A DNA stretch of 64,000 nt from positions 1 to 64,000 of the forward strand of contig NZ_BBWV01000003.1 of assembly GCF_000974785.1 (NCBI RefSeq), given 5' to 3'. Both the position numbers and the translations under genes were made by a program. This DNA is from Flavihumibacter petaseus NBRC 106054. GTDB lineage: Bacteria; Bacteroidota; Bacteroidia; Chitinophagales; Chitinophagaceae. Positions 1-64,000 of this stretch are shown in pieces (within the stretch, counting starts at the first letter, position 1; each line of letters starts with the position of its first letter). Under the pieces are notes generated by a model. The model worked only from the letters and a program-made list of their open reading frames with translations, had not been told where the DNA came from and did no database searches.

Positions 1-1
1 G

Positions 2-1180
2 CTTTCCCAGTTCACTTCGAGAATCCGGACGGCCAACGGCACCAACCTGTCCATCAGCTGGACAAACGTGATAATGTACGATTCCGATGATTCCGCCAAA
101 GGCATAATGAGCATTGGCATGGATAATACGGAACAGGAAAAAGCATTCGAAGAAGTTAAGCAGCTGAAGCAGGAACTTGACAAGGAAAATATTATGCTGA
201 ACCCGGTGGCAGCCGAAACTGAAGTAGCCGCTGCTGACATTATCGGAAAAAGCGAAGCCTTTCTGTATGCCGTTCAGAAATCCAGGCTGGTGGCCAATAC
301 CAATGCCAGCGTACTGTTGCTGGGAGAAACCGGATCCGGAAAAGAAATGTTTGCCGGTCTCATACACGAAAACAGTTACCGGAATGAAAAAGCATTTGTG
401 AAAGTCAACTGCGCGGCCCTCCCTGCAGACCTGATGGAAAGTGAATTGTTCGGGCATGAAAAAGGCGCATTTACAGGCGCTGTAAGCGCCCGGAAAGGAA
501 AGTTCGAGCTCGCCAACGGCGGCACCATCTTCCTGGATGAGATAGGTGAACTGCCCGTGTCGCTGCAGAGCAAGCTGCTCCGTGTTTTACAGAACGGTGA
601 ATTTGAAAGGATCGGGGGGCAACAGGTGATCAAGGTGGATGTCAGGGTTATTTCAGCAACCAACCGGAACCTCCAGAACGAAGTAAGGGCAGGGGCTTTC
701 CGGGAAGACCTGTTTTACCGGTTAAATGTGTTTCCCATAACCATACCGCCTTTGCGCAAACGAAAAAGCGATATCCCGTTGCTGATATCCCATTACCTGC
801 AGTTGTTCGCCACTGAGCAGCACAAGGAAGTATTCCAGGTATCCAAAGCAGATATGGTCAGGCTGACCGAATATTCCTGGCCGGGGAATATCCGTGAACT
901 GAAGAACATGATCGAGCGTTCGGTGGTGATCAGCAGGGGACCCGCACTGATACTGGACTGGCAGGGCGAAGTACCCGCTATTTCCATCAGCAAAACGGAC
1001 GAGCTGACAGAAAGGGAATCCATTGAATCGGTGGAAAAAGCCCATATACTGAAAGTCCTTGAACATTGTAACTGGAAAATCAATGGTGCTGATGGTGCGG
1101 CGCTGCGGCTGGGCCTGCATCCGAGTACACTGCGTTCAAAACTGAAAAAACTGGGTATTGAAAGAGCAAGAGCCAGCTGA
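2..1180 (+). CDS. Sigma54-dependent activator, PAS + AAA+ + Fis (5' end outside window)
   Basis: Bacterial enhancer-binding protein that would remodel sigma54 RNA polymerase by ATP hydrolysis. The reading frame is open from base 2, so the start lies upstream; an internal ATG at 68 would cut through a PAS domain whose C-terminal end (ISW, then a stretch ending GMDNTEQ) is visible. Counted from that ATG: AAA+ domain with Walker A GETGSGKE at 86-93, the sigma54-contacting GAFTGA loop at 133-138, Walker B with LDE at 156-158, and a Fis-type helix-turn-helix over the last 40 residues. There is no receiver domain in the visible part; the signal is probably sensed by PAS. Three small hairpins follow the stop codon and may be its binding sites. 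Confidence 0.93.
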
Positions 1181-1185
1181 AACTG

Positions 1186-1253
1186 TCTCGATATTTCGAG
1201 AGTAACGATATTTCGCTATCGAAAAACTGTTTAAGGGCTGATAGCAAACTATC
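1186..1253. promoter_or_regulatory. Array of three hairpins / putative operator
   Basis: Three consecutive inverted repeats start six bases after the sigma54 activator stop: TCTCGA-TATT-TCGAGA (1186-1201), CGATA-N6-TATCG (1206-1221) and GATAG-CAAA-CTATC (1240-1253). The half-site CGATA/TATCG recurs in them. It could be an enhancer array for the upstream activator or a structured terminator region; there is no clear T-run, which favours binding sites. Confidence 0.5.
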
Positions 1254-1424
1254 GTGAATAATTGAACGCTATTGGTAATCAGGCAGGTAAAAAAATGTGT
1301 AAGATATTCCGCTGAATGGCATGTTTGTTGGCTATTATCAATTACCATGCCGATGAATTAGCCGCCATCCTTTCCCTCCATCCTGGTCCGTATCTATTCT
1401 ACCCGGTACTATTAAACCAACCAT

Positions 1425-2285
1425 ATGGAGCAAGTCACTGCTTACGCGCCCACCATTCCTTTTGGAGCCGGTGCTATCGAAAGTCAGATGCAAAGGATTT
1501 TCGAGCATCCTCATTTTATGGAGTCCGGCATTCTGAAAAAATTCCTTTCATTTATTGTACATGAAACCCTTTCCGGCAACTCGGCCTGCCTTAAGGAATA
1601 TACCATTGCGGTGAAGGTGCTGGAGAAGCCGGTCAATTTCAATCCCCAGCAGAACTGTATTGTCCGCATTCATGCCGGCCGTTTAAGACGGGCCTTGAAC
1701 CAGTACTATGCCGAGAGTGGCAGTGAAGACCAGATCATGATCAGTATACCGAAGGGGAAGTATATTCCTGAATTCAATGACCGCTGGAGTTCCACCGGGC
1801 GGGTGGTGGCAGCAAATGGTACACGTAGCTTCGGGGACGCTGATGACCGGCAGTTGTCTGTGGCGATACTTCCATTTCTTTGTGCAGCCGCAGATGACCT
1901 GCAGAAGGCGTTTGCCGATAATGTATGCCTGCAGATTTCTGCTGCGCTGATGCAGGTGGATGAGATCTCCGTGATCGCTTATCCTGCTGTCAAGTCGCTG
2001 ACCCAGAAATACCCGGATTACAGGGAACTTGGTGCTTCCATCGGATTCAATTATATCCTGACGGGGGGTATGCAATTCAGCAGGGAAAAGATCAGGGTAA
2101 ATATGCAGCTGATCGAATGCCGCACCTACAAGCAGATCTGGTCCGAATTATATGAATGCAAACCTGATCCTGACAAGACGTTTGAGACCCAGGATGATAT
2201 TACCAATTGCGCTGTTACCCGCCTTAAGGAATACGTCTTTTCCGTACACCCGTCTTTGCCGGTATTTGCAGCACAGATAATTTAA
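1425..2285 (+). CDS. TolB-like (adenylate-cyclase-associated type) regulatory protein
   Basis: 286 residues. The N-terminal 110 residues match the helical domain found at the start of many TolB-like and adenylate-cyclase-associated proteins: a FLSFIVHETL segment, a KEYTIAVKVL segment, an IVRIHAGRLRRAL helix and the IPKGKYIP turn. The second half carries the TolB N-terminal-like fold (LSVAILPF near residue 143, then a GASIGFNYILTGG segment). No catalytic cyclase domain, TPR repeats or signal peptide are present, so this is a short form. Such proteins are thought to be regulatory or scaffolding; the exact role is unknown. It follows the hairpin array after the sigma54 activator and may be its target. 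Confidence 0.7.
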   Translation: MEQVTAYAPTIPFGAGAIESQMQRIFEHPHFMESGILKKFLSFIVHETLSGNSACLKEYTIAVKVLEKPVNFNPQQNCIVRIHAGRLRRALNQYYAESGSEDQIMISIPKGKYIPEFNDRWSSTGRVVAANGTRSFGDADDRQLSVAILPFLCAAADDLQKAFADNVCLQISAALMQVDEISVIAYPAVKSLTQKYPDYRELGASIGFNYILTGGMQFSREKIRVNMQLIECRTYKQIWSELYECKPDPDKTFETQDDITNCAVTRLKEYVFSVHPSLPVFAAQII

Positions 2286-2411
2286 CCGTTAACCGCTCAA
2301 ACGTTTGCCGGAAGGCCTCCTGTTATACCGTAAAATCTGTGCGGGATGTGGACATCACCCTATTTTTGGGCCTATTCGGTACTGCTAAAATTTTCCTTAA
2401 AACCAGTCACG

Positions 2412-2439
2412 CAGGTAGCGCACACGCACTGCGCACCTG
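2412..2439. promoter_or_regulatory. Imperfect hairpin upstream of ABM-like gene
   Basis: CAGGTAGCGCA and TGCGCACCTG form a stem with one bulged A and a seven-base loop. It sits 13 bases before the first ATG of the next gene, so it could be an operator or leader structure. Confidence 0.3.
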
Positions 2440-2451
2440 TGTTGCATCACT

Positions 2452-2757
2452 GTGATCATGATGGACAATAAACCCCTTTTGCTTAAACTGAGCGGTTTTG
2501 TTCCTGAGAATAACAGGAAAGAGTTTGTTCAGACTTTCAAACTGGCTTTTTCCCAGATTTCCAGTGAATGTTTGGAGAAAACACTGAGTGGCGACTGTCT
2601 TGTTAACGGATACTACCATTTTATCTCGCTGTGGCCATCCGAAAAGGCATTGCGGGATTTTATGCAATCTCCTGAATTCGTACTGATTGAAGGCGCCTTT
2701 GAAACCCTTGGAACCAGTCAAAAAACGTCGCGCATATTCAATGAAACAAAAACGTAA
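2452..2757 (+). CDS. Small ABM-like (dimeric alpha-beta barrel) protein
   Basis: About 101 residues. The pattern (hydrophobic strand with LLLKLSGFVPENNRKEF, a helix, the YYHFISLWPSEKALRDFMQSP segment) resembles the antibiotic-biosynthesis-monooxygenase / stress-responsive barrel fold, which is usually a small cytosolic dimer. Four in-frame Met codons at the start make the true start uncertain (2452, 2458 or 2461). It ends three bases before the DUF4136 lipoprotein and is likely co-transcribed with it. Function not identifiable. Confidence 0.6.
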   Translation: MIMMDNKPLLLKLSGFVPENNRKEFVQTFKLAFSQISSECLEKTLSGDCLVNGYYHFISLWPSEKALRDFMQSPEFVLIEGAFETLGTSQKTSRIFNETKT

Positions 2758-2760
2758 ACG

Positions 2761-3393
2761 ATGAAACGAACCATTTACCTCATCCTGGTGATCCTGGCAT
2801 TTACCCAATGCCGCAAGTACCCCAATATGGATGACCTTTCGGGACAATTTGTAGTGTACACCAATTATGATGCAGCAGCTGATTTCAAAAGCTATCAAAC
2901 CTTTGTATTACCCGACTATGTGGGCTTGATCAGCAATACATCCCAGGACAGTATTCTCGATCCGCAATACGGCGACCAGATCCTGGCATCCATCAAATCG
3001 CATATGGAGGCGCGGGGTTACACCGCGGTTGGCAGAGACGATAATCCCGATATCGGTATTGGCGCAATGGCCCTTAAAGATGTTGATATCTATACCAGCG
3101 GCTGGTACCCCGGGTACTGGTGGGGGTATCCCGGATGGGGAGGCTGCTGGTGGTACTATTGCGGCTGGTATCCCTATTATCCGCCTTATTATGGCGTGTA
3201 TGTTTATGAAACTGGTTCGCTGATCATTGAAATGATTGACCTCAAGAATCCTGTTGAGGAAGATCACCGCCTGAAAGTATTGTGGACCAACTGGAATGGC
3301 GGTGCACTGGGTTCAACCGGCACCAACCTGGACAATGCATTGAATTCCATCGACCAGGCTTTCACGCAATCGCCTTATATCAGTGCACAATAA
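2761..3393 (+). CDS. DUF4136 lipoprotein with Trp/Tyr-rich loop
   Basis: 210 residues. It begins with a lipoprotein signal peptide ending in the lipobox FTQC, so it is predicted to be lipid-anchored in the envelope. The body fits DUF4136: a YTNYDAAADFKSYQTF start, IKSHMEARGYT, and a C-terminal IDQAF segment. The middle (about residues 114-147) is an extraordinary run of Trp, Tyr, Gly and Pro. Family function is unknown. The start codon follows the previous gene's stop by three bases. Confidence 0.85.
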   Translation: MKRTIYLILVILAFTQCRKYPNMDDLSGQFVVYTNYDAAADFKSYQTFVLPDYVGLISNTSQDSILDPQYGDQILASIKSHMEARGYTAVGRDDNPDIGIGAMALKDVDIYTSGWYPGYWWGYPGWGGCWWYYCGWYPYYPPYYGVYVYETGSLIIEMIDLKNPVEEDHRLKVLWTNWNGGALGSTGTNLDNALNSIDQAFTQSPYISAQ

Positions 3394-3448
3394 GCGCGTG
3401 GCATTTGATCATCCAATGACTAAGGTTATCACTTTTAAAAAAACAACC

Positions 3449-4075
3449 ATGATTAGGAATATCACCCTCTCGATACTGATCCTGCTGGCCTTTGCTTTAC
3501 CGGCTTCGGCACAGTCGGTCAAAGGACCCATCCCCTTCGACAATATGTTCGGATTTGCATGGGATGTCAATTTTCCCGTTGGAAATGATTTTCTCGATAA
3601 AACCAGTTTGTATGGTTTCAAGCTGGAATACCGGAGGGGCATCAAACACAACTTCTCCGTAGGTACGGAGATTGCCTGGAACAGTTACTATCAATATGTT
3701 CCGCGCACGACCTACCAGCTGAAAGACGGCGCCATTACTACTGACCTTTACAAATATATCTACACCCTTCCGCTGGCCGTAAATGCCCACTGGTATTTCA
3801 GTGGCGGAAAGATGTTCTATCCCTATGCGGGACTCGCCCTGGGTGCTACCTACAGCGAGCAGGACCTTTACTACAATACCTATGTTACCGAAGTGGACAA
3901 CTGGGGCTTCCTGATCCGCCCGGAGATCGGTGCAATCATCAAGCCTTCCGAACATTCGGGATTCGGCATCCTGGTGGGCGCCCGCTACAGCTATTCCACC
4001 AACAAGGAGGATGATTTCAAGATCGATGGCCTCAAGTCGGTTGGTCTCCAGCTCGGCGTTGTGTTCATGCAGTAG
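3449..4075 (+). CDS. Secreted beta-barrel outer-membrane protein
   Basis: About 208 residues from the chosen start, which places a clean Sec signal peptide (MIRNITLSILILL to ASAQ) at the N-terminus; the frame stays open upstream to 3383 but that stretch is not signal-like. The mature part alternates amphipathic strands (FGFAWDVNFPVG, YRRGIKHNFSVGTEIAW, YPYAGLALGATY, FGILVGARYSY) and ends VGLQLGVVFMQ, typical of 8-stranded OmpA/OmpX-like barrels. Role unknown. Confidence 0.75.
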   Translation: MIRNITLSILILLAFALPASAQSVKGPIPFDNMFGFAWDVNFPVGNDFLDKTSLYGFKLEYRRGIKHNFSVGTEIAWNSYYQYVPRTTYQLKDGAITTDLYKYIYTLPLAVNAHWYFSGGKMFYPYAGLALGATYSEQDLYYNTYVTEVDNWGFLIRPEIGAIIKPSEHSGFGILVGARYSYSTNKEDDFKIDGLKSVGLQLGVVFMQ

Positions 4076-4222
4076 GGAGTTCACGCAAATATGTCTCTTG
4101 TCTCGTAAGCAGCATAGTTTCGTTAGATCTGGTTTATTTATGGGCCTGCTCCTTGCACGGAGCAGGTTCCTTTTTTTGAGGAAAAGGGTGGGAGGAGGCG
4201 GAGCACGCAAAGTATATGGTAC

Positions 4223-4325
4223 GGCGCTGCGCGCCTTTCGCGCAGGTTTTTTTACGCAGTTGTTTTTCAGTTTTTTCACGCAATGGCGCCGTTGGCGCCA
4301 CGCAAAGGAGCAAAGACGCAAAGAA
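4223..4325 (+). repeat. 3'-end repeat element, copy a (hairpin + ACGCAAAG)
   Basis: Hairpin GGCGC-TGC-GCGCC (4223-4235), a T-rich spacer with TTTTTTCACGCAA, a second hairpin TGGCGCC-GTT-GGCGCCA (4284-4300), then CACGCAAAGGAGCAAAGACGCAAAG. It lies about 150 bases downstream of the outer-membrane gene ending at 4075, in the same orientation. Related copies: 5223-5303, 5454-5524 (minus), 49801-49859, 56741-56800, 61499-61543. The rest of 4076-4222 shows nothing recognisable. Confidence 0.75.
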
Positions 4326-4373
4326 AAATAGAGGAGGGAAAGGAGTTGATAAAATGTTGCTGATGGAACTGGT

Positions 4374-5204
4374 ATGCAGGGATTAAAAAACATAAAGTTG
4401 AAAATGACAGGAACCGGTAGCATGGCATTTGGAACATGGCTGTTGTTACTGTTGTTCCTGTTACTTCCAAAACAGGACCAGGCACAGCAATTCAACTCTG
4501 ATAGCTGGTTGTCAAAACCGTGGGGAACGATTACGATTATTCCTACAGTGGGCCAGCGGAGCTCCATGCTGATGACTACCTATTCACTGTTTCCCCGGTG
4601 GGAATTCACCATTGCAGCCTACCTGTACAACAACGACAATGACCCCACCACCAACGACGGCTACTCCTCAACGCTATATGCCAAATACATGATTTATGAA
4701 AACAAGGCGCAGACCGGAGGGATTGGTGTCAAGGCTGGTACCGGCATGAGACCTGGTACACTTGATGCTGAACTGCGGGTCAAAGATGCTTTCAGGACTT
4801 ACTGGATGAATGCACCCGCTACAATTCCCTTCTTTAACAACACGCTGTCGGTTGACCTGATGCCCGGGGCAAGCATGACGATCGATTATGGCAACGAAGG
4901 AAAAACAGCCTGGGCATTTACCTATTCCGGCCGGGTAGCCTGGTATCCCTTCAGTCCCACTGCTTCCATTGTGGGAGAAGTATTTGGTTCCGCCGGGAAG
5001 ACCGGTACGATTCCTGAGTACAAAGCCGGCCTGCGATGGGAACCCAGCCAGTATGCCGTATTTGCACTTACTTTCGGTGATGAGTTCAGCAGCGGCCACG
5101 GTGCCGGATTTGAATTCGGCATTATGCTGTTTACGCCACAGTTCGCCTGCTTTGGCGGCTGCCAGCCCAAAGAAAAGGGAAAACGAAAAAAAATATTCAG
5201 ATAG
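4374..5204 (+). CDS. Putative outer-membrane protein, unknown family
   Basis: 276 residues. A long hydrophobic stretch (residues 18-33, rich in Leu) ending near QAQQ acts as signal peptide, and the mature part is rich in alternating strands with Gly and aromatic residues (WEFTIAAYLYNN, AYSSTLYAKYM-like, LRWEPSQYAVFALTFG), consistent with a barrel. It contains a Cys pair near the end (FACFGGCQ) and a basic tail. I do not recognise the family. The start could also be a later Met (residue 11 or 17). Confidence 0.65.
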   Translation: MQGLKNIKLKMTGTGSMAFGTWLLLLLFLLLPKQDQAQQFNSDSWLSKPWGTITIIPTVGQRSSMLMTTYSLFPRWEFTIAAYLYNNDNDPTTNDGYSSTLYAKYMIYENKAQTGGIGVKAGTGMRPGTLDAELRVKDAFRTYWMNAPATIPFFNNTLSVDLMPGASMTIDYGNEGKTAWAFTYSGRVAWYPFSPTASIVGEVFGSAGKTGTIPEYKAGLRWEPSQYAVFALTFGDEFSSGHGAGFEFGIMLFTPQFACFGGCQPKEKGKRKKIFR

Positions 5205-5222
5205 CGTTTAAAGCCTACGGTG

Positions 5223-5303
5223 TTTCACGCAAATGACTGAGACTTTTCTCGCTGCGCCCGTTGTTGTTTCGCGCAAAGCACGCCAAGGAGCAAAGGCGCG
5301 AAG
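5223..5303 (+). repeat. 3'-end repeat element, copy b
   Basis: TTTCACGCAAA, then a GCTGCGC core without clear pairing arms, then GTTTCGCGCAAAGCACGCC and AAGGAGCAAAGGCGCGAAG. It starts 19 bases after the stop of the preceding gene, in the same orientation. Its last 38 bases (5266-5303) are inverted at 5454-5491. Confidence 0.75.
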
Positions 5304-5453
5304 GGATTTGTTTTAGCATGCGGGCAGATTGCCAATGTCAACGGCACTCGATTGTTTTCATTTTTTGGGATGTTTCGCATGCCATCTGTTTATTTTCCTG
5401 CATAAGACTTATCACCTTACTGTAGCGATTATGCGCATCAGTTTACCATAATT
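5304..5453. other. Unassigned spacer between two inverted repeat copies
   Basis: 150 bases between inverted 38-base repeats. I see no ORF of note and no RNA signature. The bases GCATGCGGGCAG and the later GCATGCCATCTG share a GCATGC box. It could be the interior of a small non-autonomous element or plain intergenic sequence. Confidence 0.4.
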
Positions 5454-5524
5454 CTTTGCGTCTTTGCTCCTTGGCGTGCTTTGCGCGAAACCGTGTAGAA
5501 ATAGCGTGACAGGCGCGCAGCGCC
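5454..5524 (-). repeat. 3'-end repeat element, copy c
   Basis: Read on the minus strand: hairpin GGCGC-TGC-GCGCC (5512-5524), a spacer, then the GTTTCGCGCAAAGCACGCC and AAGGAGCAAAGACGCAAAG core (5454-5491). It lies downstream of the asparaginase gene in the asparaginase sense. Bases 5525-5555 add a fragment of the CCTGCCTTCGCTAAAGCTTT module also seen at 29.6 and 47.9 kb. Confidence 0.75.
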
Positions 5525-5578
5525 GGCCAAAGCTTTAGCGAAGGCAGGCAGCGCCATCATAGACAAATACATTATAAA

Positions 5579-5608
5579 GAAAGGTGCTTCATCGCTGAAG
5601 CACCTTTC
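5579..5608 (-). terminator. Rho-independent terminator of asparaginase gene
   Basis: Perfect 13-bp stem GAAAGGTGCTTCA / TGAAGCACCTTTC with a TCGC loop, 33 bases after the asparaginase stop codon. On the minus strand it is followed by a T-rich tract (TTTATAATGTATTT). Confidence 0.85.
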
Positions 5609-5640
5609 ACTATCAACCTGAAAGAAAGGAAAGAGCAGGA

Positions 5641-6705
5641 TCAATAGGAATAAAATATTTTTTGCAATGCATCCGGACTCTTGGTGGTCAGCAATGCGAC
5701 AGAAAGCAGTATGCGGCTCTTTTGCGGGTTATGGTCATAAGATGCGATGAGCCCCAGCTGATCATCATTCACTTCAACATTCCGGCCCACATTTCCCGTT
5801 ACCACGCGGCTGCTGCGTACAACCGGGATTCCCTGTTTGGCAACTTTTGCACAGGCATCCAGTGCGGCTTTCGGCATGTTGCCATTTCCTACACCGGCAA
5901 TTACGATGCCTTTGGCGCCTTTCGCTACGGATGCTTCGATCAGGTCAGCAGGCATATCGACGTCGGCATAGATGATATCAACGCGGGGGAGTGCAGTCAC
6001 ATTATCCACTTTAAATTCTGAACCATTTCCAAATTTGTTATAGGGATAACGATAAAACTCATTTACACCGTAGTTGGAAATACCGATCAGTCCGTTGATC
6101 GGGCTCATGAAAGTCTGTACGGCTGTGGTACTGATTTTGGTGAGGCTTTGAGCGGAATGCACCCAGTCGTTCATCACCAATAGAACGCCCCTTTTGGCAG
6201 CATTGGGATCGGCGGCGACGGCCACAGCATTATAGAGGTTCAGGGGACCATCGGCGCTCACGGCAGTGGAAGGCCGCATGGAACCCACCAGCACAACGGG
6301 TTTGTCGGTTTTGCACACCAGGTTGAGGAAGTAGGCAGTTTCTTCCATGGTATCGGTACCGTGGGTGATCACGATGCCATCCACGTCGCCTTTGGTGAGT
6401 TCGTTGATACGTTTTGCCAGTTTCAGCATGATCTCAAAGGACATGTCCTGCGAGCCGACATTGGAGATCTGCTCTCCTTTGATATTCGCCAGTTTGGTGA
6501 TGTCCGGAACGGCATTCACCATCGCATCGATGGTTACCTGTCCGGAGGTGTAGCCAGCCTGGGTGCCACTTGCCGCCGCGCCGGCAATCGTACCGCCTGT
6601 AGCCAGGATGGTTACATTCGCTTTCTTCTGACCGAAGGCGGTTAGCGATGCCATAACAAGTAAGGCGACTGACGCCTTCCTGAAATAGTAGGGGAGCTTT
6701 TTCAT
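5641..6705 (-). CDS. ansB: Secreted type II L-asparaginase
   Basis: 354 residues from the chosen start. Hydrolyses asparagine to aspartate and ammonia. Motifs: ATGGTIAG at about 35-42 with the first catalytic Thr, a GYTSGQ flexible-loop Tyr, SNVGSQDM, THGTDT at 114-119 (second catalytic Thr-Asp), and ADGPLNL. The first 26 residues form a Sec signal peptide ending TAFGQ, so the enzyme is periplasmic; this is why I start at 6705 and not 6747. It lies downstream of a secreted aspartase on the same strand, pointing to extracytoplasmic Asn to Asp to fumarate conversion. A strong terminator follows. Confidence 0.95.
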   Translation of the reverse strand: MKKLPYYFRKASVALLVMASLTAFGQKKANVTILATGGTIAGAAASGTQAGYTSGQVTIDAMVNAVPDITKLANIKGEQISNVGSQDMSFEIMLKLAKRINELTKGDVDGIVITHGTDTMEETAYFLNLVCKTDKPVVLVGSMRPSTAVSADGPLNLYNAVAVAADPNAAKRGVLLVMNDWVHSAQSLTKISTTAVQTFMSPINGLIGISNYGVNEFYRYPYNKFGNGSEFKVDNVTALPRVDIIYADVDMPADLIEASVAKGAKGIVIAGVGNGNMPKAALDACAKVAKQGIPVVRSSRVVTGNVGRNVEVNDDQLGLIASYDHNPQKSRILLSVALLTTKSPDALQKIFYSY

Positions 6706-6839
6706 AAAAGAGTGTTTAAGATGGTGTTGTCTTTGTAGTTTGATCAATTATATGTTTGAAGTCCGCGGTTTATAGGTTGTTTTGAGGTCAGGGGCAAAAC
6801 TTACATTTGTCTGGAGATTGAATATGATCAGGCTTTGGT

Positions 6840-6916
6840 GCCAAACGTCAAACATCCAACGTCAAGCCCCAAACCCCAAACCCAACTCCAGACTTCAGAC
6901 CCCAAACCCCAAACTT
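6840..6916. repeat. CAAACNN heptad array (degenerate)
   Basis: About eleven imperfect 7-base units of the type CCAAAC-N (GCCAAAC, GTCAAAC, ATCCAAC, CCCAAAC and others), directly downstream of the aspartase stop codon. The same period appears at 19.05, 29.6, 41.9, 47.8 and 54.7 kb. Confidence 0.8.
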
Positions 6917-6921
6917 TTTTC

Positions 6922-8385
6922 CTACTGCTTCTCACCCGTCAGCGCCACCGGATCGAGCAACTTCTTGATCTGTGCTTCTGTCAGCAGTTTCTTTTCACGG
7001 ATCAGTTCAATGATACCTTTTCCGGAGGTCAGCGCTTCCTTGGCCAGTTCAGTGGTTTTCTCATAGCCCAGCACAGGGTTCAGGGCGGTCACAATACCTA
7101 CACTACGGTTGATGTATTTTTCCAGCACATCTTTGTTGGCAGTAATACCTTCAATACAATTCTTTCTGAACAATGGCATTGATTTGAAGAGTAATCCCTG
7201 TGATTCCATAATCGCGATGGCTTCAACAGGTTCATAGGCATTAAGCTGCAGCAGGCCGTTTTGTGCTGCGAGGGTGACCGTCACATCATTGCCGATCACT
7301 TTATAGCAAACTTCATTCATCAGCTCCGGCATCACGGGATTCACTTTTCCGGGCATAATGGACGAGCCGGGCTGCAGTGCGGGAAGGTTGATCTCAAAGA
7401 TGCCGGTACGCGGTCCGGATGCGAGGATTATGAGGTCGCTGGAGATCTTGGATAATGCAACAGCAAAACTTTTCAGTACGGAAGAATACAGTACAAATGC
7501 CTGCTGGCTGCTGGTGGCAGCAATCAGGTCCTTACTCATGACGATTGGCTTGCCGGTGATTTTGGCGAGTTCAACGGCGCATTTTTCTGCATAGCCTGGT
7601 GAAGCAGTTATACCGGTACCGATAGCGGTGGCCCCCATGTTCTGGTCACACAGCGCCGCTTCTACTTTCTTCATCGCAGCGATCTCTGCATCCAGCTGTA
7701 CGCCGAAAGCATGAAATTCCTGTCCAAGGGTCATGGGAACAGCATCCTGACCTTCGGTACGGCCCATTTTGACAATACCTTTGAATTCATCTCCTTTCTT
7801 ATGAAAGGCCTGTGCCAGTGCGGTGGCTTCTTTTACAAGCTTGTCGTTGTGCAGCAGCAGGGCGATCTTGATAGCGGTAGGGTAGGAGTCGTTCGTGGAC
7901 TGACCCATATTGAGGTCATCATGCGGCTCAATGATATTGTATTCCCCTTTCTTGTGACCACTCAGTTCAAGCGCAATATTGGCGAGTACTTCGTTCGCAT
8001 TCATATTGGCTGACGTGCCGGCTCCGCCCTGGTACATATCTACCAGGAACTGGTCATGATATTTGCCATCCATCACTGCCTGGCAGGCCTTTTCAATGGC
8101 CTGCAACTTTTCGGGTTTCATGCGGCCCACCTGTGTATTGGCGCGGGCTGCCGCCAGCTTGACGATAGCGAAAGCCTTAACATAATCCGGGAAAAAAGAA
8201 GTCGGCATGCTGCTGACGCGAAAATTCTCAAGCGCCCTTGCTGTCTGCACCCCGTAGTAAGCATCATTGGGAATTTGTTTGTCACCCAGCAGGTCGTGTT
8301 CCGTACGGGTGCCCTGTGCAAAAAGTAAGCTGGTGGTATTCAGTAAAATCAGGCAGGAGATGGCGGAGAGGAGTTTCTTTTTCAT
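6922..8385 (-). CDS. aspA: Secreted aspartate ammonia-lyase
   Basis: 487 residues. Converts aspartate to fumarate and ammonia. The fumarase/aspartase superfamily signature GSSIMPGKVNP is at about 340-350, with TSANMNANEV, MGQSTNDSYPTA and TGITASPGY regions also present; length is normal for the family after removing the leader. Unusually, it starts with a Sec signal peptide (MKKKLLSAISCLILL to FAQG), which argues for a periplasmic enzyme; aspartases are normally cytosolic. The start at 8385 is chosen because it begins this leader. Upstream neighbour on the same strand is none; it is divergent from a DcaP porin and precedes the secreted asparaginase. Confidence 0.93.
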   Translation of the reverse strand: MKKKLLSAISCLILLNTTSLLFAQGTRTEHDLLGDKQIPNDAYYGVQTARALENFRVSSMPTSFFPDYVKAFAIVKLAAARANTQVGRMKPEKLQAIEKACQAVMDGKYHDQFLVDMYQGGAGTSANMNANEVLANIALELSGHKKGEYNIIEPHDDLNMGQSTNDSYPTAIKIALLLHNDKLVKEATALAQAFHKKGDEFKGIVKMGRTEGQDAVPMTLGQEFHAFGVQLDAEIAAMKKVEAALCDQNMGATAIGTGITASPGYAEKCAVELAKITGKPIVMSKDLIAATSSQQAFVLYSSVLKSFAVALSKISSDLIILASGPRTGIFEINLPALQPGSSIMPGKVNPVMPELMNEVCYKVIGNDVTVTLAAQNGLLQLNAYEPVEAIAIMESQGLLFKSMPLFRKNCIEGITANKDVLEKYINRSVGIVTALNPVLGYEKTTELAKEALTSGKGIIELIREKKLLTEAQIKKLLDPVALTGEKQ

Positions 8386-8476
8386 TTCAAGGTGTTTTTG
8401 AAGGCCGCGCGGAAGGCCGATGATGCGTAGGATCAAGGTACTTGCTTCCGGACCGGCTACCTGAATTCCTGTTGGA

Positions 8477-8510
8477 TTAACCGTAAAACGAGACGATGTT
8501 TTACAGTTAT
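8477..8510. promoter_or_regulatory. Inverted-repeat operator TTAACCGTAAAAC
   Basis: TTAACCGTAAAAC (8477-8489), spacer GAGACGAT, then GTTTTACAGTTAT (8498-8510), pairing at 11 of 13 positions. It is in the divergent region between aspartase and the DcaP porin. The exact 13-mer recurs inverted at 24427-24439 before the peroxidase locus. Confidence 0.6.
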
Positions 8511-8563
8511 ATGGGGCTTTCATTTGGCAGAAACATGGTCAGCTAACGGTTTCAGAAGGGGTA

Positions 8564-8578
8564 GTTTAACCGTTAAAC
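8564..8578. promoter_or_regulatory. Perfect palindrome GTTTAAC-C-GTTAAAC
   Basis: A 15-base palindrome about 80 bases before the DcaP start, carrying the same AACCGT core as the operator at 8477-8510. Likely a further binding site for the same regulator. Confidence 0.5.
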
Positions 8579-8655
8579 GCCGGTAGTTGTCCCAGAGGCA
8601 AAACAAAGCGTCTAATTTTAATCAGATACAAACCATCAACCTAAAAACATTTCTT

Positions 8656-9876
8656 ATGAAGAAGACAATGCTGCTGAGGAACCTCCTCTTTTCTGCAGCC
8701 TGGTTGCTGATCACCACTGCCGCGACGGCGCAGGAAGAAGAGAAAACCAAAGTCATGGAGATCTATGGTTTTATCATGATGGATGCGGGCTACGATTTTA
8801 ACCAGATCCACCCCGACTGGTATGATGTGGTTCGTCCTACAAAATTACCCTCCTATAAGAATCAATACGGCACTGATGGCAATACCTATTTTTCAGTACG
8901 ACAGACACGCCTGGGATTCAAGAACTGGTTTAAGACCGGACTGGGCGAACTGAAGACGCAATTCGAATTTGAAATGTTCGGTACCGGTGTCGATGCGGGA
9001 CAAACCACGATCCGCCTCCGGCATGCGTATGCTGAATTGGGCAAGTTTGGTGCAGGCCAGTACTGGAGTCCCTTTATGGATATTGATGTATTTCCCAATA
9101 CGGTTGAATATTGGGGTCCCACGGGCATGGCTTTCTTCCGAAACATACAGGTGCGTTATATGCCCATCCAGGGCGATACGCGGCTGACTATTGCGCTGGA
9201 AAGGCCGGGCGCCAGTGCGGACCAGGGTGTGTATGATGATCGTCTGGCACTGGACAGCGTGCATGGACGATTCCCACTGCCGGATCTTTCTGCCGAATAT
9301 CGCCATGCTTTCAAATGGGGTTATATTGAGCTGGCAGGTATTGTTCGTAAAATGGAATGGGAAGACCAGAATCCCACCGGCTACGACCTTTCCGGAGACG
9401 GTGTGGGTTGGGGACTTAACCTGAGCACGAATATTAAGATCGGACCGAGAGTGGTGTTCCGCGGATCAGCGCTTTATGGTGAAGGTGTGCAGAACTATAT
9501 GAACGATGCGCCGGTGGACGTAGCACTGAAAAATACAGGAAACCCTTCCAAGCCTGTTGAAGGCGTTTTGCTTCCCGTAACCGGACTGGTGGGCTTTTTT
9601 GACATCAACTGGAATGAAAAATTCAGCAGTTCTTTCGGTTACTCCTCCATTGATATCGACAACTCCAATGCGCAGAATGTCGATGCTTTCAAAAAGGGTC
9701 AATACGCTATCGGCAACCTGATGTGGTACCCGGTAAAGAATGCTATGATGGGTGTTGAATTCCAGTGGGGAGACCGTGATAATTATAAAGATGGTTGGAG
9801 TACTTCCATCTCCAAGCTGCAGTTCTCCTTCAAATACAATTTCTCTCAGTCTTTCTACACCAAAAAGAATGACTGA
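8656..9876 (+). CDS. DcaP-family trimeric outer-membrane porin
   Basis: 406 residues. Sec signal peptide (MKKTMLLRNLLFS to TAQEEE), then the DcaP-like pattern: MEIYGFIMMDAGYDF, a HPDWYDVVRPTKLP segment, FSVRQTRLGF, FEFEMFGTG and a QTTIRLRHAYAE strand, closing with FSFKYNF. DcaP proteins of Acinetobacter pass dicarboxylates; substrate here is inferred. Its place opposite secreted aspartase, with the OprP-like porin 17 bases downstream, suggests uptake of acidic amino acids or release of the products. A paralogue is encoded at 20192-21415. Confidence 0.88.
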   Translation: MKKTMLLRNLLFSAAWLLITTAATAQEEEKTKVMEIYGFIMMDAGYDFNQIHPDWYDVVRPTKLPSYKNQYGTDGNTYFSVRQTRLGFKNWFKTGLGELKTQFEFEMFGTGVDAGQTTIRLRHAYAELGKFGAGQYWSPFMDIDVFPNTVEYWGPTGMAFFRNIQVRYMPIQGDTRLTIALERPGASADQGVYDDRLALDSVHGRFPLPDLSAEYRHAFKWGYIELAGIVRKMEWEDQNPTGYDLSGDGVGWGLNLSTNIKIGPRVVFRGSALYGEGVQNYMNDAPVDVALKNTGNPSKPVEGVLLPVTGLVGFFDINWNEKFSSSFGYSSIDIDNSNAQNVDAFKKGQYAIGNLMWYPVKNAMMGVEFQWGDRDNYKDGWSTSISKLQFSFKYNFSQSFYTKKND

Positions 9877-9893
9877 GGGCTGAAACCATCTGT

Positions 9894-11189
9894 ATGAACC
9901 GATCGGGCCGGTTGGCATTGCTGGTTGCAGGTACCCTCAGCGTTGCGTTGGTTAACGCGCAGGATACTACGCGGGTGATGCCGAATGGTACAGACGGACT
10001 TGTTTTTAAAGCGCGTCCTGCTGATTCCACTTTTGAGAACACACCAAAAGCACTTGCGCCAAATGAATTTGCCGGCACCTACTCCACTTTCAGGATAGGT
10101 GCCGGTTTCATTGGTGACTTCACCAGCTATTCGGAAAGCAGCACGTTCAAAAAGCAGATGGATTCGCTGAACATCGATCTGCGACCCACCTACAAAACAC
10201 GCGATTTCCGGATCCTGGCCAGCGGGCGCTTCCTTAAATCCAAAAGATATCTCGCCTGGAAATTCGCCTATATGTACGACGGCGATAAGGGCGTCTGGAT
10301 GGTACGCGAATCCGGATTGACTATCGGGGTGCCTGAACTGTTCGGGCATATTTTTGTAGGCCGCACCAAGGAAGGTTATTCGATGATCAAGGTAATGAAT
10401 GGTCATTCCGGGCTCACCAATGAGCGCCAGATGGCACTCGACCCGATTCCCATTCTTGCCGATGGCATCAAATGGTTTGGTTACCACCAAAAAACCCGCA
10501 TTTTCTGGAACCTCGGTTACTTCAATGACCTCACTTCGAAAGGACAGGGTTTCTCCACTTTTGAATGGCAGTATGTGGGCAGGGTCGGATGGATGCCTAT
10601 CAACAATCCGAAACGGAAGGAGTTCTTTCACATAGCTGCAAACCTGCGATATGCTAAACCGTTTGAAGGAAAATTCACCGTGAAAAGCCGACCGGAATCC
10701 AACCCGACGCCACAACTGATCAATACAGGTGAATTTGCCACCAACCGTTCCAGCCATACCGGCATTGAAGCTTACTATACCAATAACCGGTTTACGATCG
10801 GTACCGAGATCATGGCGCATCATTTCTATGATGAAAAACAGGAGAACTACAGGTTTAACGGGGGCGATGTGGTGCTCAGTTATTTTTTTACCCGAACCAG
10901 CAGACCTTACAATACCACCGGAAGCATCTACGGTTTTGTTCCGGTTAACAAATCTGTATTTAAAGGTGGATGGGGAGAAATCGAAGGCGTTTTGCACCTT
11001 TCCTCGTTTGATCTCAACGACCGTTCGATCCAGGGAGGGAAGTTCACCAGGATCACCCCGATGATCAACTGGTACCTCTCCAAAGCGCTGCGCTGCGAAT
11101 TCATTTATGGTTATGGCATATTGGATCGTTTCCGGATGAAAGGCCATGTGCACTTCTTTGAAACGCGCTTACAGATCACCGTGATGTAA
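9894..11189 (+). CDS. OprO/OprP-type porin
   Basis: 431 residues with a signal peptide ending VNAQ. The pattern FRIGAGFIGDFTSY, FRILASGRFLKSKRYLAWKFAYMYD, and WFGYHQKTRIFWNLGYFND fits the phosphate-selective porin O/P family of 16-strand barrels; the C-terminal residue pattern (TRLQITVM) is strand-like. It starts 17 bases after the DcaP stop and is surely co-transcribed. The actual substrate is unknown; the context favours amino or dicarboxylic acids over phosphate. Confidence 0.82.
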   Translation: MNRSGRLALLVAGTLSVALVNAQDTTRVMPNGTDGLVFKARPADSTFENTPKALAPNEFAGTYSTFRIGAGFIGDFTSYSESSTFKKQMDSLNIDLRPTYKTRDFRILASGRFLKSKRYLAWKFAYMYDGDKGVWMVRESGLTIGVPELFGHIFVGRTKEGYSMIKVMNGHSGLTNERQMALDPIPILADGIKWFGYHQKTRIFWNLGYFNDLTSKGQGFSTFEWQYVGRVGWMPINNPKRKEFFHIAANLRYAKPFEGKFTVKSRPESNPTPQLINTGEFATNRSSHTGIEAYYTNNRFTIGTEIMAHHFYDEKQENYRFNGGDVVLSYFFTRTSRPYNTTGSIYGFVPVNKSVFKGGWGEIEGVLHLSSFDLNDRSIQGGKFTRITPMINWYLSKALRCEFIYGYGILDRFRMKGHVHFFETRLQITVM

Positions 11190-11193
11190 TTTT

Positions 11194-12165
11194 TTACCCC
11201 GCTTTACTGTACCGATGCCGGTAATCCATAGGGGAGAGGCCGGTTATTTTTTTGAACACTTCCCGAAAGGCTTTGTCGTCAGTATAACCCACATCACTCA
11301 TCACCTCAAACACGGTCTTCCGGCCTTTTTCCAGTTCCTTTTTGGCGGCTTCGATCTTGACGCGCTGCAGGTATTCAACCGGAGTATTGCCCGTTGCCTT
11401 TACAAAGCGGCGGTCAAAGTTGCGACGGCTGATGGCGAGTTGTATTGCCAGTTTTTCAAAGGAGATCTTTTCTTCAATATTGTCTTCAATATACTGCTGT
11501 GCCCGGCTGATAATGTCGTCGCCATGACTCTTCTGCACATGAAAAATAGTAAAGGGGCTTTGTGTGGTGCGTTCGATATCGATCTGGAAAATCTTGGAGC
11601 AGAAGATAGCGGTCGGCCTGTCGAAGATCTTCTCCACGAGGTACAACATAAGGTTGAGAAAGGAATATCCGCCACCATTGGTATAAATGCCGTTTTCATC
11701 GGTAATGATTTTGTCTGCGGCAATTCTTACCCTGGGAAACCGCTCATGGAACTCGCTGACAACATTCCAGTGCGTGGAGCAAAGCCGGTCATCCAGCAGG
11801 CCGGTAGCGGCCAGCAGGAATGCGCCGGAACACATACTGGCAATCTCCGCACCGTCGCGGTATTGCCGGCTGATCCAGTCAATCAGGTTACTGTTTTGCC
11901 TGATCAGTTCTTCATAATCGCCAAACAGGGAAGGAATGATCAGGAGATCGGTTTTCTTAATCTGCCGGATATCGCCGGGATGTATGGCGAAATAATGCTG
12001 GTGGACAGGCAATTCCGAAACAAAACCTGCGATCTGTACTTTCAGCTTCGGTGGATTGCCGATGCGCTGCCAGTAGTCATCTGCTCTTGTAAGGATTTCA
12101 TAAGCGCCGGCAAGGCTGTTCAGGTTAATCTCGCCATCGGGCACCACCAGGGTGACATGTTTCAT
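11194..12165 (-). CDS. GlxA-family AraC-type transcriptional regulator
   Basis: 323 residues. The N-terminal 190 residues form a DJ-1/PfpI (class I amidotransferase-like) domain (VTLVVPDGEINLNSLAGAYEIL, a CSGAFLLAATGLLDD nucleophile-elbow region), followed by two AraC helix-turn-helices (ISRRNFDRRF; VGYTDDKAFREVFKKITG). GlxA-type regulators are cytosolic and often linked to amine or amino acid metabolism. It is convergent with the OprP-like porin with a 4-base gap. The start at 12165 removes a 15-residue non-conserved extension. Confidence 0.9.
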   Translation of the reverse strand: MKHVTLVVPDGEINLNSLAGAYEILTRADDYWQRIGNPPKLKVQIAGFVSELPVHQHYFAIHPGDIRQIKKTDLLIIPSLFGDYEELIRQNSNLIDWISRQYRDGAEIASMCSGAFLLAATGLLDDRLCSTHWNVVSEFHERFPRVRIAADKIITDENGIYTNGGGYSFLNLMLYLVEKIFDRPTAIFCSKIFQIDIERTTQSPFTIFHVQKSHGDDIISRAQQYIEDNIEEKISFEKLAIQLAISRRNFDRRFVKATGNTPVEYLQRVKIEAAKKELEKGRKTVFEVMSDVGYTDDKAFREVFKKITGLSPMDYRHRYSKAG

Positions 12166-12253
12166 GTCCTTATTTTTTACAAAATTAAGGATACATGGTG
12201 GCCAGATCAACCTGTTCCGGTGGCCGGTTTACACCCGGTTGCTGTATTTGCAA

Positions 12254-14551
12254 TCAGTAGGTGACTGTTACGCCACCACCCCAGCCCATATCGCTGTCGT
12301 AGTGGGTGGAGAGTGAAAAATATTTTGTGACGATATACCGCAGGCCGGTCATGTATTCCTTGTCGGTATTGACGTAGAAGTTGAAACGCAGGCGTTTGGT
12401 TACGGCAACATCTTCGCGGCCCAGCTGGAAACGCAACTTGCCCTCCGTATCCACCCGCGCATCCGCGCGGATCAGTAAGGGCAACACATACTGCACACCA
12501 AAGCAGATAACAGACCGCTCATCTTTGGTATTGGTCTGCCCGAACAGATTTTTGTCATCTTCCGCTTTGCCATGGTGTCCATATTCCCGCGACCGCCAAT
12601 CGTACCCGATATAGGGCATCAGCCACTGGTTGCGCCCGATGTACCGGCCGATATGGGTCTCGCTTTCATAACCTTTCTCTTTGTTGATGCCGAGCCGCCA
12701 TTCAGTATCAAATGACCAGCGCGTGTTGGCCAGCCGGATTTCACCGTCGCTGCCGTTGCTTTCCAGGCCGATCTGGGCAGACAGGAACAGCCTGCGGTCA
12801 TCGCGGTATACTTTCCGGATATTCTGCTGAAAACCCTGCTGGCTGTTGTGCGCGCTATAAGGCAGCATTTGTTGATCCTGTTGTTTGCCGGGGGTAACGG
12901 CAACGCCAGTCGTATCATAGCTGAAGATCCTGCCCATTCCGGCCATCATATGGTAAAGGATATGGCAATGGAAGAACCAGTCGCCGTATTGCTCCGAAGC
13001 GTGGAATTCGATGGTGTCGGTTTCCATGGGCATCACATCGAGTACAGATTTCAACGGTGCATTGTCTCCCTGCCCGTTCAGTACGCGGAAAAAGTGTCCG
13101 TGCAGGTGCATCGGGTGGCGCATCATTGAATTGTTGCGGATGATGATGCGGATGTTTTCCCCTTTTTTGATGAGGACCTTATCAGATTCAGAAACTGTTT
13201 TATTGTTGATGGTCCACACATAGCGGTTCATATTCCCTGTCAGTTCAAAAAGCATTTCCCTGACCGGGCCGTCCGGTAGTTTGGTACTGGCAGGTGCCCG
13301 CAGGAGGGAATAGTTCAACGCCGTGATCTCCTGGTTGCTGTCCACTAGCTCAGGGTACATTACCGTATTCATGTCCATCTGCTGAAGGCTCATGCTCATG
13401 CCCATATCATTCATGGTGCCGTCCATATTCATCATATCGTTCATCATCTTCATGCCTTCAAAATATTTCAGGCGGGGCAGGGCGCCGGCCGGATGCCTGC
13501 TGCCTTCACCCAGCCACAAGGACGTGCTTTTGGTACGGTCTTCAGCGGTAGCCATGAATTCATAGCTGCCGCTTGCAGGAATGGTCACGACAACATCATA
13601 GGTTTCAGATACGCCTACGATCAGGCGGTCTACTTCCACAGGTTCTACGTCCTGTCCGTCTGACGCCACCACGGTGATTTTTCCACCAGCCCAGCGCAAC
13701 CAGAAATAGGTGGAGGAGCTGCCGTTGATGACACGGAGCCGCACCTTGTCGCCTGCTTTATATAGCGGCGCTGTTTCTTCAGGTTTTCCATTTACCGTAA
13801 ACTGGTCATAGTAAACGTCGCTTACATCCATAGCCAGCATCCTTTTCCATTCGTTGTTGAATTTAACGCCCAGCTTTTTTTCGCGGCCCGCCTGCCAGTA
13901 ATCCTGGGCGGCATTTTTCCGGATTGCATACCAGTCGGTTGCGCTATGCAGTGATCGTTCGATCTGCTCCGGTTTTTCATTGGTCCAGTCGCTCAGCAAC
14001 ACGGTATGTTCATTTTTCCGTTCGCTGTTTCGCTTGTCGATAATGAATGCTCCGTACATGCCGGATTGTTCCTGCAGCATGGAGTGGGAATGGTACCAGT
14101 AAGTGCCGTTCTGCACGATCGGAAAGGAATAAACGAGGGTGCTGTGCGCTTTGATGGGTGTGGTGGTAAGATAAGGTACGCCGTCCTGTTCGTTGGGCAG
14201 GATGAGGCCATGCCAGTGGATGGAAGTCTCCATGTGCATCAGGTTGTGCACATGGAGTTCGGCAGTATCGCCTTCGGTGAAACGGAGTTCCGGGGCGGGG
14301 ATTGTACCGTTGATGGCAATGGCTTTGGCTTTTTTCCCGGTATAATTCACCACGGTATCTGTGATATACAGGTGGTAAATGATCCGGCCACCGGAAACTG
14401 TACGGAAAGGTTCACGGTGTGGCGTAGCCGACGCTGCCGGGCTATGCTGCGGCTGAGCATGCTGTGCCTGCAGCGGTCTGACAGGGAATATTGCTGTGAG
14501 CAGCAGGAGCAATGACGCCATGGGCGTTGCAAGAATGGAACTCCGTTTCAT
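12254..14551 (-). CDS. Multicopper oxidase (CopA-like) fused to CopB-like barrel
   Basis: 765 residues. Sec signal peptide to about residue 29. Cupredoxin domains with copper ligands HWHG (112-115), WYHSHS (152-157), HPMHLHGHFF (about 475) and HCHILYHMMAGM (about 527). A Met-rich segment near 370-395 resembles copper-binding loops. Periplasmic oxidation of Cu(I) is the usual role. From about residue 570 a further 195 residues resemble the outer-membrane CopB barrel (FLSAQIGLESN, DTEWRLGINKEKGYESETHIGR, YIGYDWRSREYG). CopA and CopB are normally separate genes. It is the last gene of the copper operon, 6 bases after the DUF3347 gene. Confidence 0.9.
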   Translation of the reverse strand: MKRSSILATPMASLLLLLTAIFPVRPLQAQHAQPQHSPAASATPHREPFRTVSGGRIIYHLYITDTVVNYTGKKAKAIAINGTIPAPELRFTEGDTAELHVHNLMHMETSIHWHGLILPNEQDGVPYLTTTPIKAHSTLVYSFPIVQNGTYWYHSHSMLQEQSGMYGAFIIDKRNSERKNEHTVLLSDWTNEKPEQIERSLHSATDWYAIRKNAAQDYWQAGREKKLGVKFNNEWKRMLAMDVSDVYYDQFTVNGKPEETAPLYKAGDKVRLRVINGSSSTYFWLRWAGGKITVVASDGQDVEPVEVDRLIVGVSETYDVVVTIPASGSYEFMATAEDRTKSTSLWLGEGSRHPAGALPRLKYFEGMKMMNDMMNMDGTMNDMGMSMSLQQMDMNTVMYPELVDSNQEITALNYSLLRAPASTKLPDGPVREMLFELTGNMNRYVWTINNKTVSESDKVLIKKGENIRIIIRNNSMMRHPMHLHGHFFRVLNGQGDNAPLKSVLDVMPMETDTIEFHASEQYGDWFFHCHILYHMMAGMGRIFSYDTTGVAVTPGKQQDQQMLPYSAHNSQQGFQQNIRKVYRDDRRLFLSAQIGLESNGSDGEIRLANTRWSFDTEWRLGINKEKGYESETHIGRYIGRNQWLMPYIGYDWRSREYGHHGKAEDDKNLFGQTNTKDERSVICFGVQYVLPLLIRADARVDTEGKLRFQLGREDVAVTKRLRFNFYVNTDKEYMTGLRYIVTKYFSLSTHYDSDMGWGGGVTVTY

Positions 14552-14557
14552 GTACGC

Positions 14558-15052
14558 TTATTGAATCGTCTCTTTAACTGAACCGCAGGTGAGCATGGCA
14601 CTGCCATAGTAAGGATTTTTAATTGCCTGTTCTGCACTGAGCCAGGAAGCTTTTTTCATAGGACAGTAAGCGATGTAGGCCGGAGCATCAACTTTGGACG
14701 CTTTTACCACCGGAATCAGGTTGTCTGACAGCACCTGGAATGCGGCCCGCTGTTTCGCAAGATCCTTTCCGGATGCAATAGCCTTACTGTTTTCCAGGAG
14801 TTTTTCCCTGACTGGTTTCAGGGCGGCCTGTTCACTGGCGGCGAGACTGCCGGTATTAATGTTCTGAAGCGCCCCGGTGAACGCTGTTGCAGCTTTGGCA
14901 GCAGCAGCGGGATCTCCGGCGACAAGGGCATTTTTGATACCATAGTATTGCTGCAGCAGGTTATTAACGGGTGTTTTATCCTGGCTGAAAGCCAGGAAGG
15001 GTACGGCAAGTGCCATCGTGGTCACGGCGAAGAATTGTCTGATCGTTTGCAT
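14558..15052 (-). CDS. DUF3347 secreted copper-associated protein
   Basis: 164 residues, Sec signal peptide ending AFSQ. Helical DUF3347 domain followed by the likely metal-binding tail YCPMKKASWL and, near the C-terminus, MLTCGSV. DUF3347 is frequently found with copper and efflux genes, where it is thought to bind Cu in the periplasm. It lies between the HMA chaperone and the multicopper oxidase in one operon. Confidence 0.85.
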   Translation of the reverse strand: MQTIRQFFAVTTMALAVPFLAFSQDKTPVNNLLQQYYGIKNALVAGDPAAAAKAATAFTGALQNINTGSLAASEQAALKPVREKLLENSKAIASGKDLAKQRAAFQVLSDNLIPVVKASKVDAPAYIAYCPMKKASWLSAEQAIKNPYYGSAMLTCGSVKETIQ

Positions 15053-15068
15053 GATAAATTGTTTGAGA

Positions 15069-15284
15069 TTAGTTTAATTTTTCTGCTTTGTAGCCGACGC
15101 TTTCCAGGGCGCTGACCACAGCGGTGGCTTCAGCAGCATCTTCCGCTTTTATGGTCAGTATTTTGGATGGGTCACCCGTATCTACTTTCCAGTTGTTTTC
15201 GCCAACGGTTTTATTCAGTACCGGTGTAACGGCGGCAATACAGCCTGCACATTTGATCGTCGTTTTGAATTGTATTGTTTCCAT
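15069..15284 (-). CDS. HMA-domain copper chaperone
   Basis: 71 residues, a lone heavy-metal-associated ferredoxin-like domain with the metal motif KCAGCIAAV (CxxC) in the first loop. It would pass Cu(I) to the P-type ATPase. The frame also offers a Met at 15299; the start at 15284 leaves room for the predicted promoter (-7 box at 15313-15320). This gene has its own copper promoter, 17 bases ahead of the DUF3347 gene. Confidence 0.88.
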   Translation of the reverse strand: METIQFKTTIKCAGCIAAVTPVLNKTVGENNWKVDTGDPSKILTIKAEDAAEATAVVSALESVGYKAEKLN

Positions 15285-15312
15285 ATGCTTAATTGACATT
15301 GTTTTGATGATG

Positions 15313-15375
15313 TAAAGGTACCCCGACGCCCCGGAGAGATTGTTATAGCATTTTTGCCTTCCTGTATATAATTAT
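15313..15375 (-). promoter_or_regulatory. Copper-operon promoter/operator 2 (upstream of chaperone)
   Basis: Minus strand, 5' to 3': ATAATTATATACA (15375-15363), 15 bases, TATAACAA (15347-15340), 19 bases, TACCTTTA (15320-15313) as a -7 box. The same parts at the same spacings precede the ATPase gene (17608-17670). TATAACAA sits where the -33 box should be, as expected for an activator-dependent promoter. Confidence 0.75.
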
Positions 15376-17592
15376 TCAGGGAAGGCGGCGCCATTTCAGG
15401 CGGAGGCTGTTGGTCACCACACTTACGGAGCTTAATGCCATAGCAGCACCTGCGATCATGGGATCCAGCAGGAAACCGTTGAACGGGTAGAGGACTCCGG
15501 CTGCAATGGGAATGCCGACCAGGTTGTAAATGAAGGCCCAGAAAAGGTTCTGGCGGATGGTTTGGACAGTGTGGCGGGAGAGGGTAAGGGCACGGGGAAT
15601 GGTGTTCAGGTCTGAAGTGATCAGCGTCATTTTCGCTACATCCATCGCGATGTCGGAGCCTTTGCCCATAGCGATGCTTACATCCGCCTGCGCCAGGGCC
15701 TGGGAGTCGTTGATACCGTCGCCCACCATAGCGACGATATCACCCTTGTGCTGCAGTTGCGCAACAAAGGCGGCCTTATCCGATGGCAGTACTTCCGCCC
15801 TGAATTGCCTGATCCCTGCTTCCCGCGCAACGGCTGCGGCAGTGTGCTGATTGTCGCCCGTGAGCATGTATACGCTAATGCCCTGGTCCTGCAAAGACCT
15901 GACCGCGGCAACTGAACCTGCCTTTACCTTGTCAGTGATGGCAATGATCGCTTCCAGTGATTTGTCTGCAGACAGCAACACCACTGTTTTCGCCTGTTGC
16001 TGCAGCGCCGTCAGTTGTGCCTGTTGTGCGGCACTCACAGGTACCCCCAGTTCCTGCAGCAGGGCAAGGTTGCCAACCCCCCAGGTTTTACCCGCATAAG
16101 TTGACCTGACGCCTTTGCCGGTGACACTTTCAACGGCACCCACGGTTATGGCCGGTAAGTTTTCTTTTCCGAGGTATTCCACTACAGCTGCTGCCAGGGG
16201 ATGCTCCGATTGTTGTTCAATAGCCAGGAGGATGGCTTTCGCCTGATCAGGTTCCCGGCTGGTGAGGATGAGGTCTGTTACTTCCGGTTTTCCTTCTGTA
16301 ATAGTTCCCGTTTTATCGAGAACTATGGCAGTAACCTTATGGGCCAGTTCCAGGCTTTCTGCATCCCGGATGAGGATATGATTTTCTGCACCCTTGCCGA
16401 CGCCTACCATAATCGCGGTGGGGGTGGCGAGCCCCAACGCACAGGGGCAAGCGATCACCAGTACGGTAACGGCAGTGAGCAGGGCATGGGTAAAGGCATT
16501 CTCGCCACCCCAGATCATCCAGGCGGCAAAGGTGAGCAGGGCAATGCCAATCACTACCGGTACGAAAATCCCGGCGATTTTGTCCACCAGTTTCTGGACT
16601 GGTGCTTTACTGCCCTGGGCTTCCTGTACCATTTTGATGATCTGTGCCAACACCGTGTCGCCACCAACTTTATCGGCCCGGAACCGGAAACTTCCCTTCT
16701 GGTTGATCGTGCCGGCAAATACCCGGGCACCGGTTGCTTTAAGGACTGCTACCGGCTCACCGGTGATCATACTTTCATCCACGTACGATGCGCCTTCGCT
16801 CACCATGCCGTCCACGGGAACTTTTTCGCCGGGCTTTACCAGCAGGATGTCATCCACTTTCACCTGGACGACCGGGATGTCTTCATAGGCGCCGTCCTGG
16901 TGAACGATCGTGACCGTGTCGGGCTGAAGGCCTATCAGTTTTTTCAGGGCTGCGGAGGTGCCTGCTTTCGCTTTCTCTTCCAGCAGCTTGCCCAGGGAGA
17001 TAAAGGCGATCACTACGGCAGCTGCTTCGAAATAAACATGCGGATGAATGCCTCTTGCGTGCCAGAATTCCGGATAGATAGTGTTGAAGACACTGAACAC
17101 CCAGGCCACGCCTGTGCTCAGGGCAACCAGGGTATCCATATTGGCCCGGCCATTCCGCGCCTGCTTCCAGGCATTGACAAAGAAATTGCGGCCGAAGTAA
17201 AATACTACCGGCGTCGACAATGCCATCATGATCCAGTTGGCGTAGGGAAGATCCATCCAGAACATCCCGATGATCACTACCGGAAGGGATAGTGCCCCGG
17301 CCCATACTGTGCGGCGCCTCAGGTTATGGTAATGTTGCTGTTGTGCAGTAGCGGTAATGGCTTTGCTGTTTTCCGTGTCGATCACCAGGTCGTAACCGAT
17401 GGAGCGTACCGTTTGCTGCAAGGAGGTTCTGGGAGCCTGTATCGGATCATATTCCACCCAGGCTGTCTGGCTCGCGAAATTGACCCCGGCATCTTTAACG
17501 CCTTTGGCTGATTTCAGCATGGATTCCACGCTCACTGCGCAGGCAGCACAGGTCATTTCGAGTACGGGAAAAGTTTCTTTTACAAGAGACAT
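15376..17592 (-). CDS. copA: Copper-exporting P1B-type ATPase
   Basis: 738 residues. N-terminal HMA domain with MTCAAC (13-18), eight transmembrane helices, the transport motif IACPCALGLATPTA in the sixth helix (near 380), actuator TGEP, phosphorylation site DKTGTITEG (near 425), SEHPLA in the nucleotide domain, and hinge GDGINDSQAL. This set is that of Cu(I) exporters. It is expected in the inner membrane pumping copper to the periplasm. A predicted copper promoter lies between it and the regulator gene upstream. Confidence 0.96.
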   Translation of the reverse strand: MSLVKETFPVLEMTCAACAVSVESMLKSAKGVKDAGVNFASQTAWVEYDPIQAPRTSLQQTVRSIGYDLVIDTENSKAITATAQQQHYHNLRRRTVWAGALSLPVVIIGMFWMDLPYANWIMMALSTPVVFYFGRNFFVNAWKQARNGRANMDTLVALSTGVAWVFSVFNTIYPEFWHARGIHPHVYFEAAAVVIAFISLGKLLEEKAKAGTSAALKKLIGLQPDTVTIVHQDGAYEDIPVVQVKVDDILLVKPGEKVPVDGMVSEGASYVDESMITGEPVAVLKATGARVFAGTINQKGSFRFRADKVGGDTVLAQIIKMVQEAQGSKAPVQKLVDKIAGIFVPVVIGIALLTFAAWMIWGGENAFTHALLTAVTVLVIACPCALGLATPTAIMVGVGKGAENHILIRDAESLELAHKVTAIVLDKTGTITEGKPEVTDLILTSREPDQAKAILLAIEQQSEHPLAAAVVEYLGKENLPAITVGAVESVTGKGVRSTYAGKTWGVGNLALLQELGVPVSAAQQAQLTALQQQAKTVVLLSADKSLEAIIAITDKVKAGSVAAVRSLQDQGISVYMLTGDNQHTAAAVAREAGIRQFRAEVLPSDKAAFVAQLQHKGDIVAMVGDGINDSQALAQADVSIAMGKGSDIAMDVAKMTLITSDLNTIPRALTLSRHTVQTIRQNLFWAFIYNLVGIPIAAGVLYPFNGFLLDPMIAGAAMALSSVSVVTNSLRLKWRRLP

Positions 17593-17607
17593 TTTGAAAT
17601 CTTTTTA

Positions 17608-17670
17608 CAAATTTCCCCCTACTGCCGTTGCCGGTTGTTATACGCTGACCCGGCTTTTGTATATAATTAT
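17608..17670 (-). promoter_or_regulatory. Copper-operon promoter/operator 1 (upstream of ATPase)
   Basis: Minus strand: ATAATTATATACA (17670-17658), 15 bases, TATAACAA (17642-17635), 19 bases, GAAATTTG (17615-17608) as a -7 box. The distal half overlaps the stop codon of the AraC regulator. Identical geometry to 15313-15375. Confidence 0.75.
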
Positions 17671-18230
17671 GACAGTTTGTCCAGCGGCCTGCGGCTGTTT
17701 TCCCGTGAGGCGCGAAAGGCTGATGGCGTGGTGCCTGTCACCTTTTTGAATTGCTGGGAGAGGTGCTGAACACTGCTGTAGCCGGTCTGGTCAGCAATTT
17801 CACTGAGGCTGAGTTCATCGTACCAGAGCAGTTCCTTTACGCGCTCGATACGTTGCAGGATCAGGTATTTTTCTATAGTGACACCCTCCACTGCGGTGAA
17901 CAGGGTAGTGAGGGAATGGTAATCCATTTCCAGTTTCTGCTCCAGGTACGCGGACATTTTCAGGTTGTGATCGTCTTCTCCCCGGTGCACCAGCGATACA
18001 ATCGCATTTTTGATCTTTTCCACTACCTGTGAGCGTTTATCATCCAGCAATTCGAAACCCAGCCCGGAAAGCCTTTGATTCAGTCGCTTTAATTCGGTTT
18101 CAGATGGCGTTTTAACCAGTTCCACTTCACCCAGCCGGACCATTTTCCAGGGCAGTTGCTGTGCTTCCAGTTCTTTTTCCACCGTCATGATACAACGATC
18201 GCAAACCATGTTCTTGATATATAATTTCAT
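17667..18230 (-). CDS. AraC-family regulator with metal-binding N-terminal domain
   Basis: 187 residues. The first 75 residues look like an HMA-type ferredoxin fold with a CxxC-type motif (NMVCDRCIMTVEKEL), and the rest is an AraC DNA-binding domain (SLSEIADQTGYSSVQHLSQQFKKVTG). As first gene of the copper operon it is the likely copper sensor and activator, binding the paired boxes before the ATPase and chaperone. The start at 18230 drops 11 non-conserved residues. A 12-bp inverted repeat lies 10 bases upstream of the start. Confidence 0.85.
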   Translation of the reverse strand: MKLYIKNMVCDRCIMTVEKELEAQQLPWKMVRLGEVELVKTPSETELKRLNQRLSGLGFELLDDKRSQVVEKIKNAIVSLVHRGEDDHNLKMSAYLEQKLEMDYHSLTTLFTAVEGVTIEKYLILQRIERVKELLWYDELSLSEIADQTGYSSVQHLSQQFKKVTGTTPSAFRASRENSRRPLDKLS

Positions 18231-18239
18231 CGGGGGTAG

Positions 18240-18280
18240 ACCTTTCGTGCCAAAGTTCAACAAATTCCGGCACGAAAGGT
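18240..18280. promoter_or_regulatory. 12-bp inverted repeat in divergent AraC/Crp region
   Basis: ACCTTTCGTGCC (18240-18251) and GGCACGAAAGGT (18269-18280) are perfect inverted arms with a 17-base spacer. It ends 10 bases from the AraC regulator start and 58 bases from the Crp start, so it may be an operator for either. Confidence 0.6.
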
Positions 18281-18338
18281 TGGAATGCTATCTCCCTTTT
18301 GTTTCACCGGAATTCTTTTATTTTACGGCTGCACCTGA

Positions 18339-18914
18339 ATGATGATAAAAGCACTCCTCTCGAATCTGAACAAACATGTACAACTCACCGAAGCGGAGAT
18401 GGCAATCATAGAATCGACCTTTACGTTCAGAAAATTTCGCAGGAAGCAATACATACTCCAGGAAGGAGATATTGCCCGTTACGAAACCTTTATCGTAAAA
18501 GGTGTTACACGCACTTATGAAATAAATGCGGCGGGGCAGGAGCATGTGGTTCAGTTTGGTGCGGAAGACTGGTGGGTAGGCGACCTTTACAGCTTTCTTT
18601 CTGATACGCCCAGCAACTACAATATTGACTGCCTGGAAGACACCGAGGTGTACCAGATCACCAAAACCAACCTGGAGTTGCTTTATGAGGCTGTTCCAAA
18701 GCTGGAAAGACATTTCCGGATCATGATCCAGAATGCCTACATCGCGTTAACGCAGCGGGTGTCGGATACGCTGGCTAAATCCGCTACTGAGCGGTACCAG
18801 GCTTTCGTGTTGCGTTACCCGGAGATCGACCAGCGCGTCCCCGATCACCAGATAGCTTCTTATCTCGGTATTACACCGCAAAGTCTTAGCCGGCTGCGGT
18901 CTCGCATTCGTTAA
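18339..18914 (+). CDS. Crp/Fnr-family transcriptional regulator
   Basis: 191 residues. N-terminal cyclic-nucleotide-like sensor barrel (FRRKQYILQEGDIARYETFIVKG) and a C-terminal winged helix (DHQIASYLGITPQSLSRLRSRI). No cysteine cluster for an iron-sulfur centre. The ligand is unknown; this type is very common in Chitinophagaceae. It is divergent from the copper regulator. Confidence 0.88.
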   Translation: MMIKALLSNLNKHVQLTEAEMAIIESTFTFRKFRRKQYILQEGDIARYETFIVKGVTRTYEINAAGQEHVVQFGAEDWWVGDLYSFLSDTPSNYNIDCLEDTEVYQITKTNLELLYEAVPKLERHFRIMIQNAYIALTQRVSDTLAKSATERYQAFVLRYPEIDQRVPDHQIASYLGITPQSLSRLRSRIR

Positions 18915-18945
18915 AGCATGGAGGGCTCCTGCTTTTGGGAAAACA

Positions 18946-18990
18946 GGCAATTTGTAAAACTGAGTGAAATTAGCCACCAGACTGCGTTTC
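18946..18990 (+). repeat. TTTGTAAAACTGAG repeat, copy 1
   Basis: 45 bases closely matching 41565-41609 (GGCAATTTGTAAAACTGAG, then TGAAAT or CGAAATG, GCCACCAGACTGC, TTTC), with a 30-base inverted copy at 41774-41803. Here it lies 31 bases after the Crp gene and is followed by a heptad array. Confidence 0.8.
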
Positions 18991-19051
18991 GGAAAAACAA
19001 ACTCGTGGTTTCGTTTATTGCACGGATGCCGGGACAGGCAGGCAAAGCAAC

Positions 19052-19086
19052 CCCAAACTCCAAACTCCAAACATCAAACCCCAAAC
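19052..19086. repeat. CAAACNN heptad array
   Basis: Five units: CCCAAAC, TCCAAAC, TCCAAAC, ATCAAAC, CCCAAAC. Preceded by ACAGGCAGGCAAAGC, a remnant of the body module that accompanies other arrays. Confidence 0.85.
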
Positions 19087-19194
19087 TTTCAAATCTTCCC
19101 GCTTTCATTACCCCAGGATAACGTTATTTCTTATCACTGTTGATTGGAGCAGGGCCATGTGATGAAAGAAATTTGTATCTCTAAAAATGATACA

Positions 19195-19755
19195 ATGAAA
19201 AATATCGTGTGTAAAACAGACGCTTCATTGGCACCACTGATTCTCCGGATCTTTCTTGCGTTGGTGATCTTTGCCCATGGCGCCCAGAAATTGCCTGGCT
19301 GGTTTGGCGGTTTCGGATTTGAGGGTACAATGAAATGGTTTACAGAAACAGCAGGACTTCCCTGGGTCATCGGTTTTGCAGTTATCCTCATCGAGTTTTT
19401 TGGACCGCTTGCGCTGATTGCCGGTTTTGCCGTGCGATTCTGGAGCCTTGCAATAGCTATCGTAATGACGGGCGTTATTTTCACGAATTTTACAGACTAT
19501 TTCTTTATGAACTGGTTCGGCAACCAGGCTGCAGAAGGTATGGAGTTTTTTTTGCTGGCCATCGGAATGTCGCTATCCCTGATCATCACCGGCGCAGGCA
19601 GGTTCTCTGTTGACTTCCTGCGGCAACAAAACAAAATGCCAGGCCGGAATACGTCTCGTTTGTCTACAGGAAGTCCTGCAGCAGCCAGTTCGAGAATATT
19701 CCCGGCGGGTTTCCCGGGTCAGTCCTGTGAACGACCGGATCTTCCCGTAAAATAG
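19195..19755 (+). CDS. DoxX-family membrane protein
   Basis: 186 residues. Four hydrophobic helices with the DoxX pattern (LRIFLALVIFAHGAQKLPGWFGGFG, FFGPLALIAGFAVRFWSLAIAIVM, FFLLAIGMSLSLIITGAGRFSVDFLL-like). DoxX proteins sit in the inner membrane; function varies. The canonical domain ends near residue 146; the following 40 residues (Ser/Pro-rich) are unlike the family and overlap the next, convergent gene by 37 bases, suggesting a shifted or extended C-terminus. Earlier Met codons exist at 19144 and 19162. Confidence 0.85.
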   Translation: MKNIVCKTDASLAPLILRIFLALVIFAHGAQKLPGWFGGFGFEGTMKWFTETAGLPWVIGFAVILIEFFGPLALIAGFAVRFWSLAIAIVMTGVIFTNFTDYFFMNWFGNQAAEGMEFFLLAIGMSLSLIITGAGRFSVDFLRQQNKMPGRNTSRLSTGSPAAASSRIFPAGFPGQSCERPDLPVK

Positions 19756-20144
19756 CGGATCAGCCTGTTGACCGGACCGCGTAAAAGCAGGTAGGGGACG
19801 ATGGCAAGCAGGAAAGCAACGAGGAGCGATTCGAGTGGATAAAAGCTGGCCTGCGTCTTCTGTTTGAAGATCACGATGAGCTGATAGGTGATATCCAATA
19901 TGGTTCCGATTACAAATATTTTTCCGACGTCTTTGTAGATCTCCATGCGCATGCCCTTTTTTTCAGCCTTGCTGGCTTTGGCGTACCGCTGCAGGTAAGG
20001 TGCAGTACCGGCCTTTGCGTCCCTCATGGCCGCACGTATGGCAAAGATGATCGAAATGGTAGGCTGTAAGAAAAAACGCAAGTTAAGCGGCCCCTCGGTT
20101 CTTGCGAGGAGGTTTTCCCAGACGCGTTGCAGGATCTCAAACAT
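19719..20144 (-). CDS. Conserved membrane protein, unknown function
   Basis: 141 residues with an N-terminal amphipathic region (LARTEGPLNLRFFLQPTISIIFAI), a soluble stretch rich in Lys and Ala, and two hydrophobic helices (IFVIGTILDITYQLIVIF and LLVAFLLAIVPYLLL). I recall similar small proteins in Bacteroidota but no defined role. It starts 47 bases before the DcaP paralogue stop. Confidence 0.7.
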   Translation of the reverse strand: MFEILQRVWENLLARTEGPLNLRFFLQPTISIIFAIRAAMRDAKAGTAPYLQRYAKASKAEKKGMRMEIYKDVGKIFVIGTILDITYQLIVIFKQKTQASFYPLESLLVAFLLAIVPYLLLRGPVNRLIRYFTGRSGRSQD

Positions 20145-20191
20145 AGTACACGGTTTATGTTAGTTAATGAACACCCGGTTACGGTTCGCCG

Positions 20192-21415
20192 TTACAAACT
20201 GGTCTTTGCAGAAAAATTCACCTTTACGGAAAATTGCAGCTTACTGGCAGACGCACTGTAGGCCGACTGGTAATTGTGCCGCTTTCCATATTGATACTCG
20301 ATACCTGCCATGATATTCGTCCATGGCATAAACCGCAGGTTAACCGATGCATACTGACCTTTACGGAATGCATCGGGAGCCTGGAGGTTGCCGTTGCTTA
20401 CTGTTTCCTGCGAGTATCCCGCACTGCTGGCCCAATGGCTGTTCCAGTCCATATCGAGATAGGTGAAGAAACCCCATACAGGCTGCGGTATACCTTTAAT
20501 GTATTGAACCGGGTCACTGGGATTGTGTTCCGGTACAACATCGGCCGGCGCATCGGCAATATGGCTTTCTGAACCCTCACCCTGCACTACCTGAACTTTA
20601 AAACGGAACCGTTGCCCAAGCGGCACAACACTACTGAGCGTCCACCCCCAGCCAAATGCCTTTCCGCTTAGATCGGTAGCAGTGTTGCCGGACACATCGT
20701 CCCATTGCATCAGTTTGGCCAATACGGCAGCCTGTACATAACCCCACGAAAAGTTCTGCCGGTATTGTGCCAGGAGGTTGGGCATGCGGTAATAGGGCTT
20801 TACTTTGTCAAGGGCAATACTGGTCGCATCATTCCCTTCGTCGGCTGTCGCACCGGGTCTTTCGATTGCCAGGTACAGGCGGCGTTTTTCGTTGGATATG
20901 GGTATATACCGCACCTGGATATTGAAGTTGTATAACCTCGACATAGGCCCCCAGTAGTCGAGCGTCACAGGAAATACATCCTGGTCCATGAAGATGGATG
21001 CCGTCTGGCCAATGAGGAATTTCCCGAGCTGGGCCCAGGCATTGATCAGGTGAAAAGTGGTCTGCCCCTTGTTGACGCCGAATCCCATCAGGTCGAAATT
21101 GAAAAGCGTTTTCAGTTCACCGAGTTTTGTTGGCGTGTTGCTGCTGATGCCGAACCGGGTTTGCCGCACGCTGAACCAGATATTGCCGGATGTTCCGAAT
21201 TCTCCCTTGCGGGAAGGCAGCTTGGTGGGGCGCATCACGTCGAACCAGTCCGGGTCGATGCTGTTGAAATTGTAGCCCATGTCTGACATGATAAATCCCT
21301 GGACCTCTATGCTGGTTTTTTTTTCATCGTCACCGTTCTGGCTGAAGGCTGTTGCTGGCAGCAGTAATGCCAGGAAAGCGTACACCAGGTTCCTGTATCG
21401 GGTTCGGCAGTTCAC
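20192..21415 (-). CDS. DcaP-family outer-membrane porin, second copy
   Basis: 407 residues with a signal peptide ending AFSQ. Aligns by eye with the 8656-9876 porin: IEVQGFIMSDMGYNFNSIDPDWFDVMRPTKLP, FSVRQTRFGI, FNFDLMGFGVN and LQFSVKVNFS. It is the last gene of the DyP-peroxidase locus, nine bases after the preceding gene, so its substrate may be a peroxidase substrate or product rather than aspartate. Confidence 0.87.
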   Translation of the reverse strand: MNCRTRYRNLVYAFLALLLPATAFSQNGDDEKKTSIEVQGFIMSDMGYNFNSIDPDWFDVMRPTKLPSRKGEFGTSGNIWFSVRQTRFGISSNTPTKLGELKTLFNFDLMGFGVNKGQTTFHLINAWAQLGKFLIGQTASIFMDQDVFPVTLDYWGPMSRLYNFNIQVRYIPISNEKRRLYLAIERPGATADEGNDATSIALDKVKPYYRMPNLLAQYRQNFSWGYVQAAVLAKLMQWDDVSGNTATDLSGKAFGWGWTLSSVVPLGQRFRFKVQVVQGEGSESHIADAPADVVPEHNPSDPVQYIKGIPQPVWGFFTYLDMDWNSHWASSAGYSQETVSNGNLQAPDAFRKGQYASVNLRFMPWTNIMAGIEYQYGKRHNYQSAYSASASKLQFSVKVNFSAKTSL

Positions 21416-21423
21416 GGATACAA

Positions 21424-22443
21424 TTAAAGCCTGGCGATATTTTTCCAGAACTGATCCAGGCTGGGATCGCTGCCAAACAGGGTGGTGAAGATTGTCGAAT
21501 CGGCCAGCAGAATTTCCCCGACCCTTTCTCCTGACGGCGGCATCCAGAGGAACATATTGAATTCGGTATTGCCAGCTTCAATAAAGGGATGGGGGTGGCT
21601 CATATCGATGGGTTGCCTGGCGAGTACTGAGATCAGTTTGCTGTCTTCGGTGGTCACTGCATAGTGCGGCAGGTGCATGTGAAAATTGAAGGTAGTTACG
21701 CCATTCAGCCAGCCGCGGCTGTCAAGATCCTTATTGATATTCAGGGGAGCAAGCTGGTTGGTTCCGTTGATTGTTGCCGGCCGTAACCCGTAACGGTTGA
21801 TCACCGGTACGCCCAGTCCTTTCATCAGCGACCGGGTATACGTGCCAAATCGTTGTTGCCGCGGAACCAACGGATCGCCATGATGTTTGTATTCCATCTG
21901 CCTTTCTTTCAGGTCTTCTGAAACGCCCACATCGTGATGCGGACTCAGCACGAGGCAGGTGCCCTCGCGCTTCAGCCAGTTGCTGATGGCATTGATCTCT
22001 TCCGGAGAGGCTTCCTGTTCCGTCACCATATGGTCGAGACCGAAAACCATCAGCGTATCGGTGTCGTTTAGGATGCGTTCATCAATGGGAAGTCTTTGTC
22101 CCGCCTGGTCAATGCGCTGGAAGATTGAAACCGGATGGCTGGTAACCTCACCCGCCAGTTGCTGAAAACGGACCGTGCCCAGGTGGAACAGTTCCAGTGT
22201 ACCGGCAATGCCTTGCAGGAACATCTTTTCCGAATATTCAATGGATTCGAAGTTTGGCCAGCCCGCGCGGCGTACTTCAGCCATCGTGGAGAAGCGGTTG
22301 TCCAGTTCATTGGTATCACGGTTTGCTTCCCAGGGATAACTCCAGGTCCAGTAAATGCTGATGCGGCGCTTGCCTGGAATATACTTCCTGGGTGACAGGA
22401 ACTGGTTGTACAGGCGGGGCATCGTTGCGAATGAATTACTCAT
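21424..22443 (-). CDS. Conserved protein of DyP locus, amidotransferase-like fold
   Basis: 339 residues without a signal peptide. The middle (DTLMVFGLDHMVTEQEASPEEINAISNWLKREGTCLVLSPHHDV) has the strand-helix pattern of ThuA/class I amidotransferase-like folds, but I see no Cys-His-Glu triad. Many His and Trp residues. Placed between the DyP peroxidase (20-base gap) and the DcaP porin in one operon. I do not recognise a named family. Confidence 0.6.
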   Translation of the reverse strand: MSNSFATMPRLYNQFLSPRKYIPGKRRISIYWTWSYPWEANRDTNELDNRFSTMAEVRRAGWPNFESIEYSEKMFLQGIAGTLELFHLGTVRFQQLAGEVTSHPVSIFQRIDQAGQRLPIDERILNDTDTLMVFGLDHMVTEQEASPEEINAISNWLKREGTCLVLSPHHDVGVSEDLKERQMEYKHHGDPLVPRQQRFGTYTRSLMKGLGVPVINRYGLRPATINGTNQLAPLNINKDLDSRGWLNGVTTFNFHMHLPHYAVTTEDSKLISVLARQPIDMSHPHPFIEAGNTEFNMFLWMPPSGERVGEILLADSTIFTTLFGSDPSLDQFWKNIARL

Positions 22444-22463
22444 GATAAAATGACTTGAATGCG

Positions 22464-23786
22464 TTAGGTGAGCCCGGCCAGGTAACGTAACCCACTGATG
22501 CCGGGCAGGAAAAAATAGGCACCACCCCGCACCGTAGTGAAGGCGGGGATATTCTTCAGCTTTTTTTTGATCGGTTTTTTCGGAATGGCGAAATCCAGGG
22601 ATCCATCCTGTACTCCCGCGAACGGGTCACGTTCGTTCAGTTCTTCGAATGTGGTGTCATTGGCCCATACGGAGATCAGGAACTCAAACTGGCGGCTCAG
22701 ATCAGCACAACCCGCGAACACGGCAATGCCCCGGTTGGCACCATCTTCCGGCGCATCATCCGGCAGGTAAGGGCCATAGGTTCCGCCTCTCCTGATGATG
22801 AGGCGGCGGTTCATAATTCTGGTCACTGAATTGTCGCGGACATTCATCCGGCGGATATGGGCGCCGATGGGACAGGCATATCCGTGCGGGTCCATTTTTT
22901 CGTAATCGAAATTATTGTTGCGCTGGTTGTCACCCGCGAGTTCGGGATCATCCTTATGCGGACACAATACCAGTGGCGCCCCGCTTTTCCGCCAGCGGCC
23001 CATCATCTTGGCTGCGACCAGTTCCTGCTCTTCTTCTGTTTCACCATTAGCCCTGAGGTAGTCGCGGAAAGCGCCCACATGTTCCTGCATCTTGCGATAG
23101 GCCAGGTAGCTGCCGTTCCTGGTGAGCGCGGAAGGTTGGGGAAGCGGCACAGTTTCCCCGGTGTCGTCCGCATAGCCCAGGATAAATTCACCGGCTTTGC
23201 TGGGAGGATGGGAGCCCGGTGTTGGTTCAACACCCATCCCTTCGATCACCGGTGTGGTAATGCGGTCACGGTAACCGAAATGTTCGTGTACATAATCGTA
23301 GGGTGGTATTGCCTCTATGTGGAGCGTGGAAAGGATCTTCACACCCGGGTTGTTCACCAGGTATGCCTCATGCGCTTTCAGGCAGCGATCCTTTTCCTCA
23401 CGGTCTTTTGCAAACAGGATGACGACTGCATGCAGGTTATCGCTGGTGATATTGTCTTCCCAATTGTCCGGATGATTGGCGCCGGTATCACCCAGCATCC
23501 CGGCACGAGCTGCCATTCCCTGTAAAAAAGGTTCGGAGAAAGTGGCCAGCTCGGTTTCACTGATCCCCAGCTTACGGAGACCATTAGCTGTAAAGGCCAT
23601 GGACACCCACCGCATATCCGTATCGCTTGCAGCCATAACGGTCTTTGCATTGCCAATGGTGTGCAGCAGGTCGTTGATCCATCTCCTGCCGCTCGCAGCA
23701 TCGCTGAATGTCATGAAATGATATTCAGCGATGGTCGCATGCGGCCTGGTCAGCAGGTAATGCTGTATGTCTTCCAGTTCAAGCAT
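22464..23786 (-). CDS. DyP-type heme peroxidase
   Basis: 440 residues. DyP signatures: FGYRDRITTPVIEG near 170-183 (canonical GxxDG, here GYRDR, keeping the distal Asp but losing the last Gly), the proximal heme His in CPIGAHIRRMN near 307, RRGGTYGPYL, and RGIAVFAGCADLSRQFEF. Uses hydrogen peroxide to oxidise dyes, phenolics or porphyrins. No signal peptide, so cytosolic as written. Upstream partner ends 14 bases before it. No encapsulin gene is present. Confidence 0.92.
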   Translation of the reverse strand: MLELEDIQHYLLTRPHATIAEYHFMTFSDAASGRRWINDLLHTIGNAKTVMAASDTDMRWVSMAFTANGLRKLGISETELATFSEPFLQGMAARAGMLGDTGANHPDNWEDNITSDNLHAVVILFAKDREEKDRCLKAHEAYLVNNPGVKILSTLHIEAIPPYDYVHEHFGYRDRITTPVIEGMGVEPTPGSHPPSKAGEFILGYADDTGETVPLPQPSALTRNGSYLAYRKMQEHVGAFRDYLRANGETEEEQELVAAKMMGRWRKSGAPLVLCPHKDDPELAGDNQRNNNFDYEKMDPHGYACPIGAHIRRMNVRDNSVTRIMNRRLIIRRGGTYGPYLPDDAPEDGANRGIAVFAGCADLSRQFEFLISVWANDTTFEELNERDPFAGVQDGSLDFAIPKKPIKKKLKNIPAFTTVRGGAYFFLPGISGLRYLAGLT

Positions 23787-23800
23787 AGGTAGCTTTTGTG

Positions 23801-24352
23801 TTATTGCATCTGGTCGAGCATTTCTGAGAATGCAGCTTTCAGGCGCAGGGCTTTTTTTACTTCATCTGCTGATACAAACGGGTATTCGCCATATTCCAGG
23901 AAGCTGGGACGCTGGTGTTCGTGAAAGAATTTCGTCACTGCTGGTACATTGGTCTTCCAGTCTTCCGGCCAGCCTTCCAGGTTTACAAATACTGTAGTGA
24001 TACCGGTGCTGTTGAAAAGGGCGATTGCATCTTCAACATATTTGTCGAAGTCGGTGTCGAAGATACCCTGGTACATGAAATGCAGGCCGGAACCGACGTC
24101 AAACAGCACCCAGCGCAGGAAATGCAGTTTGAGGGGTGCAAGTACATCGGGACTGCCTTTAACGGCTTCCTCAATGGTCTTGCCATAATTACGGATGGCT
24201 TCTTCCCTGCCTTCGATCACTTTTGCTATGACCGTGAAACCATAGTTGGCGGGTGTCTTGGGCCAGATGGGACCATAACGGCCTTTTTCCAGGCCGTCGC
24301 TGCTTTTGGGGATGGCTACCGCTTGCGGGGTTTGCCAGGAATTGTCTGACAT
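23801..24352 (-). CDS. Ferredoxin-like partner protein of DyP peroxidase
   Basis: 183 residues. Segments FTVIAKVIEGREEAIRNYGKTIEEA, LKLHFLRWVLFD, LHFMYQGIFDTDFDKYVEDA resemble the ferredoxin-like domain (HFARW..., F.SNFDG) that precedes the heme domain in some large DyP-type proteins, here encoded alone. It heads the operon with the peroxidase. The start at 24352 is chosen because the 65 residues upstream are repeat-derived. Role inferred as a subunit or regulatory domain. Confidence 0.6.
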   Translation of the reverse strand: MSDNSWQTPQAVAIPKSSDGLEKGRYGPIWPKTPANYGFTVIAKVIEGREEAIRNYGKTIEEAVKGSPDVLAPLKLHFLRWVLFDVGSGLHFMYQGIFDTDFDKYVEDAIALFNSTGITTVFVNLEGWPEDWKTNVPAVTKFFHEHQRPSFLEYGEYPFVSADEVKKALRLKAAFSEMLDQMQ

Positions 24353-24426
24353 GAAATTGATTTTCGTAATGAATGGATAGCAGTACAACTTAGATAATAA
24401 AAGAGCAGGCACCTGAAACGGAGGTC

Positions 24427-24439
24427 GTTTTACGGTTAA
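24427..24439. promoter_or_regulatory. TTAACCGTAAAAC box (inverted) before DyP locus
   Basis: GTTTTACGGTTAA is the exact reverse complement of the left arm of the aspartase/DcaP operator (8477-8489), 75 bases upstream of the DyP operon. A near copy (TTAACCGTAAACC) lies at 24944-24956. AACCGT-type boxes resemble known LytTR sites, and LytTR genes are adjacent. Confidence 0.5.
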
Positions 24440-24527
24440 GTTGTACCGGATTTTCGGTGAATGATATCTGCTTGCCGCTAACCCTGCTTCGTTCGACGGT
24501 AGCTGTCCATTCCTTCGGGTTGCCTTC

Positions 24528-24592
24528 GGGATTCGTTCGGGATTCAAAGGGGATTCTTCGTTAAATTAACGAATGAATCCCGAACGAATCCC
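24528..24592. repeat. Nested inverted repeat with 11-bp periodic GGGATTC
   Basis: Outer arms of 19 bp, GGGATTCGTTCGGGATTCA (24528-24546) and its exact complement (24574-24592), around an inner palindrome TTCGTTAA-A-TTAACGAA (24557-24573). GGGATTC occurs at 24528, 24539 and 24550 and inverted at 24575 and 24586, each 11 bases apart. It lies between the DyP operon and the LytTR gene. Confidence 0.9.
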
Positions 24593-24629
24593 TTTCCTAC
24601 AGCGGAGGAAAAAATTGTATTTTCAGGCT

Positions 24630-24947
24630 ATGCCACCCATATTTACCTGGCAGGGGAAACAACTGTATGCGATCAAACCGGAGGAAATCGCACTCCTTTG
24701 CGCTGAAGGCGACTACACCAAAGTAATCCTCGCGGACAATACATTTTTCCGGGTGAAGAAAACACTCTCTGCTACACTTACAAAGCTGCCCACAGAAATT
24801 TTCATCCGGATACATCGCAGTTATGCGGTGTCGATAAATCATATAAAAACGCTGGACAGGCAGCAACTTGCTGTTGGTGAACATTTCATCCCTATCTCCA
24901 AACAGTATTTCAATAGTATTGTAGAGAAGCTGAATATCCTGGGTTAA
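24630..24947 (+). CDS. LytTR DNA-binding protein 1
   Basis: 105 residues, a LytTR domain without receiver: IALLCAEGDYTKVILADN, IFIRIHRSYAVSINHIKTLDR, IPISKQYFNSI. It likely binds direct repeats in promoters. The frame is open further upstream but that part is inside the inverted repeat, so I start at 24630. Divergent from the DyP operon and probably its regulator. Confidence 0.85.
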   Translation: MPPIFTWQGKQLYAIKPEEIALLCAEGDYTKVILADNTFFRVKKTLSATLTKLPTEIFIRIHRSYAVSINHIKTLDRQQLAVGEHFIPISKQYFNSIVEKLNILG

Positions 24948-25140
24948 CCGTAAACCGGCAGATTTGGGAGCGATTTTTTTCAATGGTTGCCGGGCACGCA
25001 GTTGAAACACCTGCCACACTGGAAAGCTCCCTGGTCAATTATTCCGGTTTATTGTCAGATTATTCCTGATTTTATACAGATGATGACAATGGCTTTGCCG
25101 ATATTTTTTCATTTCTTATTATTTCGGAAATTAAATCAGG

Positions 25141-25476
25141 ATGCCAATCGATTGCGTTCTTGTAAAGGAAAAAGGGCGATATGTACCGATCCCGCTTAGT
25201 GTCATTCAGTACATCAGTGTAGAGGATAATTATTGCAAACTGCATGCGGGCCGCTATACGCGCCGCGTTTACATCAACCTTGGTGCCTTGCAGGAGCGGT
25301 TGCCGAAAACACTCTTTCTCCGTATTCACCGTAAGTTTCTTGTCAACATCAAACACGTTACTTCAATCAGCAGGAATTCCGTTTCAATTGGCGGCGATCA
25401 GCTGCCGGTATCCAGGAACCTCTCACCTCACGTGTTGGTAGTGTTTGCCGGGAATACTATGGTATCGCGCCATTGA
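25141..25476 (+). CDS. LytTR DNA-binding protein 2
   Basis: 111 residues, again LytTR alone: IQYISVEDNYCKLHAGRYTRRVYINLGALQERL, LFLRIHRKFLVNIKHVTSISRNSVSIGGDQLPVSRN. The last 49 bases overlap the convergent NamZ-like gene. A tandem pair of LytTR-only genes beside the DyP locus suggests a shared or antagonistic regulatory role. The 193 bases between the two genes hold only the AACCGT box at 24944-24956. Confidence 0.83.
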   Translation: MPIDCVLVKEKGRYVPIPLSVIQYISVEDNYCKLHAGRYTRRVYINLGALQERLPKTLFLRIHRKFLVNIKHVTSISRNSVSIGGDQLPVSRNLSPHVLVVFAGNTMVSRH

Positions 25477-26603
25477 TCCGTTACATCAGTTGCTATGGTT
25501 TGTTTAGACATCAGCCTGGCGAATGCCCCTGGAACACCCAGCAGTTTATCCAGGTGCCCTGTTCCGGAAGGATTGGCTGCAGTCGGATAAAATGCTTCGG
25601 CTATCCATAACGGATAGAGTTCCATCAACAGCCGGATAATAGTGATTGCGGCTGCCACCGGCCGGAAAACTTCAGCATCGTTCACATTAAGGAGTAAGCC
25701 TTCACAAGCCTGCCCGGCGTAACGGCTCTCGCGCGGCGTATAAGAAACAGGTGTTGTTGCAATACCCGGGACCTGCAATTCAGCAAAAGCTTCCTGCAAT
25801 TGATGCCGGTTGATCCAGGGCGCGCCGAAACAGCAGAACGGATGTGCTGTACCACGTCCTTCATTGATGTTGATGCCTTCCAATAGTCCTGTTCCGGGAT
25901 AGAGCAGGGCAGTAGCTGCATTGGTGATTGCCGGAGATGTCGGCCGGAAGGAATAGCTACCAGATGTTGCTGAAAGCCGCTTTTCCCATCCTTCAACGGA
26001 AACTACTTCAAGATGTAATGCAGGAAGGCGTGTGGCAGCAAAATACCGGGCAAGTTCTCCCAACGTACAACTATGACGTATGGGGATTGACCAGCGGCCG
26101 ATAAAGGAACTGCAATGCGTTTCATCCAGCATCGGGCCTTCTGCACAATTCAGATCACCCCCGATGGGATTGGGACGGTCCAGCACGACCAGCATTTTCC
26201 CGAACGCGGCACACGCTTCCATCACGTACGTCAGCGTCCAGAGATAGGTGTAAAAACGGCATCCCACATCGGGAATATCAAACAGGATGGCATCAATATC
26301 TTCCAGGTCTCTTTCTGTCGGGCAAAGTTTCCCTCCATATAAACTGATGATGGGTAGCCCGGTTTGCTGGTCAGTTTGATCGGGCTGGGTTGCGCCATCA
26401 ATGCCTGTTGCCGAAAACCCGTGCTCGGGTGAAAACAGTTTGCGGATCCGGAATCCTTCCCCCAGTAAATGCGGTAATGCGGGTACACCGTTTACCGTCA
26501 TTGCCACGGAATTGGAGACCAGGCCCCAGCGCAGGGTCTTCATGGACCTTAATGCCAGTGGGGCCTGGTCAATTCCGCAAAGAAGTGTATTTTTCGTAGC
26601 CAT
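25428..26603 (-). CDS. DUF1343 / NamZ-type exo-beta-N-acetylmuramidase (GH171)
   Basis: 391 residues. Family features: LVSNSVAMTVNG, FSPEHGFSATGIDGA, ISLYGGKLCPT, IDAILFDIPDVGCRFYTYLWTL, VVLDRPNPIGG, and YPGTGLLEGININEGRGT. NamZ enzymes remove terminal MurNAc from peptidoglycan fragments, mainly in recycling or scavenging. Unlike secreted homologues, no signal peptide is visible, which fits cytosolic turnover of imported fragments. Confidence 0.88.
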   Translation of the reverse strand: MATKNTLLCGIDQAPLALRSMKTLRWGLVSNSVAMTVNGVPALPHLLGEGFRIRKLFSPEHGFSATGIDGATQPDQTDQQTGLPIISLYGGKLCPTERDLEDIDAILFDIPDVGCRFYTYLWTLTYVMEACAAFGKMLVVLDRPNPIGGDLNCAEGPMLDETHCSSFIGRWSIPIRHSCTLGELARYFAATRLPALHLEVVSVEGWEKRLSATSGSYSFRPTSPAITNAATALLYPGTGLLEGININEGRGTAHPFCCFGAPWINRHQLQEAFAELQVPGIATTPVSYTPRESRYAGQACEGLLLNVNDAEVFRPVAAAITIIRLLMELYPLWIAEAFYPTAANPSGTGHLDKLLGVPGAFARLMSKQTIATDVTDQWRDTIVFPANTTNT

Positions 26604-26651
26604 TATTATGGACTATAAAAATACCCGTCTTCTGCTTATAAAAGCAGTTGA

Positions 26652-28244
26652 TCAGTTTCCACCCGGTTTTTCCGTCATCTTTCGCATCACCTCGTCAAGG
26701 TTGAAGCTGGCAGGTTTTTGCCTGGGCGGATATTCCCGGAAAGTTGACAGCCATTTCGCTACATATGCGGTAGCACCATACAGCAGGTAGATGTGCTTTG
26801 CCTTCCAGTCAGGATACCAGGAAGATTGGGGTCCCCTTTCAAAAGGATCCATATAGAGGTCGTAGATCATGGGCGCTCTCAATTTGGTATAATCCCTGTC
26901 CCAGATCGACAGGCCTGTTTCGTATTGCTCGATGAAGGCCAGTTTCCAGCGTCCGTATCGCAGGGCGAACAGGTCGCCATCGTCACTCCAGTACACAAAT
27001 TCCTTGCGGGGTGATTCTTTGACATCCCCCTTGAGAAAAGGCAGGAGGTTATAACCATCCAGGTGCACTTTAAATGTTTTGCCACCAGCGGCATAGCCGG
27101 CAAGGGTCTTGTTCACGACATCGGTTTGTCCGGCAGCGGCACAGAATGTCGGGATAAAGTCCTCGTGCGCACAGATATCATTCACCAGGGTGCCGGGCTT
27201 GATCACGCCGGGCCAGCGGATGACCGTGGGTACGCGGTAACCGCCTTCCCAGTTGGTTGCTTTTTCACCCCTGAAAGGTGTGCTGCCGCCATCGGGCCAG
27301 CTCATCATCTCGGCGCCATTATCCGTAGTGAACACAACGATAGTATTGTTGCTGATACCAAGGTCATCCAGTTTTTTCAGCAGTTTGCCGACATTGTCAT
27401 CCAGTTCCGTCATGCCGTCGCCCTGGAGGCCGAACCCGGTTTTGCCTTCATAGGCGGGGCTCAGGTGGGTGAAGATGTGCATACGGGTGGAATTGAAATA
27501 GCAGAAGAAAGGCTTGTCGGTTTTGGATTGCCGGTCCATAAAATCAAGTGCGGCATCGGTGAATTCGGTGTCGATTGTCTCCATCCGCTTTTTGGTAAGG
27601 GGGCCGGTATCTTCAATTTTTTGTTTACCGATCTTGCCAAACGGTCCCTGTACGGTCGCATCATCAACTGTAGTCGCCTTACAACGGAGTACACCCCTGG
27701 GGCCGAATAGTTTTTTGTAATTGGGGTCTTTGGGGTAATCCGGATCTTCCGGTTCTTCTTCGGCATTCAGGTGATAGAGGTTGCCGAAGAATTCATCGAA
27801 CCCATGTACTGTGGGCAGGAATTCATTTTTATCTCCCAGGTGATTCTTGCCGAACTGGCCGGTGGAGTAACCCAGGGCTTTTAGAAATTCTGCAATGGAA
27901 GGGTCTTTGGCGCTCAGGCCGACATCTGCCCCAGGCATGCCCACCTTTGTGAGGCCGGTGCGGATCGGGGATTGGCCGGTAATAAATGCCGCGCGGCCGG
28001 CAGTGCAGCTTTGCTGTGCGTACCAGCTGGTGAACATGGCCCCTTCACTCGCGATGCGGTCGATATTGGGTGTTCTGAAGCCCATCATGCCCCGGTTGAA
28101 ACAACTGGGGTTAAACCAGCCGATATCGTCCCCCATAATCACGAGGATATTGGGTTTTTTCTGGCCGAAACCGGAGATGGCAACCAGCAACAGCAGCAAA
28201 GTCACCCAGCCTGCCTTTTGCCGGTTAAAGTGTAGCGTTGTCAT
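26652..28244 (-). CDS. Secreted sulfatase (arylsulfatase-type)
   Basis: 530 residues from the chosen start. Signal peptide (GWVTLLLLLVAISGFGQ). Alkaline-phosphatase-like sulfatase: metal ligands in ILVIMGDDIGWFNP, the formylglycine motif C-T-A-G-R in SCTAGRAAFITGQ (CxAxR form), GKNHLGD, and VFTTDNGAEM. Full activity needs an anaerobic or FGE-type maturase, not seen in the window. Substrate not predictable; acts in the periplasm. The start at 28244 gives the best leader. Confidence 0.92.
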   Translation of the reverse strand: MTTLHFNRQKAGWVTLLLLLVAISGFGQKKPNILVIMGDDIGWFNPSCFNRGMMGFRTPNIDRIASEGAMFTSWYAQQSCTAGRAAFITGQSPIRTGLTKVGMPGADVGLSAKDPSIAEFLKALGYSTGQFGKNHLGDKNEFLPTVHGFDEFFGNLYHLNAEEEPEDPDYPKDPNYKKLFGPRGVLRCKATTVDDATVQGPFGKIGKQKIEDTGPLTKKRMETIDTEFTDAALDFMDRQSKTDKPFFCYFNSTRMHIFTHLSPAYEGKTGFGLQGDGMTELDDNVGKLLKKLDDLGISNNTIVVFTTDNGAEMMSWPDGGSTPFRGEKATNWEGGYRVPTVIRWPGVIKPGTLVNDICAHEDFIPTFCAAAGQTDVVNKTLAGYAAGGKTFKVHLDGYNLLPFLKGDVKESPRKEFVYWSDDGDLFALRYGRWKLAFIEQYETGLSIWDRDYTKLRAPMIYDLYMDPFERGPQSSWYPDWKAKHIYLLYGATAYVAKWLSTFREYPPRQKPASFNLDEVMRKMTEKPGGN

Positions 28245-28333
28245 GTTGGTTCTGATTTTGAACAGGACAAGCCTCACCAGTTCAAACAACCATTTCCGGG
28301 AAGATTTTTTATTAAATGCGGTAACATAAAAAG

Positions 28334-28356
28334 AACCCCCTGAGGCGCAGGGGGTT
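28334..28356 (-). terminator. Terminator after DinB gene
   Basis: AACCCCCTG-AGGCG-CAGGGGGTT, 9-bp perfect stem, 21 bases after the DinB stop, followed on the minus strand by TTCTTTTTATG. It separates the DinB and sulfatase genes. Confidence 0.85.
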
Positions 28357-28376
28357 GCAAAAATATTCCGGTACAA

Positions 28377-28907
28377 TTAAAACAGTTTCTCCTGTGGGGG
28401 CTTGGCGCCGGCGAGGCGGATATATACGGTCGCCTGGCCGCGATGGTGGGTCTGGTGTTCAAATGCTTTGGCAATAGCCTGACCTTTGGTCATATCAAAA
28501 CGGCCAAACATTTTGATCTGTTCGCCCATTTGCGCAGGGTTCATTTTTTTGATGCTGCTGATCATGAAATCATAACTGTCCATCACCAGTTTGGTCACAT
28601 TGGCTTTGGATTTGTCCGTAGCCTTTTCAGATCCGCCGGGTTCCACGGGACTTTTTTCACCGGTTGCTGAAGACCCGAACGCATAGTTGGCGTCTGCAAG
28701 GTGCAGCATCTGGTCGGCGAAGGAACGCATTTCCGGCGTTGGTTTCAGTGAATATTTGTCGTCCGGCATGGCATCCAGGTATTCCTTTGTAAAGGCTTTT
28801 GCCCTTTCCCATTCCTTTACCCAATCATCAACCGTTACCTGGCTCTGGCAAAAAGGAGACAATGTCACCAGCAATAGCAATGACAGCAAAAAATGTTTGC
28901 GTTTCAT
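28377..28907 (-). CDS. Secreted DinB-family protein
   Basis: 176 residues. Signal peptide (KHFLLSLLLLVTLSPFCQSQ), then a four-helix DinB/YfiT-like bundle with metal ligands suggested by MLHLADANY and EHQTHHRGQATVYIRLAG. DinB-like bundles often act as thiol-dependent metalloenzymes; a secreted version is typical of Bacteroidota. Function unknown. Confidence 0.85.
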   Translation of the reverse strand: MKRKHFLLSLLLLVTLSPFCQSQVTVDDWVKEWERAKAFTKEYLDAMPDDKYSLKPTPEMRSFADQMLHLADANYAFGSSATGEKSPVEPGGSEKATDKSKANVTKLVMDSYDFMISSIKKMNPAQMGEQIKMFGRFDMTKGQAIAKAFEHQTHHRGQATVYIRLAGAKPPQEKLF

Positions 28908-28950
28908 GTTTGGTTTATTTTGGATAACAGAAGGTACGAAAAAAAGGAAT

Positions 28951-29526
28951 TCAGACTTTCAGTGCGCCGCGAAAACCCCGCGCTGCATAATAGGACTCGG
29001 CACCGTTATGATAGGTAAATACATGGTTGTAACGGCGGTCGCAGAACAGGGCACCACCCAGTTTACGGATGGCCTCCGGCGTTTGCACCCAGCTGGAAGT
29101 TTTGGTGTCGAAATTTCCCAGGGACTGCAGGTAACGGTATTCTTCTTCGCTAAGCATGGCAATCCCCATTTCTTCGGCCAGTGCCAGGGCTGCATTTTCG
29201 GGCTTATGTTCTTTCCGTGATTCAAGCGCCGCGATGTCAAAACAAATACTTCTGCGGCCTTTGGGACTTTCGGCTGCGCAATCATAGAAAAGGATCTCTC
29301 CTGTTTTTTTGTCCTGCCCCACCACGTCTGGTTCACCACCACTGGCTTCCATCTGTTCCAGCGACCAGAGTTTTTCCGGCTGTGCCTCCAGTTTAGCCAG
29401 AACGGTGCTCCAGCTGATGCCCGGATGACGTTTGGGATTTTTCTCAAACCTTGCTTTAAGCGTACTGAGCAATTCAGCCTGTGCTGCTGGAGACAATTTC
29501 TTTTTGGATATGATATTCTTACTCAT
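28951..29526 (-). CDS. DUF4256 protein
   Basis: 191 residues, soluble. Matches DUF4256 in pattern: LLSTLKARFEKNPKRHPGISW, LEQMEASGGEPDVVG, FYDCAAESPKGRRSICFD, and the ending YHNGAESYYAARGFRGAL. Cytosolic, function unknown. It begins 40 bases before a composite repeat element. Confidence 0.88.
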   Translation of the reverse strand: MSKNIISKKKLSPAAQAELLSTLKARFEKNPKRHPGISWSTVLAKLEAQPEKLWSLEQMEASGGEPDVVGQDKKTGEILFYDCAAESPKGRRSICFDIAALESRKEHKPENAALALAEEMGIAMLSEEEYRYLQSLGNFDTKTSSWVQTPEAIRKLGGALFCDRRYNHVFTYHNGAESYYAARGFRGALKV

Positions 29527-29565
29527 GATGAATAGGTTGACATTATTTAAATGGTGCTACTCAAA

Positions 29566-29629
29566 CCTGCCTTCGCTAAAGCTACTGCTTGCGCTAAAGC
29601 TTCAGCAGTCGAGTACAGCAGGCGAAGCC
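29566..29629 (+). repeat. Composite repeat, 64-bp body (copy 1)
   Basis: 64 bases beginning CCTGCCTTCGCTAAAGCTAC and ending GCAGGCGAAGCC, with terminal pairing CCTGC/GCAGG. It matches the minus strand of 47859-47922 at 60 of 64 positions. It is followed by a heptad array. Confidence 0.88.
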
Positions 29630-29633
29630 TAAC

Positions 29634-29668
29634 TTCAAACCACAAACCACAGACCTCAAACTCCAAGC
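29634..29668 (+). repeat. CAAACNN heptad array
   Basis: Five units: TTCAAAC, CACAAAC, CACAGAC, CTCAAAC, TCCAAGC, directly after the 64-bp body. The array supplies the last codons and stop of the DoxX-like gene on the minus strand. Confidence 0.85.
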
Positions 29669-30066
29669 GTACTCACTTCCACCTTCCTGTCAGCCGGCCG
29701 GAAATACCAGGAGAGACAAGTAAGCACCAGTAACAGCAGGGAAGGGAAAATGTCTTTTACCGGGTTCCCAATAGCGATATGCGAAAAGATGGCTCCTGTA
29801 GTGAGGAAGAAAAATCCTGCGTAAGCCCATTCCTTGAGCAGCGGAAAACGGGGCAACAACAATGCTACAACTCCCAGGAGTTTCCAGATACCCAGGATGG
29901 TCAGCAGGTAAAGCGGGTAACCAAGCAAACCGATACCGTCGGCACCGGGTGGGGCTACCGAACCTTCCTGGTTCATTTTGAACAGTTGTACGATGCCTGT
30001 TGCAACCATTCCCAGGCTGAGCCATAATGTGGCAATCCAATAGATGATTTTGTTTCGTTTGTTCAT
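29656..30066 (-). CDS. DoxX-like small membrane protein
   Basis: 136 residues, four hydrophobic helices (IIYWIATLWLSLGMVATGIVQLF, YLLTILGIWKLLGVVALLL, WAYAGFFFLTTGAIFSHIAIG, LLLLVLTCLSWYF). DoxX-like protein common next to SRPBCC/ArsR genes in Bacteroidota. Five bases separate it from the SRPBCC gene, so one operon with ArsR. Its C-terminus is formed by the repeat array, so the last residues are not conserved. Confidence 0.85.
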   Translation of the reverse strand: MNKRNKIIYWIATLWLSLGMVATGIVQLFKMNQEGSVAPPGADGIGLLGYPLYLLTILGIWKLLGVVALLLPRFPLLKEWAYAGFFFLTTGAIFSHIAIGNPVKDIFPSLLLLVLTCLSWYFRPADRKVEVSTLGV

Positions 30067-30071
30067 GGTAG

Positions 30072-30539
30072 TTATTTTAAAGCGTTTACGACTTCCTGGA
30101 GGCGGTCATGCGCCTTGTTCATGCCTGCGGCAAAGGGCAGTTTCAGCATCCTGTTCCTGTCTTCCGCGGAGCGATACACGATCTGCATGGTGAGTTTGCT
30201 GGTATCATCAGAAAGGGCTTCAAAATCGAGAAACTCCAGCTGTACCGGGAAACCGGTGTTTTCCATTTCAAACGTGCGGGTAATGCGTTTCTCCGGGGTG
30301 AATTCATGAATGGTTCCGTTGGCCCTGAATACCACATTGCCCTGGGGGTCTTTGGTTTCGAACTGCCAGCCGCCATGGGCCCTGTTGTCAAGCTTCAATA
30401 CTTTGGTGGTCATCCACTGCTCGACGATCTCCGCTTCGGAATAGGCCCTGAAGAGGAGTTCTAAAGGCAGGTCAAATTCCCGCGTGATCACGATATCCTG
30501 CCTGCCTTCTTCAGCCTTGAGTTTTGTCTTTCTTTCCAT
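30072..30539 (-). CDS. SRPBCC (AHSA1-like) domain protein
   Basis: 155 residues with the START-like fold: VITREFDLPLELLFRAYSEAEIVEQWM, GGWQFETKDPQGN, a RNRMLKLPFAAGMNKAHDRLQEVV helix. Such proteins bind hydrophobic ligands; many are paired with ArsR repressors. Second gene of the arsR operon. Confidence 0.9.
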   Translation of the reverse strand: MERKTKLKAEEGRQDIVITREFDLPLELLFRAYSEAEIVEQWMTTKVLKLDNRAHGGWQFETKDPQGNVVFRANGTIHEFTPEKRITRTFEMENTGFPVQLEFLDFEALSDDTSKLTMQIVYRSAEDRNRMLKLPFAAGMNKAHDRLQEVVNALK

Positions 30540-30545
30540 GTCCGG

Positions 30546-30869
30546 CTATTTTTTGGTTTTGTATTTTTTCATGATGGACTCGAGTTTGTTGAACCGGTCG
30601 TCCCAAAGATTGCGGAACGGCTCCAGGAAGTCTGCGATCTCTTTCATCTTGTTCGGGTTAAGGTGATAATAGATTTCCCGCCCCTGCTGCTCCTGTTCCA
30701 GTAATTCGCATTCTGTCAGGATCTGAAGGTGTTTGGACACTGTTGGCCGGGCGGTATCAAAATTTGCGGCGATTGCACCGGCTGTCATGGCGTGTGATGC
30801 CACCAGCAACAGGATCGCCCTCCGGGTAGGGTCTGCAATAGCCTGGAAGACATCTCTTCGTAAATTCAT
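30546..30869 (-). CDS. ArsR-family transcriptional repressor 1
   Basis: 107 residues, winged helix: [59 protein letters not shown]. No metal-binding Cys cluster, so it belongs to the non-metal group linked to SRPBCC proteins. It probably represses its own operon through the paired palindromes just upstream. Confidence 0.92.
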
Positions 30870-30872
30870 AAT

Positions 30873-30918
30873 GTAGCTATTTGACTACAAATGTATGTGT
30901 AGTTATTTAACTACGCAA
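30873..30918 (-). promoter_or_regulatory. ArsR-1 promoter with paired palindromic operators
   Basis: Minus-strand promoter: TTG at 30918-30916, 20-base spacer, TACATTTG at 30895-30888. GTAGTTATTTAACTAC (30899-30914) fills the spacer, and GTAGCTATTTGACTAC (30873-30888) covers the end of the -7 box and start site. Operators start 26 bases apart. Confidence 0.85.
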
Positions 30919-31142
30919 AAAAATCTTGAAAGCTAACCTGAGCGCCTCAAAATAGTGCCCGTTTTTCCCGGACCATTACGGGGAATATATGTTACCTTCG
31001 GTTACCTCTTTTTCTGAAAGGGAGTACCTACATATTCTGATAGCCAAGGCACCTGATGCCTTCCTGTTCCGTCTCTTTTTGTGGTCCCTTACGCTGTTGC
31101 CTCCCAGGTACGAGGGGGGATGCTGTTATTTTATTGAAAGTT

Positions 31143-32255
31143 ATGAAAACCGAAAGTGTTCCTTTTTTACCTCATTCGTTGCTGATGGAATTCAGCATCG
31201 ATGGAATGGTAGCCATCAATACTGAAAATATTGTTGTTGCCTGGAATACTGCAGCAGCGCGCCTGCTTGGCGCTTCCCAAGACCAGGCTGTAGGCTTCAT
31301 GCTTTTCCAGGTATTGCCGGGCATTAAAAATGACAGCGATCTGATGATTGCCCTGCAGCATTCGCGGTCTGGCCTGAAAAGTTTCCTTGCCCCCGATCCT
31401 GGATTGCAGCACAGGCGCCACGTAGAAATTCATATTATACCGCTTCAGGCAGATGGTGTTTTCCTGGGCACTATGTTATTGATACATGACGTGGCACACC
31501 GGCTGGTAAAGGAACAGGAACTGCAACGTGTCAATGCAGCACTGGAGGACCGGCTCCGGCAACTGCACCTTGCCGGAAAGGAAGTAGCACAGCTGACCCA
31601 TCTTGCAACACATGATATCAGGGGGCCGATCCGCGACATCTATACCCTCATGGAAGGCTTGATGCGCCAGGAAGCTTCTGCCATGAGCAATTACGGAAAA
31701 GCATCCTTCCGGCGGATACAGTCTTCCCTGAACCGGATGAGCCTGTTGATAGACGACATTGTGGCACTTTCCCAGATCACGATCGCGGATGTACCGGAGC
31801 GCTGTGTTAACCTGGAAGAACTGGTTGCTGCATTGGCGGAACAGTTTAACCGGAAGCTGCAGGAAACTGGTACATTGCTTACTACGGGAGACCTGTTGCC
31901 CATCCGGGCACACGAAAAACAGCTGGAGTTGTTATTGCAGCAACTCCTGCGCAACATGATTCACTTTTCAGCAAGGAGTTCACCACATATCCATATAGAA
32001 ACAAAAATGATGGCACCCCCCCGGCAGCTTGACGGTACGGAACGGCAGGGCGAAGTGCGGCTTTCCATTACCCACAACAGTACTGCATTCAGTGATGTAG
32101 AGCAAGTCAATTCATTTCAGGCAGAACAGCCCGTTAACGGACCGGCCATTGCCCTGACGATTGCCGGAAAGATCATGACGCTGCACAAGGGGGCACTGCA
32201 CCTGGAAAGGATCGCCGGAAATAAAATGATCGTTCATTGTTTTTTTCCGGTTTAA
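31143..32255 (+). CDS. PAS-containing histidine kinase with degenerate ATPase domain
   Basis: 370 residues. PAS domain near 20-120 (FSIDGMVAINTENIVVAWNTAAARLLG), a coiled linker, then a dimerisation helix with THDIRGPIRD (phosphoacceptor His near 156). The catalytic domain is weak: a QLLRNMIHF N-box-like helix is present, but the DxGxG and GxGxG boxes are not visible. It may act as a His-bearing partner or pseudokinase. Followed 10 bases later by a receiver protein. Confidence 0.75.
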   Translation: MKTESVPFLPHSLLMEFSIDGMVAINTENIVVAWNTAAARLLGASQDQAVGFMLFQVLPGIKNDSDLMIALQHSRSGLKSFLAPDPGLQHRRHVEIHIIPLQADGVFLGTMLLIHDVAHRLVKEQELQRVNAALEDRLRQLHLAGKEVAQLTHLATHDIRGPIRDIYTLMEGLMRQEASAMSNYGKASFRRIQSSLNRMSLLIDDIVALSQITIADVPERCVNLEELVAALAEQFNRKLQETGTLLTTGDLLPIRAHEKQLELLLQQLLRNMIHFSARSSPHIHIETKMMAPPRQLDGTERQGEVRLSITHNSTAFSDVEQVNSFQAEQPVNGPAIALTIAGKIMTLHKGALHLERIAGNKMIVHCFFPV

Positions 32256-32265
32256 AGCGATAACA

Positions 32266-32622
32266 GTGAAAAAGATAATTATTGTTGATGACGACGACGC
32301 GATAAGAGACTCTGCCCATCTTATACTTGAGCAGCAGGGTTGCCTGGTTACAATCTATCCTGATGCGGCAGCGATTCTGCGTGGCCAGTTTAACGTTCCG
32401 GATATATTCCTGATCGACAAACAATTGCCGGGAGTAGACGGGGTAAGCCTTTGCGAACACCTGAAAAAACAGGAAAGGACACAGGATGTACCGGTGATCA
32501 TTATGTCTGCAAGTCCGCACGTAGAGCAACTTGCCATCGATGCAGGCGCTGCAGCATTCATTGAAAAACCCTATAGTATCAAAACTTTGCGGGAAGCTGT
32601 CAGTAAATACATGAAAACGTAA
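32266..32622 (+). CDS. Single-domain response regulator (CheY-like)
   Basis: 118 residues starting at GTG. Receiver fold: acidic pocket VDDDD at 7-11, phosphorylatable Asp in FLIDKQLPG near 52, switch Ser/Thr in IIMSAS, and Lys in IEKPYS. No output domain. Its likely partner is the kinase just upstream; it may also serve the convergent kinase, which overlaps its 3' end by 23 bases. Confidence 0.9.
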   Translation: MKKIIIVDDDDAIRDSAHLILEQQGCLVTIYPDAAAILRGQFNVPDIFLIDKQLPGVDGVSLCEHLKKQERTQDVPVIIMSASPHVEQLAIDAGAAAFIEKPYSIKTLREAVSKYMKT

Positions 32623-33274
32623 TCACGATCGTAGTGCCGAGTCCCGGATCGCTGTTCACCGCAAAAGTAGCGCCATGTGCTTTAAGGATCTGTTTCACAT
32701 TACACATGCCTCTTCCGAGCCCGGAGGATTTGGTGGTAAAATTGGGATCACCCATGTGGACAAGCGTGTTCGCGTCCATGCCCCTGCCATTATCTTTCAC
32801 CACCAGTTTGATGGTGCTTTCTGATGGGAAAGCAGCCACCCAGATCACACTGCCCGAATCCTGTTTGGCTTCAATGGCATTGGTGAAAAGATTGGTCAGC
32901 ACAAGCTTAAACTGTTCACCGGAACCATTGATCATAAGGTCACTGGCGTAATGCCGGAACACAGTTATTTTGTTCAGATCAAGCCTGTCCTTGATCTGCA
33001 GCAGGCAGTCGTCGATCAAGGCACTGATATTTACCGGCGCAAAACTTTCCGGTGCAGGCGTTTCAGCCTGCAAAATCTCTTTCAGCAGTTCCTCGATCTT
33101 TTTGACATTTCTTTTGATGATGTCAAAATAGGAGGGATTCTGATCGTCCCTGCCGGGAGCTCCTGATAACATCTGTGTTGCCAGGTCAATGGCCTGGAGT
33201 GGATTCCTGATCTCGTGAACGATCACTTTGATCTGTTCATCAACCGGTATCGGCTGTTGTTGTGTTGCGTTCAT
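32600..33274 (-). CDS. Sensor histidine kinase without sensor domain
   Basis: 224 residues. H-box VHEIRNPLQA (His near 20), N-box NLFTNAIEA, G1 DNGRGM, F-like region NFTTKSSGLGRGM with G2, and GTTIVITF. Complete catalytic core but no transmembrane or PAS part, so it is cytosolic and probably takes input through another protein. Convergent with and overlapping the receiver gene, suggesting one signalling cluster. The 247 bases after it (33275-33521) hold no gene. Confidence 0.92.
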   Translation of the reverse strand: MNATQQQPIPVDEQIKVIVHEIRNPLQAIDLATQMLSGAPGRDDQNPSYFDIIKRNVKKIEELLKEILQAETPAPESFAPVNISALIDDCLLQIKDRLDLNKITVFRHYASDLMINGSGEQFKLVLTNLFTNAIEAKQDSGSVIWVAAFPSESTIKLVVKDNGRGMDANTLVHMGDPNFTTKSSGLGRGMCNVKQILKAHGATFAVNSDPGLGTTIVITFSCIY

Positions 33275-33521
33275 TATTCCTTTTTAGATGGTAAAGGCTT
33301 CAGCGTTGCTGTGAAGTCAGGATAGTGGAATTCCGGAAAGCATCCTCAGATACTTGTCCATCGAATCATCATTGGAAATGCTGGAAGAAATAATAGCAGG
33401 GGTGGTTCTAAGGTAGGACAACTTGTTTATAAATAGTGAAAAATTTAAAACAATTTTATCTTTCCACAACTGGCACAAAAACAGCATTCTGGCATGATGG
33501 TTAACCACGAATAGACACCCA

Positions 33522-34772
33522 ATGATCAAAGAAAAATCCGCACAGCACTGGTCAGTCATCCTGGTAATGGGGCTGCTTACCGCGATTGGCCCGTTGTCGA
33601 TCGACATGTACCTGCCTGCTTTCCCAGAAATTGCTGCCGATCTGCGCACAACTGTTGCTGAAATATCTTTATCCCTGTCCAGTTTTTTTATCGGCATTTC
33701 AGCAGGACAATTACTGTATGGTCCGCTGCTCGAACGATACGGGAGAAAGCGGCCGCTTTATGCAGGACTGTGCCTGTATTTCCTGGCAGCCAGCGGTTGT
33801 GCCCTTTCCAGGTCTCCGGAAATGCTGATCTGGTTCCGTTTTTTCCAGGCTATCGGCGGTTGTGTTGGTATGGTTGCTGCCAGGGCGATGGTACGCGATT
33901 TATTTTCCGTAAAGGACAATGCACGGATCTTTTCTCTGCTCGTGCTGGTGGTATCTGTTTCGCCCATCCTTGCACCGGCATTCGGCGGTTTTATCACAAC
34001 AGCACTGGGATGGCGATATGTATTCGTTGCCCTCATTGTTGTGGTGTTGCTTATCCTGGCGGGTACTTATTTTATCCTGCCGGAGAGCAAAGCGCCTGAC
34101 CCCGCTTTTTCGCTGGCACCGGTCCCGATCCTGCGGCATTTTACGGCTATCCTGAAAGATCCGCAGTTTCAGGTCTATGCCGTTGCGGGTTCAGTCTCCT
34201 ACGGAGGACTTTATGCGTATGTGAGCGGATCACCCTATGTGTTCATGATACTGCATGGTGTGAACCGGCAGCAGTTCGGCTGGATCTTTGCCATCATTGC
34301 AGCAGGACTGATCAGCGCCAGCCAGGCCAATAATCTGGCGTTACGGAAATTCTCCAATGAACAGGTGATCCGGTTTGCCTCATTATCCCAGACGGTAATC
34401 GGCCTGCTGATGGTTTTAAGCGTTGTTCTGGCCTGGGACAATCTTTACCTGGTGATGGTCCTCATTTTCTTTTTCCTGGCCTGCCAGGGCTTCATTTTCC
34501 CGAATGCGACGGCACTGGCGCTTGCGCCGATGGGCAACCAGGCGGGAAATGCTTCGGCGCTGATCGGCACGATCCAGATGTCGATCGGTGCCAGCGCATC
34601 CGCCCTGGTTAGCGTGCTCGAACATCAATCGGCCCTGCCGATGACTGCCGTGATGTGCAGTTGCGCCCTTGTTGCATTTATCATTTTCAGTTCCGGCCAG
34701 CGGCGCGCATCGCGCCGTGCTGCCAAAGAACTGGTGCTGCAGGAGGAAGTGGAAACCATCACTGATTTTTAG
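33522..34772 (+). CDS. Bcr/CflA-family multidrug MFS exporter
   Basis: 416 residues, 12 predicted helices. Family marks: GPLSIDMYLPAFPEIAADL in helix 1, GQLLYGPLLERYGRKRPL (motif A), FRFFQAIGGCVGMVAARAMVRDLF in helix 4, and SPILAPAFGGFI. Proton-driven export of drugs such as bicyclomycin or of sulfonamides is typical of the family. It overlaps the convergent AsmA-like gene by 14 bases. Confidence 0.93.
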   Translation: MIKEKSAQHWSVILVMGLLTAIGPLSIDMYLPAFPEIAADLRTTVAEISLSLSSFFIGISAGQLLYGPLLERYGRKRPLYAGLCLYFLAASGCALSRSPEMLIWFRFFQAIGGCVGMVAARAMVRDLFSVKDNARIFSLLVLVVSVSPILAPAFGGFITTALGWRYVFVALIVVVLLILAGTYFILPESKAPDPAFSLAPVPILRHFTAILKDPQFQVYAVAGSVSYGGLYAYVSGSPYVFMILHGVNRQQFGWIFAIIAAGLISASQANNLALRKFSNEQVIRFASLSQTVIGLLMVLSVVLAWDNLYLVMVLIFFFLACQGFIFPNATALALAPMGNQAGNASALIGTIQMSIGASASALVSVLEHQSALPMTAVMCSCALVAFIIFSSGQRRASRRAAKELVLQEEVETITDF

Positions 34773-36012
34773 ATGCAGTATTTTCTTTTTTTCGCTCCTC
34801 CCTGCGCTTTTCGCGTTCCTCTCGTTTTTCTTTACGCCGTTCTTTCCGGAGTTCTTTTTTCGATTTCTTTTTATCGTCGGGGGCGTTATTTTCTTTCCGA
34901 TCCTTATCAAAGATTTCCTGCAGGAAAGTTTTCTTCTCATCCTGCTTACCCACCGAATTGATATTAACGCTATTTTCAAGCGATGGGTAAAGTGCTTCAA
35001 TGAACGCATTCCTCAGTAGTTGTCCCACGATCACCCAGGCATTGACATCAGGATCTTTGATATTGCCTTCAAATTTTGCTCTCGTAGCAATCTGGTCTTC
35101 TTTCTTGTTGTTCAATACCCACGCCACACCTTCCACGATTGATTCCCACACCAGCTTTGCAGGATTCTCTTTGTCCTCTTTCCAGTTCACTACTTTCAGG
35201 TCTTTGATCACCGGTTTGGTATAACCGCTGATCCGTCCGTCTTTTGCTGCCGCCTCAGTGTACAGGCTGATCGTTCCTTTTTCCACATCAAAATTGCCGT
35301 AGGCTTTCAGGAAATCATTCAACTTCACCAGCGATAGTGTGGTCATGCGGGTATTCAGGTCAAATGTGGGCTGCTTTGCCAGCGCATTCATTTTCATGTT
35401 GACGGTAACTTTCCCGTCGTAAACGTCGGCAGTGGCGGTGACAGGGGAGGGAAGGGCATCTTTATCCCTTTTGGCGTTTGACAGGTTGCGGGCGGAGATC
35501 TCAATATGCTGCGCCAGGACATCCACCTTCGGGCTGCTGTGGAAATCGCGGTAGTGCACTTCGCCGTTGTTTACCTGGAAATGGTTCAGTTTAAATGGCA
35601 TCAGTTTGTCCACCACGTCTGTCCAGTCTTTATCAATATCGGTTTGCGAAGTGGCTTCCGTCGGCCCTTTCACGAAATTCAGTTTGGGCCGGTCAGCTTC
35701 AATTTCCGCTACAATTTTCCCATTAAAAAGCGCCCGCCATTCGATGGATATATCTATTTCATGTGCGCTGAAAAAAGGAACCGGGATCTTGCCGGATTTT
35801 TTGTCGAGGCGGATGGAATCAATGGTATAGGCACCCCTGAACAGCGCTACGTCAATATCTTCCACGTGACCGGTGTAGCCATCAATACGGGTAAGCTGGC
35901 GGTTTACATAACGTAAGAGGATCCCGGGCAAAAGGATGCGCAGCACAACGAGACCGATGAGTAAAATCCCCAGTGAGATATAGACAACTTTCCTGGTTTT
36001 TGTCAAAGCCAT
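34759..36012 (-). CDS. DUF748/AsmA-like envelope protein with basic tail
   Basis: 417 residues. One N-terminal membrane anchor (VVYISLGILLIGLVVLRILLPG), then an AsmA-like periplasmic beta-rich region (NRQLTRIDGYTGHVEDIDVALFRGAYTIDSI, IDISIEWRALFNGKIVAEIEADRPKLNFV, ADVYDGKVTVNMKMNALAKQPTFDLN). The last 60 residues are almost all Lys, Arg and Glu in a predicted charged helix, unusual for this family. AsmA-like proteins act in lipid transport or outer-membrane assembly. Confidence 0.82.
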   Translation of the reverse strand: MALTKTRKVVYISLGILLIGLVVLRILLPGILLRYVNRQLTRIDGYTGHVEDIDVALFRGAYTIDSIRLDKKSGKIPVPFFSAHEIDISIEWRALFNGKIVAEIEADRPKLNFVKGPTEATSQTDIDKDWTDVVDKLMPFKLNHFQVNNGEVHYRDFHSSPKVDVLAQHIEISARNLSNAKRDKDALPSPVTATADVYDGKVTVNMKMNALAKQPTFDLNTRMTTLSLVKLNDFLKAYGNFDVEKGTISLYTEAAAKDGRISGYTKPVIKDLKVVNWKEDKENPAKLVWESIVEGVAWVLNNKKEDQIATRAKFEGNIKDPDVNAWVIVGQLLRNAFIEALYPSLENSVNINSVGKQDEKKTFLQEIFDKDRKENNAPDDKKKSKKELRKERRKEKREEREKRREERKKENTASKNQ

Positions 36013-36033
36013 TTACCCCGGGCTATGCCAATG

Positions 36034-36930
36034 TCATGCCCGGGTATCCAGCTTTGCCTTAAAAAAGTCAATGGTCCGCTGCCACGCCAGCGCTGCAGCG
36101 TCTTTGTCGAACCGCGGCGTCGTGTCGTTGTGAAAACCATGATTGGCATTGGGATACATATAGGCTGTATATTCCTTATGACTGGCTTTCAGGGCCGCTT
36201 CATAGGCCGGCCATCCTTCATTCACGCGGGTGTCAAGTGCTGCATAATGAAGTAATAGCGGAGCTTTGATCTGCGGCACATCTGATGCGGGCGGCTGACC
36301 GCCATAAAAGGGAACTGCCGCAGCCAGGTCGGGAATGCGGACGGCCATCATGTTAGCAATCCATCCCCCGAAACAGAATCCCACCACGCCGACTTTGCCG
36401 TTGCAATATTCCTGGTGCCTGAGGTTGTCTGCTGCGGCGATAAAATCTTCCAGCATTTCATTGCGGTCGCGTTTCGACTGCAGTTCCCGTCCTGCATCGT
36501 CGTTCCCGGGATAGCCGCCCAATGGGCTCAGTGCATCAGGTGCGAGGCTGATGAACCCAGCCAGTGCAGCCCTCCTGGCGACATCGGCAATATGCGGGTT
36601 GAGTCCGCGATTTTCATGCACTACCACAATACCGCCGAGTTTCTTTTTGTTTCCCGCAGGCATGCACAGCAATGCCTTTATTGAACCGCCGCCTTTTGGT
36701 GATTCATAGCTGATTGTACGTTCATCCACCCTCGGATCACCTGAATGCACCTGGATGGCATCCTTGTAATCGGGCATGAGAAAACTCATCAGTGCCGGCA
36801 GGGTAATTCCACCCACGGCATACAGCGAAAGCTTCTGAGCAAAATCACGCCGCGTAATACGGTCATGGGCATAGTCGTCATAGAGGTCGAATACCTCCTG
36901 GCTCAGGTCTTCTTTTTTAAGCGACTGCAT
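36034..36930 (-). CDS. Dienelactone hydrolase family protein
   Basis: 298 residues. Alpha/beta hydrolase with the DLH nucleophile elbow GFCFGG (Cys nucleophile, near 185), Asp in [11 protein letters not shown], and His in NANHGFHND. An N-terminal helical region with [16 protein letters not shown] followed by a hydrophobic stretch looks like a Tat-type signal preceded by an extension, so export is possible. Substrate unknown. Confidence 0.88.
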
Positions 36931-37017
36931 ACTGAAGATTTTATCGGGAAATAATTGTCCCTAAATCTACCGAAAGTTTTTATGGACTACCTTTAAAGAC
37001 TTACTGCAGGCAAACTG

Positions 37018-39627
37018 ATGAAGAAGACATCGGACGACAAATCAAACCTTTCCTTACAACAGCAGGGAGAAATGCTGCTGGCATTAAGTGATGATATCAC
37101 AAGGATCAGGGATAAAAATGACCTGATCACCCTTTTTAAGAAACGCATCAAGGGTATTTTTTACTTTACCCACACGATCGTTACCCTGATCGACTACAAG
37201 GACGAAACCTACACGCCTTTTCTGCTCGATAACGACGGATCTCCTATCCGAAACCATACCCGTTACAAGGAAATGGTTCATGCTCATTTTTCGCTCAATG
37301 AACCTTTTATCCAGGCTGTACTGAAGTCAGAGGGACCCATTTCGTTTTTCCTGGCAGACATCATGGACCAACCGCTGAGTCCGCCTTTTCTGCGCGTCAA
37401 TTATGAAAAGGGCGTACGGGAGATCCTGATGACCTGCCTGATGAAGGAGGGAAGGCCCATGGGATTTGTGCACATCTATACGGATAAGCCAGATAGTTTT
37501 ACCCCGGCGTTCCGCAGCATGATCAAAGCCATGGCGCCGCAGTTGTCAAGTGCTGTATCCAACATTATCAAGAATGAGGAATTGCAGAATAAGGAGGGGG
37601 AGAAATCTTTTCTCCTGGAATTCAGCAACAATATTGCAGCTGTCAGAACCAAAGAAGACCTGGCGCTGACGGTTCGGGCTGCTTTAGGCAAGCTGCGTCC
37701 CCGGAACGGTTTTGTGATCAGGAGGATCAATGAGGACAATGCAACGATGAGCCCGTATGTATATGAACTTACCAATAAACCCGATCCGAAGATCCTGAGG
37801 GCGCTGGAGAATTCAGCATATCCCATCAGTGATGGTTTGCAGGACAGGGTACTCAACAGCAATATCCCGATGTTGTTCAATGTTGACCGCGAGATCAGCC
37901 GCGGGATACGGTCCGCCTATCTCCAATATTGGAAAACATTGGGATTCACTGATATTGTCGGTATCCGTCTCCGCAACGGGGAAACGAACCTTGGCATTCT
38001 ATTTCTTGATATTGACGAGATCAATATTCCTTTGTTACAGGGCGTCTGCTCGCAAATCTCGATTGCCATGGCCAATATCATGGCCAATGACATGGTGACC
38101 AGAAAGCAGGATGAACAGGCCTTCCTGCTGGATTTCAGCAGTGATATCACCCAGGCAAGAACCAGGCAGGACCTGCAGGATGCTATTTTCAAAGTGCTGG
38201 ACAGGACCATTCATACCAAACTTGCCATGTTGCGGGTGATAGATGATGATGGCATTCACCTTTCACCTTACATGTATGACAGTTCTCTTTTTGCCAATAC
38301 ACCGGAACATTTTGAGAAAATGGTGCATGGGGAAGTGACTGTTCATCAACCGCACACGGCGCAGGTACTTGCCAGCAGTGACGGCGTAATGTTCAATATT
38401 GAAGAAGAGCTGAAAAGCGGGAGTGATTATGCGAAACTCTGGAGCTCAACCGGGTTGAAAAATGTATATGGACTCCCGCTGCGGGTGGGAGATAAAAATA
38501 TCGGGACGATCTGGTTGCTTGCCAACCGGTTGAGCCAGCTGATCCTGAAAGGCATTTGCGCGCAGATCGCAGTGGCCATTTCGAATATACAGGCCAATGA
38601 AAAACTGCTCGCCTACAAAAAACAGCTGGAAGTAGAAAACGACTACCTGAAGGAACAGATCAAAACGATCTACAATTTTTCCGAGATTATCGGCAATGGC
38701 GAAGAAATGCAGAAGGTTTACCGGCTCATGTCGCTCGTGGCGGATTCCACCTCCACCGTACTGGTGCTGGGAGAAACGGGAACAGGAAAGGAGCTGATCG
38801 CAAGGGCCATCCACAACGCTTCGCCCAGGAAGGATAAACTGATGGTGAAAGTCAATTGTGCTGCAATGCCTGCTAACCTGATTGAGAGTGAACTATTCGG
38901 GCATGAACGAGGCGCATTTACCGGCGCTATAGAACGGCGGATCGGTAAGTTTGAACTGGCCAATAACAGTTCCATATTCCTGGATGAGATCGGGGAGCTT
39001 CCCCTGGAAGCGCAGGCAAAATTATTGCGGGTGATCCAGGAGCGTGAGCTGGAACGGCTGGGCGGAAAACAGCTGATCAAACTGAATGTGCGGCTGATCG
39101 CTGCAACCAACCGCAACCTTGAAGAAGAAGTCAGGGCCGGACGATTCCGCGCTGACCTGTATTTCCGGCTCAATGTATTTCCGATCTTACTGCCACCCTT
39201 ACGCGATCGTGCGGCGGATATTGAACCGCTCACCCAGTTCTTTGTACAGAAGTACAGCAGAAATGCGGGACGCAAGATCAAAAAAGTGACACCGCGGCTG
39301 CTGCAGCAATTGCGCAGCTATACCTGGCCGGGAAATGTAAGGGAGCTGGAACACCTTGTCGAACGCAGTATCCTGCTGGCTACGGATGGTATTCTCGATG
39401 AAGTTTATATTCCGCCATCAACAGACGCTTCCCGTCAGAATGCAGCGATCTTACTGAACCGTTCCCTCGATGAAGTGGAAAGGGATTATATCATCGAAAC
39501 GCTAAAACGGTGTGCGGGAAAGATCTCCGGTACCGGCAGTGCAGCCGAAGTATTGAAAGTTCCCGGTAACACCCTGCATTCTAAAATGAAAAAACTGGGG
39601 ATCGAAAAGCGGGATTATGTCGTCTGA
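37018..39627 (+). CDS. Sigma54-dependent activator with three GAF domains
   Basis: 869 residues. Three repeated GAF-like sensor units (about 1-180, 195-360, 370-535), each opening with the same motif (LALSDDITRIRDKNDL; LEFSNNIAAVRTKEDL; LDFSSDITQARTRQDL) and a coiled linker (EKLLAYKKQLEVENDYLKEQI). Then AAA+ domain: Walker A GETGTGKE near 585, GAFTGA near 632, Walker B LDEIGE near 654, and a Fis helix-turn-helix at the end. No receiver domain, so it is probably a one-component activator sensing small ligands. A 16-bp inverted repeat follows the stop. Confidence 0.94.
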   Translation: MKKTSDDKSNLSLQQQGEMLLALSDDITRIRDKNDLITLFKKRIKGIFYFTHTIVTLIDYKDETYTPFLLDNDGSPIRNHTRYKEMVHAHFSLNEPFIQAVLKSEGPISFFLADIMDQPLSPPFLRVNYEKGVREILMTCLMKEGRPMGFVHIYTDKPDSFTPAFRSMIKAMAPQLSSAVSNIIKNEELQNKEGEKSFLLEFSNNIAAVRTKEDLALTVRAALGKLRPRNGFVIRRINEDNATMSPYVYELTNKPDPKILRALENSAYPISDGLQDRVLNSNIPMLFNVDREISRGIRSAYLQYWKTLGFTDIVGIRLRNGETNLGILFLDIDEINIPLLQGVCSQISIAMANIMANDMVTRKQDEQAFLLDFSSDITQARTRQDLQDAIFKVLDRTIHTKLAMLRVIDDDGIHLSPYMYDSSLFANTPEHFEKMVHGEVTVHQPHTAQVLASSDGVMFNIEEELKSGSDYAKLWSSTGLKNVYGLPLRVGDKNIGTIWLLANRLSQLILKGICAQIAVAISNIQANEKLLAYKKQLEVENDYLKEQIKTIYNFSEIIGNGEEMQKVYRLMSLVADSTSTVLVLGETGTGKELIARAIHNASPRKDKLMVKVNCAAMPANLIESELFGHERGAFTGAIERRIGKFELANNSSIFLDEIGELPLEAQAKLLRVIQERELERLGGKQLIKLNVRLIAATNRNLEEEVRAGRFRADLYFRLNVFPILLPPLRDRAADIEPLTQFFVQKYSRNAGRKIKKVTPRLLQQLRSYTWPGNVRELEHLVERSILLATDGILDEVYIPPSTDASRQNAAILLNRSLDEVERDYIIETLKRCAGKISGTGSAAEVLKVPGNTLHSKMKKLGIEKRDYVV

Positions 39628-39647
39628 CATTGTTTCTTCCCGGATTG

Positions 39648-39693
39648 TCACTTTATTTCGTGAGGCTTGCCGTGATTTCACGAAATAAAGTGA
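39648..39693. promoter_or_regulatory. 16-bp inverted repeat (putative activator site)
   Basis: TCACTTTATTTCGTGA (39648-39663) and TCACGAAATAAAGTGA (39678-39693) are perfect complements around a 14-base spacer that itself contains part of a second palindrome CGTGA-TT-TCACG (39671-39682). It lies 20 bases after the activator stop and 109 before the next gene. It could be an enhancer for the activator. Confidence 0.65.
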
Positions 39694-39801
39694 GTAATCT
39701 ATAGTGCATTTCCGGGAACGCGATTGACAATCAGGCAATTGGTGTTTTGGCATTGGGTTGGTCTTACAGGGACCAAACAACATCATCGCAAAACATCAGT
39801 T

Positions 39802-40560
39802 ATGAAAATCGTAGTCATCGGCGGTTCCGGCCTCATCGGAACAAAAGTAGTGGCCCGCCTCCGCCAGGAAGGTCACCAGGTTATCGCTGCTTCTCCTGCT
39901 ACCGGCATCAACACCCTTACGGGCGAGGGGCTGGCGGAGGCTTTGCAGAACACTGACATCGTGATCGACCTTGCCAATTCTCCTTCTTTTGAAGACAAGG
40001 CGGTTATGGAGTTTTTCCAGACGTCAGGGCGTAACCTGCTGGCCGCAGAGATCAATGCCGGTGTTAAACACCATCTTGCTTTGTCCATCGTTGGCGTGGA
40101 TATCATGCAGAACCTTGGGTACATGCGGGCTAAGAAAGCACAGGAAGATCTCATCGTGCAATCCGGGGTGCCCTATACCATTATCCGCAGCACCCAGTTT
40201 TTCGAATTCCTGGCAGGGATTGCCAACCAGGCTACGGAAGGCAATACCGTTCACCTGTCAGACGTGAGTTTCCAGCCCATTGCAGCTGAAGATGTAGCTG
40301 CTTTTGTTACAGGGTTTGCATTGGGCACACCGCTCAATGGCAGGGTGGAGATCGCCGGTCCGGAAAGGTTTGAACTTTTTGATGTGGTAGCCCGTTATCT
40401 CCGGCATACAAATGATCCGCGGAAGGTGGAACCCAACGGAAAACCGGAATATTTCGGCGGCGGCATATCGCACACTTCACTGGTGCCTGCCGGTGAGGCA
40501 TCATTGGGTGCACTGAATTTTGAATCGTGGTGGAGCAGGCAGGCTCAGCCCGTTGCGTAG
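39802..40560 (+). CDS. NmrA-like NAD(P)-binding protein
   Basis: 252 residues. Rossmann start IVVIGGSGLIGTKVV (GGxGxxG), atypical SDR pattern with VIDLANSPSFED, HHLALSIVGVD, YMRAKKAQEDLI, and YTIIRSTQFFEF. Such proteins reduce or sense quinones or act as redox sensors. The start at 39802 is the first Met before the Rossmann strand; the earlier Met at 39724 adds a non-conserved stretch. Likely under control of the adjacent sigma54 activator. Confidence 0.85.
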   Translation: MKIVVIGGSGLIGTKVVARLRQEGHQVIAASPATGINTLTGEGLAEALQNTDIVIDLANSPSFEDKAVMEFFQTSGRNLLAAEINAGVKHHLALSIVGVDIMQNLGYMRAKKAQEDLIVQSGVPYTIIRSTQFFEFLAGIANQATEGNTVHLSDVSFQPIAAEDVAAFVTGFALGTPLNGRVEIAGPERFELFDVVARYLRHTNDPRKVEPNGKPEYFGGGISHTSLVPAGEASLGALNFESWWSRQAQPVA

Positions 40561-40787
40561 GTATTACTGCTAAAGATGATCTGCCACCTGGTGAAACGAA
40601 GACGACGGGTGACAGTTTGCCGAGGCGGTTGTAACGGGAGTGCACTTTCCACCTGTTCGTGCACGAGGGTATCCCCACGCCGGCGTATGATCCTTACGAA
40701 AACCGGTCAACAACACGGCAAGTCAGCAGTTTGCAGATCATTTCTACCACATTGTGTTCTTCTTCTCTAATCCTCAAACATAACATT

Positions 40788-40973
40788 ATGAAACCTTTTT
40801 TTATTAGTCCGTCAGCGACTCATACAGTACTTCAGGCAACCGGAACTGAAGTGCATTACGAACCGGCGGAACACGACATTACCGAGGGTGGTGAATATCT
40901 CGACGATGCTATCCGCATGATCGAGCAACCACTCGAATACATTTTTACCGTCACTGATTTTCAAAATGAATAA
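40788..40973 (+). CDS. Small hypothetical ORF
   Basis: 61 codons beginning MKPFFISPSATHTVLQ and ending TVTDFQNE. No recognised domain; acidic; no signal peptide. The 630-base interval 40561-41189 holds this ORF and a hydrolase remnant and otherwise nothing I recognise, so this ORF may be a gene fragment. Confidence 0.3.
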   Translation: MKPFFISPSATHTVLQATGTEVHYEPAEHDITEGGEYLDDAIRMIEQPLEYIFTVTDFQNE

Positions 40974-40975
40974 TT

Positions 40976-41161
40976 ATATCGGTAGCATTTGCCACCCAGG
41001 TTCCATGGGCGGCAAAAGCAACGGTTACCAAAATTTCAAAGGCCGCCTGGAAAAACAAGCCTTCCTGGAGCATTATCGGGCTTGATGACCAGATGGTGCC
41101 CGCCAACCTCGTTAAAGTGGTGGACATCATTCTCGAAGCGACCCAGGCCCTGTACAACTGA
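40976..41161 (+). pseudogene. Remnant of an alpha/beta hydrolase (C-terminal part)
   Basis: In frame with a stop codon at 41159-41161 the bases encode a stretch with AAWKNKPSWSIIGLDDQMVP followed by KVVDIILEATQAL. This looks like the C-terminal end of a YdjP/haloperoxidase-type alpha/beta hydrolase (AWK..PSW...D pattern, then VV..IL.A), with the segment holding the catalytic His missing between the two parts. A stop codon lies just upstream in frame. I call it a decayed fragment. Confidence 0.5.
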
Positions 41162-41189
41162 TCGGTTTATTACCTCCAACTTTTCTGTT

Positions 41190-41528
41190 ATGAACGAATT
41201 CATCATCCTGATCCACCGTGATATGATCAGCGAACATGCCAGTCCCTCTCAACGGCAGATTGAAGATGCTTTCAAACCGTACGTGGAATGGGTCGACGAT
41301 ATCGCTGCAGAAGGCAAACTTATATATCCGCCCAAGAACTGGGATTCAGGCGGACGGGTCATCAGCAGGCCTGATATTGTACGGGAGGGTCCCTATGCTG
41401 AAAGTACAATGTCGCTGAGCTGGTTTTTTCTCATCAAGGCCAGGGACTACGACGAAGCTGTTGCCATCGCGAGCGGTTGCCCGATTATCCAATATGGCGC
41501 AGTGGTTGAAGTGCGCATGGCGGTTTAA
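41190..41528 (+). CDS. YCII-related protein
   Basis: 112 residues: FIILIHRDMISEHASPSQRQIEDAFKPYVEWVDDIAAEGKLIYP, GPYAESTMSLSWFFLIKARDYDEAVAIASGCPI, ending EVRMAV. YCII domains form small dimeric alpha-beta barrels often paired with RNA polymerase sigma factors; none is nearby. The start at 41190 gives the canonical strand directly after Met. Confidence 0.88.
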   Translation: MNEFIILIHRDMISEHASPSQRQIEDAFKPYVEWVDDIAAEGKLIYPPKNWDSGGRVISRPDIVREGPYAESTMSLSWFFLIKARDYDEAVAIASGCPIIQYGAVVEVRMAV

Positions 41529-41564
41529 AAGCTACAAAGAGGGTGCTGCTTTTTTTTGAAAAGA

Positions 41565-41609
41565 GGCAATTTGTAAAACTGAGCGAAATGAGCCACCAGA
41601 CTGCATTTC
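41565..41609 (+). repeat. TTTGTAAAACTGAG repeat, copy 2
   Basis: Second copy of the 18946-18990 repeat, 37 bases after the YCII stop. Its inner 30 bases (41570-41599) are exactly inverted at 41774-41803. Confidence 0.85.
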
Positions 41610-41773
41610 AAAAACTTAGGCATTTATAAACGGAAATTGCATGAATACCGGACACCCCTCCGGAAGCCGACCCGGGAAAAATCCTGATCAGGGCCCAGGT
41701 ATCTGCCACCGGAAACCCGTTTATCAATGAATTATTTTATGCGGATACAACGCATACGTTCGTGAAACATAGA
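41610..41773. other. Sequence between inverted repeats, possible gene remnant
   Basis: One frame reads PEADPGKILIRAQVSATGNP and then INELFYADTTHTFVK without stop codons and looks protein-like, but I cannot place it in a family and it has no start. The rest is non-coding as far as I can see. Confidence 0.3.
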
Positions 41774-41803
41774 CTGGTGGCTCATTTCGCTCAGTTTTAC
41801 AAA
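41774..41803 (-). repeat. TTTGTAAAACTGAG repeat, copy 3 (inverted)
   Basis: Exact 30-base inverse of 41570-41599. Followed at 41841-41900 by a short body module and a heptad array. Confidence 0.88.
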
Positions 41804-41840
41804 ATGGTTTATTTTGAAAGAGAGGATAGTTCTTTCCCAA

Positions 41841-41900
41841 CCCCTACCTACGCTGAAGCTTCGGTAGGCAAGACCAAACCCCAGACCTCAAACCTCAAAC
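41841..41900 (+). repeat. Short composite repeat: CCTACC body + heptads
   Basis: CCTACC and GGTAGG pair around TACGCTGAAGCTTC (about 41844-41868), then ACCAAAC, CCCAGAC, CTCAAAC, CTCAAAC (41873-41900). It is a shortened version of the 64-bp body plus array at 29.6 and 47.9 kb, with the pairing arms changed from CCTGCC/GGCAGG. Confidence 0.75.
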
Positions 41901-42085
41901 CTTTTTCACCTGTTGTCACCCACGTTCACATCCTCATTTTCCACCCGGCACCAGGATATACCCTGCTACCTGCATGGACTATGCGATTTTATTTCTACAT
42001 TCGAAAACGCCCGCCCCTTTGTAAAACGCTCAACTTTTGTTTACGGTGTTTCAAGTCATCAACCCAAACCTATAAAGCAATAATT

Positions 42086-42856
42086 ATGGCAACATCGAAA
42101 ACGATCGTACTGATCCATGGCAATTTTGTGAACAACAAAAGCTGGGCAGCCTGGAAGTCACATTATGAGCAGAAAGGCTATACCGTTCACACCCCGGCTA
42201 ATCCCGGGCACGATGGTGATCCTGCGGCACTTCGTCAGAACGTGCACCCGGATCTTGTAAAAACCGGTTTTGTAGATGTCGTTAATAATCTTGTCCGACT
42301 GATCGACAGCCTTCCTGAGAAACCGCTGATCATCGGCCACTCCATGGCGGGGATGGCTTCCATGAAATTGCTGGAATTGGGAAAAGCCTCAGCCGCTGTA
42401 AGCATTGACGGTGCCCCGCCCAAAAATGTATTTCCACCCTTTACAACTTTGAAGGCAGTGCTGCCAGCGTTCGGATTCCTGTCTGGCAAACCTTTTTTCA
42501 TGGGCAGCCGGGCCTGGTACGACAAATGTTTTTTCAATACCCTTCCCGAACAGGAGCGGGGCCCTGCATTTGACCGCTTCGCTGTTCCGGAAAGTTATAA
42601 AGTTAGCCGTGAACTGGTGCTCAATAGCTTTTCCAATATTGATTTCAATAAGCCGCACGCGCCCCTTCTGTTCATCGGCGGTGGCAGCGACAATATCTTT
42701 CCACCATCCCTCACCAAAACACTTGCCGGTAAATATGCTGATCCTGGCAGCCGGGTCGACCTGAAGGTCTTTGAAGGGAAAAGCCATTTCATCTGCGGGG
42801 AGCCGGGTTGGGAAAAAGTGGCGGACTTTATTCTCGACTGGTACGAAAAATTATAA
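42086..42856 (+). CDS. Alpha/beta hydrolase
   Basis: 256 residues. VLIHGNFVNNKSWAAWKSHYEQKGY oxyanion region, nucleophile elbow GHSMAG near 90, acid in GGGSDNIFPP, and His in FEGKSHFICGEPGWEKVADFILDWY. Cytosolic. The frame extends 108 codons upstream, but that part is repeat sequence, so Met at 42086 is used. Substrate unknown. Confidence 0.9.
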   Translation: MATSKTIVLIHGNFVNNKSWAAWKSHYEQKGYTVHTPANPGHDGDPAALRQNVHPDLVKTGFVDVVNNLVRLIDSLPEKPLIIGHSMAGMASMKLLELGKASAAVSIDGAPPKNVFPPFTTLKAVLPAFGFLSGKPFFMGSRAWYDKCFFNTLPEQERGPAFDRFAVPESYKVSRELVLNSFSNIDFNKPHAPLLFIGGGSDNIFPPSLTKTLAGKYADPGSRVDLKVFEGKSHFICGEPGWEKVADFILDWYEKL

Positions 42857-42872
42857 ATAAATTTCACGGTAA

Positions 42873-42893
42873 GGGTGGCGTTTCCTGCCACCC
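42873..42893. terminator. Weak hairpin after hydrolase gene
   Basis: GGGTGGC-GTTTCCT-GCCACCC, 16 bases after the stop, without a T-run, so termination is uncertain. The remainder of 42857-43040 holds no gene I can support. Confidence 0.35.
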
Positions 42894-43015
42894 ATGGCTG
42901 TCCATCAATGGTAGTTGCCTCATCAACAACCGTTTTATGGAGGGCTGCAATCTTATCTTGCTGCGATTCCTGTTCAGCGCTACCATGGCGGTGCATGCTC
43001 TTCCGGTATATTCCA

Positions 43016-43032
43016 TCCTGTTCTGAACAGGA
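43016..43032. repeat. 17-bp palindrome
   Basis: TCCTGTTC-T-GAACAGGA, perfect 8-bp arms, 8 bases before the stop codon of the convergent small gene. Could be an operator or chance. Confidence 0.4.
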
Positions 43033-43040
43033 AGCTCTGG

Positions 43041-43253
43041 CTAATATTTCCAGGCCGTTTCATTTTTTTCCTCATAGTCGGTGAATGCTTTTTCCAGACC
43101 GGAGATCACTTCTGCTGAAGTTTCAAAAAGCGCTTTGGCTTTCGGGTCATCCAGCTTTTGAATATCCCTGCGCAGGTGATCGACCAGCAGACGGAATTCT
43201 TTTTTGACATTTGCCGTATGAACCATGGGATCACGGGATGTTTCGTTTTCCAT
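43041..43253 (-). CDS. Small helical protein
   Basis: About 70 residues from MENETSRDPM: charged, helical (VKKEFRLLVDHLRRDIQKLDDPKAKALFETSAEVISGLEKAFTDYEEK), resembling a coiled or four-helix-type fragment. No signal peptide. The frame stays open to 43409 but the upstream part is hydrophobic and Cys-rich and overlaps the divergent DUF72 gene. Function unknown. Confidence 0.6.
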   Translation of the reverse strand: MENETSRDPMVHTANVKKEFRLLVDHLRRDIQKLDDPKAKALFETSAEVISGLEKAFTDYEEKNETAWKY

Positions 43254-43332
43254 AACAACGGTTTTATAGACAAACCATGCAAGAAATATACCCCAGGCAT
43301 GCCATTCGCAGGTACCTGCACATGAATCAAGT

Positions 43333-44127
43333 ATGTCGCAAATGATGCAACAGAAAGGAACGGCCTGGATCGGTACCAGCAATATAGTCGTGCCGGGAAA
43401 CAAGAACACGTTTCCCCCGGCTTTCCAGGCGAAGAGCCGCCTCCATTACTACAGTTCCCTGTTCAACAGCGTGGAAGTGAACAGTACTTTTTATAAAACG
43501 CCGTTGCCTTCCACCACCCGGAAATGGGCAGATGATGTCGGGGAAAATTTCAGCTTCACGATCAAGCTCAGTAAAGCCATTACCCATAGTAAGGAGCTGG
43601 AAGGCGATTTTGGTTTACTGGAACCCTTTATGACCGCTGCTGCGGGGCTGGGGGAAAAAAAGGGTTCCCTGCTGATCCAGTTCCCGGGAAAAATCACCCT
43701 GGACTATTTTGACCAGGTAGAATCCATCCTGTACGAAGTGGAAGAAAACGATCCCGATGGCGCCTGGCGGAAGGCCGTGGAGTTCCGTCACGACAGGTGG
43801 TACACGGGCGAAACGATTGAGTTGCTGAACCACTTCAATGCAACCATGGTGTTGCAGGATATTCCGAAGTCTTCCAATATGAATGCAGTGGAAACAATCT
43901 CCCGCCTGAAGGCTGGTTTTGTTTACCTGCGTTTCCATGGTCCGAACGGCGATTACCGCGACAGTTACACCAACCTGTTCCTCGAAGAGAAAGCAGCATT
44001 GATCGCCCGGTGGCTGGCAGCCGGGAAAGATGTGTTCGCTTATTTCAACAATACGATCGGAAATGCGTTCGACAATGCGCGGCAATTGCGGACTATGGTT
44101 GATGGTGGTCCGGCTGAAAATTTATGA
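43333..44127 (+). CDS. DUF72 family protein
   Basis: 264 residues, TIM-barrel-like DUF72: YYSSLFNSVEVNSTFYKTP, FSFTIKLSKAITHSKELEGD, LLIQFPGKI, AVEFRHDRWY, YLRFHGPNGDYRDSYT, VFAYFNNTIGNAFDNARQLRTMV. Cytosolic. Family function unknown. Overlaps the convergent pirin gene by 6 bases. Confidence 0.92.
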   Translation: MSQMMQQKGTAWIGTSNIVVPGNKNTFPPAFQAKSRLHYYSSLFNSVEVNSTFYKTPLPSTTRKWADDVGENFSFTIKLSKAITHSKELEGDFGLLEPFMTAAAGLGEKKGSLLIQFPGKITLDYFDQVESILYEVEENDPDGAWRKAVEFRHDRWYTGETIELLNHFNATMVLQDIPKSSNMNAVETISRLKAGFVYLRFHGPNGDYRDSYTNLFLEEKAALIARWLAAGKDVFAYFNNTIGNAFDNARQLRTMVDGGPAENL

Positions 44128-45063
44128 CAAGGGTTCCGGTTTGGGAGGATTGCCTGCGGGCCTGGACTTATCATCCGGCAGGGGTACAAATTCGTGGTTA
44201 TCATTCGGGGGCAGGATGATGCGGCCCTGTTTCCAATCCTCCTTTGCCTGTTCTATGCGCTCCCGGCGGGATGACACGAAATTCCACCAGATAAATCTTT
44301 CTCCCAGCGGCTCGCCCCCCAGCATCATCAGTGTAGCCGGTTCTTTAGCGATCAGCAGCGGATCCACCCCTTTGGTGAATACCAGCATCTTGCCGGCTTC
44401 ATACGTAATGCCGGCTACTTCAACACTTCCTTTAACGATATACAATCCTCTTTCTGAGTGTTCTTTCGGGAGTCCGAATACCGCACCCGCCCCGAGGTTG
44501 ACATGCAGGTAAAATAAGGGGGAATTTGTCTGCACACTGCTTTTTAAGCCATAGGCATCGCCTGCGATGAGGCGCATCCACACACCCTTGTCGGTAAACA
44601 CGGGAAGTTGTTCTGGTTTGTAATTGTTAAAGGAAGGGGCGGCTTCTTCATCCTTTTCCGGTAAGGCGACCCAGGTCTGGATCATTTCGAGACCGCCTGA
44701 CAGCGCGGCGGGGTCTTCAAATCTTTCCGAATGGGCAATGCCCCTGCCGGCAGTCATCCAGTTTACTTCTCCCGGCCGGATCACCTGTTCAACACCAAGG
44801 CTGTCACGGTGCGTGACCCTGCCGCCGAACAGATAACTTACAGTAGAGAGACCTATATGGGGATGCGGCAAAACATCAAGTGCAGAAGGGGTGACGGGCA
44901 GATCCGAGATCGGCCCTGCATGGTCCATGAAAATAAAAGGGCCTACCATCCTGCGCAAACGGAAAGGAAGGATGCGTTTGACCGTGATGGCGGCACTTAA
45001 GGCTGCGCTCCGGGCTTCAATTACAAGGTCGAGCATGGGCAGGTTATTTAGCTGTCGCTGCAT
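44122..45063 (-). CDS. Pirin-family protein
   Basis: 313 residues. Cupin repeat with metal ligands in PHPHIGLSTVSYLF and HRDSLG, and GEVNWMTAGRGIAHSER; second cupin ends EPATLMMLGGEPLGERFIWWNFVSSRRERIEQAKEDW. Pirins bind iron and some have quercetinase activity. The first residues MQRQLNN may be dropped in favour of MLDLVIE at residue 10. Confidence 0.93.
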   Translation of the reverse strand: MQRQLNNLPMLDLVIEARSAALSAAITVKRILPFRLRRMVGPFIFMDHAGPISDLPVTPSALDVLPHPHIGLSTVSYLFGGRVTHRDSLGVEQVIRPGEVNWMTAGRGIAHSERFEDPAALSGGLEMIQTWVALPEKDEEAAPSFNNYKPEQLPVFTDKGVWMRLIAGDAYGLKSSVQTNSPLFYLHVNLGAGAVFGLPKEHSERGLYIVKGSVEVAGITYEAGKMLVFTKGVDPLLIAKEPATLMMLGGEPLGERFIWWNFVSSRRERIEQAKEDWKQGRIILPPNDNHEFVPLPDDKSRPAGNPPKPEPLS

Positions 45064-45112
45064 CGAAAATACGAGCCAAAATCATAATTTTGTTGCCATT
45101 TTCAGCGCCTTC

Positions 45113-45385
45113 ATGTCCAGAGCCGCCATATCCTGCATTGTACCCTTCTTCATCGTCAGGAATGTTCCTGTTGCGCTGGAATTTTACCGCGACCGGCTTG
45201 GGTTCGAGGTGACTTTCCAGGGACCTTCAGATGATGATATTTTCTTTGGCATCGTTGAACGCGGTGGTGCCGCGCGACATTAAGCAGGGCATTGCAAGAT
45301 GGGATGCTTACCTGCACACGCCTGACCCGGATGCGCTCGCTGCTGAATTTGCTTCTCGCAATGTGCCGTTCTTTATCGTTGTAAT
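45113..45385 (+). pseudogene. Broken VOC/glyoxalase-fold gene
   Basis: One frame gives VPFFIVRNVPVALEFYRDRLGFEVTFQG, then FFGIVERGGAARH and a stop at 45281-45283. A second frame continues the same fold with GIARWDAYLHTPDPDALAAEFASRNVPF. Together they make most of a VOC-family protein split by a frameshift near 45275, and the C-terminal part (FEVRDADGY-like) is missing. The gene starts 50 bases from the divergent pirin gene. Confidence 0.75.
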
Positions 45386-45399
45386 GTTTAGTGAATTGA

Positions 45400-46224
45400 T
45401 TAATCGGCGGAGGCGTCGACATTGTCAAATGTCTCCCGTTCTTTTTTATTAATACTGTAGCGCAGGGAAATCATCGGTCCGTAATAGACATCGAACTGGG
45501 TGCCGTTGGTACGCAGTTGCATCTGACCGATCATACCAGCCAGGAAATGAAGGTTATGGTTGATGCCCGCACTGTAATAGACGGATAGGCGGAAAATGTC
45601 AAAATGCTCCTCTGCATAGTCTTTGTCGGCAAACTTCAGCATCAGTTCTGTATAGTAGGAGATGTTCGGTGCTTTGAAGATCGGTTTGCTGCTGTGCTGC
45701 CGCAGGTAATGGTTGACCCCGAACCTTGCCCTGAGCCGGGGAACCGCCTGGTGAACGCCTTCCCTGTCGTCAAAGAATTTGGTTTCAAACCTTACCTGCT
45801 GAAACATGCTTCCCTTAGGCAGGTTTTGGGCAATGGATCCCATCACGATGATCCGCCTTTCCAGTGTTTCATAATTACCAGCTTCCTTGATCTCATATTT
45901 TTTGTTGTGGGCATAACCGAGCCAGAGTTTGAGATTTCTGAAACCCGAATACATGATCCAGGGGCGGATAACCGTCCGCTGCGCATAGGCAAAAGGATTC
46001 TGATCCACGTATGTGCCCTGGGTTACCAGCTGGAAATCCACCTGGCCGTGCAAATGCCATTTTTCATAAAGCGGAAAGGCAATATCAGTCTCAGAGATAG
46101 AGGCGGGAATGAATCCCATCGTATAGGGTGGGGGCGCAGCGGATTGTGCGCGGAGTGTCTGGTTGAAGCACACCGACAGGAGTGCCGGTAAACCCAGCAG
46201 CCACACATTAAAAGGTCTGGTCAT
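45400..46224 (-). CDS. DUF2490 secreted protein
   Basis: 274 residues. Signal peptide ending LRAQ. Alternating amphipathic strands (WHLHGQVDFQLVTQG, VIRPWIMYSGFRNLKLWLGYAHN, IVMGSIAQNLPKGSMFQQVRFETKFF, RLRARFGVNHYL) match DUF2490 and suggest an outer-membrane barrel. Function unknown. Confidence 0.82.
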   Translation of the reverse strand: MTRPFNVWLLGLPALLSVCFNQTLRAQSAAPPPYTMGFIPASISETDIAFPLYEKWHLHGQVDFQLVTQGTYVDQNPFAYAQRTVIRPWIMYSGFRNLKLWLGYAHNKKYEIKEAGNYETLERRIIVMGSIAQNLPKGSMFQQVRFETKFFDDREGVHQAVPRLRARFGVNHYLRQHSSKPIFKAPNISYYTELMLKFADKDYAEEHFDIFRLSVYYSAGINHNLHFLAGMIGQMQLRTNGTQFDVYYGPMISLRYSINKKERETFDNVDASAD

Positions 46225-46425
46225 TGGTTAAGAATCATCCCTGCCAGTCAGCAGGAATGGATAATGACAATTCCCGCCACGCCTTCCCGCCACTTTCGCC
46301 GTAAAAAATTCGGCCGTTGTCTACTTCTTCTTATCGGGAGTGCCACCATGTAAAAAATGATAAAAACTACTACAGGCTGATATTGTTTTGGTACTTACAT
46401 TCATTACGTATTAAAAATAAATCTG

Positions 46426-47460
46426 TTGAAGCCGGTAAAGCAGTTGTTCGGGGCATTGCCAATGGTGATCTGCCTGGTCTTGATGCCAATGTTGCTGTTG
46501 GCACAGAAAGACTCGGTCATCTTCAAAAATGGCAACACCATTGTTGGTGAAATGAAATCACTGAATAATGGTGTACTGACCATGGAAACCAGCTTTTCGA
46601 AAAATGACTTTACTATCAAATGGTCCGAGATCCGCTCGGTATTTTCGGATACGAGGTTTCTGATCACGCTGGCTGATGGCAGGCGGATCAATGGGAATCT
46701 GAAAAGCAGGCCTGACAGCGGCAGGGTTGTGACGGCAGATCCTGGCAGGACGGACATAGAAGTGGCGCTGGAAGATATTGTTTTCATCAAGGGCTTGAAA
46801 TCAGATTTCTGGAGCCGCGCCAAGGCGAGCATTGATGTGGGAATGAGCCTTACCAAAGCCAATAACCTGCGGCAATTCTCGGTGCGCAGTGCCGTCGGTT
46901 ACCTGGCTGACCGCTGGCAGCTGGATGCGAACTTTAATACACTTTTTTCCAAACAGGATAGCGTGGAGGATACCAAACGAACGGATGCTGCCATCAACTA
47001 TAAATATTTTCTGCAGCACGACTGGTACCTGGGAGCATCGCTGAGTTTCCTTTCCAATACAGAACAGGCGCTTCGGTTAAGGACCACCGGTAAAATCGGC
47101 GGTGGCAAGCTGTTGAAACATACCAATAAATCTTACTGGGGTGTTGGCGGCGGCCTGTCCGTGAACAATGAAAGCTTTACCAATGAAACTCCCGCCCGCA
47201 ACAGCCTGGAAGCTTATGCCGGAACAGAGTTGAATCTATTTGATATCGGTGATCTCAGCCTGCTGTCAAGTTGGTACGTATATCCCTCTTTAACTGAATC
47301 CGGCAGATGGCGTTCCGATTTCTCTTTCGATGCGAAATATGAATTCTGGAAGGATTTCTACTTCCGCGCCGGAACAACGGTCAACTATGATAACCAGCCG
47401 GCGGTGGCAGGAAAAGAAACTGATTTCGTATTTCAGTTCACCGTGGGATGGTCGTTATAG
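46426..47460 (+). CDS. DUF481 outer-membrane protein
   Basis: 344 residues; start taken as TTG, with an ATG at 46462 also possible. Signal peptide ending LLAQK. The first 100 residues contain a small beta domain (VIFKNGNTIVGEMKSLNNGVLTMET), followed by the DUF481 barrel (VGMSLTKANNLRQFSVRSAVGYLADRWQLDANFNTLFSKQ, AAINYKYFLQHDWYLGASLSFLSNTEQAL). A final strand ends FQFTVGWSL. DUF481 proteins respond to salt in some bacteria; role here unknown. Confidence 0.85.
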   Translation: MKPVKQLFGALPMVICLVLMPMLLLAQKDSVIFKNGNTIVGEMKSLNNGVLTMETSFSKNDFTIKWSEIRSVFSDTRFLITLADGRRINGNLKSRPDSGRVVTADPGRTDIEVALEDIVFIKGLKSDFWSRAKASIDVGMSLTKANNLRQFSVRSAVGYLADRWQLDANFNTLFSKQDSVEDTKRTDAAINYKYFLQHDWYLGASLSFLSNTEQALRLRTTGKIGGGKLLKHTNKSYWGVGGGLSVNNESFTNETPARNSLEAYAGTELNLFDIGDLSLLSSWYVYPSLTESGRWRSDFSFDAKYEFWKDFYFRAGTTVNYDNQPAVAGKETDFVFQFTVGWSL

Positions 47461-47464
47461 AAAG

Positions 47465-47791
47465 TCAGTTCGCTTTCCGCTTTTTGTTCATCACGTTCTC
47501 CAGGTTATTCAGCTTGTTATTCCAGAACCGGTCAAAATAGCTGATCCATTTTTTGAGATCGTCGAAGCCCTGATGATTCAGTTCGCAGAAACGTTCCCTG
47601 CCGGATTCCCTTATCGTGACGAAACCAGCAGTTTCCAGGATTTTTATATGCTTGGAAACTGCGGGTCTGCTCATGTCGAAGTTTTCGGACAGGCCGTTGA
47701 TGTTCTGACTTCCTTTTGTCAGCAGATGCAGGATTTGCCGCCTGCTTGGATCAGCGATCACCTGGAAGACGTCAAGATCGGGGATGGGCAT
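47465..47791 (-). CDS. ArsR-family transcriptional repressor 2
   Basis: 108 residues: VFQVIADPSRRQILHLLTKGSQNINGLSENFDMSRPAVSKHIKILETAGFV, then a wing and a helical end (KKWISYFDRFWNNKLNNLENVM). Non-metal ArsR type. A heptad array begins 8 bases before its start codon. It is the distal gene behind an oxidoreductase and an SRPBCC gene and is the likely repressor at 49129-49174. Confidence 0.92.
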   Translation of the reverse strand: MPIPDLDVFQVIADPSRRQILHLLTKGSQNINGLSENFDMSRPAVSKHIKILETAGFVTIRESGRERFCELNHQGFDDLKKWISYFDRFWNNKLNNLENVMNKKRKAN

Positions 47792-47798
47792 GAAGAAA

Positions 47799-47854
47799 GT
47801 TTGAAGTTTGAAGTTTGAGGTTTGAAGTTTGAGGTTTGAAGTTTGAGGTTTGAA
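47799..47854. repeat. Perfect GTTTGAR heptad array (8 units)
   Basis: Eight uninterrupted units alternating GTTTGAA and GTTTGAG, the cleanest array in the window. It occupies the leader of arsR 2 and adjoins the 64-bp body. Confidence 0.95.
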
Positions 47855-47858
47855 GGTT

Positions 47859-47922
47859 GGCTTTGCCTGCCGTACTTGACTGCTGAAGCTTTAGCGCAAG
47901 CAGTAGCTTTAGCGTAGGCAGG
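47859..47922 (-). repeat. Composite repeat, 64-bp body (copy 2)
   Basis: Reverse complement equals 29566-29629 at 60 of 64 positions. Terminal pairing CCTGCC/GGCAGG. Between the oxidoreductase stop (47932) and the heptad array. Confidence 0.88.
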
Positions 47923-47931
47923 AGTTCAGGT

Positions 47932-48690
47932 TCACCCCGGCTGTGTTTCAAAGATGATGCGGTTGTTCGCGACACATTCTTTATACCAGCTTAGCCAATG
48001 ATCAGGGTTCTGTTGCAGGATAAACTGCAGTGCCGTTTCCCTGCGGGCGGGCAATAGTTCCCGTTGGGCAAGTGGAAGATTGTTGATCAACGCTGCAAGG
48101 CTCAGGTCAGTACAGTAGGCCGGGCTTCCCGGTTGCTGCCGCCAGGAGGCTCCAAGTGACCCGGCATCAAATGCGTCAAAGCCGCTGTTGTTGACCAGCC
48201 TCATTGCTTTTTGTTTTTGACCAGCGTCATCTCCTGAGACCGGCAGGGCAATGCGGCTGGCGGAACCATTGGGCCGTCCGGCTTTAACGAGCGATCCGGC
48301 CAGAATGCTGTTGTATGCTTTTACCACGCGATGCGATAGCTGTTGCGATACCCATATGCTTTCCGGCAGGCCGTCCTCAACCGCATCGACGCGACCATCA
48401 CGAATAGGATAATAGTTGGTGGTGTCAATGATTACTGTTGCTGGTGAAATCATTCCGTCCAACGCGGAAGCCAGATTTGGAATCTCCAGGAAAGGGATGG
48501 AGACAACGAGCACATCAACGCCTATGGTTACATCAATTAAAGTGACTGCCGCTGCACCAGTTAGTGCTGTCACTTCCATTAGCCTGGCCTGGTTACGCGC
48601 GTTGGCGACTTTCACGTTATGTCCCGCCCGGATATATTGTGCAGCCAGTGTTGCGCCAATCTGTCCGGCGCCGATGATACCGATCTTCAT
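47932..48690 (-). CDS. NAD(P)-binding oxidoreductase, F420-NADP reductase-like
   Basis: 252 residues. Rossmann start IGIIGAGQIGATLAAQYIRAGHNVKVANAR, then VLVVSIPFLEIPNLASAL and VIIDTTNYYPIRDG, and VVKAYNSILAGSL, typical of the NADPH-dependent F420 reductase-like family. The cofactor is probably NADP alone, as Bacteroidota generally lack F420. It lies 4 bases after the SRPBCC gene and is co-transcribed. Confidence 0.85.
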   Translation of the reverse strand: MKIGIIGAGQIGATLAAQYIRAGHNVKVANARNQARLMEVTALTGAAAVTLIDVTIGVDVLVVSIPFLEIPNLASALDGMISPATVIIDTTNYYPIRDGRVDAVEDGLPESIWVSQQLSHRVVKAYNSILAGSLVKAGRPNGSASRIALPVSGDDAGQKQKAMRLVNNSGFDAFDAGSLGASWRQQPGSPAYCTDLSLAALINNLPLAQRELLPARRETALQFILQQNPDHWLSWYKECVANNRIIFETQPG

Positions 48691-48694
48691 AACA

Positions 48695-49123
48695 TTATTT
48701 TACCGGGCTTGACAATGAAAAGGTTTTCCCGATATGATACAGCCATCCTTCCGTCATGCGGGCAAAGAGTTCATGATTTTCCTGCGTAAAGCCGGAATGA
48801 TGAAGTTTTAGCCGGGTGCCCGTGCCTTCAGGAATAAGGGTCCACGCACAAAGGGTGTCCATGGTAAAGATGCCATTGCCGGGACCTCCTTTCCAGCTGT
48901 AGGACAGGCTTTCAAAGGGTTTTATATGAAGTACCCTGCAATAGAAGATGCCATCCATATCCAGTTCCGGGATTGGTGCCGTATGGAACCGGAATTCGTG
49001 TCCGGCTACTGCTTTGAAGTCGTTTGGCATCAACCACTGGGTGATCAGTTCGGCCTGTGTCAGGTATTCCCACACTTCCCTGGGCTGCTGCTTGTACAAC
49101 CATTCATGTTGAATTGTAAACAT
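48695..49123 (-). CDS. SRPBCC domain protein 2
   Basis: 142 residues, AHSA1-like: FTIQHEWLYKQQPREVWEYLTQAELITQWLM, GHEFRFHTAPIP, VLHIKPFESLSYSWKGG, ending GWLYHIGKTFSLSSPVK. First gene of the operon with the oxidoreductase and ArsR 2. Ligand unknown. Confidence 0.9.
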   Translation of the reverse strand: MFTIQHEWLYKQQPREVWEYLTQAELITQWLMPNDFKAVAGHEFRFHTAPIPELDMDGIFYCRVLHIKPFESLSYSWKGGPGNGIFTMDTLCAWTLIPEGTGTRLKLHHSGFTQENHELFARMTEGWLYHIGKTFSLSSPVK

Positions 49124-49128
49124 AACAG

Positions 49129-49174
49129 GTAACTTTTAAGTTACAAATATAAGCGTAACTTTTAAGTTACCTAA
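49129..49174 (-). promoter_or_regulatory. ArsR-2 promoter with paired palindromic operators
   Basis: Minus-strand promoter: TTA (for TTG) at 49174-49172, 20-base spacer, TATATTTG at 49151-49144. GTAACTTTTAAGTTAC occurs perfectly at 49155-49170 (in the spacer) and 49129-49144 (over the -7 end and start site), 26 bases apart, matching the ArsR-1 layout. Confidence 0.88.
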
Positions 49175-49365
49175 AATAGTTCGACTATTTTTTAGCTCCC
49201 GCCATCCATCGCTGTACTTTGTGGCTGTATACCGGGAATGATATTTACAGAATCCGTAAAACTACGGATGCGCCAGGTGGAAACTACCGGTAATTTTAAG
49301 TTTGGCCGCTGCTGATTATGCAAAACTTTCCCTGCCTGCATCCTATCAGTAAGCCATCATCCTGT

Positions 49366-49761
49366 ATGAATTCAACAAAAAAAGTATACTTCCTGGTAAT
49401 TGCCTTTATTGCCGTCATTGTTTTACTGTGGTATAGTCGTTCCGGAAAAATCCTCACGATCACAGGCTTCGGCAACCAGGGCGATTCAGTAATCATTTCA
49501 CAGGTAGACTGGCGTGAGTCGCGGCTTGGATTCGAATGCGACAGGGGCGTAATGGGAGGATGCTTTCTTCAGGGGGAAACAGATCTCCTGCCCTGGCCGG
49601 CTGAACCGCGTATCAGGCTGAGACTGATCAATGGAAGCAATATTTTACTGGATACCAGCCTCGAAATCCCGGCCCGCAATCAGTTGCCGGTGATTTCCTT
49701 CGACGGACCCCTGCAGCCGGGCATGGAACGATCCTTTTTTCTTGGCGACGGCAGGGATTGA
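49366..49761 (+). CDS. Membrane-anchored hypothetical protein
   Basis: 131 residues: one N-terminal helix (VYFLVIAFIAVIVLLWYS), then a probable periplasmic beta domain (ITGFGNQGDSVIISQVDWRESRLGFECDRG, RLRLINGSNILLDTSLEIPA). Not recognised. The start at 49366 is chosen over 49318 because it puts the helix near the N-terminus. Confidence 0.6.
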   Translation: MNSTKKVYFLVIAFIAVIVLLWYSRSGKILTITGFGNQGDSVIISQVDWRESRLGFECDRGVMGGCFLQGETDLLPWPAEPRIRLRLINGSNILLDTSLEIPARNQLPVISFDGPLQPGMERSFFLGDGRD

Positions 49762-49800
49762 TCTTTAGCTTTCACTGTTGCCTTTTCCCGCTTGTATTTT

Positions 49801-49859
49801 CATCGCTGCGCGATGAGTTTTTCACGCAGGGCACGCAATGGAGCAAAGGCGCAGTGAAG
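49801..49859 (+). repeat. 3'-end repeat element, copy d
   Basis: Hairpin CATCGC-TGC-GCGATG (49801-49815), TTTTTCACGCAGGGCACGC, then AATGGAGCAAAGGCGCAG. It starts 40 bases after the preceding stop codon, in the same orientation. The following 170 bases to 50032 include GCCGGCCTTCGGCCGG (around 49920-49935), another hairpin, and no gene. Confidence 0.75.
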
Positions 49860-50032
49860 TGCGAAGACTTGATGTGCCGATCGGTTGTAACATGCTGTTG
49901 TCCGGAGAAAAAAACACAGCCGGCCTTCGGCCGGAAGATCGCAGGGAGGATGCCCCGGGCCAGTCCAGCTAAACTCCTACACTTCAATTACACCGGGTAC
50001 AGATTTTTATTCTTCCACCCAAACCACCTGCC

Positions 50033-50515
50033 ATGGACCTCTCTATCTTATGGGGCAGCGGAGAACATCTTAGTCCCCTGCAAATGGGCTTTCGTGCCTT
50101 CATCGCCTTTTTCGTTGCACTGGCCTGCATCCGGCTCGGCGGCATGCGGATCCTCGGGAAGAAAACTGCCTTCGATTCCATCGTCGCCATCATGCTGGGC
50201 GCCATCCTCGCAAGAGGTGTGGTCGGCGCTTCGCCTTTTATTGCCACGGTCACGGCAGCTGTCGTGCTGGTGGTCATCCATCGCGTACTCGCCCTGCTGG
50301 CCATGAAACATGCCTGGATCGGGAAAATCGTAAAGGGAGAACATATGTCACTTTACCGCGACGGACAAATGAATGAACGCAACATGTGGAAATCAGCCAT
50401 CAGCAAAGATGACCTCCACGAAAGTGTACGCCTTGAACTGAACAGCGAATCCTTTGAGGAAGTGAAAGAGATCACGATCGAAAAAAACGGACATGTCAGC
50501 GTTACAAAAAAATAA
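50033..50515 (+). CDS. DUF421 (YetF-like) membrane protein
   Basis: 160 residues. Two to three N-terminal helices (MGFRAFIAFFVALACIRLGGMRILGKKTAFDSIVAIMLGAILARGVVGASPF, VTAAVVLVVIHRVLALLAM), then the C-terminal alpha-beta domain (WKSAISKDDLHESVRLELNSESFEEVKEITIEKNGHVSVTKK). Common inner-membrane protein; role unknown. Confidence 0.9.
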   Translation: MDLSILWGSGEHLSPLQMGFRAFIAFFVALACIRLGGMRILGKKTAFDSIVAIMLGAILARGVVGASPFIATVTAAVVLVVIHRVLALLAMKHAWIGKIVKGEHMSLYRDGQMNERNMWKSAISKDDLHESVRLELNSESFEEVKEITIEKNGHVSVTKK

Positions 50516-50580
50516 TTGTGTAGTTTCTCCGGCAATTTTGCGGAATATTATCCGCAGCAGGATTTTTGTGAAGTATAACC

Positions 50581-50955
50581 GTGCTGATTTTTCCTTTCGA
50601 TTTCGGTATGATCCCCGGAACAAAAGGCGAAGATGGTGACCCGCTGGATGCACTCGTGATCTCGGAACACAAAACCTTCCCTGGTTGCAGAGTGCGTTGC
50701 CGGCTGATCGGCCTGCTGCAGGCAATGCAGACGGAAAAGACCAGGACCATCCGTAACGACCGCTATTTTTTTATTCCCGAAAATTCACTTGTTTACCGGC
50801 AGGTGAGGGACATTTCTGATCTTCCTGGCGAACTCGTTGAACAGCTGATTTTTTTCTTTGTGGCCTACAACAAAGTGGAAGGGAAGAAATTTCAGCCGGA
50901 AAAGGTAATCCGCCTCAAAAAAGCCTCCTTGCTGCTCTCCCGGGGTAAGAACTAA
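50581..50955 (+). pseudogene. N-terminally truncated inorganic pyrophosphatase
   Basis: 124 codons starting GTG (MLIFPFDFGMIPGTKGEDGDPLDALVIS). The acidic active-site loop EDGDPLDAL is intact, but about 45 residues that normally precede it, including the first Lys and Arg ligands, are missing: an in-frame stop lies at 50569-50571. A neighbouring frame reads KYNRADFSF, a hint of the lost part. It could be a decayed copy or a short-form family. Confidence 0.6.
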
Positions 50956-51070
50956 AGTTGCAACAATTCATTCGGCGCTTTTGCCAGTCTGACCAGCATT
51001 ATCGCCTTTCCGGAACAGGAAGCCCGTTTTCCGGTATTGATTGGTTTACCTTTCCGGAAATAAACCTTCC

Positions 51071-52111
51071 ATGGATAATCAGACACCACCTTCACCGGAT
51101 AAGATCATGCAGATCGGATCAGGTTTCTGGCCCGCTAAAATTCTGCTCACTGCTGTTGAATTTGAGTTGTTCACCCATCTTGCCCGCGAAGGGAAAATGC
51201 CGGCGAAAGCCATCAGGGCCCTCCTCAGTTTGAAATGTACCGACAGGCACCTGTATGATTTTCTCGATGCGCTGCATGTACTGGGCTTTTTACAACGGGA
51301 TGGCTTCTGGGATGCTGCACAATATTCCAACAGCCCGGATGCTGAAGCTTTTCTTGATAAGCAGAAACCGACCTATATGGGGGGTATCCTGGAAATGTTC
51401 AACAACCGCCTGTATGGTTTCTGGCACAAGCTGGGCGAGGGACTAAAAACGGGGCTTGCCCAGAATGAAGTGGCTGGTGGTGAAGATCCGCTCTTTGTAA
51501 CCTTATACAAGGATCCTGAAAGATTACAGGGTTTTGTCAGCGCCATGACCGGAATTCAGATCGGTAATTTTATGGCACTTGCGGAGAAATTTGATTTCTC
51601 TCCCTATAAAACCTTCCTGGATGCCGGTGGATCTGCCGGGGTGCTCTCCATCATGGTGGCAAAACATAACCCGGATATGACATGCACCACCCTGGACATG
51701 CAACAGGTTGAAGATATTGCCGTTAAGACCATTGACAAGTTTGGCGCGGCAAACAAAGTGAAGGCGGTGAGCGGTGATTTCTTCAGCGAACCGTTGCCAA
51801 AAGCCGACGTGATCGCCATGGGCAATATCCTGCATGACTGGAACGAAGAAAATAAACTGCTACTACTCCGGAAAGCTTATGATGCACTTCCCGAAGGCGG
51901 CGCATTCATCGCCATAGAAGCGGTGATCGACAACGACAGGAAACAAAACCTGTTCGGCCTGATGATGAGCCTGAATATGCTGATTGAAACAGCAGACGGT
52001 TTCGACTATACTTTCGCGGACTTTGACAAATGGGCAAAACAGACCGGTTTTAAAAAGACAGCCCTGCTTCCCCTTACCGGCCCATCGAGTGCGGCCATTG
52101 CTTATAAATAA
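51071..52111 (+). CDS. O-methyltransferase (acetylserotonin-MT-like)
   Basis: 346 residues. N-terminal winged-helix dimerisation domain (MPAKAIRALLSLKCTDRHLYDFLDALHVLGFLQRDG), SAM-binding motif I LDAGGSAGVLSIMVAK near 192, and the GNILHDWNEENKLLLLRKAYDALPEGGAFIAIEAVI segment with the catalytic His. Methylates small hydroxylated compounds using SAM; substrate unknown. The start at 51071 removes ten extra residues. The interval 52112-52313 holds a short fragment of unknown origin and no clear gene. Confidence 0.92.
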   Translation: MDNQTPPSPDKIMQIGSGFWPAKILLTAVEFELFTHLAREGKMPAKAIRALLSLKCTDRHLYDFLDALHVLGFLQRDGFWDAAQYSNSPDAEAFLDKQKPTYMGGILEMFNNRLYGFWHKLGEGLKTGLAQNEVAGGEDPLFVTLYKDPERLQGFVSAMTGIQIGNFMALAEKFDFSPYKTFLDAGGSAGVLSIMVAKHNPDMTCTTLDMQQVEDIAVKTIDKFGAANKVKAVSGDFFSEPLPKADVIAMGNILHDWNEENKLLLLRKAYDALPEGGAFIAIEAVIDNDRKQNLFGLMMSLNMLIETADGFDYTFADFDKWAKQTGFKKTALLPLTGPSSAAIAYK

Positions 52112-52313
52112 GCTTACTTCGGTCAGGCATAGCGCGGTGCAAAGGCGGTGTACCGGCAGGTATTTTTTTCACCGCAAAGTGCAGGCCCATCATCCCCAGG
52201 CTGATGATGTTAACCTGCAGGAGGCGTTGCTGGCCTGGTGTGAATCATTGACCGGCGTTCCGTTTCCCGGAGAATAGCCGGCGGATACAGGTAACTTTGT
52301 CACAACAGATCTT

Positions 52314-53147
52314 ATGGGTGATGCAGATGCCAGATCAATTCTTCACCGTTACTGCAAAAAACTCGCTGCAGCAGGCGTTGATATTCCCCGCCAACCGGAT
52401 GAGGAGACGATTCACCAGTTCCGTGTGAATATTAAAAAACTCCATGCCTTTCTCAGGATGCTGCGCGATGGCAGTGTAAATAAACCACCCCTGCAATTGC
52501 CCAAACGGTTGAAGAAAATGTACCGCCAGGTTGGTGAAATACGCGACCGGCAACTTTGCCTGAAACGATTGAAGATGATCTTCCTTCCGTCCGATGATGT
52601 TAAAGACACCATTTCTGCATTGGAAAAGAAAATCAGGGACCTCCTGAAGGAAAAGTCCGTTTGGTTGCATAAACAGGAATTTATCGCGCTGGAACAACAG
52701 CTGGCAACTATCCTCGCTGAATCGGACGTTGCTTCTCCTGAAACTTTACCAACTCCTTTTGCGCTCGAAAAGGATGTTTATTTCCGGCTGAAAAAACGAA
52801 ATATTGAAGAAGTGCTGCTCGCGGGAAATTTCAAAGACGATGAACTGCATACCATCCGGAAAAACCTTAAGGATATGCTTTACCTCTCCAAACTGTATAA
52901 GGACGATCTGAAAACTCCCGTTCCCGGAGAATGGAGCGACGACCACGTAAAATTTGTAGAGAGATTGACCGACGTATTGGGTGCCTTCAATGATACCAGA
53001 ACGGCATCGGCAATTCTACGGCATGAACAGTCATTGAGTGATCCTCCGGGTGGCGATGGACTCCGGCGTCTATTGCATTATATGAGCGGCGAGAAATGCC
53101 GCCTGAAAAAAAAGGCATTGCTTCAGTTCCGTAAATTACAGGCTTAA
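52314..53147 (+). CDS. CHAD-domain protein
   Basis: 277 residues, all helical, with the CHAD pattern of basic residues: DEETIHQFRVNIKKLHAFLRMLRDG, KKMYRQVGEIRDRQLCLKRLK, ELHTIRKNLKDMLYLSKLYKDDLK, LTDVLGAFNDTRTASAIL. CHAD domains bind polyphosphate; no CYTH/TTM domain is fused or adjacent. It overlaps the convergent membrane gene by 12 bases. A truncated pyrophosphatase lies 1.4 kb upstream. Confidence 0.92.
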   Translation: MGDADARSILHRYCKKLAAAGVDIPRQPDEETIHQFRVNIKKLHAFLRMLRDGSVNKPPLQLPKRLKKMYRQVGEIRDRQLCLKRLKMIFLPSDDVKDTISALEKKIRDLLKEKSVWLHKQEFIALEQQLATILAESDVASPETLPTPFALEKDVYFRLKKRNIEEVLLAGNFKDDELHTIRKNLKDMLYLSKLYKDDLKTPVPGEWSDDHVKFVERLTDVLGAFNDTRTASAILRHEQSLSDPPGGDGLRRLLHYMSGEKCRLKKKALLQFRKLQA

Positions 53148-54194
53148 TTTTCCCGGTAATTCTTTTGCAAAGGAAGGAGCATTCCGGAGCTGGTTCCCTG
53201 CAAATACCACCACCCACAACATAAATACGGCAATATTGATTCTTTCCCAGGTGCCGATCATTGGCGTCGGTCCGTTTACAGCGATGTTTGGCGCTTCTGT
53301 AAAAGTCAGTGCCCCGAATATGACATGCAGTGTTATGGCAATAATGGTAAAGCTGCAAAACCGCCCTTTTATGGCTGCAGCAGCAAGGATCATAAAAAGC
53401 CACATGAAGAGGTTGGTAGCGATCGCCCAACAAATATGCAGTGTATCTGTGAGGGATGGCATATTGCCCCGCATATGCATGGGTGGCCAGTATAGGTTAA
53501 AAATGGCGTAAACGATCACCAGGGAACCCGTTATCCGCAACAGCCGGTTTCCTTCTGGCATCATCAACACACCCCATCCGAAAGCGGCAAACAATAGTGG
53601 ATAAGGAAGCGCCAGTAGCACCCACAGGATCCTGGTAGGCGCATGAATGGCCGACAATTCACTGACAGTAAGGCCTGCAAAACTGTAACCATCGTAATAC
53701 AGCGGAACAAAGCAGTTGATTGCAACATACCAGAGCGAAGAGAATATACCGCACCAGAGCAATACCCGCTGTGAACCCGCACTCGGAAAACGCGAAATGA
53801 AAAGTGGTACACTGGCTATGGCCCCCAGCAAAACAGGGAGGCCCCACATCGCATGCAGCCAGTGCAATTCCTGCAGGATAACGATCTCTGCAATGAACCA
53901 GATGATCCACCCGCCCAGCGAGGTTGCCACCAGTAGCCAGGCGAAGTACCACCTGCGAAGCACTGCAATAAAAGCAAACACCCCCAGCAGACCCAGGTCG
54001 AGTAAAATAACCCCGGGAAGCAGGAAGCTGTCGAAATAGCCACGCATCAACGCAACAGGCATGTCCATATAGCGCCCGTCAGGCGCGGCGATCAGCAAAA
54101 CACCACCTGCCAGAGAACCCAACGCCTCATAGGCGAGAACCAGTAGCAGCAAAGCGCGCGGCCATTTTGCCGGAATAACTGTTTTTGGTGTCAC
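53136..54194 (-). CDS. Polytopic membrane protein, unknown function
   Basis: 352 residues with about nine to ten hydrophobic helices (ALLLLVLAYEALGSLAGGVLLI, LLDLGLLGVFAFIAVL, WYFAWLLVATSLGGWIIWFIAEIVI, ILWVLLALPYPLLFAAFGWGVLM and others). The C-terminal half resembles DUF998-like proteins. Likely inner membrane. Not assigned. Confidence 0.7.
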   Translation of the reverse strand: MTPKTVIPAKWPRALLLLVLAYEALGSLAGGVLLIAAPDGRYMDMPVALMRGYFDSFLLPGVILLDLGLLGVFAFIAVLRRWYFAWLLVATSLGGWIIWFIAEIVILQELHWLHAMWGLPVLLGAIASVPLFISRFPSAGSQRVLLWCGIFSSLWYVAINCFVPLYYDGYSFAGLTVSELSAIHAPTRILWVLLALPYPLLFAAFGWGVLMMPEGNRLLRITGSLVIVYAIFNLYWPPMHMRGNMPSLTDTLHICWAIATNLFMWLFMILAAAAIKGRFCSFTIIAITLHVIFGALTFTEAPNIAVNGPTPMIGTWERINIAVFMLWVVVFAGNQLRNAPSFAKELPGKLSL

Positions 54195-54272
54195 GGTAAC
54201 AAGTTAACACAGGAAACAACCATGATCAATGACTGCCGGCACGCAGATAAATGACTTTAATCAGCAGACTGT

Positions 54273-54611
54273 CTAGGTAGCATTTGCCACACCTCTGAAA
54301 AACTGGATGCCGCCAAAAACGATAGCGCCCCAGAAAATAAACCCGATATCGGCAGCGGTGGCCACAATGCCACCAACGCACCAGAGTGCACCATAGAGCA
54401 TGTCTTTTTTCGTCTGATCCTTCACAGCAGCCTTTGTCTGAACCAACGTTTCTTCCACGACCTGTACGGCTGATGTTTCATCGAGTCCCTGCGCTACGAG
54501 GGCATTTTTAGTTTCCATTGCGGAAAGTTTCTGATTGATCAGCAGGTGCGCAGCATATGAATAGGAGGACTGCAGGCTTTCGCCCTGGGTAACGGTAGGG
54601 TTTGATTCCAT
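54273..54611 (-). CDS. Small membrane protein, unknown function
   Basis: 112 residues. A soluble helical N-terminus (SYSYAAHLLINQKLSAMETKNALVAQGLDETSAVQVVEETLVQTKAAVKDQTKKDM) and two helices (LYGALWCVGGIVATAADIGFIFWGAIVFGGIQFFRGV). Resembles widespread small Bacteroidota proteins of unknown role. Confidence 0.7.
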   Translation of the reverse strand: MESNPTVTQGESLQSSYSYAAHLLINQKLSAMETKNALVAQGLDETSAVQVVEETLVQTKAAVKDQTKKDMLYGALWCVGGIVATAADIGFIFWGAIVFGGIQFFRGVANAT

Positions 54612-54688
54612 TGGTTAAGGTTTTGGGGTTTAGAAATCTGCTTTAATGATAGTAAGAATTAATTGGTTGTGCAAGAGGGGGTATAATG

Positions 54689-54770
54689 GTTTGAGGTTTG
54701 GGGTTTGAAGTTTGGGGTTGCGTTGACTGCTGATGTTTAAGCGCAGGCAGGCTCTGCGTGAAAATGAACC
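54689..54770. repeat. Heptad array with degenerate body
   Basis: GTTTGAG, GTTTGGG, GTTTGAA, GTTTGGG (54689-54716), then a body resembling the 64-bp module on the minus strand (TGACTGCTGATGTTTAAGCG, CAGGCAGGCTC). It lies in the divergent region before the SDR gene. Confidence 0.75.
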
Positions 54771-54863
54771 CACCTGGCCCGCTGAACAAAACAACTTCGG
54801 CCTTCTGAACAAACCCTCCGGCTTTGGCGCTTTTTAGCTTTGTGTCATCAAACACGATCAATC

Positions 54864-55883
54864 ATGACACAGCACAATTACCAGGGAGCCCTTCAACACC
54901 CACTTCGCACAGGTTTCGACGCAACATCCACTGCTGATGACGTCATCAGCGGCATTGACCTTTCCGGCAGGACCGCCATCGTCACCGGGGGAAATACCGG
55001 CATAGGCCTTGAAACTGCCAGGTCACTTGCGGTTGCCGGCGCCACCGTGATCGTTCCTGCACGCGATGTACAGAAGGCAGCAAAAAACCTTGAAGGCATT
55101 CCCAATATCGAAATTGAGGCGATCGATATGATGGATCCCTGGTCGATCGAGGGATTTACAACAAAATTCCTCTCCTCACAGCGCCCGCTTCATCTCCTGA
55201 TCAACAATGCAGGTATCATGTGGGTACCGTTTCGCCACGACCGGCGAGGAATTGAATCACAACTTGCCACCAATTTTATAGGGCAGTTTCACCTCACTGC
55301 TAAACTCTGGCCTGCCCTCAGGATGGCAAATGGCGCCCGCGTAGTGAATGTCTCCTCGCTTGGCCATCATTTATCCCCATTCAATTTTGAAGATCCGAAT
55401 TTTGAATATCGTTCCTATGAAACCCTTATCGCCTACGGTCAATCAAAAACAGCCAGCAATCTTTTCGCCCTCGAACTTGACAATCGTGCAAAAAAGCATC
55501 ATGTAAGGGCCTATTCTGTTCATCCCGGCTCTATTGGCGGTACTGAACTCGCCCGCGAAGCGCCACCGGAACTTTTCCATCAAATGGGATTTCTCGATGA
55601 AGAGGGCAGCCTCCGTGCGGATGTGCTTGCTGCATTAAAGAACATCCCCCAGGGTGCGGCCACTACAGTCTGGGCTGCAACCAGCCCGGCCCTGGATCAA
55701 ATCGGCGGTGTGTATTGCGAAGATGGTGATATTGCGGAACTGATCCCCGACGATTCAAATATGCCCACGAAGGCAAGGATCCACGAAAATGGCGTGATGG
55801 AATATTCCCTCGATGAGAAAGCAGCCAAACGGCTATGGCGGTTTGCCGAAACAATGACCGGCATGAGGTTCGACATCCAATAG
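54864..55883 (+). CDS. Short-chain dehydrogenase/reductase
   Basis: 339 residues. Cofactor motif TGGNTGIGLETA (TGxxxGIG), NNAG at NNAGIMW, catalytic Ser in NVSSLGHH, and YxxxK as YGQSKTA, giving an active SDR of the classical type with a C-terminal extension resembling WW-domain oxidoreductases. NADP preference likely. The start at 54864 is chosen as a normal N-terminus; an AraC regulator follows 35 bases after the stop. Confidence 0.92.
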   Translation: MTQHNYQGALQHPLRTGFDATSTADDVISGIDLSGRTAIVTGGNTGIGLETARSLAVAGATVIVPARDVQKAAKNLEGIPNIEIEAIDMMDPWSIEGFTTKFLSSQRPLHLLINNAGIMWVPFRHDRRGIESQLATNFIGQFHLTAKLWPALRMANGARVVNVSSLGHHLSPFNFEDPNFEYRSYETLIAYGQSKTASNLFALELDNRAKKHHVRAYSVHPGSIGGTELAREAPPELFHQMGFLDEEGSLRADVLAALKNIPQGAATTVWAATSPALDQIGGVYCEDGDIAELIPDDSNMPTKARIHENGVMEYSLDEKAAKRLWRFAETMTGMRFDIQ

Positions 55884-55918
55884 TAAATTTGTTCACAGCA
55901 TCAGGGAAAGACCGCAAC

Positions 55919-56731
55919 ATGGAATACCAGGCAAAATACATTACTGAAGACATCAAGTTGTCCTGTTACCAGGACAAATTCTTCAAATCGGACATAATAT
56001 TTGATCAGCATATGCTGGTCTGGTTCCTATCCGGTGAAACAAAAATAGTGCGCACAGGCGGCACCCAGATTTTTCAGAAGGGTGATATCTTCCTCATCCC
56101 GCGCAACCAGCTGGCGACAATCATTAATTATCCCAAAGATGGTTTCCCGCACAAAACAGTTGTAATGCACCTGACGACCGGTTGGCTCCGCAACTTTTAT
56201 TCGAAGCTGGACGTCCGCCCGGCAGCAATAGATTCGCCCGGCATCCGCCATTATGCCCATCACCCATTGCTGGAAAGCTGCCTCTCTTCGCTTTTGCCGT
56301 ATTTCGACATGACAAGCCTGCCACCGGATCTCGCCAATCTGAAAATCACTGAAGCCGTTACGATCCTGCGTTCCATTGATTCAACAATCGATAATATTCT
56401 CGCGAATTTCGAAGAGCCGGGAAAAATTGATCTCGTGGACTATATGGAAAAGAATTTCATGTTCAATATGCCGCTTGAAAAATTCAGTTACCTGACGGGA
56501 AGGAGCCTGACAACCTTTAAACGGGATTTCAAGAAAGTCTTTTCGAGTACACCGCAGCGCTGGCTCACCCGGAAACGCCTGGAACTTGCGCACTACCAGT
56601 TCGCGGAAAAGAAGATGAAACCCATCGATGTGTGCTACGAGGTCGGCTTTGAGAACCTTTCTCATTTTTCTTTTGCGTTCAAAAAACATTTCGGGTATGC
56701 GCCATCGGAATTGCTCGCAGGAAAAGGCTAG
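55919..56731 (+). CDS. AraC-family transcriptional regulator
   Basis: 270 residues. Cupin-like sensor domain (MLVWFLSGETKIVRTGGTQIFQKGDIFLIPRNQLATI) and two helix-turn-helices (MPLEKFSYLTGRSLTTFKRDFKKVFSSTPQRWL, PIDVCYEVGFENLSHFSFAFKKHFGYAPSEL). Probably controls the adjacent SDR gene. Confidence 0.92.
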   Translation: MEYQAKYITEDIKLSCYQDKFFKSDIIFDQHMLVWFLSGETKIVRTGGTQIFQKGDIFLIPRNQLATIINYPKDGFPHKTVVMHLTTGWLRNFYSKLDVRPAAIDSPGIRHYAHHPLLESCLSSLLPYFDMTSLPPDLANLKITEAVTILRSIDSTIDNILANFEEPGKIDLVDYMEKNFMFNMPLEKFSYLTGRSLTTFKRDFKKVFSSTPQRWLTRKRLELAHYQFAEKKMKPIDVCYEVGFENLSHFSFAFKKHFGYAPSELLAGKG

Positions 56732-56740
56732 TTTGCCCGC

Positions 56741-56800
56741 AAAGCGCTGCGCGCTTTTTAATTTCACGCAAAGCACGCCAAGGTGCAAAGGCGCAATGAG
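56741..56800 (+). repeat. 3'-end repeat element, copy e
   Basis: Hairpin AAAGCGC-TGC-GCGCTTT (56741-56757), then TTTCACGCAAAGCACGCC and AAGGTGCAAAGGCGCAATG. It starts ten bases after the AraC stop codon, in the same orientation. Confidence 0.8.
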
Positions 56801-56884
56801 GAATATTTAGTTTTCGTTACTCCGGGTTGTAATCCGTCAAAGCCAACTTCTAAACAATTAAAATAATAAACAATTGAACTATTT

Positions 56885-57376
56885 CTAGTGCGGTAACCGT
56901 TCCCGGAAATAGCCATAGGTCCACGTGCCGGCAATGGCACTCAGCAATACCACGATCACTACTGTAACCCCTGTTCCGATCTGGGCGAAAAGCGGGCCGG
57001 GACAAGCACCGGTCAATGCCCAGCCGAGGCCAAAGATCAGTCCGCCATAGATCTGGCCCTTGTTGAATTTTTTGGGGTGAAACACGATCTCCTCCCCGTG
57101 AATGGTTTTGATTTTGAATTTTTTGATCAGCCAGATGGAGATCACGCCCACTATTATTGCTGTTCCGATCACCCCATACATATGAAAGCTTTGAAGGCGA
57201 AACATTTCCTGTATGCGGAACCAGCTGATGATCTCCGCCTTGAGGAACACGACGCCAAACAGCATGCCTACGGCCATGTATTTGAAATTGTACCACCAGG
57301 GATGTTGTTTTTCCGATTCATTGATACAAATTGTATCCTGTTGCCTGATGGTATCCTGTTGACTGATAGATTCCAT
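56885..57376 (-). CDS. YeeE/YedE half-transporter (DUF6691 type)
   Basis: 163 residues. Cytosolic start, then helices with the Cys-bearing motif LTGACPGPLFAQIGTG. Split YeeE/YedE proteins move thiosulfate or sulfite-like sulfur compounds, and the conserved Cys is functionally important in the full-length family. Met at 57376 avoids a long non-conserved extension. Pairs with the next gene upstream, 20 bases away. Confidence 0.88.
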   Translation of the reverse strand: MESISQQDTIRQQDTICINESEKQHPWWYNFKYMAVGMLFGVVFLKAEIISWFRIQEMFRLQSFHMYGVIGTAIIVGVISIWLIKKFKIKTIHGEEIVFHPKKFNKGQIYGGLIFGLGWALTGACPGPLFAQIGTGVTVVIVVLLSAIAGTWTYGYFRERLPH

Positions 57377-57396
57377 TGTGATTGTTTTCAGATAAT

Positions 57397-57960
57397 TTAC
57401 AGATGCAGAATATAGGGCAGGAGCAGGTTTGCCATGATCAGTCCACCTGCCATGAACATTACGGTTGCTACCAGCGATGGCCATTGGAGGTTGCTCAGCC
57501 CCATGATCGCATGACCCGATGTACAACCGCCGGCATACCGGGTGCCAAAACCTACCAGGAAGCCGCCGCCTACCAGCATGATCAGTCCCCTCACGGTGAA
57601 CAGGCTGCTCCAGGAAAAAAGCTCACCGGGCTGTAAGCCGCTGTGATCGATGATGCCATACCCCGCCAATTCCCTTTCCAGTGCGGGGTGGATTACTACC
57701 GGATCCGGATTTGGGATCAACTGTATGGTCAGTATGGCACCTGCCAGTATTCCGCCGACAAAAAAGAAGTTCCATATTTCCTTTCTCCAGTCGTACTGGA
57801 AGAATTTGATGCCAGCCGGGAAACAGGCTGCACAGGCATGACGCAGGTTGGCGGAAATGCCAAAATGTTTGTTACCCAAAAGGAGCAGGGCGGGTACGAT
57901 AAGCCCGATCAGCGCACCGGCCACATACCATGGCCAGGGTTGTTGCAGAGTTTGAAGCAT
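57397..57960 (-). CDS. YeeE/YedE half-transporter
   Basis: 187 residues with at least five helices and the second Cys motif [18 protein letters not shown]. Together with the gene downstream it makes one full YeeE-type transporter split in two. Also carries CAACFPAG with two cysteines near residue 44. Second from last in the sulfur operon. Confidence 0.9.
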
Positions 57961-57983
57961 GTATGATAATTAAGAACGCAAAA

Positions 57984-58202
57984 CTATTGGTGTCGTCTTT
58001 TGCCCCGGGAGCGGCGGTGCCGGGGAATTGAACAGGTTCCTGTACTACAACCAGCATTGAATAGTCCCATTACGACCAGGAAGATCCCTGCGATGCCGGC
58101 AATAGTCTCCCTGGTGATCAGGGCATAGACTATTGCAGCAATGCCTGTTGCAAGTCGCAATATGCGCATCAGGTTCCATCCTTTGGTGATCAGGGCTTTC
58201 AT
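57984..58202 (-). CDS. DUF2892 small membrane protein
   Basis: 72 residues: one to two helices (RLATGIAAIVYALITRETIAGIAGIFLVVMGLFNAG) then a CSTGTC-type Cys pair and a basic tail. DUF2892 proteins often neighbour or fuse to rhodaneses. Its ATG overlaps the rhodanese stop by four bases, indicating translational coupling. Confidence 0.85.
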   Translation of the reverse strand: MKALITKGWNLMRILRLATGIAAIVYALITRETIAGIAGIFLVVMGLFNAGCSTGTCSIPRHRRSRGKRRHQ

Positions 58203-59875
58203 AAACGGACTGTTTTATTCTTATAGAGTGCTTTGACTTCTTCGAGGCCACCGCCATTATATACCTGGTCATATCCTTTTTCCTTTAATTGTTTGGCAGC
58301 CAGGCCACTCCTGTATCCGCTTTTGCAATAAAATACCACGGGCTTATTGCCGAGGTCAACGATCTCATTGATCCTTTCTGAAAGGTCCTGAAGCGGAATG
58401 TTCAGGGCACCGGGAACGTGCCCGGCAGCAAATTCTTCCTTCGTTCTCACGTCCACAAATTGTGTAACGCCTGCTTTTGCAACTGCATTTCCACCCTGCA
58501 GCCAGGCATTCATGCTGCCTGAAAAATTCAGGATATTGGTATACCCGTGTTTTGCCAGGAGGGAATACCCGATGGTAGCGCGATCGCCCCCCTGGCAGTG
58601 AATTACCACCTTTTTATCCTTGCTGACCAGGTGAAGGTTATTCAACAGGTTTCCGATAAAAAGATGCCGGGCGCCTTTGATGTGACCGGACTGGTATTCA
58701 GTGGCGCCGCGGAGATCGATCACATCAATATCTTCTTCCCCGTAATACAGTTCTTTAAACTTGTCCAGTGTGATCACCGGTTCCTGCTCCAATTCACCTC
58801 CGGCTGCTTCCCATTGCTGAACGGAAGGGATATAGCCCAGGATATTGTCCAGCCCGATGCGCATGAGTTTGCGGGTCAGGTCGTCAAGGTTCGCAGGATC
58901 CGCTATCAGCATAAAAGGCGTTTCATAATCGAGAAACCATCCGGCCCAGGTGTTGAATGAATTGTTCCCCTGGATATTGATGCTGCCCGGAATATAGCCA
59001 GCCGCAAAGGCGCTCTTTTCCCTGGTATCGATAAGCGGAAATCCTTGCTCCATCGCTGCGTTCACTTCATCAATACTCAGTTCCCGTATAGCAGGAACCT
59101 CCGTCAGTAATGGACGGTTGATCTTGTTGAGTTTTTTCATCATCGCGAAATAGCGGGGCGGTTCGGGTTGATCTTCCAGCAGGTATTTGACGAATCCGGC
59201 TTCATCCTCTTCAAAACGGAAAGCCCAGTTCCGCTCCAACTCATATCCCGTCGTAGTGGAGGGTACAGCACCCAGTGCTTTGCCGCAGGCGGAGCCTGCA
59301 CCGTGGCCGGGCCATACCTGCACATAAGGGGGTAATGCACTGAATTTTTTAAGGGAAGCAAACATCTGGCGTGCGCCGGGTTCCTGTGTACCCGTGAGGC
59401 CTGCAGCTTTTTCCAGCAGGTCGGGCCTGCCGATATCACCTACGAACACGAAATCGCCTGTAAACAACATGACGGGTTCCTCACTTGCCGGTATATCTGT
59501 CAGAAGAAAGCTGATGCTTTCCGGCGTATGTCCGGGTGTATGCAACACATCGAACCTGAGGTTACCCAGTTTGACACTGCTGCCGTCTTTAAGACCGATA
59601 TGATCAAATTCGTATTGCCAGTCTGGTCCGCCTTCATCAGAGAGATACAGCTTTGCACCGGTGAGGGCAGCCAGTTCCCGCGAACCGGAAAGGAAATCGG
59701 CATGTATATGCGTTTCAAAAATGTGGGTGATCTGCATTTTCTGCTCTTCAGCGATCTTGAGATAAGTGTCCACATCCCGTTTAGGGTCGATTACTGCCGC
59801 CACGCCGGCTTGCTGACAACCGATAAAATAACTGCCCTGTGCCAGGCTTTTATCATAAATGTGCTGAAAATACAT
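58199..59875 (-). CDS. Metallo-beta-lactamase fold protein with three rhodanese domains
   Basis: 558 residues. Residues 1-240 are a persulfide-dioxygenase-like metallo-beta-lactamase domain (THIHAD 55-60, LHTPGHTPES, FTGDFVFVGDIGRPD). Then rhodanese 1 (about 260-345; no active-site Cys, LIADPA in its place), rhodanese 2 (355-445; CQGGDR near 424) and rhodanese 3 (455-545; CKSGYR near 515). The usual form has one or two rhodaneses. It probably oxidises or transfers persulfide sulfur in the cytosol. The start at 59875 gives the canonical N-terminus. Operators lie 15-66 bases upstream. Confidence 0.93.
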   Translation of the reverse strand: MYFQHIYDKSLAQGSYFIGCQQAGVAAVIDPKRDVDTYLKIAEEQKMQITHIFETHIHADFLSGSRELAALTGAKLYLSDEGGPDWQYEFDHIGLKDGSSVKLGNLRFDVLHTPGHTPESISFLLTDIPASEEPVMLFTGDFVFVGDIGRPDLLEKAAGLTGTQEPGARQMFASLKKFSALPPYVQVWPGHGAGSACGKALGAVPSTTTGYELERNWAFRFEEDEAGFVKYLLEDQPEPPRYFAMMKKLNKINRPLLTEVPAIRELSIDEVNAAMEQGFPLIDTREKSAFAAGYIPGSINIQGNNSFNTWAGWFLDYETPFMLIADPANLDDLTRKLMRIGLDNILGYIPSVQQWEAAGGELEQEPVITLDKFKELYYGEEDIDVIDLRGATEYQSGHIKGARHLFIGNLLNNLHLVSKDKKVVIHCQGGDRATIGYSLLAKHGYTNILNFSGSMNAWLQGGNAVAKAGVTQFVDVRTKEEFAAGHVPGALNIPLQDLSERINEIVDLGNKPVVFYCKSGYRSGLAAKQLKEKGYDQVYNGGGLEEVKALYKNKTVRL

Positions 59876-59890
59876 AGTGTATTGTTTTAC

Positions 59891-59910
59891 TGTTCCACAA
59901 AGATGGAACA
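59891..59910. promoter_or_regulatory. Inverted repeat TGTTCCA-N6-TGGAACA
   Basis: Perfect 7-bp arms with a 6-base spacer (CAAAGA), 15 bases before the MBL/rhodanese start. The N6 spacing resembles Crp-family operators although the half-site differs from the GTGA type nearby. Confidence 0.5.
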
Positions 59911-59927
59911 TGCATTTTCGCCCATCA

Positions 59928-59941
59928 GTGATCTTGGTCAC
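59928..59941. promoter_or_regulatory. Crp/Fnr-type operator GTGA-N6-TCAC
   Basis: GTGA-TCTTGG-TCAC between the crp gene and the MBL/rhodanese gene, matching the core of the classical Crp site. Confidence 0.55.
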
Positions 59942-59953
59942 ATAACAGCATGA

Positions 59954-60586
59954 TCAGGGTTTCGTCCATTCGAAGGAATTGCGGTGGGAGATGAGCCAGC
60001 CATTCTTTTCCATTTTTTTCATCAGGCGGCTGATCACTTCCCGGGAAGAATTGAGGTCAGTTGCGATCTCCTGGTGGGTCAGCTTCACCTGCCGCCCCAT
60101 TTTCTCCACCTGTTTTTCGATATAGGACAACAGGCGTTCATCCATATTCCGGAAGGCGATATCGTTGATCGTGCGCAGCAGTTCATCGTAACGCGCCCGC
60201 CAGGTGCGGATCACGAAATAGTGCCAGCTTTTGTATTTCCCCAGCCATTCATCCATATACTGAATCGGGATATTCAGCACCACCACGTCCGTTAACGCTT
60301 TGGCTACCACCTGGCTGTTTTCCTGCCGGTAGGTACACACCATCGATACGGCACAGGCTTCACCGGGTTCAATATCGTACATGAAGAATTCATTCCCTTC
60401 CTCGTCGTCCTGGTAGAGTTTGACGATGCCATCAAGCACCAGCATCGTCGACCGGATGGTTTGTCCCTTGCGCAGCATCTGCGTGCCGGCCGGGATCTCT
60501 TTTATATCGGCGTACTGCTCCAGTTCTTCATAAAGTCCTTCTTCAAGTCCGGGGAAAATCTGCCGGATGGGATATCTTTCTTCCAT
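59954..60586 (-). CDS. Crp/Fnr-family regulator of sulfur operon
   Basis: 210 residues. Sensor barrel (EIPAGTQMLRKGQTIRSTMLVLDGIVKLYQDDEEGNEFFMYDI) with two Cys in EACAVSMVCTYR near 95-103 that could be redox sensitive, and a winged helix (VKLTHQEIATDLNSSREVISRLMKKMEKNGW). Placed between the sulfur operon and the TauE gene with matching operators on both sides, it is the probable regulator. Confidence 0.9.
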   Translation of the reverse strand: MEERYPIRQIFPGLEEGLYEELEQYADIKEIPAGTQMLRKGQTIRSTMLVLDGIVKLYQDDEEGNEFFMYDIEPGEACAVSMVCTYRQENSQVVAKALTDVVVLNIPIQYMDEWLGKYKSWHYFVIRTWRARYDELLRTINDIAFRNMDERLLSYIEKQVEKMGRQVKLTHQEIATDLNSSREVISRLMKKMEKNGWLISHRNSFEWTKP

Positions 60587-60608
60587 ACTGTTAATTTACC
60601 AAAATTCT

Positions 60609-60630
60609 GTGGGTGACTTTTATCACCCAC
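60609..60630. promoter_or_regulatory. Crp/Fnr-type operator GTGGGTGA-N6-TCACCCAC
   Basis: 8-bp arms (60609-60616 and 60623-60630) with a 6-base spacer; inner core GTGA-N6-TCAC as at 59928-59941. In the divergent region between crp and tauE. Confidence 0.75.
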
Positions 60631-60670
60631 TGCCACAGGGATGTGCGGCAACTTTGATGAAAATTACATC

Positions 60671-61498
60671 ATGCATCTTCTTGGATATATTGCCTCCCTG
60701 TTGATCGGTATCTCGCTTGGACTAATCGGCGGTGGCGGATCGATATTGACGATGCCGGTAATGGTTTATCTTTTTGGCATTTCACCGGTAACGGCAACTT
60801 CCTATTCACTTTTTGTAGTTGGTTCCACCAGCCTTGTCGGTGCTGCAAAGCAATACCGTCAGGGTACTGTAAACATCAGGATGGCTTTATTGTTCGCTGC
60901 TACATCAGTGGGGGCCGTTTTCGCCACCCGCAAATGGCTGGTTCCTGCGATCCCGGAGCAGATCGCCACCATCCGTGGCTTTTCGATAACAGAAAGCTGG
61001 CTGACCATGGTACTGTTTGCCCTGTTGATGGTGATCTCTTCCGTTTTTATGATGCGGGGGAATAATAAACCAGTCACGGAAGCGGCGGGAAATCCTACAA
61101 CCCATGAAAAAAGCGGCCAAAAGTTCCCGGCAGGCAAGCTGATCTTATTTGGTACATCGATCGGGTTCGTTACAGGAATGCTCGGCGCAGGCGGCGGTTT
61201 CCTGCTGATCCCCGCGATGGTGTTATTGCTGCACCTTCCCATGAAGGAGGCCGTTGGCACTTCACTGCTTGTGATTGCACTGAATTCCCTGATTGGGTTT
61301 ACCGGGAACCTGCATCAGGACAGCATCAACTGGCAGTTGCTGTTTGTCGTAACCGGGCTCGCTATTGCTGGCATCCTGCTGGGTAGTTTTCTCAATAGTA
61401 AGATTCCCGCAGGCAGACTGAAAAAAACTTTCGGGTGGTTTGTGCTCATTATGGGTGTTTATATTTTGTATAAAGAACTGATTTTCGCGATGGGGTAG
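60671..61498 (+). CDS. TauE/SafE-family sulfite/organosulfur transporter
   Basis: 275 residues, about eight helices, with the two characteristic repeats GISLGLIGGGGSILTMPVMVYLFG and GTSIGFVTGMLGAGGGFLLIPAMVLLL. Exports or imports sulfite, sulfoacetate or similar anions. Divergent from crp and under the same operator. The start at 60671 drops a short leader. Confidence 0.93.
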   Translation: MHLLGYIASLLIGISLGLIGGGGSILTMPVMVYLFGISPVTATSYSLFVVGSTSLVGAAKQYRQGTVNIRMALLFAATSVGAVFATRKWLVPAIPEQIATIRGFSITESWLTMVLFALLMVISSVFMMRGNNKPVTEAAGNPTTHEKSGQKFPAGKLILFGTSIGFVTGMLGAGGGFLLIPAMVLLLHLPMKEAVGTSLLVIALNSLIGFTGNLHQDSINWQLLFVVTGLAIAGILLGSFLNSKIPAGRLKKTFGWFVLIMGVYILYKELIFAMG

Positions 61499-61543
61499 GC
61501 GCTGGCTGCCGAAGCGCGCCACGCAAAGGGGCAAAGGCGCAAA
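61499..61543 (+). repeat. 3'-end repeat element, copy f (degenerate)
   Basis: Starts at the TauE stop: GCGC-arm sequence without a clean loop, then CACGCAAAGGGGCAAAGGCGC. Same orientation as the gene. The following 87 bases show nothing. Confidence 0.6.
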
Positions 61544-61630
61544 AAGGTTGGAAAAATTGATCCCATATTTACAGGAAGTATTGCTCCTAAGCAAACTACT
61601 ATACCAATAAACTTCCAAACTTATAAACAA

Positions 61631-62311
61631 TCAATACACCCGTTTGCTTGTCCAGGTACCGCTGCTATTTCCTATATCCCATTTGCCTGAAATATTCTCT
61701 CCGCTGGTTTGCCCTGTTAGATAATATTCATTGTACGATGAGATCAGGATATCGTTGCCGGAAACAATCCCGGTGAAGGCAATGGTGGATGTGTTGTTTT
61801 GTTCAAATAATCCTCCTATTTTATTGTTGTTGAGCACCATGAAATAGGTTTCTGTTGATGAAAAACTGGTATAAGTAGTTTCGTAACGTTTTACCATGGC
61901 GTCAGACGTTTCTTTGGTGATTACCGTTTTGACAAAAGGATAATTTTCTAAAACGAATTCTTCAATAGCTGCATAATTTCCATCAGCAGAAACGTAGAGT
62001 TTAAAGTAACTATTTGCGTTATGGAAAACCAGCACGCAAGGCTGATCTTTCAACAGCAGGTCTGTGGTTGTAAAGAGATAAGTAACATTGTCGATTATTA
62101 TTTTTGCCGATACTTTGCCGTCATTCATGAGGTTAATGTCTACGATGCCGTTCGGGCGACCAATTACACCTTTATAGACACCGTAGTTGCTGTGGTCGTA
62201 TTCTGCTTTAGCTGTTGGGGCTTGTGGCAGGTTCGTACCGGGCTTGTCTTTTGAGCAGGAAAAGAACAGCAGGGTGCAGGCAGTAAGACATGCCAGGAAT
62301 TGTTTTCTCAT
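61631..62311 (-). CDS. Lipoprotein of unknown function
   Basis: 226 residues with lipobox LLFFSC. The mature part is beta-rich with the pattern GVYKGVIGRPNGIVDINLMNDGKVSAKIIIDN, and ends SGENISGKWDIGNSSGTWTSKR, resembling small envelope domains that measure or bind. Lower GC and A-rich in places. Unassigned. Confidence 0.7.
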   Translation of the reverse strand: MRKQFLACLTACTLLFFSCSKDKPGTNLPQAPTAKAEYDHSNYGVYKGVIGRPNGIVDINLMNDGKVSAKIIIDNVTYLFTTTDLLLKDQPCVLVFHNANSYFKLYVSADGNYAAIEEFVLENYPFVKTVITKETSDAMVKRYETTYTSFSSTETYFMVLNNNKIGGLFEQNNTSTIAFTGIVSGNDILISSYNEYYLTGQTSGENISGKWDIGNSSGTWTSKRVY

Positions 62312-62353
62312 GGTATAAGGTTTTGCAGGTTTTATGAACCTTAAGGTGATAAA

Positions 62354-62367
62354 AAAAACGCGTTTTT
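62354..62367 (-). terminator. Weak terminator-like palindrome after rmuC
   Basis: AAAAACGCGTTTTT, with further Ts on the minus strand, about 55 bases after the rmuC stop. It has no unpaired loop, so the assignment is tentative. Confidence 0.3.
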
Positions 62368-62419
62368 AAAAGGCTTTACCGGATCTTAACTCCATTTTGG
62401 CGATCCTACGCACCCGACT

Positions 62420-63958
62420 TCAGGTCGCAACGCCCCCTTCTTCTCCAAACGAAGCCTCGATATCGTCGATCATCTCTGCCGACTGTGCCGCCGGCAGCTC
62501 CTGTACCTTCCGTAGTTTCTTCTCAATCGCCCGCGTGCGTACGCCCGCCCTGTCGATCACATTGCTAGCCTCCTGCAGCTTTTTCTGCGTTTTGTCCAGG
62601 ATTTCGCCAAAGGCAGAAAACTCCGTTTTCACTGCTCCCAACAGGTCCCACACTTCGCTGCTGCGCTTTTCGATCGCCAGCGTCCGGAAGCCCATCTGGA
62701 GACTGTTGATCAGCGCGCTCAGGGTGGTTGGCCCGGTGATGGTGATCTTGTATTCCTTCTGCACCTGCTCAAATAAGCCGGGCGTTCTCAATACCTCTGC
62801 ATACAGGCTTTCAAAGGGGAGGAACATGATCCCGTATTCTGTTGTATTTGGGGGATCAATATATTTCTCTTTAATGTCCCGCGCATTTTTGATAATGCCG
62901 TTACGGAACGACCTGCGCAGGCCCTCGAGGTTTTCTGCATCGCCCTCCTCGTAGGCATTGATCAATGCTTCATAGTCTTCCCTGGGAAACTTTGAATCGA
63001 TCGGCAGCCAGAGCGACTTCTGCGTATCTTTTCCGTTGGGCATCCTGATCGCAAACTCTACCAGGGCGCCGGAACCTTCCTTAGTCTTCACATTCTTTTC
63101 ATATTGCTCATTCGTCAGCAGGTCTTCCAGGATATTCAATAGCTGGTATTCGCCCAGCACGCCCCTTGATTTCACATTCGACAGCACCTTCTTCAGATCA
63201 CCGACATTGGTCGCCAGGTGCTGCATATCCCCGAGGCCCCTGTGTACTGCTTCGAGCCGCTCACTCACAAATTTGAAAGACTCTCCCAACCTTTTCTCCA
63301 GCGTATCATGAAGCTTTTCGTCAACGGTCTTGCGCATTTCATCCAGCTTCTTTTCATTGCCTTCCTGCATACTCTTCAATCCGGTTTGCAGCGCCGTGGT
63401 CATGCCGGAGATCTTCTCCGTGATGGACGCATTCTGATTGTCCTGGCTCTTCGTCAGGTTGTTGAAGTTTTCCCGCTGCCGCTCGTGGAAGTCCTTCAGC
63501 GCACCGGATAATTCTGCCCGGCTTTCCTTGTTTTGTGTCGCAGCGCTTTCTGCGCCCTCCTTTAATTTTTGTTCGATAGTGGTGATCAGCAGTACCTGCT
63601 TTTCATCAAACGACTTTGTCAGGGCGCCCAGGTTCCTGGAAAAAGCTTCCAGCTGGTTTTGCTGCGCCTCATTGGTTGCGCCAAAGGACTTCGTGACCAC
63701 TTCAGAAAATACGCCCAGCGACCTGGTCAGCTCCTCTCTTGATTCGCGCAGGGCAGCATTACTTTCAGTCCGGTTTGTGGCGATCTCTGTCCTGACCACC
63801 TGTTCAATTTTTCCGAGGTCGGCTTTAAGGTTATCGACCGTGAACTTCAGATCCGTAAGCCGGCTATCCGGCTTGGGCTGCGCTGCCCTGAAACTGAAGT
63901 ACGCTACGACGGTTAGTATAAATAAAATCAGAACCAGTAATATAATAGTCGTTTCCAT
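62420..63958 (-). CDS. rmuC: DNA recombination protein RmuC
   Basis: 512 residues. N-terminal membrane anchor (METTIILLVLILFILTVVAYF), a long coiled-coil region (about 30-270), then the RmuC domain: GVLGEYQLLNILEDLL, VEFAIRMPNG, WLPIDSKFPREDYEALINAYE, EYGIMFLPFESLYAEVLR, and GPTTLSALINSLQMGFRTLAIEKRSSE. RmuC limits inversions at short inverted repeats. Complete in the window; nothing else is seen downstream of it to base 64000. Confidence 0.95.
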   Translation of the reverse strand: METTIILLVLILFILTVVAYFSFRAAQPKPDSRLTDLKFTVDNLKADLGKIEQVVRTEIATNRTESNAALRESREELTRSLGVFSEVVTKSFGATNEAQQNQLEAFSRNLGALTKSFDEKQVLLITTIEQKLKEGAESAATQNKESRAELSGALKDFHERQRENFNNLTKSQDNQNASITEKISGMTTALQTGLKSMQEGNEKKLDEMRKTVDEKLHDTLEKRLGESFKFVSERLEAVHRGLGDMQHLATNVGDLKKVLSNVKSRGVLGEYQLLNILEDLLTNEQYEKNVKTKEGSGALVEFAIRMPNGKDTQKSLWLPIDSKFPREDYEALINAYEEGDAENLEGLRRSFRNGIIKNARDIKEKYIDPPNTTEYGIMFLPFESLYAEVLRTPGLFEQVQKEYKITITGPTTLSALINSLQMGFRTLAIEKRSSEVWDLLGAVKTEFSAFGEILDKTQKKLQEASNVIDRAGVRTRAIEKKLRKVQELPAAQSAEMIDDIEASFGEEGGVAT

Positions 63959-64000
63959 CGTCAAAATTTAGTAAAGGTGTCGTCTGTTTGTTGAATCCGG

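Follow-up and report, generated by a model that had tools for sequence, protein, structure and literature searches.

The copper gene cluster of Flavihumibacter petaseus NBRC 106054 contains two promoters that share one doubled DNA element. Judged from the sequences compared here, this element is very probably the operator of the regulator encoded beside it, a protein in which an HMA-like domain is joined to an AraC-type DNA-binding domain. We consider it likely that this linked HMA-AraC protein acts as a class II copper activator on promoters without a recognisable -33 box. The window is the whole stretch of DNA that was analysed (64,000 nucleotides of contig NZ_BBWV01000003.1), and all coordinates refer to it.

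Two promoters in one copper gene cluster

The genes of the cluster, in the order in which they are read, are as follows.

17667-18230, minus strand: regulator of 187 residues, with an HMA-like domain (about residues 1-62, MVCDRC) and an AraC-type DNA-binding domain (about residues 95-176), from profile matches and alignment
15376-17592, minus strand: copA, copper-translocating P1B-type ATPase (TIGR01511, 609.8 bits; cut-off 397)
15069-15299, minus strand: small HMA-like copper chaperone; the profile of its family can be aligned to the HMA domain of CopA (hhalign probability 77%)
14558-15052, minus strand: DUF3347 protein (Pfam) with a signal-like N-terminus, which suggests export
12254-14551, minus strand: multicopper oxidase (TIGR01480, copper-resistance type, 392.6 bits, under the cut-off of 478.95)

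On its own, the small chaperone matches no model in Pfam or NCBIfam. From the arrangement of the genes, the DUF3347 gene is probably co-transcribed with the chaperone gene, and the multicopper oxidase gene is probably the last of the transcription unit. The oxidase has 765 residues and continues for about 220 residues past its best Pfam Cu-oxidase_2 stretch (431-544), with a tail that gives the impression, and only that, of an outer-membrane strand region. Directly behind it lies a second AraC-type regulator with a DJ-1/PfpI domain (GlxA/FtrA-like, 11194-12210). On the other side, the copper regulator adjoins a divergent Crp/Fnr-type protein (18339-18914), in which Pfam recognises only a cNMP-binding domain.

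The two promoters consist of the following elements.

17670-17658, minus strand: upstream half-site of the copA promoter, ATAATTATATACA; the half-site proper, AATTATATACA, occupies 17668-17658 and is kept in relatives
17647-17635, minus strand: downstream half-site of the copA promoter, CAGCGTATAACAA (core TATAACAA, 17642-17635), 21 bases on, in register, at the -33 place
17615-17608, minus strand: -7-like octamer of the copA promoter, GAAATTTG
15375-15363, minus strand: upstream half-site of the second (chaperone) promoter, ATAATTATATACA
15352-15340, minus strand: downstream half-site of the second promoter, AATGCTATAACAA (core TATAACAA, 15347-15340), at the -33 place
15320-15313, minus strand: -7-like octamer of the second promoter, TACCTTTA

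A preliminary description of this DNA had reported the arrangement ATAATTATATACA-N15-TATAACAA-N19-(-7 octamer) ahead of both copA and the chaperone gene; when re-read in the sequence, the spacings are indeed equal and the spacer bases differ. Several features had escaped that description. The two operator blocks form a direct repeat, ATnnnAyAACA, with a period of 21 bases; the first half-site of the copA promoter overlaps the regulator's stop codon (TAA, 17669-17667); the second promoter abuts the copA stop codon at 15376; and the operator layout recurs across the phylum.

The bipartite 36-mer is rare. Up to three mismatches were allowed, and it matches the window twice, both times with no mismatch (0 expected from 100 shuffles), with no further match elsewhere in the whole genome of 5,687,994 bases. 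A looser pattern at up to two mismatches finds 17 places in this genome versus 7 with a reversed control, namely the two window sites at 0 mismatches, one site at 1 mismatch and 14 at 2. The one-mismatch site was rejected, having no correctly spaced -7 box and, by eye, no recognisable copper gene adjoining it. Separately, a perfect 12-base inverted repeat (ACCTTTCGTGCC / GGCACGAAAGGT, 17 bases between the arms) lies at 18240-18280, just ahead of the regulator's start codon, with a -7-like AACTTTG box between its arms; the regulator gene itself may be controlled through this repeat.

According to PMC7366714 and PMC9723704, sigma-A promoters of Bacteroidota carry a -33 TTTG and a -7 TAnnTTTG, and the latter source places the -7 box at -12 to -5. 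This puts the second half-site at about -44 to -32, over the -33 place, and the predicted transcript starts near 17603 for copA and near 15308 for the chaperone gene. The promoters have the class II layout, in which a half-site overlaps the -33/-35 place at a fixed spacing to the core box.

The operator and the linked regulator in relatives

A regulator homologue (E 1e-15 or better) is present in 148 of 195 family genomes. The loci compared are the best 80 listed from named genomes, drawn from Chitinophagaceae, flavobacteria, sphingobacteria, cytophagales, Bacteroidales and a few others, including one labelled Ignavibacteria; within the stretch, 50 of these best 80 named loci encode a CopA that is at least 50% identical over most of its length. 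Duplicates were left out of the counts (L008, L012, L017 and L019, judged by length to be the contigs of L035, L038, L043 and L081; L063, whose match coordinates are those of L064; and L047, whose matches are those of L046), near relatives were retained (for example, the Flavobacterium loci L083, L099, L100, L102, L108 and L111), and the relatedness of genomes is uncorrected in the operator and co-occurrence counts alike. The second recognition helix splits the regulators into a Q type (mostly QHQ, the window's regulator included) and other types (mostly AYN and AHN).

Blind EM on 25 Q-type regulator-copA gaps recovered the window motif in 24 of them, with one miss (L078) and two weak sites (L101 and L057). 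When regions reached into neighbour genes, EM was captured by coding sequence, and for the non-Q loci it was instead restricted to the 87 bases after the regulator's stop codon. There it found the variant ATCTTACAA...AATTCCATAACA in 46 of 73 loci, with a log-likelihood of 665 versus 121-129 for five shuffled sets (single-base shuffles, 300 EM seeds versus 1000 for the real set). The other 27 have no site within these 87 bases, and a wider scan finds one further off in some. Compared by eye, the sites of the Q and other types agree in ATnnnAyAACA and its 21-base period; the difference is mainly in the nnn. The idea that A-type regulators have an unrelated operator was rejected, this repeat being common to both types. 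Ahead of the regulator gene itself, EM found no motif in the non-Q loci, and its strongest rows resemble Flavobacterium DUF3347 coding sequence.

We then scored the window and 78 of the best 80 loci in a leave-one-out scan, which drops the locus itself and keeps its relatives. At least one site above 16 bits is present in 70 of these 79 loci and none in 9, and none of 158 shuffled strands (two-base block shuffles) scores above 14 bits. The first half-site starts at most 4 bases from the regulator's stop codon in 38 of the 69 loci that have a plus-strand site behind the regulator. Pair identity is 0.64-0.82 in the half-sites and the -7 box, 0.35-0.45 in the inner spacer, and 0.29, near chance, in the 19-base spacer. 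Counts rise not only at gap 15 but also at gap 17 (13 at one mismatch), where we take the same sites to have been read in a shifted register. The preliminary description had proposed to check whether the motif accompanies this regulator type upstream of copA and HMA genes in relatives, and it does (24/25, 46/73 and 70/79). In the relative L037, from Chitinophaga pinensis, the operator matches with no mismatch. The full promoter pattern at up to two mismatches occurs at 56 places in 41 of 195 genomes (summed by eye), whereas the reversed control gives 21; because these places include chance matches, the numbers were not used as counts. Type matrices assign 62 of 70 left-out sites correctly and 8 wrongly, an outcome that fits recognition-helix residues reading the variable letters and that ancestry would give as well.

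The core promoter keeps its distance to the operator. A TTTG lies exactly 24 bases past the AACA in 42 of 46 non-Q sites, whose motif model was blind to the -7 box; for the Q type, whose model included that position, the count is 21 of 24. With at most one mismatch allowed, the -7 box is at its expected place in 41 of 46 non-Q and 23 of 24 Q-type sites. Near the -33 place, a TTG is present in 3 of 24 Q-type and 9 of 46 other sites and was not found in the remaining 21 and 37. This fixed TTTG spacing (42/46 and 21/24) agrees with the earlier placement of an operator half-site at the -33 place. The accompanying phrase, that the half-site replaces the -33 box, holds in part: there is no TTTG there, and 'replacing' exceeds the evidence. 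PMC7366714 reports the -33 box as TTTG in B. fragilis and as not identified genome-wide in F. johnsoniae, and for this reason we prefer to say that there is no TTTG.

The two-promoter layout recurs and is not universal. Of 23 loci in which at least 60 bases separate copA from the chaperone gene, 11 have a site in this gap; none of the 13 loci with a shorter distance has one, which is what a shared first promoter would predict for closely spaced genes. A second regulator copy, 36-45% identical to the first, stands behind it and ahead of copA in seven loci (L004, L013, L033, L040, L057, L078 and L109); where such a paralogue lies between regulator and copA in L033, L040 and L057, sites are found ahead of both. 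Many A-type loci (L024, L030, L051, L062, L068 and others) have a degenerate HMA-like stretch (ESEHCALIV...) that has lost its CxxC ahead of the CopA match, in L068 in one frame with the ATPase. A close full CopA is missing from 21 loci; there, judged by eye, 20 of 24 sites are followed by a first listed ORF with an HMA-type CxxC start; the exceptions are L068, with its degenerate HMA stretch ahead of the ATPase, L096 (two sites) and L097.

Counting as close copA a best E at or below 1e-220 (our own cut), we found one in 72 of 195 family genomes, and 71 of these also have the regulator (Fisher p 4.8e-10, uncorrected for ancestry). Among the family loci with the regulator, 27 of 29 score at least 27.6 bits, with matrices trained partly on them (those scoring L004-L032 include many of these loci), and no site was found in the stretch examined in the other two, L016 and L031. 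Close copA occurs in 1 of 47 genomes without the regulator (G105), whose regulator absence is uncertain because the assembly has about 430 contigs. No operator was found ahead of its copA; the loose pattern gives one chance-level match elsewhere in the stretch and none by eye. As a regulator-less control, 20 of these 47 genomes were searched for CopA, and 16 of them gave 17 copA-like loci. These score at most 8.5 bits, and the motif is thus absent, in keeping with the link between motif and regulator drawn in the preliminary description; their ATPases are distant (29-39% identity) and no copA orthologues, so the control is weaker than it looks. Conversely, 77 of 148 regulator-bearing genomes have no close copA, and the regulator family is therefore not copA-specific.

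A putative copper activator and its rivals

The window's regulator has an AraC/XylS DNA-binding domain (HTH_18, 63.6 bits, cut-off 33.6; HTH_AraC, 47.9 bits, cut-off 26.6). In its N-terminal 60 residues, the motif N-M-V-C-x-R-C is invariant across 57 aligned relatives. As a single sequence, this regulator shows no HMA domain to Pfam or NCBIfam, and in a direct profile comparison hhalign matches it only weakly to the HMA domains of the linked CopA (21% and 9%). The 57-member profile, however, matches AraC-type domains over residues 74-178 and, over residues 3-62, PDB HMA chains of copper ATPases and CopZ, CxxC included (best 1p6t, E 1.1e-6; 6ff2, E 0.0015), with zinc ATPase HMA domains among the weaker matches (2ofg, E 0.025). 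Because of these copper ATPase and CopZ matches, and despite the silence of Pfam and the weak hhalign result, we take the N-terminus to be a divergent HMA domain. By linkage, co-occurrence and domain make-up, the linked AraC-type protein with its N-terminal metal motif appears to be the best candidate for the activator, as had been proposed.

We propose the following mechanism. The sequences themselves show the domain composition, the operator with its spacing, the linkage and the co-occurrence; that this protein binds the operator, that copper is its ligand and is handed over to it, and that it activates rather than represses are inferences from them. The regulator would be a one-component metal sensor, in which a divergent HMA domain (M-x-C-x-R-C) is joined to an AraC-type DNA-binding domain. 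Two protomers would occupy the two direct half-sites ATnnnAyAACA, which lie 21 bases, or two helical turns, apart; the downstream one, at about -44 to -32, would take the -33 place of promoters that have a -7 TAnnTTTG and mostly lack a TTG near -33. Cu(I) would bind the regulator's CxxC, perhaps through handover from the chaperone, and the Cu(I)-loaded, DNA-bound regulator would recruit RNA polymerase as a class II activator. Consequently, copA would be induced from the first promoter, and the chaperone, DUF3347 and oxidase genes from its second copy.

The same protein and operator could also serve mainly for repression, with the apo-protein on the -33 half-site blocking RNA polymerase until copper releases it. 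A half-site at this place can block polymerase too, and the -7 box, with at most one mismatch at the expected place in 41/46 and 23/24 sites, fits this reading. The missing TTG near -33 (21/24 Q-type and 37/46 other sites) speaks against repression, because the core promoter then looks weak without help, and so does the layout of two direct half-sites two turns apart with the lower at -33, which is that of AraC-family class II activators such as AraC at araI1-I2. We regard repression as improbable and continue to favour activation by the HMA-AraC protein. The metal sensed is a separate matter, for the regulator may respond to another soft metal (Ag, Zn, Cd or Hg) or to several, copper being one inducer; this would change the ligand and not the layout, and it is compatible with the activator mechanism. 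HMA domains serve zinc too, the zinc ATPase match (2ofg) being a case in point, and 77 of the 148 regulator genomes lack a close copA. Yet the best HMA matches are copper ATPases and CopZ, the linked genes of the window encode a copper ATPase, a multicopper oxidase and a chaperone, and CopA at 50% identity or more accompanies 50 of the best 80 named loci. A different or broader ligand is thus a minority possibility, to be kept in mind, and copper is our preferred one.

The operator might instead belong to another regulator, whether an unlinked AraC protein, the GlxA-type AraC protein at 11194-12210 or the Crp/Fnr-type protein at 18339-18914, the linkage being incidental. The same window does encode a second AraC-type protein, but 38 of 69 loci have the start of the first half-site no more than 4 bases from the linked regulator's stop codon, the 17 copA-like loci from genomes that lack the regulator show no site, and a 21-base direct repeat differs from the palindromes that are the sites of Crp/Fnr proteins. 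We find this alternative very improbable. A stretch duplicated recently within the cluster, devoid of any regulatory role, would account for identical 13- and 8-base blocks occurring twice there; this reading is refuted by distant relatives with the same layout and spacer bases near chance, and by the different spacers of the two promoters, and we give it practically no weight.

Bacteroidota are abundant bacteria. One-component copper sensors of bacteria include CueR (of the MerR family), CsoR and CopY. In 60 family genomes, F. petaseus included, the CueR model TIGR02044 has no match above its cut-off, in line with the preliminary description, which had suggested an AraC-type switch in place of CueR or CopRS; weak MerR-type matches occur in 37 of the 60, and the model is strict, because it passes its own cut-off in just 1 of 14 control genomes. 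CsoR (PF02583) is present in 3 of the 60 and was not found in F. petaseus. The CopR/CusR model TIGR01387, which also passes in 1 of 14 control genomes, picks out two OmpR-type regulators of the F. petaseus genome, both at 232 bits (best 232.3) and so below the cut-off of 279.2, and this genome may have a CopRS/CusRS-like system.

We lean slightly towards a broader proposal, in which a copper-chaperone domain fused to an AraC DNA-binding domain forms a phylum-wide copper sensor. The chaperone, its own product, would hand Cu(I) over to it, and from two half-sites spaced by two turns it would activate promoters that have no -33 box. The letters of the half-sites would vary with the recognition helix, and the protein would count among the main cytosolic copper sensors of Bacteroidota; in the single family covered, the CueR model has no match above its cut-off and CsoR is uncommon. 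With the operator of the regulator family defined, copper sensing in Bacteroidota becomes directly testable. The system also offers a metal-controlled promoter of known layout and a clean case in which to study activation at Bacteroidota promoters that have no -33 box.

Comparison with known systems

In the open-licence literature searched, we found no description of this regulator or its operator, and the words 'copper' and 'AraC' are absent from the main text of PMC9723704 and PMC7366714.

AraC at araI1-I2 is a class II activator that uses direct half-sites two turns apart, the lower one at a promoter box, and a 21-base period is the distance expected of an AraC-family dimer. The system described here is like the AraC/XylS class II activators in its AraC-type DNA-binding domain and in its direct half-sites 21 bases apart, the lower of which overlaps the upstream promoter box. 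It differs in its ligand domain, which is HMA-like where that of AraC is a sugar cupin, and in its promoter, which is of the Bacteroidota -7 TAnnTTTG kind and mostly has no TTG near -33. With CueR, CsoR and CopY it would have in common a presumed cytosolic sensing of copper and the control of copA and the chaperone, whereas its DNA-binding fold and operator are unrelated to theirs. In sequence profile, residues 3-62 of the regulators resemble CopZ and the HMA domains of CopA-type ATPases, including the CxxC; in contrast to these, the regulator's domain is joined to a DNA-binding domain and shows invariant positions of its own (NMVCxRC, G and GF). Finally, like the sigma-A promoters of Bacteroidota, these promoters have a -7 box at a fixed place, and unlike them, they have an operator half-site that ends where the TTTG would stand.
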